Shown piece by piece: positions 1-64,000 of a DNA stretch of 64,000 nt. This stretch comes from Pomacea canaliculata. Lineage: Eukaryota > Mollusca > Gastropoda > Architaenioglossa > Ampullariidae. The first letter of the stretch is position 1. Each line of letters opens with the position of its first letter. A program made the position numbers and the translations under genes. The DNA lies in assembly GCF_003073045.1 (NCBI RefSeq), contig NC_037592.1, positions 2,577,371 to 2,641,370 on the forward strand. Reading direction: 5' to 3'. The notes beneath the pieces were generated by a model. The model was not told the origin of the DNA and did no database searches. It worked only from the letters and a program-made list of their open reading frames with translations.

Positions 1-13
1 ATTTCTTCCTCAG

Positions 14-3000
14 AGTTCGCCTTTCTACAAATGGCACACCCCGGGACGATGCAGGCGTCGTCTCAGTCCGCGCCAGGTCTTGTATTGCCATCTTCACCGA
101 GCATATCAGAGCCGTTGTCGTCGTCATCATCATCACCACCACCTTCATCATCAGTATCGTCACCACTTTCCCCTTCATCGTTACAACCACCCTCCTCGCC
201 AACGGCTTCCGTTGTACAGACCTCGTTCCTCTCCACGTCATATGACGTCACTGTAAACGTCACGGAGGGCCCCACATTTTCTCGCTCCAACGAATCCATC
301 ACCGACAGCGTCTGTGATACAATCATCTTTCGGAACTTCTGGAACTCAAGACTACTCTAAATTTTACTTTTCCTTACCAGCTCTACACCCTCAGTCACTC
401 AGCATCACATCATCATTCAATGGAGAAGCTTCATCTCGTTTACCTTCGTCCAGCTTGGATGACAATGCCTTGCCCACCAGTACGGTTCGTGGGCTATCGT
501 CTTTCTCCTCCCAAGAACAACCGTCCCAACAGTCTCAGCAGCCGTTCGAAGGTTCTAGTACTCAAAGAACAGAAAACACAGCTGACCACACAGTCCAGTC
601 AGCAAGTGCTGTTCTGTCAGGGGAGACTTCTGTCATGGCGAGAACTGACGAGATAACAAACTCGCGGTCTGAACTGCCCGGCCTCAGCTACCCAACACAA
701 GTTTTGTCTTCAAACTATTACAGTGACTTTCGTTCCCCAGACTTCAAAGTCGACATGACAGTCTCTGATATATTAAGAGCAACACCAGTCACTATGGCAA
801 CACTTTCCAGCTTACATCTTGACTCAGCATCTTCCTCGTCCGTATATTTACAGAGTCAGCAAATTTTGTTGTCTAGTTCTATAACCGAACATCAGGAACT
901 CGTCAGCAAATCTTCTCAGTCGGACATTTGCTCGCCATCTTGCTCTATTCGCCCGACGGTTGCCTTTGACGAGCAGACGACGAATGTTCAAACTCCTGTG
1001 ATGACCTCGGACCAACCTCCAAGACGTCTTGAAGAATCTATAACGAGGTTGGAACAATCTACTTCAGCTTCTCTTGAACCTACAATGACTTGGGATCAGT
1101 CTCCATCGAGTTTCCTTCAACCCTCAGTTACTTTGGACCAATCACAGTCAATCTTTTCTCAACCTTCGTTTACTGTGGACCAATCACTGTCAATCGTTGT
1201 TAAACCTTCAACTACACCGAACCAATCATCATCAAGTTTTGTTCAACCTTCAGATACATTGTATCAATCTTCAAGTTTAATTCGACCAAGCAAATAATTT
1301 GGACCAGCCTGAATACATATCTCAGAATATCACATTGACATCGAACCAATACCCACTAACTTCTGAGAGTCTCGAACCATCAAACAATTTGGACCAACCG
1401 GCATCCATGTCTCATACTATTGCATTGACATCGAGCCTATACACATCAACTTCAGACATTCTCGAACCGTCAAATAATTTGGACCAATCGGCATCCATGT
1501 CTCACACTGTCACATTGGCATCGAACCTGTACACCTCAACTTCTGACAGTCCATGAAATAAAACTGAGTGAGCTTCTATCAGATTCTACAACAACCACAA
1601 TGATTTTAGGCTCAAATCCAACCCCTTCCACAAATCACATATCCAACCAATATTCCTCTGTTCATTTTTCTTCAATAATTTCGGACCAGTACATAGCAAA
1701 CTTTGTTAGTTCTACAATTCCAGTGGACTTCTATGCATCTCGCTTGGTTAACTCTGTATCGACATTCGACAGTCATCAATCAGACTTGTATAGTCCCGCC
1801 ATGAGTTTGGACGAAGTGAGTGAATTAAGTTCTGTAAGTCTTGCTGTGCCTTTGGACCTTCGTGTGTCCAGCTCTGTTAGCCATACGGAGACTTCTGATC
1901 TTTTTTCATCGAGTTCTGTTCCTCCTGCAGTGATGTCTAGCTTGTCGCCATTAAGTTCTGTTGCTCCAGGACGGTTCCACCCGAGCGCCTCGTCAGCGGT
2001 CTCCAAACTATTGCAACCCTTCAGAAGCTGATCTTGTACCTCGGGAATCCCAGGTAGCGATGTTCTCGATACAGTCGGTTTTTTAACATCGTCATACACT
2101 GCATCCGAAATGTTTTCTTCTTCGTCCTCATCCATGCTGAACACGCCTTCATTGTCTTCCATGCTGGAGATGAACAAATACACAACGACTGAGGAATCTG
2201 TAGAACCGACTCTACAAACACCTTTGTTGACTGAATCCCCATCTAGTGTTATCAGCACACCTGATTTGTCTACAGAAATCCTTACATCTGCTTCTGTCTA
2301 TGCCAAGTATTTCACAGCGCCACCAAGTGAGACCTTGTCCGCGATACCATCCGCCATGGGTGACGTCAGCGAAGTACAAAGTCTGTTGAGTGACATGCCC
2401 ATGTCCATCATTCCACGCGAAAGTTGGTATAGGAGAAATGACCGAAGAAAAATTAGAAAGCACGCTGGCTGAAGGACCATCGAAAGCAGACATCGCCTCT
2501 ACCATCGCTGTCATCAGCTCTCATCAAAGTTTTGCAGATGTTTCTGCATCGCTAACATTTTCCGCAACACCAGCGGCATCACGACTAGAGGCGACTGTTC
2601 ACATAGTCAGCACTTTGACCGACTCCGTTCAGAGCTTGATAGACACCTCACCACCCCTGCTTCCTGATGTACTTGAAACGGCTAGAGATTCAGGACATCA
2701 GCTGGACGGCCACACTTGCAGCAACCTCCTGGTCACGTGGTCCAGAGACGGTGTCAAGTCTGTCCAGTGTCGGCACCTCCAGCGCTTTTCTTCCTGAACC
2801 TTTGGAAACAACAGAACAACAGACATTACTCACTGCTCATACAAACTTTGGCATATGGTCTGATGTGCTTTCTGCAAGTTCAGATGATGGACATGAATAT
2901 TCGTCAAATACAGCGTTCACTGAAGAGTCTTTAGTAATCCCAGGGGAAGCTACAATAAGTGATCGCCCTTTAGTCATCACTGATGTATCATCTATTACTC

Positions 3001-3765
3001 CATCTGCATCCAAATCGCAGTTCGATCTCGACAGAACTGCTGTCAGTGATTTTTCAGAAGTCAGGTGTCAGGGTATGTCACCAAAGAGCCAGTTTCGTTA
3101 CCATCCAATTATCCTGTCCTAGCCACATCAAATCATCTCGAGGATTGGCAGGAAAGTATTCATCATGGCAGCGAAAAGATCCGCTCGATTTCCTTGAATC
3201 AGAGGTCACGTCTGTTGTAGCGCCATCTGACCTCTTGCTGCAGGAATCCAGTTCTGTTGTAACCAGTGCGCAACAACTGTACGAACCGCACGGGACACTT
3301 TGGAAGGCCGTTGAACCTTCTGAAACAAGCTTTGGGAGCTTGGATGTTGCTGTGAGCAACACGAATACCCGGATAGAAGCACTGACACCCTCTAGTAGCC
3401 CGGAAGAAGAAGTTTCGCAATTTCCTCTTCCAGAACTTCCGATGGAGGTGACATCTTGGCAAAATTTCTTCACGGTGTCTGCGTCCATGCTCCTGATGAT
3501 GAGGGACACATTCCTTCAGGTCAAGTTTTGACCCCGGACTCGCTCACACCTGCAGCTTTAGTGTCAGTGTACCCCACCTCTACCCAGGGTGGAAACACAC
3601 CCTCATTGAGCTTGTTCCAAACGCCCACCCAAGAGCTCCACACGACTGAAGGCAGAAATGAAGTCGCAGAACCCACGTCGATGCCGTCCATCCTGAGAAT
3701 CACGATCGTAGTGGAAAGGTCTGTCAACGTCACATCGCTCGCCTTCCGGCAGAAAGTTCAAGAGG
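14..3765 (+). other. First giant Ser/Thr-rich mucin exon of the KIAA1549-like gene
   Basis: The acceptor is at the very left edge (ttcctcag, 6-13) and the donor is GGGTAAGT at 3765/3766. Ser and Thr dominate all the way through. Between 1050 and 1550 there are short degenerate repeats with the core (L/V)DQ(S/P) and EPSNNLDQ, roughly every 18-30 residues, typical of O-glycosylated mucin repeats. The coding frame moves near 350, 1290, 1560, 2420, 2700, 3070, 3160 and 3480, and there is one in-frame stop near 2030. The exon ends with the motif SLAFRQKVQEG, the conserved entry into the following module. Confidence 0.7.
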
Positions 3766-6700
3766 GTAAGTTCATAGGTCACCCGTAGATAGAATGTGCA
3801 GTGCCCTTGAATTAATGTTTTGCTTGTTTACTAGCCGTGCAGTTGATGGCCCTTTAAGGTGTTGAAGGTAAGCATTTTATTTAGGGTGATGATTTGCTTC
3901 CACTGGATGATGAGGAATAAAAAGACAAGACAAAACAAAACACTTACTTCACATCCTCCATGACTTGTAGGCAAAGGACTCTTTACCTTTCGAAATCTGA
4001 TATGTTTCTCGGATACTTGGTTTGGCATACACCTTCTCGACCTTGATAATTTTCCCCACTAACATCAGGAGAGTGTGAAGATGCATTAGATAACAATTAT
4101 CAGTTATTTAACAGCACCAACAAGGCCGCTGGAGGTGTACAGACCATGTCTTGATCATTCCTCCTCCACCACAGCTGTTGCCCCCGACTGGGGGGTTGGC
4201 ACAGTGAGCCCAGACTCCTTCAGTGGCTTGATCAATATATAATTGTGGGTCGATGTATAACATCTGGGTTGAGCCAAGACTATCCCGGCGTGAGGCCCGC
4301 AGTGGAGGATGACAGATGGTGACTAGTCTGAAGTGGGCTCAGGTACACAAATGTGGCTGGTCCTCGAGATGATGACTTGTGGGGCCCATGGCCCAGCTCT
4401 TGGAGTGGTGACATCGCCATTTCTTATCTTGAATGCCATCGACTAATATGAGGATGCATGGGGCGTCACTGATCGCTGGCTGTGGGCTTATCGTGGGACT
4501 GTACACTGTGCTCCTGGCACATGTTAAGCACGACACGTGAGTCTTTCACTCGAGTTTCGCCTCGGTTTTATTGTCGTGGGTTGGAGAAACAGGATGTAGC
4601 CAAACAGGTCTGCATCATCTCCTTCTCTACCACGTATAGTATTTCCCGAAAAGATTGCTTAGTTCTAGACACGAGTGCAATCCCCATTTTAAAGACTCCA
4701 CCACCAGCGAGGTGTCAGTTGTTAACGTTGTTGTCGTGTAATCATTCAGGACTTTTAAACCATTGTCTTGCTGCTTATTTTGTGATGTTTGTGATGCTCT
4801 TCCTTTTATTTGTTAGTACACACGCACAAACACACATACACACACACACGCGACACCTACAAACCCAGGTACCTACAGTAAATGAAAGTCCGTGTACAAA
4901 CCCAACCCAATCCAAACACATCGGGGAAGCGGGTGGCCAAGTGGAGGAAACCACTGGTGTCCGAACTCGGAGGCGCGCCGGTTCGATAACTCGCGTGGCG
5001 CATGCAAGCTTACTCTTTGTCAACCCAGCTGTCGTGAATGAGTACCTGACTCCCTTGGACGGTTGGAGAAGGTCGGGAAGAAGAGAGGGGCACCGCCTTC
5101 ACAAAAAGCTGGGAGCGAAAAAAGTGTGGTCTCTGGTACCTCACAGCGGACTGCCAAGGTCCATTTGATATTTATAACATCATTAGAGGACGTACAAAAT
5201 TATCAACTTCAAAAAATTAGCCTGCTGTACTAGTAAAGCTGTAGTTTCGCCACAGTGTGTTAGCATTTGTCTACACTCGCAGACTGTCTGGCACCGACTG
5301 TCTTCTGAGTCACCCTGATACAGGCAAGACGGGTAGCAGGTGTCATGTTCCACCAATGTCTGGGATTGAATGACTGTCCTGGCATGGTCTGCTCATCATG
5401 TAGTCTAGACCTGCCGAGCCACTTGCAGGCGGTGTCTCGATGGACTGAGCATGCGCATACATAAAGCTCATTACCTTTCTTTTAAACCTGTTTGCGTCTC
5501 GTTTCACTGATTTAGTCCAATCTCTTCATTGCCAGTGAAACCTGATCGCCATTTGTATGTGAATTGTCGTGCACAGCTTGTTTAATTACAAAGACGATAT
5601 ACACAGCGGGTTGCCGGGCATGGCCAGACCACATGACATTCCCCACCCCTGAGTTATAGTTATCAGATATCTCACTCATATCTTCCGAAGTCCTTGTGTA
5701 GTTGTTTATATTCCGCATTTCGCCGACAGTTTAACGTGCGATTTTCGTGAGAGTCCGATGGAGATGTCTCAGAGTTCTTGAGTTGATTGATGTGATGCAT
5801 TGTATTGGATATTACTGTGGCTACCTTCCTGTCTGCCGGCCTGATATCTTGTTTAGAGCATAAATACGAGACACACCTGTGTATCAGACGACCGATTTTA
5901 AAAAGAATTTAATCATGTTATAATGTTGGTCATATCACAGGGGATGAAAAAAAAAGTTGAAAGCATTTAAGTCCTTTCTACAAAGTCAACAAACGCCTCT
6001 GTGCGAACTTGTTTAATTAATTTTCGATCGCTTTACGTTTAATGTGAGTGTGGGTGCACCTATAAATACATGTCCGTATCTAAAGATGATGTTAATAAAG
6101 ATTATTTCTATCGATGTGATTGTTTTTTCAGCTCTGCAGCGACTCTATGCACAAGCTCTTCTTGCTCGCTCCGCGGGGTCACGTGACACTCCTGGTCCTG
6201 AGCGTCACCGGAGGCAGGCGGCGTCAGAGGTGCAGACGGTGCTGAAGGTATTAATATTATTATTATTTAATATGTGAGCTAGGATTTAGTGCTGTGTTCC
6301 TACAGAGAGAGGAACTCTTGATTGTATGGCTTCCACATAAAATCAACATTCAAAAGAACGAGGGAAGGTTTACAGTTCGAAGAGAATGTTCTCGTCGTAA
6401 AAACCGAATCGCGGTAAATGAAATTAATAAAGAGTGTTTAGCAGAATGTGAATATTTTGTGGACTCCTGAGAGAGAAAGGAAACTAAAAGTGTTTGACCT
6501 TTCAGGTGGTAGATGTTAGCAGGGACTCCAAGAATGACTCCCTAGTGTCTTTGGAGTTCATGGTGGGAGGCGACAGGTGAGGCTGGTGCTGACAGTGCCA
6601 GCGGGAGTTTGACCAACAGCCAGCTGCTCGAGTTACTCAACGCCTTGAATATCAGCGAGATAGCCAACATTATCACTTACCCTGTAAGCCTGGCTTTTAT

Positions 6701-9700
6701 TTACTTATTCAACCTCTTTTCCTCCGTCGTTAAAATCAGCTCCCCCATTTTGAAAGTAAATCGTTTCCCCATCTGCGTTCCTCATCATAAATCGGCTGTC
6801 AGAAACAATGGTAATTTTTTTTCTTCTAAATTTATTATTAATTATTGTTGTCGGCTATGTGATATTATATTGTATTTTTATCTTCGTCCTCTTCCTCATC
6901 ATCACCGTCTACTTTAAAAATATCTTTTACATACGAGCTACATAGTCAAGTGCTAATCGATTACGACTTCGTCTGTATCCCAGGTCCTTGGACCAGTGAC
7001 CATCACCAACAAAACCATTTCTGTCAACGGTCCGACAAAGTCCAATGTGGTGATGGTGACTGAAGGCGACATCATCATTGCTACAGAGTACCCAGCACCA
7101 AGCTCCACCGCCTTCTTCCCCTGGACCTCGCCAACCTCCATCGTAACACCCACCCTACCATGGCCTCCGGATGTCACCTCGGCAAGCCAGAGCGAGATGC
7201 TGACGACAGCGCCGATGTCTGAATCCGAAACCGTTTTCCCTTCGTCGTCGTTGTCGTCGTCGGTCTACAGCTCATCACCGTCGCTTCTGGACTCGCTCTT
7301 GTTCCTTTCGACAAGAAGTGAGCTGTCCAGCGCGCCGTGGCCAACGACCTCCCGTGACGTCACTACACTTATGTCAGGACTGTACAGCTCTCCTTTCACC
7401 ACTATGATTCTTGTTCCTGATACAACGACCTTCCCTCGCCAGGCATAACCCAGACTGTCGACCTCACTAGCACTGTGGCTTCTATCTCTGATACCCAAGC
7501 TCCAGTGCCCTCGTCCTCCTCATCGGTCTTGCCGAGTCTTCCATGGTCACCAGCAGCGACGACGCCAGCGACTTCCTCTACACAAACGCTGGTCACGCCC
7601 AGTTCTCTACCTTTCTTTGAGTCACAGTCTGATCTGATGACATGGACTCCAGGTTCAGAAACTGCCTCCACACCAGTGGTTACTACCATAAACTCTTTGT
7701 CCACTTTTGAAAGTGCGTTTTCGTCTTCGAGGTTGACTGAAGGGTCCTCGTCGCTCGCAGATGAAACTTCTTTAGTGGAATCCTCTCCTACAGCGGTGCT
7801 CACTCTTACAGCCATCGTCACAGACTTCACACCCACCACCTACTTTGTCGATGGCGAGTCTAGTTCCAGAGAAAGTGGCTTCCAAAGCACAAGCCTGTTT
7901 GAAATTTCTGCATTCAGCAGCAACTCGGATCTGATATCATCATCCAGCCTCGAAACTATTTCTGTTACTTTGTCAGAATTTCATGTCACTGCTACCGAAA
8001 TAGTGTCATCTAAAGTCAGTGACACTACTTCCTGGATATCTACGTTTTCGTTTACAGCCTTGACACCTGAGACTGAGCTACAATCTCTTCATCTTCAAAT
8101 CCGCTTTTCACTTCGTATTTGGCATCGTCTGCTTCTAGCTCATCGTTTGAGCGAACTCCCACATTGACTACTTTTGATATGAGTCCCACATCGACTCTCT
8201 CCCTGGTGACTTCCACTAGCTCGGAAAGTAGGAACATTCCTCCATCACCGACGCCAGAACCAACCATCGTCCCTTCCACCAACACTTTGACGACGATGAA
8301 ACCTCCCAAGCCGCATCGTCAACGATAAGCCCATCATCTGTCTTCCCAACTCCCCTGCCGACATCATCGGCAACTCCCACTCCACCAATAACATCACAGC
8401 CCCCGCCAACAACCGCAGCCCCGGTGTCACAAAAGGAGGCAATGATGGTGGTGGCCTTGGAGGTGAAAACAACGGAAAACGTGAACAGCACAGAGTTCAA
8501 GGCCAAGATACAGAATGGTGAGTCACATCAATGGCGGGTATTTGTTACACGTGAGTCATAAGGATGAAGACTTAATGACCGGCTTAGCAACATCTTGTGT
8601 TAGTCCATTTCTGGATGTTTGCTGTCATCAGCTCACGGGAAACACAGCTGGATGGGAAATAATCCATTGGTTAAGTATGAAGTGGGGAGGTTCTACGGCC
8701 CTCGGGAAAATATTCCCCTGTGTGAAAAAAACGACAAACTGTATTCGTCGAAATGAGTAATTGAAAATAGCAATATTACAATGAATTTGTAAATGACAGC
8801 GTGTGAAAATGTTATCAAGGAATGCGCCACACACAATCTCTCTCCATCTCCATTCTTCCCCTTCTTCTGCTCGTGTGTGGGTGCGTGTGGGTGTGTGTTG
8901 CATGTCGTGGGAATTTGATTACACCCCACCACCCACCCAGACGAGAGTATTTGAAGAGGAGAGGTGACGGGTGTGGAATGAATCAGTAAAAATCTGGCGC
9001 TTGCTGGCGAGACCTGTTGGCACACACATGGACACAATTGTTTGCTGCTCGTGAAGACTCGCTGGACACTGTGTCCCTTGTCCTGTCGGTCTCCACCACA
9101 GTCTTCATGTGTTGTGTGAAATGCGACACAAAGACTGGCATTCATAACGGTGTTCTAAAATAGATAATGACATCATAGTGATGCTAATTTTAACTTCTAA
9201 CCCATCGTGAACTGGATTTTTCTCTGCTGCTGCTGCTGCTGCTGATGGTGGTGGTGGTGGTTGTCGGAGACGCGTGTTCGAGTGCGTGGGCAACTATTTA
9301 AGTGAAAGTTTACTGAATTAAAATTTCCTTCGGTATATAAATTAGACTAATAGACTATACATTGTATTTAGACAGGATAACTGAAATATTATCTCAACAC
9401 TTTTAAAGAATGAAAAATAAACCTTGAAACTTGGAGTCTTGAAGTTTTGGAACAAAACAATAAATACCTCTTTTTTAAAAAAAAGTATACTATTTCTCTA
9501 GGTTTTTATAACATCTTGAAGTAGATGGATGTTTAACCATTTTAGTGAGAAATCCCTTTATAACACCGGGTATATCTCCGGTTACCTTCTCGTCTGTTAC
9601 AGCTTTAACGCGCTGCTACCTGGAAGCATTGCAGGTGAGAAGGAAGCGCTCGGCGGAGATGTCGCAGCAGGACGACCTACACTCAGGTTCTGGAAGATTC

Positions 9701-10135
9701 CAGCGTCAGGCAGGTTCACAAGCTACTGTAGAGGTGAGACCCTATCAAGTGACTTTTTTGCCTCTAGAACCATCCAGAAGAAAGAAGAAAAGAAGGACCT
9801 AAAATAGATGTTTAAGCAGTCATACACGATCCATACAAACTGGCTGTTTACTTTCTCTGGCATCCAACAGACGAACAGTTGTATTTTCAATTGAAGCCTG
9901 AAATAAACCTTACAAAGTCCAAAAAACTGGGGTGTACTCAATTGTCCTGCAATGCCAGCATTTAAGTGCGGATTTTTTTTCTATTAACTACCAGAGAATA
10001 TTTCGAAACGATAAACAATCAACTGAAGTTTGATATCAAAGTTGAAAACTTGCAGAACTGATTGGCATGTGTAAGACAACAGAATGTAAACATCCGAAAC
10101 TAAGCAAGGAGGGCTTTATTTATGTCCTGAGCTCC

Positions 10136-10184
<49 letters not shown>

Positions 10185-12813
10185 GTAGTAGTAGTAGTAG
10201 TAGTATTATTATTATGCCCACTGTTGTGTTTTATGTTTTTTTCTCTCCTTCTCGTCCTTGTTTTCTTGTCGTTCTACCCTTCCTTGTCCATCTTTCTCAG
10301 ACATTTCCAGTGTTGCAGTTGAAGCTAGCGAAGATAATCCCTGTTTGCGAAAGTATTCTCTTCGCGATATTATTCTTACCAAAACCATTTAACTTTCTTC
10401 AGGTAGTCGACGTGGTGAGGAATAGCTCCGACCCTAAGGTCACTCAGGTCTCATTCTACGTGACTGAGGACGGAAGCTACGTTCCTTCATCTACGGCGAC
10501 TACGGTGTTCAGCAAGTTCTCCCTCAGCTACATCAGCGCCATACTGGCCTACCCGGTGAGCACGAGACACACTAGGACAGTTGTTAGCTGTGACACGTGT
10601 AACTGAAGCAGTCAGAATTCGAGATTGAAAAAGAAACAAACAAAAGCAAAGGGGAAAAATCAAAAGAAAAAAATCAACAAGACCGAAAAAAACGAAAGAC
10701 AGGCAGAAAAAAAAGATAAAGACCATGAAACGACGAAAGAAAATACAGAAAAAGAAGGAGAAAGACAACGAGACCATAGTGGACAGACACCCTGACAAAG
10801 AAAAAGTAGGTAGATAGAGAGGTAGCGAGATTATTAGAGTATGTTTGCCAACCAACCTTTGTCGTCTGCACCAGGTGTTGTCGCCCATCCGCGCCCTGAG
10901 TGCCGATGTTGCTGCTCCTCAGCCCAGCACCTTCGACACCGACAACACCCGCCTCTTTGTGGTGGCAGTGGTGTTGCCCAGCCTCCTGCTGCTGATGTTG
11001 CTGGCAGCAGTGGCTTTCATCTTTCACCGTTACCGTAGTTCCAGGACCCCAGTCGTCTCCTCCGCTGATGTCGTTCCCACCAAATATCAGGTAACCGTTG
11101 GGATTCCTCAATAGATATCTTACTAATTAATTTGCTTTGAATCGAGATTCCAGTCACAGACCACAATTCGGACTTTGTTCAGTACACGCTCGAGTCCAGG
11201 AATGAAAGTAAGGCTAAAATAAAATGCCATACAGTTGTTAATTTAGCCTCAAAATACGAGAAATGTTGAGCAAATGGCCTTTAGTTCTAGATGTTATGGA
11301 AGCTTCAAAAGGTTTCATATGTGTAGCTTACCACACTTAAAGAGCGGAGTGAAGACTGCTATAGTGTTTTTCTAAACAGAAATAAATGTGTTTGTTTGCT
11401 TTCCAAAAAAGTGTGTAAAAATAGTTCTTATGGGTAGTTGCAAAGTGAGTCAAGTTGCACGGGTTTCAATTTTCTTCCAGCGTGGGGAAACTCTGGACGA
11501 CTACAACCTACACGTGGATGTGGAGAGAGGTGAAATCGTGGACCGCACCCCTCGCCACACCCCTGAGCCTCCCTTCCTCCGCGAGTACATCCCGTCCAAG
11601 TATGGTAGACCCGTAGGTGTCTTCCACAAAACCGCCGACAAAGGCCTGCCCACCTCAAAGCAGCAGATGATTGACATGTGGTTGAGAAGCGAAGGACCAC
11701 GCCCTGTTGGGTCAATGGAATCCATCGACAGCGTGGCCAAATCGGACACATTTTTGTACAGAAAGAAATATTACGGACCGGAGTTGTATGCTCTGCAGAA
11801 AAAGAAAATGCAGCAGTTGGACGCCCACCAGGAGTTTCCTTACAATAACTATTTCAATGGTTTGGGGAGTACGCCAGAATCCTATACAGAGGACAAAGAA
11901 GAAACAGACTGCGAATGAAGACAAGAAGAAGAAAAAGGAGCAGGAAGATGCAGACGAGAACGTTGATTTCAATGACGGATCCATGAGAAGATACTCGTCA
12001 CCGGAAGTGCCAGAGATAAAACCAAGACGCTCATTTGTCGGGCGGCTTCGCGAGTCATTCAAAAAAGGAAACGGAATGCCGGAACCCCGGAATACCCCTC
12101 CAACACGCAGTCCACCATGTTGACCGTGCTGGCCGATTCCTCGCAGACTCTCGCGGGATCTCGCGACACCAGTTTCAGCGTCGAAGAGGCGAGGAAAAGG
12201 GGCGAGTCCAACCACACCGATGCATCGGATGAGTTCACGGTCATCATGCCTTTGTCCAGATCGAGGCCGGTTGCTAAGCAACGTGGCCGCGGGAAAGACG
12301 GATCCAACTCGCCAGCCTCTCTCGACGATGACAGAAGCCGTCAGCTGAATTCGGACGCCGAGCAGCAGGAAGACGAAGACCAAAAGGACGAGGACTGCGT
12401 CTCCGAGACAAGGATGCGAGGGTCCTTCTCTCCACATCTCGCCAACGATGATGAAGACAAAGACAAGTTGTACACGTGCACCATGGAAACACAGACGTCG
12501 CTGACGTCAAGCGACGACAGCCGAGGTGACGACGTCACGCCAGAGATCACGTTCAAGTCGGTTGCAGTCGGCCCCAACGGAGTCAACCGGAAAACGCAGA
12601 CAGAAAGTTTACCAGAGAGAGACTGGGCCTACGACAAACGGTAAGTCGTACCAGAATATACTGACACAGTCTGGGCAGAAGACCTTTTCAAATACCAAAT
12701 ATTAACTAACCCTCGGCATTTTTCTATCCCTTGACAGGCAAGTGGTCGCTCACCCGTGGAGTACTAAGATCAACCAACAGATTTCACCCTTGAAAAAAGT
12801 GATTGTATATTAA
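14..12813 (+). CDS. Mucin-like single-pass membrane protein, KIAA1549-like (5' end outside window)
   Basis: Exons by splice signals and phase: 14-3765, 6132-6247, 6506-6683, 6984-8517, 9603-9733, 10403-10555, 10875-11090, 11481-12640, 12738-12813. The first and fourth exons encode very long Ser/Thr-rich mucin-like stretches. Each is followed by an exon with a basic cleavage-like site (RHRRQ; RRKRS) and an exon starting VVDV and ending YP. The exon 10875-11090 carries the only clear membrane span (LFVVAVVLPSLLLLMLLAAV), followed by basic HRYR. The cytoplasmic tail is long and acidic/basic (GETLDDYN at its start). I infer a surface glycoprotein with a cleaved extracellular module. The order FRQK-rich segment, basic site, VVDV segment, membrane span recalls the KIAA1549/KIAA1549L family; this is from memory and unaligned. 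The frame changes about a dozen or more times, mostly within the mucin exons, while splice sites stay intact, so indel errors or decay are both possible. Confidence 0.7.
3766..6131 (+). other. Intron of the KIAA1549-like gene
   Basis: Bounded by GTAAGT at 3766 and ttttttcag at 6131. It contains a short CA/CG-rich tract near 4819-4852 and a tRNA-derived SINE-like insertion at about 4921-5166. I see no exon in the rest. Confidence 0.6.
4921..5166 (+). repeat. tRNA-derived SINE-like element
   Basis: The head has an A-box-like GTGGCCAAGTGG near 4931 and a B-box-like GGTTCGATAAC near 4980, spaced as in a class II (Ser/Leu-type) tRNA. A tRNA-unrelated body of about 170 bases follows. No clear target-site duplication was found, so the right end is approximate. 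Confidence 0.45.
6132..6683 (+). other. Extracellular module A: basic cleavage-like exon plus VVDV exon
   Basis: Exon 6132-6247 reads ALQRLYAQALLARS and then RHRRQAAS, a furin-type basic site. Exon 6506-6683 reads VVDVSRDSKNDSLV, then LLELLNALNISEIANIITYP. Within the second exon the frame moves by one near 6570, where a pseudo-donor GTGAGG also occurs. The downstream frame is clearly coding and ends at a good donor (CCTGTAAGC). The module is a paralogue of the one at 9603-10555. Confidence 0.65.
6984..8517 (+). other. Second Ser/Thr-rich mucin exon of the KIAA1549-like gene
   Basis: It starts after cccag at 6983 with VLGPVTITNKTISV, the counterpart of VLSPIRALSADV at 10875 in the second module. 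A long Ser/Thr/Pro-rich stretch follows. It ends in VNSTEFKAKIQNG with donor GGTGAGT, the counterpart of FRQKVQEG at 3765. The coding frame moves near 7445, 8110 and 8325. The last part is Pro/Thr rich. Confidence 0.65.
8518..9602 (+). other. Intron of the KIAA1549-like gene
   Basis: From GTGAGT at 8518 to ttacag at 9602. It holds a trinucleotide microsatellite at 9224-9262. I see nothing else that can be supported. Confidence 0.5.
9224..9262. repeat. (CTG)n/(GTG)n microsatellite
   Basis: Seven CTG units run into a GTG-type run inside an intron. Confidence 0.9.
9603..10555 (+). other. Extracellular module B: RRKRS exon plus VVDV exon
   Basis: Exon 9603-9733 reads ALTRCYLEALQVRRKRSAE, with a furin-like RRKRS site and a second basic spot FQRQAGS. 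Exon 10403-10555 reads VVDVVRNSSDPKV and ends ISAILAYP. Both exons keep the same phases as module A and show no frame break. Confidence 0.65.
10138..10216. repeat. (TAT)n/(AGT)n compound microsatellite
   Basis: About 15 TAT units, then about seven AGT units, then TAT again, in the intron 9734-10402. Confidence 0.95.
10875..12813 (+). other. Membrane span and cytoplasmic tail of the KIAA1549-like gene
   Basis: Exon 10875-11090 gives about 28 hydrophobic residues, then basic residues. Exon 11481-12640 encodes the tail, and 12738-12813 the last residues (ending KKVIVY, stop at 12811-12813). Around 11,900 the coding frame switches to the next frame. It returns near the A-run at 12061-12066, so two compensating one-base indels explain it. 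The stretch between them (DENVDFNDGSMRRYSSPEV, RRSFVGRLRESFKK) is clearly protein-like. Confidence 0.6.
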
Positions 12814-13829
12814 ATATGAAATTAACATTTATTGTCAGTATCTGGAAAGTGCAAATGCGTAACTCAGGGTGGCAGGCGTGATAACAAAAGAGCTGAGCAG
12901 ACAGTGGTGTAGGAACCAGGGAGGGGGCCGAAGCCGCCCCTCATAAGAATTATGTTAATGATGATGATGTCTATTTGTAATGCGCAGGTATCCATTCAGA
13001 AGAATGCTCATTGCGCAGCAAAAAGACAAAACAAAACAAAAACAAAAAATAAATTAAAAAAAAAGAAAAAGATAAAGTGAACAAATATATAAAACACCAG
13101 AAAAGTAAAAAAATAAAGACAGAAGTGTTTCTTGGTTGTTTAAGTCTGTCTTAAATAAACAGATGGGTCTTCAGTCTTTTTCGAAACGTGGTTGGTGAGG
13201 TGATGGTGGTGATTAATGTCCTTCCCTGTATGTTGGCATGGAATTCCCCCACCCTCCAAAGCTGAGGATCTTCCTACACCACCCGCATATTGAACAGAAG
13301 GGAGTAGGGAGTTAATGAACTGTCTTTAATAAACCGGGTAATAGGATCGATATTAATTTTTTAATTCGCTGCAGTTCAGATTAGGTAAGCTGATGGGGTC
13401 CACACAAAAAAAAAAAAACAAAACACACAAACAAAACAAAACACGCAATTGTTCCAAACAGATACATACTGTCACTAAACTTTATAAATTCTAATCTTTA
13501 GAAAAAGAAAAACATCTCTTCCCGGTCAATTTTTCTCTCTGTGTTCGGTCATGCACGCCGTCTAATTTTTTTTTTAAAACGTCAAACGCATTCAATCGCT
13601 CCAATAAAGTTGTTGTAATCATTATTTGTTTTTATTTAAATGTTGTGTATCAAAATAAATGCAGGCTTAAGGAAATACAATCCGAAAAAATTATGCATAA
13701 ATTGAATGACATGGACACTGTGCCAGTCCATGCACTCAGGACGTGTATAGTACAATTGTTCGTGCATGCGCGATCGCGGATCCATAAATTATGCTAAAGG
13801 GACGCAATCACTTCCGGTGCGTGGCGTTC
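12814..13829. other. Intergenic interval between gene 1 and the Gln-rich gene
   Basis: The first half is A-rich low-complexity sequence with AATAAA candidates at 13048-13053 and 13154-13159 that may end the upstream transcript. The segment 12,840-13,250 has the look of a dispersed repeat, but I cannot name it. The last 60 bases are CG-richer and form the probable promoter of the next gene. Confidence 0.5.
13810..13817 (-). promoter_or_regulatory. ETS/GABP-type site at the Gln-rich gene start
   Basis: ACTTCCGG, the reverse of CCGGAAGT, lies 13 bases before the proposed ATG at 13830. ETS sites in this position are common in TATA-less animal promoters. This is a single short motif. Confidence 0.4.
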
Positions 13830-16083
13830 ATGGTGACCGGGTAACCAGAGACAAATATCGCTCGTGGTCGTTTTGTTTTTACTTCGTATTCAGCTGTGTT
13901 CAAATTTTTTTTGTAGAAAACAACAGCAAGAGATTTTATGCTGTCTTCTTTGTTTTTAACAAAGTAAAATTAATTTCAATTTATATAAATGATATCACAT
14001 TGTTGATATATCGCAATGACATCGTATATATCGAAAAGTAACCACTGGTAAGAAACTGTATAAAATTTGTATATCTGCACGTTAGAATTTTAAAACGTAC
14101 TTTTAAAAATAATTAAGGTGACTTTAAAGAGAGAATTTTACTGCCGATTTTACAGAATTCTCGAATGCTCGTGTCAAATTCATTTATATATATAATGACA
14201 CAAGCAATAATTATAAGTTATACTTTCGCTTTGATCAGTTTCTTTTAGGAGTAGTGTGGCATTAAAAACTTCACGTTTTTCTGTGTAGAAAAAACCATTC
14301 ATCATTGCTTTAATTCATACTATGCTGCAGAAGATTGCCAGTTAAATCTGGTGGAGTACCCTACAACGCTGTACACGATTCTGAGAAATTCGCGCTAACA
14401 GAACAAACACCACAAACAAGCATGGATGAGAATGATGCTCAAGAAGAGGTATATGCCCTTTCAGTTATGGCTACCTTATTTACACCACTGTAAATTACAT
14501 CCAAAGTAAGCAGTTTAAGTGCATGTTAGCAGAAAAGTTGCACAAGTGATCAGAAGCCTCCAAATTATTTATTATAGTTCTATTTGATGTTATCCATCTC
14601 AGTTTTTTTTTCTTTTTTCTTTTTTTTTTTTTTTTTTTTGATTTTTCTGTGGGGTTAGGCTTTGTGGAGTATTTCTATAAAGATAAACGTTTCTTTCTAA
14701 ATGCAAAAAGAGGATAGTAATAGTTTTTGGTTGATGTTTGAGGCCTTTTTTTATGTATCTGTTTGACAGTTTCTACCAATGAGAGTGGAACCATTTGCAA
14801 AAATGATAAAACTAGAAACACAACCCACAGAAAAAGAGTCAACTCCCCCTGTTAAGTATCGCAGAAATCTCTTTGATGGTGGCAAAACTAAATATGATGA
14901 GGTAACTTTTTTTTGTTTTGTTTTACATTTAAGAATTTCTAAATATTCACTTTTTCTTTCAGTTTAGGGGTGGGGAGGTTAAACTCTTAATTTTAGTGCT
15001 AAATGATGATAGCTAAGAAAAACAAAGGATGTAATAAATAATTTAGTTTGTGTAGGAAACTGATAGAGTATAAAATCATTCTTAAAAAAAAAGTTACAGA
15101 ACTGTACTATGATCAGCAGTTGATTGATGAATGGATGGATGAGTGTGTTTTATGCCAAGCTCTGGGTGATAGTATAGTAGCAGAAGGATGGAAGTAGCTT
15201 GATAGTGTGTCCCAGTAAAGTTCTGATAAATGTACTCATCTGCTGCAGTCCAAACCAGCACATCATATGAGAGCGCAGCCTCCCTTTTCCTCAGAAGGAC
15301 TGAATGATCAACAGAGAAGACAACCTGTAAGTACTGAGACAGAAGATGAGGGGAGAGGAAGCAAAGAGATAAATTCATATTTGTGGAATTGCCCTTAGGT
15401 ATAAAATGATATTAACACAGACAAACCTGCAAATAGCCACCCTTCATGCCTTCAGATCACACATTTTTTCTGTAACCACCTGGTCATCCAAATTTTTCTT
15501 TCATGTAAAATGATCTCAAAATATCCCTCTTTTCACCTTTTTCCCTTTCTCTTAGTTGATCCTGCATAAATACTTGTATATCTTTTGCCTGTGAAAGAAT
15601 TATTTTATATTATATATAATTATATATATATCAAAATGATGACCATGGATACATTAGTGTTTCTTACCTACCTCATTTGGTTAGAAAACTGTGTTGTCTT
15701 CCCAGGAATCTGCAGATGACATCCTTTCTAGGCAGCAACTGCTACTTCGTCAGCAGCAGGAAGTCATGGCGCACATCCACCATCAGCAGCTAGAGCAGCA
15801 GGCCCAGCAGCTGGTCAACAGTGCCCTTGGCTTGAGCAACGTGACCCAACCGCCAGTCACTAACCCTTCCAGTTCAGCTCGTGAGAGACTCTCTGCCCTG
15901 CTAAATGATGCATGCATACTGGCACCTCAAGCAGGTGGCATGGCTCAAGTCCCAGTGACAGGGTGGATGCCTGCACAGAGGCCTTTGGTAAACCAAAGTT
16001 ATGTGACTCCAGCAAATGTGCTTGGACAAGAAGAGCTGATGCAAGCTGTTAGGAGAGAACTAAAGCGTATGCAGCAAGAATAA
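13830..16083 (+). CDS. Unrecognised Gln-rich 238-residue protein
   Basis: Five coding exons with matching phases: 13830-13840, 14331-14448, 14770-14901, 15249-15326, 15706-16083 (stop TAA 16081-16083). The first exon contributes only ATGGTGACCGG, and joining it to the next gives MVTGRLPVKSGGVPYNAV. The middle contains VKYRRNLFDGGKTKYDE, which looks conserved. The last exon (126 residues including the stop codon) is Gln-rich and helical (LLLRQQQEVMAHIHHQQLEQ) and ends in a charged helix ELKRMQQE. There is no signal peptide, membrane span or known catalytic motif. All frames are open and every splice is GT-AG, so the gene looks intact. I do not recognise the family. A nuclear or cytoplasmic coiled-coil adaptor is possible but unproven. 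Confidence 0.75.
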
Positions 16084-18199
16084 TAAGCAGCATGGAAAGA
16101 CTCAAGAACACTCATTTTGAAATGCATTCACAAACACCAAGAGTATCTAAGTTTAAGAGAGAAAAATTTGGATTTCTGTGTTCTTAGCTTGTCTATTAGC
16201 AGTTCATACAAGTTGTTGCTGGAAACCTGGATATGTACTTTTGGAGAGCTATGCTCAAGAGCTCATTCTGTTAAGTTGCATGCTTCAGAAAAGCTATGTA
16301 ACTGGCCTTAACCTTCAGGTCAAATTATCAAGATGCAGCAAACAAAGTGAAAAAAACAGCCTCCTTCAGATTTTTGCATTTCTTTTTGTTTTTGTTTTGG
16401 TTTTTTTTTTTTTGTTTTTTTGGGGGGTGGAGGTTCTTTTTGGATCATTTCATTTACTTCCACAGATCTTGTTCTTCATAACTGAAGTTGATGTTCCATT
16501 TGACTTGACACAGAGAGACAGGAAAAATTTTTCATCATTTTTTCCCAAAGAAATTCTAGCTGATGGTTGATGATACCAGTCTGATGTGAGAAAGCATTTG
16601 AAATCCACAATTGCTATGAAGACTAAAAGTCTTTTTTGAAATATTTCTCTGCAAGAATGGAGTCCAACTCAGGAGCAAGACTTTTTGGATGTTCTAAGAC
16701 AACACAACAGGTACCAAAGCCAATGCATTTGTTAAATGCTAAGAATGGCTAGCTGGCAACAAAGTGTGAAATTTGTGTTCATTTCCATTCACCATGAAAG
16801 TAAATATTGCACAAACTGTATATGACTCTAGCCATTGTATATAATGTAAAGTTTAATCAAGTGTGCATCATGAGTTGTGTTGTACTCTGACGATTGTTTG
16901 TGCCCTTTTATTATATAATTACAAATGGAGTTGTAGAGTGTTTATTGATTCTGGAGACCAGGCCCGTTCTTAGCCTCCACAGGGCCTGAGGCAAGGGATT
17001 AATTTGGAGCCTAGTTACCATATTAATTAAAGGCCTGGGTGACCCTGACAACTATCAAAAGTGCAGGGCCCTTAAGCTCGACCCTGCTGGAGACAAAGAT
17101 TACAAAATAAGTTGGTAGATTCAAAAGAAGTAAGCGAAGATGATGAAAGATCAAGGTTATGAGAAGAAGGAAAATTTGTTTCATTCCATTTATTATTTGT
17201 TTGAAAAGGCAAATTTTAAAAACCTTATTTTTTTTATGTTTTTTCAGTTTGAAATTAGTTGATGTATTACTACTCTGATATAGAATATGTTCAGATACTG
17301 AGAATAATAATATTACTGGAATAAAGAGGTAAGTTGTGTGCATATCGTAGTGTTCAAGACCAAGCTTCTCATAAATAAAAAGGCAAAGATAAATATAACA
17401 TTCTGAAAAATGTTAGAATTAATAGGCATAAAACTCTAAACATTATGTACAAAATGCACCAATTCCTAGTCTTAATTGGAGGATGAAGTGTTTCAAGATT
17501 TGAAAGAATTTCAAATTTTAGACCATAATCCACTATTGAAATTTAATTGTGTTTGCATAACCTGCACACCATTGTGTTTTGCACTAGTATTTATTTTGAT
17601 AAAACTAATCCATATAAAATTATTTCAAAATAAATCTTACAAAAAGTTAAAATGGTATATTTTCCAAACCATTTGCTTTCAGTCAAACAACAGCATATTT
17701 TCTAATTTACTAATGTTGAAACAAATGAAAATGTGTTTTCACTAAGTGGGTAATTTAAAAAGTTATTATAAATTTAATTTGCATTGAGATGTTTGTATAT
17801 GCGTGATAACCCATTTTTTTTTTTTTTTAGTTCCTCATATACAGACATCCTCATTGCATTTATGTAGTTCACATTGTTACAAATGTTTTATCTACACTAT
17901 TTATTATCAAGCACAGTTTGGCCATGAACCGGGGTGGTTCATAACAAAGGTTCTGAAAACAGATCACCGAAGTGTGCTTTCCATACTAAGAGGTTGGGAG
18001 GATGTATTTTCTGAAATGATACAATTGTCTTAAATGCCTCACATTTTGCTTAGTAAATAAATATGTATTTCTGAAGCTGCCTGTGATAAATAAAAGTGAT
18101 TGACCAGTTTTTCTGATATTGCCTTTGTATGTTATGGTTTTTCAAGACAGTGCATTTACTTGCATGGGCCTTTCATTTAATACTCCAGTCATTTATATA

Positions 18200-19560
18200 A
18201 AGTAGTATGGAAGATGGCATGCATTCATTCGCACACAGTACAAGTACAGGCTTAATGGCGGGAGGTAATTACTGACCCAGGTGACAACCCCGTGACCGAA
18301 GGAGAGTGGGAGGGGGTCGACTAGCAACAGGATGTAGGCGTGGGGATGTGTTTGGAGGGAGGTCGGGTGAAGAGATGAGTGGTCAGAAAGTGAGGAGACA
18401 GCGCAGAGGTGGGAGCACATTTCATCAAGAGCACGTGTGCGTGATGTAGAATTTTTGCCTCTGCCAGCACTATCGACTGGTGTGGGAGTAAAAGAACTTA
18501 AACCCATGAAAGTGTTGCTTGGTTCTTGTGGTGAGATTGGGAGAGCAGCTGCATCTACCCTGCTATATTTATATGCTGATGGTGACTATATGAGATGATG
18601 CTTAACTCTGTGTGCCAGCTCATCTAGCAAAACCAGACTGTGAACAGACGCTTTCCTCCCAAATTTGTTCATCAATTTTACAGTCCGGAATGGACTTAAA
18701 AACCTTACCCTTAAAAACAAGGTTTGGCATTTTTGTCAAGACTAAAGCAGCTGAAAATCTCCTTTAAGATAAAGGCGTCCACCTGTCATATGCCAGTGTG
18801 CGAGTGATCAGTTGTTATATGAAAATAATAATGAATATACGTACGTTCCTCCCCACTGATGGCGGACCTGATGACATTTAAAAAATGAACACTTCTGTCC
18901 ATTTATTCTGTTACCCATACATTCAAACCTTCACAGAAACTCTCACAGATGCACAAATAAATTTATTACACCAAAATGTCTCCGTCCAATTAGCTGCCCA
19001 CACATTAATTCATACATGCACAGCAGTTGACAAACAAAAGTTTGGGAGATGTTGTTTCATTGGTAGATATGGGTTTTTGAAGTCTGCAGTCTCAGTAAGA
19101 GGTGACAGAATGGAAGCTTGGTTGAGAATTATACATGCGTAACGATGAGTGAGTCTAAAAACTGGCGCCGATGATAGGCATCTGCGATCAAGTTCAATCA
19201 ATACACAGTGATGATCAGATGTAAGATCTTGAGAAACATCAACTGCCTGCACTAATTGGTCATCAGGTCGATGCATGATGAGACTTGTTGTCAAAATGGA
19301 CATTAACATCTCCAAGAAACACTGCAGATCCAGTGAGTGCATTGCTATAGTCCAGGATATAATGAAATTCTGAGAAAAAGGTAGAGGCTGTGAGTTTGTT
19401 CTTAGCGCTCAGAGGGGGGTCCATAAATGCAGAACAGGCGTATCAAGCTATAGGGAGCCAAAAAAGAGACTTGTACACATTCAAAAGATGTACGGGAGGA
19501 ACGATAAAGCAGTACTAAAAAACAGGTACTTGGCAAATGATAATTTGTAAATAGCAATGC
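18200..19560 (-). mobile_element. LINE fragment with endonuclease remnant
   Basis: On the minus strand, about 19,390-19,270 reads FLGDVNVHFDN and then, after a frame break, about 19,240-19,195 reads DLTSDHHCVLIEL. These are the GDFN- and SDHH-type signatures of apurinic-type LINE endonucleases (CR1/L2-like clades). The low end near 18,205-18,230 carries a tail (TGTGCGAATGAATGC when reversed) shared with the LINE end at 20,165-20,190. The body has several stops and frame breaks, so it is a dead, internally reduced copy. Confidence 0.5.
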
Positions 19561-20130
19561 TGCCTCCACATGTAGGATGGGGGACTGATTTTACTATCTA
19601 GGAACATAGCCTGCATCCATTCGGTGAGATAGGAGTTGAACCAAGTCCAGAAATCCCAGAAATGCAAGAAACCAGCAAAGATTACATTTATCTTCTTGCA
19701 CAAGAAAAGACCTAGCTAGAACCAGACTATTCATATATTAAACTTGGCCAAAAATCCAAGCAAAAACAATAGGAACTTTCTCCTTTCTTTATAAATTTCT
19801 TGGTGTCAGCATCACATTGTAAACGGCCTCTGTCAGCTTTCCTTCATTTTTAAGTGATTTAATTATCAGTTGGCAATGAAACTACAGTCAGTGACTTCTT
19901 TGTGCAATATTATTAATATTATTAACAAGTGTTAATAAGCAACTTAATTTTTAATATTTGAAAATATATACTTTTTTTGCTGGTACATGTATTTCTCTCA
20001 TCTACTACTTGTTGATCTCTATAGCTTTGGAATATTCTTATGACTCAGTCAATGATATTGCTCAGCTCCATGGGGGATTTATTATGAGATAACAGCACTG
20101 ATCCCAGAGGGCAATGAGGGGCAGCTCGAT

Positions 20131-20570
20131 ATGGCAGCACAAAACACATACATTCATGGTTCAGGCAGCTGCATTCATTCGCACGCAGTAACATTCAGAA
20201 GGACAGCCTCAATCTGTTGGTCCTCAGGTACACAGAATCTGCGGCCCGATGGGAGTTGGACAGGACTGTCATCACGAAAAATTCCAGACACTTTCAGAAG
20301 TGTCTGCCTGTTATACAGAGTCTGAAGATCACTCTGGTCTGTCCCAGTGTCTTTGGAGCAGGTGGATACACGATGTAAGCTGGTCTTGTTCTTCACCGAT
20401 AAACTGTTGTAAAAACAGATGAACGAGGACAGCACGCTCTCTATATCGATGGGATATAGACTTCATGCAGTGTCCGAAGAAGGAAGAGGCGCTGCTTGAG
20501 TGTTGGGATCCCAGAGAAGTTTCCTATCGGAGATGGTACTCAAGTCTTTGTGGTTCGTGACCTGGATTGT
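20131..20570 (-). mobile_element. LINE reverse-transcriptase C-terminal fragment
   Basis: On the minus strand it reads SVLSSFICFYNSLSVKNKTS, then LLPSGRRF-like (VQLPSGRRFCVPE), and finally TACECMQLPE. This is the typical C-terminal tail of CR1/L2-type reverse transcriptases found in fish and molluscs. The 5' part is missing. It ends about 220 bases before the MASTL start codon. Confidence 0.6.
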
Positions 20571-20788
20571 CTCACTTTTCACTCTGCGGGCCACAAGTAC
20601 AATTGTTTTTCTTCAGTTTAGAAACTTTAACAATCATGAAGCGCCTGAAAGGGTCGGGAATTGGAGTAGCGTCCCTTGATGTTCCTTCTTCAACGTGAAG
20701 TTGTGAGTGGTCATTCACGGCGGTTGTTCCAAAACTTCAAAGCTGCGTACAGCTGTACCTGGCTGAGTATGACTGTCTCAACAGAAAG

Positions 20789-23700
20789 ATGGCTTCTTTA
20801 CATCCAGGAAAAGAAAACAAAGAACCTAAAGGTTTTCACGACAAGTCAAAGAACTCTTCGTCTGCATCAGCAAGCATAGAGGGAGGTTCAGAGAGTAAAG
20901 TGGATATGTTTGACTCTTCACAATCTAAACGCAGGGTGAGCTAGCGCGATATTCCTTTTGATATTAAGTATTTATTTTTATATATTGTCAGTTGTTATTA
21001 ACAGTGCTAACGTCGAAGATTTCCAAAAAGAGAGAATGCTGCAATTATTGAAATAGACGGCAGTTTCACAGATCCTGCTTTTTTTTCAAGAGTACGCTTG
21101 CACGATGTTTTATTTTGCAACTCACACTAACAGAGCGGAACTGGTAGTTTTTGACTCATTGAGATGCTGCCAGTTTTTTACCAATGCCCCCAAACTATAA
21201 TCATTAAACAGTATCCTGTGTACGACATGAATTGTTTATTGTAAACTGTATTTTACAGTGTTAAAATAAATTCAAACCTACTCTTTCAGTTATGTGACCA
21301 CTACATATACCACCATCGTGATATATTGGCACCATGGACATAAAAATGTCTTGTTAATTTTGCCATTAATGGCTTGTAGTGAGGATCACACAAGGAGAAT
21401 ATTGAGTGGTAAACTGAAAGTTTATCCCCCTGAAAATCTTTTTCACAAATCATCCTACATTTCATTAATCAGTCATACTGTTATTTTTCATTTATTTTTC
21501 TTTATTACATTATCCAGTCACTTTGCTTTTCTTTTTCACTTTTTCAGATTCCAACAGCAAATGATTTTCAGCTTTTAAAACCAATCAGCAGAGGAGCATT
21601 TGGGTATGCATTGTTTATCTACAAGAGCTATGACATTTTTGCCTTACTATTGACATGCACAATAATGCAATATTTAATTAATTTTGATATTATTAAACTG
21701 GTGCAATTTGCTTCTACTTTTTATAGTTGAATGTTTGACTTTATTGGAATTTTTTTTAGTCATGTTATCATTCAGGTTACTTAATTATTTTGTCGAAAAC
21801 AAACCCCACAACAACATTGCTGTTCTTACAGTGTTCAAAGTAGCCATTATATATGTTCAAAAGGCATTCTGGTAATTGAAAGTCATTATCTAAGTGTAAT
21901 TAAAGTCATCATGTTAGGCCTTTACTTCTAATTCACAGCAGGACAAATGCTAGTTAATTTCAGCACAATAAGATCAACAATTTTTATAAAATTTTAATAC
22001 ATTTAATAACTGTAGACTGATAATTTGTTTATAGTATTTTTAGTGACCACACTTTATAAGCTTATGCTTTTGGTGGCACCCCTATAGTGTTTTATATTAA
22101 TAAAGCTTTGTAACTTAAAATTGTTTATAGGAAAGTTTTTCTTGGCTGCAAAAAGTCGGACCCAGACAAACTGTATGCAATCAAAGTGATGAAGAAGGCA
22201 GACCTGATAAATAAGAACCTTATTGCACAAGGTAATTATATACAAGTTTATGAGCCCATGTGGGTCAGTGATGCATGTGCTCATGCACACATATGCAGAT
22301 GCTTTTTTTGTTCAGGATACAGCTTTTGCTGTTTTAGTCATCCCTTGTTTCTGGTCCTACAGAAAAGTGATGTTTTGACAAAGGTTTCTTAGATACGCAG
22401 GGTTGATAACTGATGCTGATTGTCACATCCTTGATTTGGTAAGTAGAGGAAACTTAACTAAGGAAATATGGCGTTTCAGCAAAGCATCATCATGTTGTCA
22501 AACTTTTTATGAGATAAGTATTTATTCAAAGAGAACATGGACATTATTTATATCTTATTACAGTTTTGACTCAAAACAGTGAACCCAATTGCCTATGAGA
22601 GTTAAAGAGTCATTAAGATCAAAGGACTGCTAATGTGTAAAAATCAAGGTCACTTGCCTTTTTTTTTTTAATTTAGTACCTGTTAACTCTTTGTGTTAAA
22701 TTTGATCAAAGAGTGTGACCAGGTCTGCGCAGAGCAGTTCTACACGATACCACCCCTTCTTTAATAAAGTTATTCTGTTATTCTCAGGCTCTTTGATCAT
22801 GTCATATTTTCTGTTTTTATTTTCTTCTACATTCTGTCATTCTTGTAACCTGAGTTATTCTTGAAAAGTCTTTTTAAAAGTGATGTTTTGGTAATTCCTA
22901 GTGACAACAGAAAGAGATGCTTTGGCAATGATTCACAGCCCTTTTGTGGTGGAGCTATACTATTCCATACAGTCAGAACAGAATATTTACCTGGTATGTA
23001 AATTATGACATTGATGTTTGCAGGTTACAGCATTAGTGCATGTGGGTTTTAGTACCAATGCACTGAAATGAATAGTTCGTTTAAGTTGGTGTAGTTTTAT
23101 ACTATCATAAATACATACAACCAATATTTTCTTTTTCATTAAATTTGTTAACTTATCAAAGTAAAGGTGAAAAAAATTTTATGCTAACAGAAAGTAAACA
23201 TATATAGTCAATGAAAGCTGTTGATATTTGTAATGCTTTTTTAAAACTATGAAAGTATTTTGTAAGATTTTTGAAACATCAACAACAACAAATATGGGTG
23301 ACTTGCTGCTGTAGGTAATGGAGTACTTGGTAGGAGGAGATGTGAAGAGTCTGCTAGCTGTCTATGGATACCTGGGAGAACAAGTGTCATGCATGTATGC
23401 AGCAGAAGTGGTCCTTGCACTGGAGCACCTGCACAGACTTGGTATTATTCATAGGTAAATATTACTGGAAGAAGCTGTGATTTGCATTTTGAGTGAGGTG
23501 GCTTTCTTTTGTCATCTTAACAAAGGTCATCTTACTTATGTTTCACATTAACATCCTGTTAGATCCTGCACAATTCAGTATACATGCTTTTCTTCTGTTG
23601 ATAAATCCAAAAAAGAAAAACAGGAAAAACATGGATATTGATAATTTCTTAGATGCCGTAATAAGAGGAATGTGGTTCTTTGTGGTTCCATGTTGGCATT

Positions 23701-26700
23701 AGTTACCATCAAATCATAAATTGACTTGTTCCCAGTTAAATCAAATGAAAGAACCTTTACCACTGTGGGTAGAATTGTGGGCACAGTTGTCTAGTAGTTT
23801 TCTTATTCATGTTCAGTCTTTTGGGTACGGACCCTAAACATTTGTGGCTCTAGTCAAGTAATTAGCAACCTTGTCAAGTATGATCAGATAAGCTTTTGAT
23901 TTCCTTCTCCAGAGATTTGAAACCAGATAATATGCTAATTTCTGGCAATGGTCACCGAAACTAACAGACTTTGGACTGTCCAAGGTTGCAATTGATGTCA
24001 GTAAGTAATTATTATTGTTGTCCTGTTTAGATTTGTAGACCATTGTATTTCTTCTTTGTTGACTTGGTTTGATAACATGGGATATACAGCTTGATATTCA
24101 CAGCTGATGAAGATTAGGAGTACAACAGGATGCCAGTTTTAGTATGTACCCACAGTGTGCCTCTGTCAGTAAATTTTTTTGGAGGCACTTTTCAGTTTGT
24201 GTTCTTGTTGCTTCACAGAATGATCAATGTGAATCTTTTGCAGAAAGTAGACTCATTTTTATAGACTATTGAATATGTCCTTCCCTTTTTTTTTAAACTT
24301 CAACAGCCTTTTGACTGTGCAATTTTCAGTTTGCCTTCTGAATCTGCAGTCTCATTATTTCTTTTCATTCAGACAACCCTGCTGTTCCCACACCCAGATC
24401 CAGACTTGACCAGTTCCGTACTCCAGGCCAGATAATTTCACTGAAGTCATCTCTTGGCCTAGTAGGTTAAACTCTCTTAAGGGAGGGGCCGTTTTTCTTA
24501 ATTTACTAGAATCACAGTTATAAGAAGTGCTGTATTTACTTGAATTTACTTGCAATTACTTGTGGGAAGCAAGTTATTGGTATTTAAAATTCTTTTTATG
24601 TCTTAAAAAAGCCAGCAAAATGGAAGTTTTTAAAACAGATTATGAAAGGTTCTGTTTTTGGGGTTTTTTCTTTGCAGTCTGCTTCCCGTTGTGAACAACA
24701 TACTTCAGAGAAAAGACCAGGAAAGAGCCGCAAATCCATCCTTAGCTGCACTAGTTCAGAAAACAAGACAAACGGTGGACCTCTAAGTCCACTGGTGAAT
24801 GGAATCTTACTAACTCCAGAGACTCATGGGACCAAAGCACTGTCACTGCGGCACCGCCTTGCCACCAACTCTATTTTTTCTCCCAGACCAGGCCGGGGGT
24901 AGGAATAATTTTAGGGTTCTTTAAAAAGAAATTTTCATTGAGAATGCTGTAGTCATTTTGTCTGACATCACTCTTGTGTTATTTTCGTTTGTAAGTTTTT
25001 TTTTGTGTTTGCAGTTTCTCAAACTTTTCCCATTCTGCTACTCCTCCACCTGTGAAAAGTTTGACCCCAACGCTTAAAGAATCCTCAAAGTGGGGTGGCA
25101 TGTCATCAGTCAACGTCTGTAGTGAGATGTCTGATCCCAGGTTGCGCCGTCGATCCAGCGCTATGTATGCTGCAGATCTAAGCAAGATTCAAGCAAGATT
25201 TTCCATAAATTCTTCTGTGTCATCTGTGGATGATGTGTTTTCCAGCACTCACCATGAGTTACATAACCTCCCTGGCAGTGCAGGGACCTCTGGAGAGGAG
25301 GACTGTCAGGAACTAAACTGCCTTAGTCATGACAAGGCCTCTTGTAGACAAGAGAGTGTGGATGACAACACACCCCTTCTTCACCGTACATCTGAGTCTG
25401 TTTGGAACTCCTATGCAGCCCGCAACCTTCGCAGCTTCCAAGATGATTGCAATCTTGAAAACAGTCTTCATGGGGAAAGAAGCTTGGACGAACACTCTCC
25501 TGTCTTCTTGCAGCAAAGAGCAAATTCTCGATTAGCATCAGTAGCAGAACTGCCTGGGGAGGGACCATCCAGTCACTTCGTCAACATGACTGATGGGTCA
25601 GATGACAGTTCTTGTCACCCTGGCAGGTATCCTAGCAGGGGACAACCATGTCGGAAGCGTTCCTATGAGGACATATTGCTTGGAGATTTTGGGAGGCATG
25701 CAAGTACTGGACTTACCCAAGAGGTAAAGATACTGCAGGTGGGGGAGATGTTGCAGCAGCAAATGAAAGGACAGCCAACATCTGCAAGGGATGACATAAT
25801 CAATAGTGATGGAAGAAGGGATAATCAACTGGAGGTCTTCTCCGACAACAATCAAGATATCATGGCCACTAGCAACCTTTCCTCTTTCAAAATCCGGGTC
25901 AGGTCCACCAAACTGGATGAGCCAGTCGCAGAGCCCTCAGATGCTGTGGAGCTCTCCCCAGTGCATGGCACCTTATCAGAAAACCTAAGGGGAACTCTAG
26001 TCCAGAAGTTGTCCTATTCTGAACTGTATGGCAGTCTCCTCATGAGCTCACCAGAGACAGAGCCGGAAGAATTGGGTGACCATAGTGTTGCCGTCAGACT
26101 GTATGTGGGTGCTGGTGCAGAGACAATCCATGCTGATGCAGGCAGCATGTACTCTGAATCTGAGGTACTGCCTGTCAGTGATGTTGACCAAGAGCTGCCT
26201 CAGGCATGCTCGCAGATGTTGGATGAAGAATTGATGATATCCATTGTTCAAAATAATAGCTCACCTGTGTGCCAGAGAGGAGCAATGGCACCACCAGAAA
26301 CACCAAGTCTGAGGTTCAGTCAGAAAGCCATAAAGACTGTTGAGTTCGTGAGTAGTTTTTATAATTTTCACAAAGAGTGCTTGTATATAATCCATGACTA
26401 ATCCATTTTTTCTGCACTATATATATAATTATACATTTTTTCAACCTTCATTATTAAGATATGCTGCTACAGTTATTTCTTATGACAAAATTCAGGTTAA
26501 GACTTTTTCACACCATACTTCCTTTTTTTTAACCTATGTGTGAATGGTCAAACACATCTGCTGTGCAGTCCTTGGTTTGTCCATAGGCTAGCCATGGACA
26601 GCACTTTGAAGTAACGCCTAAAACATCCCGTCGATCTTCTGCTGGCCTGCGGTTACGAACTCCAAAGGAAGGAGTGCGAAGAGGGCCTGACCCAGGCCCT

Positions 26701-29700
26701 GACAATGATGACCGCATTTTGGGCACTCCTGACTATTTGGCGCCTGAGATTCTTCGACAGGAACCTCATGGTATATATACATAGACATTGAACTGCACAT
26801 AGGGTTTCCTTTGGCTTTGGGGTATAGGTTATGATTTCCTGATTTTCACTAATGGGTCGTTTTCATGTGACATCAATTTTTGCGGGCTGCTTCAGCACCT
26901 GTTTACTCCCCAGCAAAAGCGGTGGTTACACAAACTTGCTAGCAACTAATCAGTTGTCGTAGTCGTCTGCGGCATAAAAGGATGCGGAAACAAGCCCTTC
27001 GGTAAACAAAATGTTCCACTAAATCAGTGGTTCTTAACCTTTTTTGAGGTACCGAACCCACAAGTTTCATATGCACATCACTGAACCCTTCTTTAGTTTC
27101 CTATGCACGTTCACCGAACCCTTCTTTAGTGACATCACTAATTGCGGGTGTGACTTGACCTCCGTGGCGGAGGCTCCGCCGAACCCCTGAGACCGACTCA
27201 ACGAACCCCTAGGGTTCAATTGAACCCAGGTTAAGAACCACTGCACTAAATGTATCTTCAGAGGATGCCCAAAATTATTTTGAACCAACGTGATGAAACA
27301 AGAATACTAACAGAAGAATGACTTCGTCAACTGGAAGGCAGCCATTTACAGAAGAGAAGTGGAACGAAACATTAGTCTGTTCAAAACACATTGCTGATGG
27401 TAAGAAATCAGACATTTTTCATTTTTCAATTACTTAAGAATGTAACATTTTTCTGTATGCTTTTCACATTGTTAAAATATTTTCTTCAGTGTTGGTCAGT
27501 GACAGTGTCTTAAGTGAATGTCAACAAAACAAGACTTGCATCATACATGACCATGATGACAAATAAACTATAGGTAGAGATAGAGCATGAAAAATGCTAT
27601 TTCTGTTTTATCATTCTTCTTTTTAGACATATATCTGATTTATTTTGTATCATTGCTGATATTTTTATAATCAGTGTCACAAAGATGTTATTCATGGGTT
27701 GTTTTATTCTTATGTCTAGGAAAGATCTTAATTTCCAGAACAACCATTCCTGGCTTCCCACTCTTCATTTGGGACATAAGCGATCAAGTACTTGCTCAAA
27801 AGCTGAGATTTTTAAAGATAGGTGTTTGAGGCTTTTGTCTTGCAAAAGAGGTAATATTGCATCTGTCCCTCGTTCACATACTGCCAGCAAGAAACAAACA
27901 CGAAGCAGCGGTTAAACAAGTCAGGAAGAAAAATTGTGGGAAAATGATTTTGTCCACTCAAGTGCTTGCAAAGAAAGTGAAGCATATCAGGATGGTGAAC
28001 ATGCAAAGAAAGTGAACATCATGACAGTGAACATGGTGGCACAGAAGATTCATGTTCAAATGATCAGGACATTCTAGACAGATTTGACTGGACAAAATAT
28101 AGATGAAATCATCAAGATTGTGAGACTAGTTAGGAACAGAGAGCATTATTCTATTAATGAAAGAGGGGTGTATGTTGAAGGTGAAGCTTAAGTTTCATTC
28201 TAGGATTCCTTCTTTGGCGTTAATGGACTTATGTTTAGAATGGTAGAGCTGTTTTATTTGAACTACAAATTTCATTCTGCCAAATATCTGATTTGGATCG
28301 CACCACAAGTGTCAATCAGCTACACTGTAGGGCCATTAAGCCATGGTCCAGTCATCCGCGAATTCGCTTAAGCCATGCAAAATACCTGGATCCCAATTAA
28401 TTTTAAGACCATTAATCACTATTTAGTATGCAGCACATACTTCAAATTAAAAACACAAGAAAAGTAGCTTCTGTGCAAATTCATGTTAAGTGAGTTAGAG
28501 GCTTTGCTTGCAGAAAGTTTGGCGTTATGCAGTCTAAAGTGCTCATTGACCTGATGACATTAGAACCTGGAGATGATGGTCCAACCATATACGAAATAGT
28601 TCAACTTTGTTGCTGCAATGTAAATTTACATAAATCCCTAGTGCCTATTGAGTATAGTGTAATTTTTCTTGAGTTTGAAGTCTTGCATTTATTTTCAGAG
28701 TGAATGCATACAATCTGTGTATGTATACTGTAGAGCTAGGATGCTGATTTTTCTTTCTTTATAAAATAAAGATCTTGACATGCTGTCCAGGTTCTAGAAC
28801 AGGCAAACTGCAGAATCTTTTGTAAATAATGCAATGCTACGTTGCTGAGACACAAATGACATGAACACATGCTCGTATTGCTCAGTGTTTATTACTACTT
28901 TTCCACAAAAATCTGTCTTGACACCCGTCTGGTGCCAGCTGCATCACCGGAGTTGTTATTCTCAGAGATAAAATGCATTAGCATAATTAGCTTTTTGTAC
29001 TATTTTTTGTCTTTTGCGCTTTATTATTAATAGCACAATCATGTCCAACTGACCCAATGTTACTTGGTAAATTGATGCAAGAAATGTTGCTGATCAAGAT
29101 ATCTGCTGTTGACAGAATTTGTTAATATTTTGATTATTGGCAGACAGTGCAGTATTGATGCAATATACTAGTGTAACATTTATCTCTTCAATTATCATAT
29201 ATACTAGCACATCACAACAAGCATACACTAATATAATTATGAAGTCTGTAGAAAGTATAAACTTCATCATTTCCTGCAGTGGTGACAAAGCACCAAAGCA
29301 AGTGTTATTCAAGTGAAATGTAAACATGCTTCTACTAGCTGTGTTTTCTGATTAAAGGCATCTTAATCATGATTGACTGCAAACAAATGGTACGTTATTT
29401 CACTTGTTTTGATAGCAGAGAAAATTGCGCACCAAGAAAATTATTAATCACATTTTACTGCTCAACAAACTCAGCTACAGACAAGATAGCTTATAGCCAG
29501 TAAATCCGACATGGCAACAAACCATGAGGGTGACAAGATGGCAGACAATACCTTGTTGCTAATGTGTATCACATGTGACGGAAAATGACCTATTAGTTCT
29601 AGGACATAGAACTATCAGCTTTCCACTTAGCCATGCTCGCATTCTTTATCCTTTATCTCTGGTGGTCTGTTGGCATGTAGACCCATACCTTAAACTTGTT

Positions 29701-32700
29701 TCCTAAAAAAATTGTATTATCTCTTTAGCACCTCACAATGCTCATTGTTCAGATGTTCTGTTACCCACAAAATTCAATAATTTTTTTTTTTTTAAATCAC
29801 AAAAAGAACTAAAAGGGATATCAGACCAAAGTAAAAATTATAGCTTGAATGGTATAAGCTATTTCAATCTCATTCCTTCATGACAACAGCAGATTTTCTT
29901 AAATCTAGAAATCTAGAAGAAATCAGGCATCTCCAATGGTCTTAATTTTATTTTTGGACATGTAGTTATGCCAGAATGCACAATTTTTGTATGGTAACAG
30001 GTTTCATTATATTAAGTTTGAATCTAAGTATCAGTTTCAAATCTTGAACTATAGTTTTCCATGCATAAAGATTTGTTTGACTCTTTATATAGCTCTTACA
30101 GTTTCTTTATCTATGAAGAGTGGGTGAAAGACAGTCTTTTCATGGTGGAAAGTTGAAAGGGCATTATAAACCTGGGAGGCAATGAACTTTAGTAGTAGTA
30201 TAAAGGAATGGGGATTGTTGAAATGAATCTCTGCAGACGTGGAAAAAAAATAATTGAATTTGTAAAATGCATTTCCTTGTTTGGATGCAAGCTCAAAGCA
30301 AACCAAACAAAAATAAGCATCAGCAAAGGGATGAGACCATGGAAAACATGAACTAAGTGTGTTGATGAAGATGACAACGCTTAGGAATGAGGGGAAATAG
30401 TTTGTGCAAGATATTTTGTAAAGAGATGGCTTTTGAGAGATTTGAAAGCCTTGAACATAGACACAGTTCGGAGAGGAAGGTGCAGAAAGTTCCAGTTTGG
30501 TCTGAGAAAGAATATCTGCTGAATTTCTGTTGTCTCATGCATGGCAAAGAAAGGAGGATGGGTAACTTATGTATGACAAGCACCATAATACTTGATCTTG
30601 TTCCATTCTTTATCATTTACTCAACACACAGAATGCTAGACTTTCTTATTTTTATTTTCTCTAGGCCCTGCTGTTGACTGGTGGGCTATGGGAGTCTGTC
30701 TTTTTGAGTTTTTGACGGGACTTCCACCCTTCAATGATGAGACTCCAGAGCTAGTGTTTGCCAACATTCTCAACAGAGGTTTGTCTGCTTTCAGCACTCT
30801 TACTTTTAGAAATGGTGATTCTAAAAACATTTTGTTTGTTTGTTTTGTTTTGTTTTTTGGTTTTTTTTTACAGTTTTCACACAACGCATATTTTCATCTA
30901 CAGTTCATGTGATAGTGCATGCACACACACACACTTTCTCGCATGCAGGCAACACAAGGTGCATTCATGAGACACCCATGCAAACACCCCCACCCATACC
31001 TACCCACATACCCAAGGCACCCACCCAAGTACATGCATACACATACCACACTCACACAGAGACAGTGACTGAAATATATATGACCAATGTTTCATAATCC
31101 TGGGCTCCTAGTCAGGAACATTGGCCACATACCAATGATTAAATTTCCCTCATTTTGGTAAGAAACCAGCTGGTTAAGTTACCCCAATAGGCAAATTAAC
31201 TCCTGATTCAGAAGCCAAAGAGAAGGTGTTACCTAGCTAACAAGTGTAGCATAGAATTCCCAATGAAGGGTGTCGTTATGCAATCATTTTGGAATTAGAG
31301 GGAGAGGCATGAAACAACTAAAATGAAAAGGTGAAATGTATGCATTCGGATCAAATGGTTTTTCTTGAGCAAGTAATAGATGCCAAAGATACTAATTTTA
31401 TTTTTATTTAGAAACAAATGACAGATGAGAACAATATCTACTGAACAGTTCTGTACTATTATATCTGTCCAGCTTATTGGGTCTTAGAAAAATTCAGTAT
31501 TCACTTTGATGGAGCTATATTACCCTGGGTGGGAGTATTGGTTAAGTTTTACGCCATGCCAGCACTAAGACTATATCACTATTAGGTGGTGAAATTTTAT
31601 TAGAAGTGGGGTATCTGCAATAAAATACCCAGTAGTAAAATGATTTAGTGAAATTATACATGTATGAGTAACTTTTTAATTTGGATGATATTTAATTTCT
31701 GCACTGAGAATAAACATGAGCACGCTTAATAAGGGCCTGTTACTGCATTACATGTAGCAATTTCCTGGCCTAACTTCATGGACGCGCTGGGTGTGGAGGC
31801 GCAGGAAGCCATCAACCTGCTACTCACCATGGACCCTCAGCAAAGGCCAGGTGCTGCTGGTAGGTTTATGGGATGTTTGCATGAACACTATTAGGATAGA
31901 TTTCCATGAAAGGGCATGTCAAAGCCTTAATACATTCTCACAGAAAGATATGGAATAATAATAATGTAAACTTATAATGCACAACATCACAACCAAGATA
32001 GATCACTCTCTTGTGCATTTTATTTTTACTTTTTTATCTATAACCTAGCAACACCATGTTTTGTTACATTTTTTCTCAGAAGTTAAAGCAATGGCCTTTT
32101 TCTCCAACCTGGATTGGGACAGAATATTGGAAACAGAGCCTGCTTTTATTCCACAACCAGACAATGACATGGACACGTCATACTTTGACCGTAAGCTATG
32201 ATGGTTTTAGGAGTCACAATTGTTTTCATTTGTTCCCAATTAGTTATCTTAAAAATTTAGTAGTTTAATCAGTAGTATGGGGTTGGGTTAGGGCTTATTA
32301 ACTCTAACGACAGAGGAGCTAACACTCCTTTGGCAGGGATTCATGTATGTGGGTGGCAAAGGTTTTGGGGATATGAAGTGGATGCTGAGTTTGGGGGTGT
32401 GTGGGTGTATTTTGAACATTAAAATGTGCATTCCTATTGTGTATTACAGCAAAATGTGTATTACTATTGTGTGTTACAGCTAAAAACACATTGCAGCAAT
32501 TAAAAATATCTGCAGTTGATCTGTGATCCATCGCTTGGTTTAAATGCCACAAAACGAAAGGCATCTTTTCTAGTCATTTGCAAGAATGGTTTGTCACAAA
32601 CACAAACCTTCTAGTGTGTTTACTGAAAATGGAAAGAAGCACTGGGATTGCAGTCTGGTGAAGCAGCTGTGTTCCTGGGATTGCAAAGTCACTTCTTTTA

Positions 32701-35454
32701 GCATCAGGAGATGCTGGTCAGCTTTCAAAGAAGTTTATGTTAATACCTGGAGCATTATTTTTCAACACACTAAATTGTGAATTCTCAAAGATACCATTTC
32801 CATTTTGAAAAGAAAACTACATTTGAACATATTTTTTTTTTCATAACACTTACTTATTTTGGAGCCTTTCAAGATGAACTGTTTCTTGTTGTGCTTTTCT
32901 TTTTTGTTTTAAAGGGAATGATAATTTTGAATGAATATCTGGCACCTAGAGCACCAAGTATTGCTGAATGTTAGGTGAAATTTTTTTTGCACGAAAGTAC
33001 AAAGTAGAAAATACTTTGAAGTTAATGGTTTAGTTCTTTTCTTTGGATGTTTATGTTTATGTTCATGCCCTGTGCTTGTTTAGTTGCTATATGCAGTCCA
33101 ACAGATTTTATAATTTATCACTTTCTTTAAAATTTTGAATGTGAAAATGATACATTAGCTGGTGATAAAATGTTACGGCAGATCTTTATGACACTAAATG
33201 GTATAAAATCATTGTTGTTTTTTGTTAGTGATTAGGGGAAAAGATAATCATGAACTGTTTATATCAGATTGTAGGAGAACAAGTAAAGTCTTTTAGAGAG
33301 CCTTGTTTTTTTCATTAGTGATTATAGTAAAAGATAATCATAAAATGTTTATATCAGATTGTATGAGAACAAAAGTGTTTTAGAGAGATTGTCTTTTTCA
33401 GTAATCTTCATTATAGGAGAGTTTTGCCCTGCAATGATATTGGCTGTTGTATATTACTATTTAAAAAGTGTAACCAAGATGTACAGTTTAACATTTCTGA
33501 GGACTGTTTTAATGTATATACCTGCTGAACAGGTTGTAATCCAAAATAAATATTAAAAGTATTTTAGGCTTCACATATTTTCTTAGTCTTTTCTGTATGG
33601 AATATGTGAATGTATGCATAAATCCATTCCAAACAACATTCATCTGCTTCATCTTCTGCTTCTTGATAGACACCACTGACACGGTACATATACATATAGA
33701 GCTACTATCCAAAAGAGAACAGAATCGAAATCTATCTCTGCGTCTTTCTGACTGTGCAGTATTGTATTTATGCTGGACATACAGTAGAGAATAACTTTGT
33801 CAGCAGTTTCTCTTGTTGGAAGGAGGAAGCAGCAATCCAATACATGAAAGTGGAGGAGGGTCTGTCTTACCTGGAAGCTTGTTGTCCACTCAAACATCTG
33901 GTAACCCTTCTTTTGCAGGGGTGGTCTCTTGATGTCCCACGATGCCCATCTCCCGTCAAACTGACATTACATAAGTATCGTCGGAGACACAACCCCCACA
34001 CTCATGTCCCCCCTCCACTTAAGAAACACACACATCATGCCTAACCCCTCTCCCTCAGCCAACCCCAGCATACACATCCACAAAACCCTCAACACACACA
34101 CACTTAAATGCAATAATCTGATTCAAAAGTCTACATAAAAACACAAAAACCTCTCCCTCAACTTTAACCAACCCTCTGTGCTAAAAAAAAAACCTAGCTC
34201 CAAGGAGTGATGATCCCCACTAACTTTGCCCTCCCTTTCCTTAACTCAAATTACTTGGCACCACTTTCAGATGGTATGATGGATGTGGAGAAACGGCAGG
34301 TTCCTTCTCCCTCTACCTCATGTCACGCACTCACTACATCCTCTACACAATGCTCTGCATGTTCATCTCGTACATAGCTAATAATTGTCCAACTATCCGA
34401 TAAGGAACTGTTGAGGGATTCATGCAAATTTTGAAGAATAAGTGTCTATTGGATAAAGTGATTGCCCTCCAGGAAACCTTTTGACATGGCATACTTTCTT
34501 CTGTAAGGGTTTTCAAGGCTTCCAGAAGGCACCAGTGATTCCCATACTGGAATCCTTTTCAGTCCCATTGCCCTTACCATCTCATTACATTTTTAATGAT
34601 ATTGACTTATGTGTCATGAATGATGATAGTCCAATTTTTGTCAATCCCATAGCGTATCTACCACAGCAATTGATCTTTCAACATGTGATCCCACACTAAC
34701 AGTTGAATTAAACTGGCTCATGTGGGTTGATCTTTATGGGTGATCTGATCACTACCCCATCCTCCTCTCCTCAGTCTCAACCAGCACAGCCAAACACGGG
34801 GATCTTGTGCAGGTAGATTGGAGTACTTTCCAAACTTTCTGAGTCAATATCGGCTCCCACAAAAATCCTTCATCTCACCCTTGTACGAGGCTTCAAATAG
34901 TAAAGAGTCTATAACCTCAACAGGTCATCCAATGGAACCACAGACTAATATCAGTTAATAACTATATAATAATATATAATAACTATATATACAGTTTTTG
35001 TATTATCAATTTGTGCCTTATTTATGGTGTAGTGATAGCAAATTTACATATTTTGTGTTAGGAATGCTTCACAAGCTTAGGGTTTTGTTTATAAGTCTTG
35101 TATTTTTCACCCCTAACAAGCAGTTTGATAAAAATGTTCATGTTTTAAAATTTGCATATAAATAAGGCAAAGTGCTGTATCCTTATTTATGCAGCATGAC
35201 CATTATTTTTGTTAATGCCCTCAAAAGACTTGTTGGTATTATTAGTTTCTGGTTCTACTTGCTATGCTTCACTTTTATAAAGTATTTAAAATTGGCCAAT
35301 GGAAATTATGGTATGTTACACTGCTGGAGATTAAAGAGCTGGAAAGGCAAAGATACTGTATTTGGTTAAGGGGTGAGCCAGTCTTTAACATGATCAGTTA
35401 ACTGTTTTATTTTCAGGTTATGAAACAGAAAGCCTGTTAATGAAGTTGCACTAA
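20789..35454 (+). CDS. MASTL: Greatwall kinase (MASTL)
   Basis: Exons: 20789-20935, 21548-21603, 22131-22231, 22902-22993, 23315-23454, 23913-24000, 24373-24461, 24678-24898, 25015-26347, 26587-26770, 30665-30778, 31758-31859, 32080-32190, 35417-35454. Phases agree throughout except for one missing base near 23955, giving about 938 residues (human about 880). An AGC-type kinase domain starts near residue 56 (ISRGAFGKVF, AIKVMKK with Lys86, HRDLKPDN near 178-185, DFG near 198). The activation segment is split by about 600 poorly conserved residues, the Greatwall hallmark, and resumes as [12 protein letters not shown] near 800. [17 protein letters not shown] and PFIPQPD-like [15 protein letters not shown] follow. 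In animals the enzyme phosphorylates ENSA/ARPP19 to inhibit PP2A-B55 at mitotic entry. The last exon ([12 protein letters not shown], then stop) is inferred from splice phase and is less sure. Confidence 0.93.
22703..22799. repeat. Short inverted repeat in a MASTL intron
   Basis: TGATCAAAGAG at 22703-22713 and CTCTTTGATCA at 22789-22799 form perfect 11-bp arms around a 75-base loop. It may be a tiny MITE or a hairpin. No target duplication was identified. Confidence 0.5.
23913..24000 (+). other. MASTL: MASTL exon with a one-base frame break in the DFG region
   Basis: The exon reads [15 protein letters not shown] and then leaves the frame. One extra base in the run at 23,952-23,957 (gtcaccg) would restore [16 protein letters not shown], exactly what the family has there. 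Flanking exons are intact, so a sequence or assembly error is more likely than a null allele. Confidence 0.8.
25015..26347 (+). other. MASTL: Long MASTL insert exon
   Basis: A single 1,333-base exon encodes most of the non-conserved middle region between the two halves of the kinase lobe. It is Ser/Glu/Asp-rich, predicted disordered, and open from end to end. Human MASTL likewise has one large exon here. Several Ser-Pro and Thr-Pro dipeptides (for example [20 protein letters not shown]) suit the known CDK regulation of the family. Confidence 0.85.
26848..29597 (+). mobile_element. P/THAP-type DNA transposon relic
   Basis: The ends are inverted: ACTAATGGGTCGTTTTC at the left (about 26,848) and, read on the minus strand from the right end at 29,597, ACTAATAGGTCATTTTC. 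Both are followed a few bases later by ATGTGA. Inside, 27,312-27,396 encodes [12 protein letters not shown] and, one frame over, [16 protein letters not shown]. After an apparent GT-AG intron, 27,719-27,800 encodes [13 protein letters not shown]. Together these match the W, CSxH and WVPSL-type positions of a THAP zinc finger. The rest of a transposase is unreadable and no clean target duplication was seen. Confidence 0.45.
27025..27243. mobile_element. hAT MITE with perfect 8-bp target duplication
   Basis: Terminal inverted repeats CAGTGGTTCTTAACC and GGTTAAGAACCACTG bound a 219-bp element without coding capacity. The 8-bp duplication CACTAAAT flanks it at 27017-27024 and 27244-27251. It is inserted inside the THAP-type element, so it is younger. 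Confidence 0.92.
30917..31070. repeat. Degenerate CA-rich tract
   Basis: Impure (CA)n and ACCC repeats just after the exon ending at 30778. Confidence 0.8.
31530..31590 (-). repeat. SINE tail fragment
   Basis: GTTTTACGCCATGCCAGC and then ACTATATCAC match the left (3' tail) part of the SINEs at 41,497 and 49,860. Only the tail is present, which suggests a 5'-truncated insertion. No duplication was identified. Confidence 0.4.
33226..33400. repeat. Two-copy tandem duplication (about 90 bp)
   Basis: The segments beginning TTAGTGATTAGGGGAAAAGA (33226) and TTAGTGATTATAGTAAAAGA (about 33317) run in parallel through a shared stretch ATATCAGATTGTA and AGAACAA to TTTTAGAGAG. They lie in the last MASTL intron. 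Confidence 0.8.
34300..34950 (+). mobile_element. LINE endonuclease fragment
   Basis: The plus-strand pieces [10 protein letters not shown] (about 34,455) and [20 protein letters not shown] (about 34,745) are the ALQET and SDHYP landmarks of apurinic-type LINE endonucleases. Between them the frame is broken in several places. It lies in the last MASTL intron (32191-35416) in the sense orientation. Confidence 0.55.
35417..35454 (+). other. MASTL: Proposed terminal MASTL coding exon
   Basis: The acceptor attttcag at 35416 joins in phase to the donor at 32190 and gives DTSYFD, then [12 protein letters not shown] and a stop. A poly(A) signal follows within 260 bases. It does not resemble the vertebrate ending. 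Read-through of the donor at 32191 would instead stop after RKL. Confidence 0.5.
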
Positions 35455-35701
35455 TTGTTAATAATAATGAAGAGAAAGAAATAGTGAAGAAAGAGTAGAT
35501 CTGTACCTTGTAAGCTGAATTTTTTTTTTAACCTTTAAGTTTAATGTTGTAGATGTACTGCAATAGCATCAATGCCATATATGCATCAAACTCTACTTGA
35601 TATTGAATAAGTATTTTACTATTGTCCTCTGTTTAACAGTAATTTTTCATGTTTATTGGTGTTTTAAATAGTGGAGCAGCTTCATATATTCTTTGTTTAA
35701 A

Positions 35702-35707
35702 AATAAA
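35702..35707 (+). terminator. Candidate poly(A) signal for MASTL
   Basis: AATAAA about 250 bases after the proposed stop codon, followed by a T-rich stretch. Confidence 0.5.
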
Positions 35708-36725
35708 AAAGTTTTTCTTAAAGAAAAATGGTGTTTCTTTTTCCTTTTATACTGTGATGCTAAGAATAAGAAACTGAATGGCTTATGTTGCAGGGGGTCT
35801 CGTCTCATTTCTAATCAGAATTTGCATGATTCCTGCATAGTTGACACTCCTACTGATTTGCATGCTTAGTCGAAGCAAATGATCCTTATTGCCGTTGTTT
35901 GGAAAGCTGCTTTAACTATTGACATGGTTGTTAGAGCTGAAAAGTCCCCTTGTACATTCACCTGGCTTGGCCTGCCTACAGCTGGCAATGAACTAAAAAA
36001 AAAATACACAGTAGGCTTGAGTTCCAACATATTTATCAACAAAAAAGAAAACCTTAAGAATTATGCCAGTAACAGAGGCACTGTGGGAAGAAAAACAATC
36101 CTTTTCTGCATAATCATGCCACATGCTGGGCTCAGGAGAACCACGTGAGCTAGGCACCAAACGAGCCTTTTTAGGTTCTTGTATTGCAGTCCTTAGTTGT
36201 GATGAAATGTAGGGGAGCTGGAAGATGCACAAGTTGCATTATCAAAAACTCTTGTCAGTGCAAGACTTTTTTTCGGACTGTGCTGAAGATGACCAGGACT
36301 AAAATGTGGCATGACAGCGTACTCACGCTTCTCGTTTTGCCTTTGCTCGCACTGGATCAAAAGTACTGAAATAGTAATAGAAAATAAATAATCAACATGC
36401 AAAAGAGTATATACTTACTAGCACACTATGGTTACAAGTTTTACTGTTATCATTATCGTAAATACCAAGGGTTGCTAAAAGTATCGCCCCATTCCTAGGT
36501 TACCCCCCTTGACTGAGACCTTCAGTGGTTCAGACCGCGGACCCTACACATAAAAACTAAAAAGGAAGTGCACACTGCTACTTCTATGCTGCTATATTCT
36601 ACTTGTTTTATAACCCATAACAAATTATCTGAGTAGTCATTCATCTACCTAACCAACCCACAGACCATGTAACAACCCCAGACAACCATAATCTTTGCAA
36701 ATGATTATGCACAATTGGAACTTAC

Positions 36726-37006
36726 ATTGTACTTAGTATTTTATACATAGTATTTTAACACTCTATGATATAAAACATTTAAATATATATTCAAAACAAA
36801 TATTTTACTCATTGGAGTAGGTGTCCCACCTTGAGGAGGCGTTCTGCTCTCCACAAATCTTCTAATGTGGTCATGCAGTTCGAAGTAAAGGGACATGAAG
36901 TCCTGGTCCGACAGCTCACTTGTCATGTATTTAAAATAACTATTAAGTGATTCATACGCAAACACTCTGCTACTGGTGGTCCTGAATTCTGTACTAATTC
37001 GATATG
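36726..37006 (-). CDS. Duplicated exon, copy 1, of an unrecognised minus-strand gene
   Basis: On the minus strand the acceptor CTTTTTTTTTCAG opens the exon and the donor GTAAGTTCC closes it after an in-frame stop. It reads YRISTEFRTTSSRVFAYES, then FKYMTSELSDQDFMSLYFE and HDHIRRFVESRTPPQGG, about 88 residues in all. It is paralogous to copy 2 at 37,773-37,951 with about 40% residue identity. No catalytic motif, signal peptide or membrane span is visible. The family is unknown to me, and no start codon was assigned inside the exon. It may be an internal or terminal exon of a small gene whose first exon could be the ORF at 38,548. Confidence 0.45.
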
Positions 37007-37371
37007 CTGAAAAAAAAAGATGCAAAAAGACTTAATAATTTATGTCATCCATACAGGCATTCTGAAAACTTCCGTCACTCACTCCCTTTTGTCTGTTTTT
37101 TAAAAAAAATCATTTTCTCGCTCTAGCTATAAACTTTTTTTAAATTATAAAATGATAAAGAAAAAAATTCCCCCCATCGTCCCATATATAATGCCTTATC
37201 CAACTTGGCTAAGTGGCGCGAACATCAAACAACTGCCACAAACAAACCAGGGTTTCTGCTTACGCAAAATATTGCGTACAGTACGCATTAAAAGTTCGGA
37301 GGACCCCTTCAATTTTCGTCAATGGGATCCCAGGGACCCCAGTAAGTGTAGTGTCTGACATCTTTAGTCAG

Positions 37372-37738
37372 TTAGTTAGGCCCTTCGCCCCTCCTGGTGC
37401 ATAGGCTATCAACGACAGTCCTCCAACGCCTCCTGTCCTGGGCTACTGTCACCAGTTGCCCCCATCCGAGTCCGGTGAGCTTGGTGTCGGCGGCGAGGTC
37501 CCATCTCCAGGTGTTTCTCGGCCTTCCTCGCTTTCTCTTTCCCTGAGGGTTCCATGTCAGCGACTGTCTCGTGACGTTGGATGCTGGCTTCCATAGGGTG
37601 TGCCCTAGCACACCCCATCGTCTCCGCAGGATTTCTTCCTCCATAGGCTGCTGTTTTGTTCTCTGCCACAGGTCAGTGTTGCGTATTTTCTCTGGCCAGT
37701 GAATTCTGAGGATTCTATGCAGGCACTGGTTCACATAA
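37372..37738 (-). mobile_element. LINE reverse-transcriptase tail
   Basis: The minus-strand reading is VNQCLHRILRIHWPEKI, then RRRWGVLGHTLWKP, GKRKRGRPRNTWRWDL and AQDRRRWRTVVDSLC. This is the conserved C-terminal tail of a LINE polymerase that is very abundant in marine invertebrate genomes. It is open over about 120 residues, so it is fairly young, but severely 5'-truncated. It is inserted beside exon copy 2. Confidence 0.85.
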
Positions 37739-37772
37739 TCTTTGCAAATGATTAGGCACAATTGGAACTTAC

Positions 37773-37951
37773 TTCAATTTATTGATATTGAGCCTCCTTT
37801 TCCTCCACATATCGCTTGATATGATCATGAAAAAGAATATCGAAGTCATCCTCCTTTAATTTGTTTGTTGTAAACATGAAGAAATGTGTTAACGCTTCTG
37901 CTGCTAACCATCTAGAATTTGAGGTCCTAATCTCTCTTGAAAGTCGAAAGA
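37773..37951 (-). CDS. Duplicated exon, copy 2, of an unrecognised minus-strand gene
   Basis: The acceptor (TTTTTTATTTTTTCAG) and donor (GTAAGTTCC) match copy 1. It reads FRLSREIRTSNSRWLAAEAL, then FFMFTTNKLKEDDFDILF and HDHIKRYVEEKEAQYQ, then a stop (37,779-37,781), with the donor six bases later. Shared positions with copy 1 include RT-SR, A-E-L, DF and HDHI-R-VE. About 60 bases upstream and 38 bases downstream are almost identical to copy 1 although the exons differ. Confidence 0.45.
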
Positions 37952-38272
37952 CTGAAAAAATAAAAAAGATGCAAAAAGACTTCATAATTTATGTCATCAA
38001 TACAGGCATTCTGAAAATTTCCGTTCTCTTCGCCGTCTCCTTGTTATGCATGCCTATTCTGAAAAAAAAAAAGAGAAAAAAGTCATTTCAAAATTATAAA
38101 ACATTAGATCTGAAACATTTAAGAATTTTTTCTCCCTCCAAGGTCATTTTGAAATCCATAATGTCATAGCTAATTAAAGATTTTGTCATTTTATTTTGAA
38201 CTTGTCAAAAACATATTAACATCTTTGGGTTTTCTCTCCAGTTTTACTCCAAAGTGAAAATAAAATCCAGAA

Positions 38273-38548
38273 CTATTTTCTACAGATCTGATGTTTAACT
38301 TTTGGGGAGTTTGTTGAAGAATGAAAAGAGCGTGATCCTGATGCTAGATGGAATGTGTTGAAACTGTCAAGCATAACAGTCCATTGATTTTTTTTTCTTA
38401 AAACACTTTCGCCCATAGACGAAAGATTCAAGGATATTCCGCAGGCAGCACATCGCGCACAATGTTTATCTTTAGAGTCTTTCATCAACCAGTCTTTATA
38501 TTTTAATTCCTTTAGCCAGTTCTCCTGAAAGGAACACTTCCCCGGCAT
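38273..38548 (-). CDS. Small ORF with a C-x2-C finger of transposon (hAT/BED-like) type
   Basis: The 91-residue ORF starts MPGKCSFQENWLKELKYKDW and continues KHCARCAACGISLNLSSMGE. The W-L and C-x2-C-x(n)-MG pattern is that of N-terminal fingers on hAT-like transposases and their domesticated relatives. The distal His pair is not evident. It could be a transposon remnant or the first exon of the locus carrying the duplicated exons at 36,726 and 37,773. Confidence 0.4.
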   Translation of the reverse strand: MPGKCSFQENWLKELKYKDWLMKDSKDKHCARCAACGISLNLSSMGESVLRKKNQWTVMLDSFNTFHLASGSRSFHSSTNSPKVKHQICRK

Positions 38549-38800
38549 TTTTTTTTTTTAATCGTCAAGAAATGTGGTCTTCCGTCAAGACTAAAATCTC
38601 GCGAAACATAAGTTCTCGTCGCGAACGAGACTTGGCAGTCGTACGCGTAGATCTGTAGGGACAGATCTCAGGTGTGATTAAAATAGCGATGAGGCAAAAT
38701 TGTCTGTATTCTACGCCAAAGTCGACTCCGAAAATAAATTTGTGGATTTATAAAAGGCATGAAAAACAAATCTGTGGTAATATTTTATCGATATAAGGAC

Positions 38801-38924
38801 TTGTAAGGGTCACAGAGAAACGTAAGGACCTGTGTGAGGAATTGTAAGGACCGCATGGCAAATATAAGGACTCATAAGGCCTTACGGCGAAAATTCTCTA
38901 CGTAAGGACTTGCAAGGACCCTAC
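38801..38924. repeat. Degenerate TAAGGAC repeat
   Basis: TAAGGAC or a one-base variant (TAAGGGT, TAAGGCC, CAAGGAC) recurs about eight times at 10-25-base spacing. The surrounding sequence is irregular. Confidence 0.6.
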
Positions 38925-39446
38925 GAACCTGTAAAATATAAATAAATACCTTTATCAACTGCAGTGATGGTGAATTTGTTGAGCACGATGACTGTCTACG
39001 ACGTTTTTTAGGTGTTAGATGAGCTGATTTCAGCACCAGCAAATTAACTAATCTTACTGTCTCTTAAACAAGACCGGAAAAGAAAGTAGCAATTTCCACC
39101 GAGAGTTATCTTCTCCACAGAGAAGTCGCCCACGAACTAATAAATACACGTTCATGAATGGAACATTTCTTCTTGTCACAAGTTACTACAAGTTACTACA
39201 GTTTCCTTTTGAATTTTTATTAATGTTAGTTTGCGGTAAGGACAACAATACATGCATACCAATATATGTCGTCGTATTCGTGAAGTATTTTATAAATATC
39301 TTAATAAGGTCTTCCCTGATTCTCATTTCTTTCAGAAAGTGGAGTCTTGAGTTCTTTCATATTCCTTCGTTTTACTAGCACTTTAATATCACGTCTTTGT
39401 ACGCTTTCCACTAACGTCTGATCACATCAGAGTTGTTGAACGTTGC

Positions 39447-39459
39447 GTTGCTTAGCAGC
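39447..39459. promoter_or_regulatory. Candidate RFX X-box upstream of DNAAF1
   Basis: GTTGCTTAGCAGC consists of a perfect GTTRCY half, a one-base spacer and an RGYAAC half with one mismatch. It lies about 90 bases before the likely donor of the noncoding first exon (ACA|GTAAGT at about 39,549). X-boxes are the typical RFX sites of motile-cilium genes. Confidence 0.4.
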
Positions 39460-39557
39460 TGACGCCATTTTCAATGTTTTGCTTGGACACTTGTTGCACA
39501 TGTCATAACCGAAAGTGAAAGGGCTACTTTATCGTTTTGCTCTGTACAGTAAGTAAT

Positions 39558-39601
39558 TTCTTATCTTATAAAGAAAGCATCTTATCTTATAAAGAAAGCA
39601 T
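39558..39601. repeat. 21-bp perfect tandem duplication
   Basis: The unit CTTATCTTATAAAGAAAGCAT occurs twice in direct succession just after the DNAAF1 noncoding exon. Confidence 0.85.
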
Positions 39602-39610
39602 CATAACATT

Positions 39611-39617
39611 TGTTTAC
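39611..39617 (-). promoter_or_regulatory. Forkhead (FOXJ1-type) motif near DNAAF1
   Basis: TGTTTAC, the reverse of GTAAACA, lies at the start of the first intron of DNAAF1. FOXJ1 drives motile cilium genes through such sites. A 7-mer is weak evidence alone. Confidence 0.25.
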
Positions 39618-40051
39618 CATCGTGTATCGTCAGTTAATGGTCTTTGCTTCGATCGTCACCGACCAGTCATCAGCGTTTCCAGAATTTTCACGCTGACATA
39701 CACAATGGCACAATGAGAAACATTGTGCCCATGTGCTTTATTTGGAACTCTTATTGGTGATTCTTATTTCTTCACACACACTGGTATAATTATGCTGAAA
39801 TAAATCAGCTTATATTAAAGGTGTGCATGGCTACAACTGTAGACAGTTTTCCCCTTAATTAGGTCTGTCTAAATAGGTGATCAAATGACGGTTTGTGATA
39901 GCAAGAGGAGCATGAATCAGAGGGAGAGAAATAAAAACTCAATTTATTTTGTTTGCTTGTTTTTAAAGATAAGTTAATTTTTTGTCCTAGGTTAAATCAG
40001 TGATCGATCCAGAATTTTCAACAAGTTAAAAGATGCTTTCCAGTAGTAATC

Positions 40052-48909
<8,858 letters not shown>

Positions 48910-49105
48910 CATGCAGCAGCATTTTTATCATGCTTTTCACATAATCTCTACACTAAAAATGATTTTTGTTTGGTGTTGTTATGTGTTGTCCTGTTGCAAG
49001 AACATAAAATATAACTTTGACTTCTTAGTGTTTACAAAATGCCAGAAAAAGATGGAGGAAAATGCTCAAAATGGAAGCACATATAAGTTTATCTTTGATA
49101 TAGAG

Positions 49106-49569
49106 CAGGGGTGGGGAACGTCTGGCTCGCGGCCACATATGGCTCACAAAATCTTTTGATGTGGCCCACAAAAGAAACCGCAGATTTCGATAAATCTAGA
49201 AGCTTTTTCATAAACCAATATGAGCATATGTCACATTGAGAATAGGGATCTGGTGAGGGAAAACCACCACCAAGAATCTACCGACAGTGACACTTTAAGC
49301 CACTGAAGTCGAATATCTGTATGCCTGAATGTCAGTCACGTTTCAAGTCTGCAGGTTTTTATTCTCAGTCCCAGTGGAGTAGTTAGATGGGCTGGTGGGG
49401 CAGTGGAGCTAGCAAAGATGTAGGCAGCGCTATGATGGTATTGAAAGGATGCTGGAAGTAGATTATTTATATTCTACAGCTTGACCAAATAGAGCAAGCT
49501 AATTTTCAAGTAGATATAATATTATAAATATATAAATAGCCCTTAGAGAAAAAAAGTTCTCCACCCCTG
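49106..49569. mobile_element. hAT MITE
   Basis: CAGGGGTGGGGAAC at the left and GTTCTCCACCCCTG at the right are the classic terminal repeats of a hAT family. The 464-bp interior has no transposase. The flanks ATATAGAG and ACATAGAC match at 6 of 8 positions, consistent with an old 8-bp target duplication. Confidence 0.8.
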
Positions 49570-49719
49570 ACATAGACATGTCAATAACAAAAATGAAGAG
49601 GTAGCTATGTCTACTTGGTATGAAAAAAAAAGAATAAGTGCATTCAGATATTTTGCTATAAAGTGCAGAATGAGCTCAACTTAGTCACTACTTTGTATGT
49701 TTGGAAGACTGCATGATTC

Positions 49720-49725
49720 AATAAA
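49720..49725 (+). terminator. Candidate poly(A) signal for DNAAF1
   Basis: AATAAA between the hAT MITE and the SINE. If used, the 3' UTR is about 0.8 kb and includes the MITE. Confidence 0.35.
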
Positions 49726-49859
49726 GGTGACACATTTCCAGGTGATAAACATAATGGTCTGAATTTATTTTATATAGAAGAAATGTGCAAACAATTGAAG
49801 GAAGAATGTAATTGATCATATTCAGAGTTCTTTGCATGCCTTAAAAAAGTATACAGAAG

Positions 49860-50032
49860 TGGGGGGTGTGATTGGTGCCAGCAACTAAGGCTATATCACG
49901 GCAAGCCAGCCCTGTAAACAGATGCCATATGCAGAGAAAGAACAGCATGCCCGAGATGAGAGTTGAACCCAGGACAGCCAACCTTCACTGTATTGGTGAC
50001 AGGCGCTAACCGTTGCGCCACCGGACTGCCCT
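49860..50032 (-). repeat. Full-length tRNA-derived SINE with 13-bp target duplication
   Basis: A perfect duplication AAGTATACAGAAG flanks it at 49,847-49,859 and 50,033-50,045. On the minus strand the head GGTGGCGCAACGGTTAGCGC holds the A box, and GGGTTCAACTCTC holds the B box. The tail ends GATATAGCCTTAGTTGCTGG. This defines the family limits for the other copies in the window. Confidence 0.93.
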
Positions 50033-51785
50033 AAGTATACAGAAGAAACATGAATCCTATATGGATTGACCCTATGGGGTGTGTGTGTCACTGTGCAAGT
50101 GAGTGGACCAGGGGAGGTAAATATACAACCAGCATTTTTATGGACCACCAAGCCATATTTTCCAACAATCTAGGAGGACTAACCAATCCACCATCATCCT
50201 AACAAAATCAAATCATCACAACCCTTTGCTTACCAACATTTATTTCAATCTTGCTCACCTTAAACATAAATACACTGTACATTGGTCTGCAGCTAATATA
50301 GAAGTAAATAAATGTACAGCAGAATCACAGTTACATGTACCCCAGTTTTAAAAATAAAATCTAGCACATTATGCCAACCTTTTTTCAGTAGTAAATTTCT
50401 GATGTAGGCAGACATGCTTCATACTTCCAGGAATGTGTGGTTAATAGAAAAATGAGTGAATGCAACTTTTGAAGATACTAGAACATTCTAAATACAAAAC
50501 TAAAACCGCATACAATAAGACTAAGCAATCTCTTTTTTTGACTGAAGGAGATTTACATTTTCACTCAACAGGAAAAAAATCAGATTTGTAACATTTCAGT
50601 TTGTATTAATCACATTTTACTTGTGGTATGCCCGTCAAAATGCAATATCATGAATGTGACTACGATCATGAAGCATCAGTCCTACAATTTTCTTGCCACA
50701 ACATCCCAGGAACGGAACATCTCAAGTGTCCTAACTACTCACATATACTTTCTAGGCAATACAGTTATTGCAGCTTGCTCAGTGTGAACGAAACATTAGA
50801 AGTCTTAGAAATGTCCCAAGTAAGCAGTTTTGAAGCAGTAGACATAAGTGAGTTATTTCTGAGCCTTTCACCAACTCTTTATAGGTTACAAAATTTTAAA
50901 AGCATTGAAGAATTAAACAAATCTTTGTGTTGTAAACCATATGTCACATAAAGAGATTTAGAACCAGATTCAAACTGATAAAACAAGTTAGCATACAAGA
51001 TATGATATGCTTTTTGGAATAACATCATGTCTAAAAATATTTGGAAAGGCTTTGGGAGATTGCGGACTTCTTTTCATTTGAAAGTCTTGTCCAGAGGGGA
51101 ATAATGTACTGAATGTTGTGTGTACAGCAGAATCTACATGTACAATGTGTACAACAATATCTAAATGATGTACATTGTGATCTTGCCAATGTGTTAATAA
51201 AGATACTATCAATAAGAATATCAGTCACTAACCAGTTATTTTGCTGAGGTTTGTGTGGGGAGGTTATGAAAGAAACAGATGTATTACAAGATCATAAGAC
51301 ATATATTCCACCTGCAGCTAAATAACAGAAGCCAGTTGAAAAATGAAAACAGAATTCCTGCAATAAATCATTGAATAATAAAACCTGCACTATTTGCACA
51401 GACACTTTCGAGTAAATAGATCTGAAACTTTAAACAGTTCCTTCTGGAGTATGTTCTGAATAGACCATAGAACAAGCATACACTAAAATGTACACAAACT
51501 TGCCAGTGGTTAAGGGATTTCATGCACTCAACTACAGGACCCTCTTCATACTTACACTTCCAAATCTTTTCCCCCAAATCCACATGACTGAGTTTTGTCA
51601 ATTAAAAAAAAATATATTGCCTATATGTCAGCATACGGAAAAAATAACTTTACACTCTAAATCTTCTCTTTTTGGGCAGAAAGTTGAGAGACGTTTGATA
51701 TTAACCAGCAGATAATGCAAAGTCACCCACATATGTGGTAAAAATCTTATCTTCTAAGACACAGTAGGTTATAAAATGTTTTACA

Positions 51786-51791
51786 TTTATT
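51786..51791 (-). terminator. Candidate poly(A) signal for ATP6V1C
   Basis: TTTATT on the plus strand is AATAAA on the gene strand, about 600 bases beyond the stop codon. Confidence 0.35.
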
Positions 51792-52385
51792 GTCTTGCAC
51801 TTCCTCTCAGTGGTTTACAATCACCTAGCTGGCCAGTTACCTGCTGTAATGTGGTCTTTTGGTTCTTGTTTTTAAGCTTCAGACTTTTTTATGAAGGGCA
51901 ACAAAATGTCTTTGAAATCTTGAAAAATAAGTAAGAAAAATTTCAGTATCGTGACTTCTTGTACATTGCAAGGCTGTTCAATCATGTTCATATGATGAAA
52001 GTGCTTTCTGTACTCCCTTTTAGGGTTTGAAAGAAAATTTTATATAGGTACTGGAGAACTTGCAAAATTAATTACTCAAATGTAACAATTTCAAGCAGTT
52101 AAACACAACTTATCTTCCTTGCAAGTCAAGCCAAGTCTGTCAGAAAAAAAGCAGCAGAAAATGATAACACCACCCTCTACTTATTCTCTCTTTCTGAAAC
52201 ACATTTACCTCCCTTCCCCTACATCCTTGCATCTTTACACACATTAAATAACTGATAGGTTTAGACCTCTTGTTCTTCTGTTGCCACAAAATGGCTCAAT
52301 TTACACGTCAGTCTAGTCTATGGAAGCTTGCCTTTCTCTCCCGTTAGATCTGTGCACTTCAATAAGGACTTCTTAGTCATCTTAT

Positions 52386-55300
52386 TCAGAGACGCTGGGA
52401 GTCCAGTAGGTCCAGATTGATGCGGTAGAAGACATATGGATAGTAGTCTGCACTGCCCAAGTTGAGACCAGGAATTTCCATAGAGGAACCCTGTTGAGAA
52501 GATGAGTGCTCTGAGAAATCGTTGGCTTTGCTCTCTCAAACAAATAATTAACTCTAAGAACCTCCTGTCTCCCCACAGACAAACAAAAAAGGTATAAATG
52601 TATTAAGTACACACTCACATCAGAACCTGACATGCTGGTTGTATCTAGATGGCTGTATAGCTGATTCAGAACTTCACGCAAACGCTTCTGCGAACGTTTG
52701 TTGGGCAGCATGATCATAGCCTGAAAGTTAACTGGTAGCCCATACCTTAACACACACAAAACAAACAAACAAAAAAAATACATTAAATGACAAATACAAC
52801 TACATAAACATCTCACTTTTTACAAGAGGCTTATAAACCAATTCATATCTTTCAAAAAAAAAAAAAGGAAAGAAAGCAAAAAGACAAAGACAGAAAATTA
52901 CACAGACATACATTTGAGACCATAAAAATACAGGCTTTAAAAAATCAGATCAGATATATATTTAAGATGGTTGCAACAACACAGGTAAAGGCTTAGACAA
53001 AATTAGACAAACTAAACAAGTCTCATGGGTGGACATTCTTTCAGAAGACATGCATGCACCAACCTGAGCACTGATTCCACAAATACACGTAATGCTTTGA
53101 CGTGGATCCAAGCTGCGAAGCATTCCCCAAAGTTAATTCTCAGCCATTTGACTAGAGGGCCCTGGATGTATAGATATACAATGTACCCAGACTCATGTCT
53201 CATGGGTCATGAGCTTAAAGGTTATATACATTCAATGTGCACATACACATGACTGGAAGGGCCTGGATAGACAGGTATACATTCAAATGACTCACATATG
53301 AGCAAACTGTCTCCTTCTCATATCACTCACAAGTTTTGTCATGTTACTTAATTTTGAGTCCTGTTACTTCCAATTTAATTTTTCCATTAATACTTTGAAA
53401 AATGTACATAAAAGTTCAAGAGCTTTGATACACATAAGCCTTTTTTATATTTATAAATGCAAGTACATTACATACTAACACAAGATATCATGCTACAATC
53501 ATTGGTAAAATCTCTTATAATAAAAGTTACTGATTTTAATTGATTAGTTGCTTTTATAGATTTAGAACATGGGTTCTAACTTCCAGGGAAATCAATTATG
53601 CAACTCACATATTGTTTCTTCTTGTCGGCCTCCAGACGTGTCACTTCAGTTTTTCCTTCCTCAATTTCCTTTTCATTATAGACAAAGTCACGCACAACGA
53701 ATCTACAGACAGATAAACACATAAGTTATTGTGAGCGTCACTGTCACTGCCCACAAACAAAACGAGTTAATACAAGGTAAAAAAAAATGTAGCGCTGTTC
53801 TTGATCTTATAACAAACCTCACCAATAATCATGAAACCATCTGTTTATGGCAAATATAGAGGAAGTGGAGTTGGGGGAGGAAGTCATCAGCAGTATCAAT
53901 CAGAATTAAAGTATTAAGATACCTGTGCAGGATTTGTTGTTGGCAGGGCATAAAACTACCCTTTGAAAAAAAGATGAGTAATCTGGATTATTTTTTTGCT
54001 TATTTTTCTTCACCCAGCTGATGTGAAGTGCCAATTAGTTAAATATTTTTTTTAAATGCCTTCTTAAGATTTTTTTAATTGATACATGACAATTGTGTTG
54101 AACACGAGAATCCTTTGAACCTATATGCCATTCCTTCAATAACAAACTGCATTTTGATTTCGCCAAAATAATCCCGACTTGCTGTCTTGCATAGAATGGA
54201 TAATAAAATGCAGATTTATGTGTAATGTCCTTCCACCTTCCCCCCCCCCCCCCAGGACCAAATACTGAATAAGATTAAAAATTCATGGGCCACTCATGCT
54301 ACACTATTATCTACATATTGAAAATGAAAAAAACAAAAGCCAAAATAAATATCATTAGCTCATAGCTCCCAAAAGAAAGGTAACAGATTCACCCAAATAC
54401 TGTGACATCACCCAAAGAGAATGCTTCAACTTGATAGCCTACTGTTAAGCAGCATTTTTTCTTTCCTTACTTGTTTTCACGGCAATGGTGCTTAAACTCA
54501 TCCACTGCTCTCTGGAAAAGAGTCACATTGAACAGACAGGACTCTTGGTCTTCAAACAGAAGTCTGAAAAACAGCACCACCAGCTAAACTGTAAGTCATG
54601 TACTAACCAAACCTACTAGCTATTTCTCTGAAGGATTGAAAGAATTAATCAGCAATGGGAAAAAATGCTCTAATCCTGCTTATGGGTGCATATGTACCAT
54701 TTACACATTTGTGCATATCTAATCAAAATGCATATTAAACTGCTGACATGTACATATACCTGAACAAATACCCATGGGCACAATTTTCTTTTACATGATA
54801 GAAAAAAAATCCAAATCATGTGGCAAAATACCAGACAGACTGCACTATACCTTGATGAGCGAGGCACCACCATATCTGTCAGTTTCTCGTACTTGTTCAA
54901 CCATTCACTTTGTGCGCTTCTGCAGAGACATCAAAACATTTGAAAATAAAATCACAAAAAGTGTTACATCTACAAAAATTTCTTCCCTTAGTCAATACAT
55001 TCAAAATTACTGTTAACCTATGCTTAATACTCATTTTAAAACAACAAGGAGGAGGCTGGTGTTTTATACCAAGCCAGCAACTACGGCTATATCACGGCAT
55101 CAAAACAACAAAAATTAGTTATTGCTTTCTCCATGTGTACAACCAACCAAAAACAAAAACCTAGTTAAGCACAGTGGTTACAAGAATATGCTTGCAGAGG
55201 ATGACCAGAACCTAAAGAGCACTAAAGCTGCAAACCTAAAAGGGACTGCAAACTAAACAGTACTGCAGCCATGTAACAATGGCACATACTTCGGCACAAT

Positions 55301-57650
55301 AACAAGGAGTGTTATAAGGTACTCAGAATCCAACACAAAGTCAGTCTTCTTCACCAAGTCTGCTAAACTGCGAGTCAGTAGACTGCCTCTGAAAAGATAA
55401 AAACAAATAAATACAACATCTGGTCTAAAATTTCTTCTTTTTTCTTTCTCTCTTTTCATCACCCCATATAGATATAGACTGGCTTCAGTACGCTGCATTA
55501 TTTCTGCATTAAAAAAATCAATTTGGGGTCAATCTGCATATACACATACAGTTTAGAAATTGCAATTTGCAAATAGAAAATGTTGGAACAGAAAAAAAGA
55601 AAGAGAAAGACCAACTGTCACTTTCTTACGTTGCCTTTCTCTCCAGGTTTTGCAGATTTCCCTTTAAGTTATTGTAAGCACTAGACTTGTTCTTCAGGTC
55701 AGCTTCAATCTGAGACACTTGCTAAAAAGGAAATAAAGACATCACAGTTAAAAAATCGTTTTTAAAATTTATTCATAGAAAGTACAGAATGAAAAGAACT
55801 GAGAATGTAAAGCATTTCTGCAATATGGTATTTTTTTACCTTTCAGTGCATTTGAGGCACATCTTTAAAAATCTTTTGTAAAATGGAAACATTCGCTGAC
55901 TTGCTCACAACAGTCTTCTTGTACAAGTATCTACTTTCACCAGCCAACTAGTCATCACATGACTTCATCAAATGAAGTTGCTAAAGACTTTGGCAATCCT
56001 TCAAGATCTGACCTTGCCAATCATATCTGCCAAAAAACGAAGTGACTGCTTGATGGGGTACTTTGCTCCATCCCATGTAAACTTGTGCAGATAAGAGGTT
56101 GGTGTGCCTATAGATAAACCAGTTGTTTTTTTTTTGGTATAATAATTTCTTTTAGAAAGCATCCTCCTTATAGCAATCTTGGTCAGTATGGTCAGCAGCA
56201 CTGTCTCTATCTAAACTGCTGTTCTAAGTATTAACTTACATCTTCTACATTTAATTTACAGAATAAACGGCAGGGTGAAATCTTACACTGCTAACCTTGC
56301 TCTGTATCATTTGGACATGCCATCTTGTGATTGTTACAATTGTTAAGAAACCCTAAAAAGACAAGTAAAACACTTTCTACTCGTATATTCTAATACTTTG
56401 GAAACTCCTAGAACTTATGTGTGAAGCAGATGCTTGCTTAAAATAACCCTAGTGTAAGAATACCTACACAAACTGCCTTCTACTCTTGGTCTACAATTGT
56501 CAAACATAATGAAATGTGCTGTATTTGCACTGTTTAAGAGAACCATGCCAATATCCAAGTATTTCCATGTGCAGCTCCTTACCATCTCCAACTTTTAAAT
56601 TTTCCGCTAGCTTGTCTCTGGTGTCCTCCAAGACCTCCCCCAGGTACTGGGCAAGTTTCCGTGTAACACTAAATGCAAAAATAATGCTTTAATTTTTTTG
56701 GGGGTCTTTTTTTGCATTGTAAAAGATATACAATAAAACCAGCTTTTTGCTGTCTCATCAGATTGATTTTTGAAACAAAATGACCTTTAATCAGCAGACA
56801 GCTGCTAAATGTGAATGTGGACAGAGATTTTAGAAGAGAAAAATTTATTTATTTACCAGCCAGAAACAGAGAATTTTTGCTTTACATAGTTTCATGGTAA
56901 TGTCACCCATTTTTAAAATAATAAATTAAGACTTTGAATGGTTTTGCTAACCTTATTTTCCTGAAAAGTTATTGTTATACCAGTCAAAAATTTCTTCCAG
57001 CTTTGCACAAAATAAAATAGTAACAATAATAAAGAAACATATTTCCTTTGAACCACCACATTTTTAATTGTGGAGTCTACTTTTTATAGTGACATGCCGA
57101 TGAATCTTTTGCACTTTTATTGAATTTGTTATACAGTTGCATTTAGGAGATTTTTGTCTTATTTAGAGACAACTATACTATTCGTGGAGTCAAAACTATG
57201 TGAACTTACAATAAATGGACTACTTACATGTAGGTACACAAGCTAGCCTCAAATTGTAGGTTTCACCAAACCTCACATTATGTTACAGATAACTCAAACT
57301 GAATCAATAAAATGATTACCCTTCACAGTATGTATCCAGCTTGCCAAGGTCATCTGACAGCCCAACCAAGACATCCAGAGTGCCCACCTGTATTGAAAAT
57401 ATCAAAGGACACTTTAGTCATACCATTCCTTACTTATGGCTAACACCATGAGTACAAACTGTTTGCAATTGGCACATCCAATCATAGTATTCACAATCAC
57501 AGAAATATTTTTTTTTACCCTCAGCTCTGGAATAGAGAACTTGTAATTGACTGACAATTTCTCTGGCCCAGCTGTAGCTTGGTTGAGGCGATCCCATGTT
57601 TTCTGAGGAGTATTCTCTCCTGGAGCTGACACAAGCCAAAATTCTGTCAT
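52386..57650 (-). CDS. ATP6V1C1: V-type proton ATPase subunit C
   Basis: Twelve coding exons read on the minus strand with consistent phases: 57519-57650, 57320-57387, 56583-56668, 56013-56107, 55630-55721, 55290-55388, 54851-54919, 54471-54563, 53609-53702, 53064-53161, 52619-52745, 52386-52490, giving 385 residues (human C1 382). The landmarks match the family end to end: [83 protein letters not shown] and [12 protein letters not shown]. Subunit C is a stalk subunit of the V1 sector. It bridges the peripheral stalks to Vo and is lost and regained during regulated V1/Vo disassembly. There is no frame break. It converges with DNAAF1 and diverges from the adenylate-kinase-like gene. Confidence 0.97.
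54240..54253. repeat. Poly-C run
   Basis: Fourteen consecutive C residues in an ATP6V1C intron, a site prone to sequencing error. Confidence 0.9.
55048..55101 (-). repeat. 5'-truncated SINE tail with 10-bp target duplication
   Basis: Only the tail of the SINE family is present (on the plus strand, GTGTTTTATACC and GGCTATATCACGGCA). AAAACAACAA flanks it at 55,038-55,047 and 55,102-55,111. This is a textbook target-primed, 5'-truncated insertion. Confidence 0.75.
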
Positions 57651-59099
57651 GGTGTACAATCTGCAAGAGGTTCACGATTGAATCAAATAAATGAAATAAT
57701 ACACTGTTCACAGTTTCGAAATGTACTCCTCAGAATTCTTCATGTAAAACAACTCACCTCCTAATGTGACTCCTACAAATACAAATTAATAATCTAGGAC
57801 AAAACAGAAAAAAAAAACCACCTCAACACGTACTACACACAGCATATTATTGTGATTGATACAAATTCATTTTCAAATTCAAATGTTTCAAATTCATTTA
57901 TAGAGAATGATTATAACAGTATATTATATAATCAGTGTAAGGGACAAAATAATTGAAGCTTTATTTCACGTATTCGCAACAGTTTAAAACGAAGAGAAAT
58001 GACGGTCCGCTCGAACTTCAATCATGGCACGAGTGCAGATATTGGGCAAGAATGCATATGATTCTGCTTATCCATCTCACTTTCGCTGTCTCGATATCAG
58101 AACAAGACAATATTCCATAAAGTATGTTTGTTTATCTTTAATATTCCAGTTACAAGTGTAAACACATTATATAATAACTAATTCGTATTTTTCTTCACTA
58201 CTGCACAGAGAGTTTGTGCACCACCGTAAGATTCTCTGCTACACCTTGTGCAAAATGTTGATAACAAACAACAAATATAGTATAAGATGACGTAAAATTG
58301 ATTACGTACTGCTGCAATATTGCAAAAGAGACTAAAGATGAAAGTTGACTATATGCGAAGTTGAAGAAAGCTGGATCCTGGGGCGGGCAAATCCTGAGAC
58401 GGTATAAACACAATCACGAGTTGACAGCCATATTTAGCTCACGTGATCTCCCACGTGACACCCGGAGATGCAAATGCGGAAGTGGCATTACTTATCTCCC
58501 CATCATGCAGCCATGACAACTCTTAGGATGAGAGGCTTGCTTCGTTTAACATTTATAAGTGATTGCTTGAGCCTTTTTAGCGCTTTTCGATTTATTTGCT
58601 TCACAGACTATTATTTTTTATCGTCTGCTTTGTTTGGAAATAATAGATATCATTTTGGTAACAGTGGTTAGGAATTTCTGGTAGTAGGTTGAAATTAAAA
58701 GGCGGTACGCTTACTGTACACTCTACCCGACCCTCGCAGTGTATACATGTATAGTCAATAATACAGGTTATCTGTTGCACAGGTATAAAGATACCATAAT
58801 GTGTGGCCTGTATTTACAGTAGGGTCGTTCAGATGGGAAAATGATCACCAGAAACACGCATTGATTTTACTGAGAAACGTTACGTCTAGACTGGAATCAC
58901 GGTGTACAGCTATTGATCCTGGCTGAGCAAACTACGAAGCGGTCAGTGGATCCGAGGGCAGTGTGTGAGACAGGTTACAAAACTTCGTCCAGAGGGGGAG
59001 GATTGTTTCTATTGTGTAAACAGTTGCCTTGGTGGCACGCATGAAAAATCAAAAACGCCGCGATCTGGCGGGATATGGTTCAAACAGTGCTGCTGTAGA
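57651..59099. other. Divergent intergenic interval, ATP6V1C and adenylate-kinase-like gene
   Basis: It holds upstream sequence of both genes. The half next to ATP6V1C is AT-rich. The block 58,370-58,490 is CG-richer and carries two CACGTG boxes and an ETS-like CGGAAGTG (58,477-58,484). No coding exon is evident, but a 5' noncoding exon of ATP6V1C could lie near 58,300-58,430. Confidence 0.5.
58439..58459. promoter_or_regulatory. Tandem CACGTG (CLEAR-type) E-boxes
   Basis: TCACGTGA at 58,439-58,446 is the palindromic core of the TFEB/TFE3 CLEAR element. A second box, CCACGTGAC (58,451-58,459), reads GTCACGTGG on the gene strand. Their CACGTG cores are 12 bases apart start to start. V-ATPase subunits are established TFEB targets in vertebrates. 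Confidence 0.55.
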
Positions 59100-62000
59100 A
59101 TGGGATGCGGGGGAAGCAAGAAAAATGAATTTCGGCGCAGCAGCCCAGCAGACCAGCATCACATCAATATTCAAATCGGTGATGAGGTGAAAATACCGAA
59201 TGGAAGGCCTGTTCTTATTTTTGTCTTTGGTGAGTTCAGTGGCTGATACCTTTAACCTGTGACCTCTGTGGAGATTTGGGTCCATTTCAGTGTCCCCTCT
59301 GATCTCCCCACTTTCTCAACAGAAATAATTTTTCTCAAGCGTTTATGACAGTCAACCACATATGCACAAGTTATGTTGTATATATTTTATAAGGGCAAGG
59401 TGTATCATATCAAACATTACAATTACAACTGAAAACAAATTGAAGATTTTCAGAATTAAAGAATCCACTTATAAATTCTTTAGAGAATGCTACCATCACA
59501 TGTCTATTGCCAGTGCATTTAAAAAAAAAAAACTTACTGTGTTGTGGAAATATCTAAAGGCATTCCCACAAAAACATTTGTTATTGAGAGTAAATCCATA
59601 AACACTGTAGGCTGCTAGGATACATCCAAAACAAACTTTTTTGCAATTTGTTTTGTTCTGGAAGAGCCATTGTTATGCTGATAAATGATGTAGAAGCCAT
59701 GATATTCTAAGCATGCTTTGATAATTTGTTCCTTTTTAAAAACCTTATTTGGTGTAATTAATCAAGAAGTGTTTATAATTTTCAATTTTCTAAATTTTAT
59801 GAGAGTCTCAGAACTATCTATATGTTCTTTCCTATTATAATTATAAATTTTTAACATGACATTCCCCACTAAAGTATTGAATGTATCAAATCATATAATT
59901 CATATAAATTTCTACCAGTGTTTCATTCATTTGTGTTATTGAATAGTTTTTTTATGAAATCATTTGTTAATTACTCTTGTAAAGAGCTGGTCATGCAGGA
60001 GTGGAGTATGAAGCAAATTATATCAGTTATTGTGAAATAAAGCATATACTTAATCAAATAGTGCATTATTTTCACATTTTTCTGTTTTCATGGTCTATTT
60101 GCTGTGAAAGGCATATGGAGAATGATCAAACTAATGCATGTTTTACTCTTGTTCAAGATCACTGATAATAGATGTACAACCATTTTGACCATTGGTGATG
60201 CATGTACTTTTCAAAATGTATAGGGGGGCCTGGATCAAAGAAAGGTCGGCTTGTTGGTGAACTTGTGGAGACTTATGGCTTTAATTTCATCAATGTTGAG
60301 AAGATTTTGCTCAGAAACCTAGCGGAAAAAGCCTCCAAATATAGTCCTTTGCCAGACGCTGCTCAAGAAGTGCAGAATACTTTCATGGTAATGCAGCTAC
60401 TTTATATTTATCCTGCTTTTTTTAACCACCATTTATCTCCCTTTAATGAGACCAGATTCTTTTGGCTCAGCTTGTTGCTCATGTCAGCTATTGAAAGTTA
60501 TTTTCATTTGCTTGTCATGACTTTGGTTGACTTTTCAAGCTAGCTTTGTAAAACTAATGATTTGCTTCATTTTGTGTCACTGAATGTTTAGTGGGCTAAC
60601 AATTCTGAACAAATATTTTTAGACCCTCAAAAAAATGCAGTGACATTTATTCCAACATATATGATTTTTATCTCTGAGAGACATACAGTTTGCTCAGTAT
60701 GTTGTTAGGCAGTCATTTTTGTCAAGCACAGCAATTGCACAATAAACGAAATTTGAATATTTCCTAAAAATCTGTATTTTAGTATTTTTATAAATATCGT
60801 TGATATACCAAGTTGATGAGTTACTTTATTTGAATATTAAAATCCATTTAGTTACTTTTGTTCTATAATTCAAGGCCATAAACAGCTGCCAGGAAAAAAA
60901 CACAATCAGCTTATTATTTCACAGACATGTTAGGTAATATGTCGCATTGAGCGGACGTAATGCAGAGACTGTGGCATGTGAGATATCTGTATTGATTGTG
61001 TGCACAAAGCTGTGTCATCTTATTCATTTCACAATTCCCTGGGGTGTCCTACCAGAAATATATCTCCTACATTTCAAATGTCATAACATTGATTTGTGTA
61101 TTTGTTCATGTAGTGTTTACATGCAATGTCTGCTGGTTATATTATAGGCATCACATTTAATTTTTAAAATAATTTTCTAATTTAAAATAATTAGTTTAGA
61201 TGGTTGAGGGAGTCTTTATTGATTCTTTTGAAAAATTAGTTGCCAGATATGTGTTCATGCACGTGCTACTTGTGGGAGCATTTCGATCAGATATGATCAA
61301 TTATTTTTCATGTAAGAAAATTAAAGGTTTAATATAGGAGTTTTTAAAATCATGATTATGTGCATGGTGCAGACCAGTGTGTAACATATCATTTTTGGAC
61401 CACCACCAGCCAGTATTCCAAGATGTGTAGTTGTAGAAAGGGAGCATAAATATGTCCATGCTTTGGGTATGTAGAAGAAGTAGAATCAAAACCCCAAAGG
61501 TTACAGGAAGAAAACTCAGCTGCCATGTAAAGCTATGACTTTTTTCTCTAATAAAAAGAAGAGGGATGTTATAATAAAGATTTCTTGAAGTCATTGCATG
61601 TAAATTGTAGATACTGCTTGTTGGCTGTTTAGGACGACACTCAGATGATGTCACTGGGCTGGATTCTTGAAGAGGTGTCTAAACTGTTGGAGGTGAATGG
61701 AGGCAAGAGTTGCAATTTTGTTGTGGACATTATGCCCAACCTCAGGTTCCTCATCAAAGCAGACATTTTCTTGGCAGACTGCAGTGAAGAGATAAAGAAA
61801 TTTGAAAATAAGGTAACTAATACTATAAAATACTTTGGTGTTATATATTGCAGAAGGTTTAAAATATATTGTATAATGTTATTTGATGTAAACATTACCA
61901 TATTTTTAATTCAAAGTAAATGATACACAGATAACCAGTTTCAGAACATGAAGATAGCATGTCCTTCTTTTCATGTTTTCAGCACCCTATAGCTTTTGCA

Positions 62001-64000
62001 ATCAATTTTGTCCAACGATCTTCAAAGCCAAGCAAGAAAGAAACAGACCTTTCTAAAGATAAAGAGGAAAAAGGGCCCATGCGCTCAGATGAAGCGGATT
62101 CTTCACGAACAAGAGTATGTAGAGTATCGCCCAGAACATTGTTCCACTGTTCAAGACTGGATGTGCAAGTGTGCAAGAGAGAGAGAAGTGTGTGTGTGTG
62201 TTTATCAATCTAGCTGAAGAAAGAGCAGATAGGAAGGAGGATGTACTTTCAGGATGTCATTACTTGCAAATCCTTGTGTCTTCTGTTTTGATCACACTGG
62301 GCTTGTTTAAACAAAAAATATATTCTGGATTACTTCCGTTCTGTTGGACACTTCCTTATAAAGATGATAGGAAAAGCTGAAAGTATGTATAGTGGAACAT
62401 TAACTCTCCTCAGGAGTGTGTATTCAGTCTATGTCAGAGATTCTCAACCTTTTCCATGACTGTACCCCAAAAGGGTGAAAGTATATCCATGGGTACCCCC
62501 TTGCAGGTGAGTTCACACATGAAAGTACTTATTTTCATAATGGCGTGTGCTTATTTATGTAGCTGCGTACCCCTGCATAACCCTGGCCATACCCCTAGGG
62601 GTACGCGTACCACCAGTTGAGAACCGCAGGTCTGTGGTGTTTTCAGGATACTTAGTGACTTGGCAAGTACTAAAGAGAGATACTAGAGTGTATCTGCCTC
62701 CCAAGTGGCTTTGTTCAGTTGCAAAATGCTTTGTGATATTTTGGTCTGTGAAGATCTCATATCAGTCAAAACATTTGTCCTAATAAAATTTGTACATGCT
62801 TTATTGTCTATTAACTGTCTGTGATTTGATATCTGCAACCATCTTAGTCCATTTTTTTGATGGCTAAGATGCCCATTTGCCAAACAAGTTTTCACCTTGT
62901 AGAATAGGTTTTAGGACTTTTCTTATTTGGGTCGTCAAGGATTGCAAAAGTTTTATCAAGAATATGCTGCAGTTCTTTAAGTCACTTTTACAGATCATTG
63001 CATATATTCAGTGTGTCCTCAGTTTTCAAAATGTCTTATTTTAGTGCTAGTTCACAACACTTTTTTCAGTTTTCAATTGCCATGTTTTTTCATGGTATAC
63101 TGAATTCTTGTCTTTTACATGAATTCATTCTTATTTGCAGAGACGACTGACACTGTTCGAGAACAATGTCAAGCCACTCATTGATTTTTTCCACCATTCA
63201 GGGCGCTTGGTTACATTGGATGTGACTGGCGCCCGTATGGACTTGGTATGGTCACGCCTGTGTGAACTGTTCACCAGCCTACACCTCAGCAGCCAGGTTT
63301 TGGTCAATTATACTGTTATTTTCCTTTTTGGTGAGCCATCTTTTCTTTTGTGGCATATAAACAGGCACACTCATAATACTCTGTTTTAATCTCTTACAAC
63401 AGGAGTTACTATCTGATTTGGCTCAAGAAGCACTTTACATCAGATTTCCTCATTTATTCCAGGAATGTTCGCTGATCATATTTACTTATTTTTTTATGAT
63501 CATATAATACTGCCCTGAAACAACCACCATGTCATGTTTATTTAATGCCTGCGCTATATGTAATTGGTTACAAATTAAATAATTACAGTTGGCTTCTGAA
63601 TATCTTAGAAAAGTGTCTTATATCACTTTTGATTTTGGTTTGTTTTAGATCACATTGGAGAGTTGCAGCAACTCATCACAGAGAACTACAATGTGCAGGT
63701 GATAAGCCTCCAGTCTTTACTAGACAACCCAAATTGTACTCTGGTGGGTGCAATACAATCCTTTTATCTTTCTCTAAGTCTTATATTAATATGTGCATTA
63801 AAGTGCAAAGATTTTCTCAGTAAACACCTCCCATTTCTCTTTTTACTTTTCCTCCTGCTGCTTTGTGTACTCTCCCATTTTTTTTTGTATAAAAAGTCTG
63901 TTCATGCTTAGTGATGTGATTTAATCTTTTAAAATGGAAATCAAGCAACTGATAGCTGTTGCCCAGAAAACTAATTCTGTACTACTTTCAGGTAGAAAGT
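59100..64000 (+). CDS. Adenylate-kinase-like protein with degenerate P-loop (3' end outside window)
   Basis: Exons: 59100-59229, 60224-60387, 61633-61812, 61983-62114, 63141-63330, 63649-63743, and a further acceptor at 63,990-63,991 opening an exon (VES...) that leaves the window. Phases agree and no frame is broken. The protein begins MGCGGSKK, a likely N-myristoylation signal with an adjacent Cys. Residues 44-52 read GGPGSKKGR where adenylate kinases have GGPGSGKGT. NVEKILLR replaces the STGDLLR segment, and VVDIMPNLR replaces IDGFPR. The segment RRLTLFENNVKPLIDFF and then GRLVTLDVTG matches the C-terminal helix region of the fold. This suggests a membrane-tethered adenylate-kinase relative with weakened or altered nucleotide handling. 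Residues after about 270 (DHIGELQQLITENYNV) are unassigned. AK5-type proteins are the nearest family I recall. Confidence 0.75.
62435..62629. mobile_element. hAT MITE in an intron of the adenylate-kinase-like gene
   Basis: The ends CAGAGATTCTCAACC and (reversed) CTGCGGTTCTCAAC are imperfect hAT terminal repeats. The flanks GTCTATGT (62,427-62,434) and GTCTGTGG (62,630-62,637) match at 6 of 8 bases. There is no coding capacity. It resembles the 27,025 copy only at its termini. Confidence 0.7.

Follow-up and report, generated by a model that had tools for sequence, protein, structure and literature searches.

A pair of tandem coding exons in the genome of Pomacea canaliculata carries exon bodies that are saturated with synonymous differences between flanks that are nearly identical, and relatives of the pair elsewhere in the genome repeat this pattern. 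We consider it probable, judging by the sequence, that recombination between copies has decoupled the exon histories from the intron histories, through homogenisation of introns, exchange of exon segments, or both. The window, i.e. the whole stretch of DNA analysed here, spans 64,000 nucleotides (C3:2577371-2641370) and was compared with a genome of 440 Mb in 24 contigs.

Both exon copies lie on the minus strand. Copy 1 (W1, 37773-37951) is a terminal coding exon of 57 residues followed by a stop, with an open reading frame, splice-like borders and relatives elsewhere; copy 2 (W2, 36726-37006) is likewise a terminal coding exon, brought to its 281 nt by a dispersed repeat (about 86 nt; 36747-36832, minus strand) that occurs with 94% identity at seven other places. 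Upstream of each copy the end of the intron forms a box (37959-38024 for W1 and 37010-37075 for W2, minus strand) in which 4 of 66 bases differ, and which recurs at other family loci. The downstream boxes (37734-37772 for W1 and 36687-36725 for W2, minus strand), starting GTAAGTTCC, differ at 1 of 39 bases; that of W1 is truncated by the repeat at 37370-37735, and for W2 the likeness runs on to about 36367 in a duplicate on contig C10 (L038). A possible next exon (36307-36366, minus strand) follows a candidate acceptor at 36367, with 4/59 differences from L038. The translations of the two exons are 42% identical over 55 aligned codons, and Nei-Gojobori counts give a pS of 0.76 and a pN of 0.39 for the exon bodies. 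The original prediction, which had placed the exons at these positions with about 40% shared residues, about 3 differences in some 57 intron bases upstream (62 of 66 match) and 1 in 38 bases downstream (38 of 39 match), is borne out on all these points. It had also described both exons as splice-bounded with a GTAAGTTCC donor. The borders are indeed splice-like, but the stop codon of W1 lies in frame a few bases 5' of GTAAGTTCC and that of W2 precedes the end of the inserted repeat, so both are read as 3'-terminal coding exons, and a putative splice at GTAAGTTCC would fall within the 3' UTR. The boxes recur together with related exon bodies at other genome loci, which indicates that the pattern of W1 and W2 is not due to chance. 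At one of these, L029b (C3:4.603 Mb), the codons are the same as in W1 except for a 9-nt gap (dS 0, 48 codons), and W1 appears to be its recent relative.

The evidence supports W1 and W2 as 3'-terminal exons of a multi-copy family of predicted small-exon genes. Further copies, for which the original prediction had proposed a search, exist, with related modules and boxes at many other loci. Terminal-exon modules were found on C3, C4, C8, C9 and C10 among the loci read, mostly on C3, and the downstream box occurs also on C11 and C12; these counts cover the best-scored places only and are thus lower bounds, and L043 at C3:0.07 Mb matches weakly. The terminal exon is preceded by short basic (A) and acidic (B) exons, and two arrays have close by a zinc-finger-like ORF resembling that at 38548 of the window. 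The lengths of nine distinct exons B (34, 52, 58 or 79 nt) all leave a remainder of 1 on division by 3, and 9/9 can be read through in the same frame; for the three exons A compared the remainder is always 2, and several family exons have only 14-52 nt. These frame-keeping lengths of A and B support real coding exons, and frame consistency together with conserved splice sites supports a unit that would begin with a putative zinc-finger-like first exon, continue with short exons that are basic and acidic by turns, and end in a terminal exon of two helices.

Copies evidently multiply in tandem and by segmental duplication. At least six upstream boxes are spaced about 2.77 kb apart at C3:4.603-4.617 Mb, and at least four are spaced about 1.28 kb apart at C3:1.918-1.922 Mb. 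The corresponding gene units, of about 2.77 kb in L029-L030 (C3:4603375-4617300) and about 1.28 kb in L036 (C3:1918138-1922047), are nearly identical tandem copies. A different kind of tandem array occupies L034:3959-9891 (C3:4652459-4658391), where a unit of about 112 bp, which combines the acceptor with the initial 97 nt of the terminal exon, gives 35 exon-like matches.

The clearest separation of exon and intron divergence is found in a trio of loci on C3 (L036, L030 and L035, at about 1.919, 4.617 and 4.658 Mb). Their three whole introns, pooled, differ at 9/467, 15/475 and 17/475 positions (1.9-3.6%), while the codons in exon B and at the beginning of the terminal exon give a pS of 0.72 in 3/3 pairs and a pN of 0.20-0.35, with synonymous counts resting on about 32 sites per pair. 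In the alignment the change is confined between AG and GT, starting and ending at splice sites. Beyond the 3' end of the terminal exon, the L030 and L036 units have no alignable sequence. Intron likeness does not track the distance between loci: L030 and L036, 2.7 Mb apart, account for the 9/467, and L030 and L035, about 41 kb apart, for 15/475, while the intron before exon B shows 27-29 differences in about 192 positions (14-15%) between L036 and L037, which lie about 0.15 Mb from each other. This argues against simple local homogenisation. The same intron differs by 3-4% between L035 and L036 and by 8-15% against the older members L037 and L043. When the nine distinct exons B were compared with their introns, the exon was the more divergent in 36/36 pairs (medians 0.52 and 0.128), a result biased by recruitment through the flank pattern, fixed-length cuts, one near-identical pair and arbitrary distances from unlike lengths, and for which a second aligner gave lower exon values. 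It agrees with the trio, and our conclusions rest on the whole introns of the trio instead. One further comparison with fixed-length cuts overstated intron divergence.

Duplicates with mismatched exons add to this picture. Between W2 and L038 the flanks differ at 5/89 and 8/353 positions and the terminal exon body at 73/170, and the matching sequence on the 5' side extends for only about 110 nt. L038 (C10:33000-42000, near the end of C10) also holds a rearranged partial duplicate of a greatwall-like kinase gene located at 30001-33247 of the window, whose best PDB match is greatwall kinase. The pieces diverge by 4-10% from the window, with one block falling from 10.5% to 5.4% under another aligner, and this gene served as a control: within the duplicate it had no exon excess (10/168 in ORF parts versus 10/201 in the rest). 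Elsewhere, no difference separates L029a from L030a across 527 bases upstream and 19 codons of the exon, beyond which pS is 0.69 and pN 0.16, and L039 and L041 differ at 0/90 positions in the first module, 16/275 in the intron and 69/185 in the second exon. An exon segment of another lineage between orthologous flanks would fit W2 and L038, with a short 5' match; the two other cases are one-sided, the downstream sequence differing too, and each may reflect a single breakpoint. Taken together, the three cases show copies assembled from parts of unequal age.

Conserved introns next to divergent exons are often taken as a sign of positive selection, and the leading idea of the original prediction was an arms race, in which young copies are pushed to amino-acid change. 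The introns are less divergent than the exons, as in an arms-race family, but dN does not exceed dS between recent copies. Wherever dS is finite and nonzero, dN/dS between W1 or W2 and their relatives is 0.13-0.56, dS being saturated or zero in the remaining pairs, which give no ratio; the comparison of dN/dS that the prediction had proposed thus falls below 1, and in the trio pS likewise exceeds pN. Selection on amino acids would leave synonymous sites about as divergent as the introns (about 5%), and since they are saturated instead, an arms race is unsupported. Positive selection by point substitution alone is ruled out, and we give an arms race, refuted as the sole cause, hardly any credence. 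The ordinary accelerated pattern is represented by snake small serum protein genes, for which the part of the report available gives KA/KS values of 1.739 and 1.536 in gene pairs with intron divergences of 0.065 and 0.049 (PMC6609765), and the present family is unlike them. Its exons are old and, as protein, under constraint, and it is the flanks that are unusual.

The original prediction had offered conversion or exchange involving the flanks as its alternative, and this part of its interpretation fits best: the flanks differ at 4/66 and 1/39 positions next to a pS of 0.76. In the recombination that we favour, exon lineages would be old and held by purifying selection, and the adjoining introns would share recent ancestry, the split between the two histories arising from exchange between copies. 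Either introns would be homogenised while exon differences are retained, or exon segments of divergent copies would be swapped in through the alike flanks. The window pair, the C3 trio, W2 with L038, the greatwall-like control and the mosaic copies all count toward such recombination; against it, exchange tracts would need to end at exons of only 14-52 nt, two of the mosaic cases are one-sided, and the 5' match of W2 and L038 is short. Exons might also be rewritten from old sister sequences via an intronless template (spliced RNA or cDNA), by which coding segments would be replaced up to the splice sites and the introns left untouched, with the exon-fragment array at C3:4.652-4.658 Mb as a possible further donor pool, but we regard this route as very unlikely. 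A targeted process that mutates exons faster than introns would suit the confinement of change in the trio between splice sites. We know of no machinery of this kind, and for pN to lie so far below pS, purifying selection must have acted for a long time, a poor fit with introns only 2-4% apart, which makes such a process improbable.

It is somewhat less unlikely, though still doubtful, that the copies are simply old and their introns strongly constrained, for example by signals for recognising very small exons. Several exons do have only 14-52 nt, intron divergence grows with the distance of the member (3-4% for L035-L036, 11-15% for L037 and L043), and L030 and L036 cannot be aligned past the terminal exon, as would be the case if the copies are old. 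Yet an identity of about 97% across roughly 470 bases of intron far exceeds the needs of splice signals, and the introns of W2 and L038 match to the level of the recent duplication and not beyond it. Additionally, three stretches folded from the boxes gave z values of 0.12, 0.92 and -1.10, i.e. no signal, and the single Rfam match over 35900-39400 scored below the gathering score and lay outside the exon pair and flanks. The original prediction had itself considered that the alike flanks might be a dispersed repeat that landed twice, here next to two unrelated exons. This holds in part for the downstream box, which belongs to sequence also dispersed at L019-L022 and L046, where no terminal exon was found below E 0.07. 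It does not hold for the upstream box, whose matches on C3, C4, C9 and C10 nearly all adjoin family exons, with L045 as the exception. Since the upstream box and whole introns stand at the same exon borders in many members and the exon bodies are homologous, there is very little to be said for two chance landings, and recombination between copies remains our preferred explanation.

The closest known pattern is the switching of exon segments in snake three-finger toxins. In viperid three-finger toxin genes, introns are more than 85% alike and exon segments have been exchanged for very different ones (accelerated segment switch in exons, ASSET; PMC2474615), and the portion of that report available calls the mechanism unknown, leaving the cause of this similar pattern open. 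As there, introns in the present family are alike between copies, exon segments look exchanged, and exon order and scaffold are kept; unlike there, as far as that portion goes, the present exons can be recognised as old homologues and their synonymous sites are saturated, whole small exons are changed, and the protein is predicted to be helical and not a cysteine-rich toxin. Conotoxin gene superfamilies also combine introns conserved within a superfamily with one highly variable exon, for which the accessible part of the source lists point mutations, indels and sites under positive selection (PMC3862624), whereas in the present family it is the synonymous sites that carry the excess, with dN/dS below 1. 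Divergence islands in Tigriopus GOT1 resemble the present case in that strongly and weakly diverged stretches of paralogues form a mosaic, ascribed in the available text to conversion (PMC3728101), but the low-divergence stretches here consist of several introns interspersed with several exons. Aphid bicycle genes, likened by description only, have fast-changing coding sequence in a better conserved gene structure, and the part of the account available does not mention near-identical introns (PMC9168663). In the present family, synonymous sites show that positive selection cannot fully explain conserved introns beside divergent exons. With three short introns alternating with three exons in one alignment, homogenisation, swapping and constraint become separable through related species.

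The terminal module is also without a relative in Pfam or PDB. The original prediction recognised no family in it, which held in Pfam, in PDB and in a protein database that is seemingly poor in animal proteins. Pfam gave no match to W1 or W2 at E up to 1, and of five terminal-exon relatives three had none and two were far below cut-off; the best PDB sequence (E 0.038) was not credible, and a terminal-exon profile found nothing at E 0.01 in the protein database. A literature search returned nothing that names the family. Structure prediction gives the exon a two-helix hairpin (mean pLDDT 85, pTM 0.58), and Foldseek found no match to this model. A cysteine-rich three-finger toxin fold is at odds with the helical model and with the scarcity of cysteines, which are absent from 8/11 aligned modules and number 1, 1 and 2 in the other three. 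A resemblance of the exon to the BESS motif was considered, but has no support from Pfam. The zinc-finger-like start of the genes leads us to guess that the protein is nuclear.

A zinc-finger-like ORF at 38276-38548 (minus strand) is likely the first exon of a family gene, and incomplete. A database protein, P0001, matched with 86% identity over 37% of a composite query; the second half of the motif present in P0001 is missing from the window ORF. A link of the ORF to the terminal exons is plausible, since both L031 and L035 have partial relatives of it upstream of this type of exon. The upstream box of W1 directly abuts exon-A-like sequence with no exon B between them, as judged by eye, and repeats interrupt or adjoin both window copies. 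Given the missing exon B, the shortened ORF and these repeats, the window exon pair is probably a decayed remnant.

Of 423 candidates for the repeat between the copies (37370-37735, minus strand), 40 were scored, and 39 of these are further copies at 90-97%; the repeat has no Pfam match, and may be a 3' fragment of a reverse transcriptase. Short stretches of 37248-37331 match C13 and L031 at about 95%, which indicates that there is more than one repeat in the spacer. L040, L041 and L042 (C9, C9 and C4) contain repeats of about 2.15 kb that are about 95% alike and carry two terminal-exon modules. Their left end resembles a hAT terminus; when they were considered as a transposon, no clear paired ends or target duplication were found. 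Finally, leucine-rich-repeat exons on the plus strand (42989-44623) adjoin the locus in the window.
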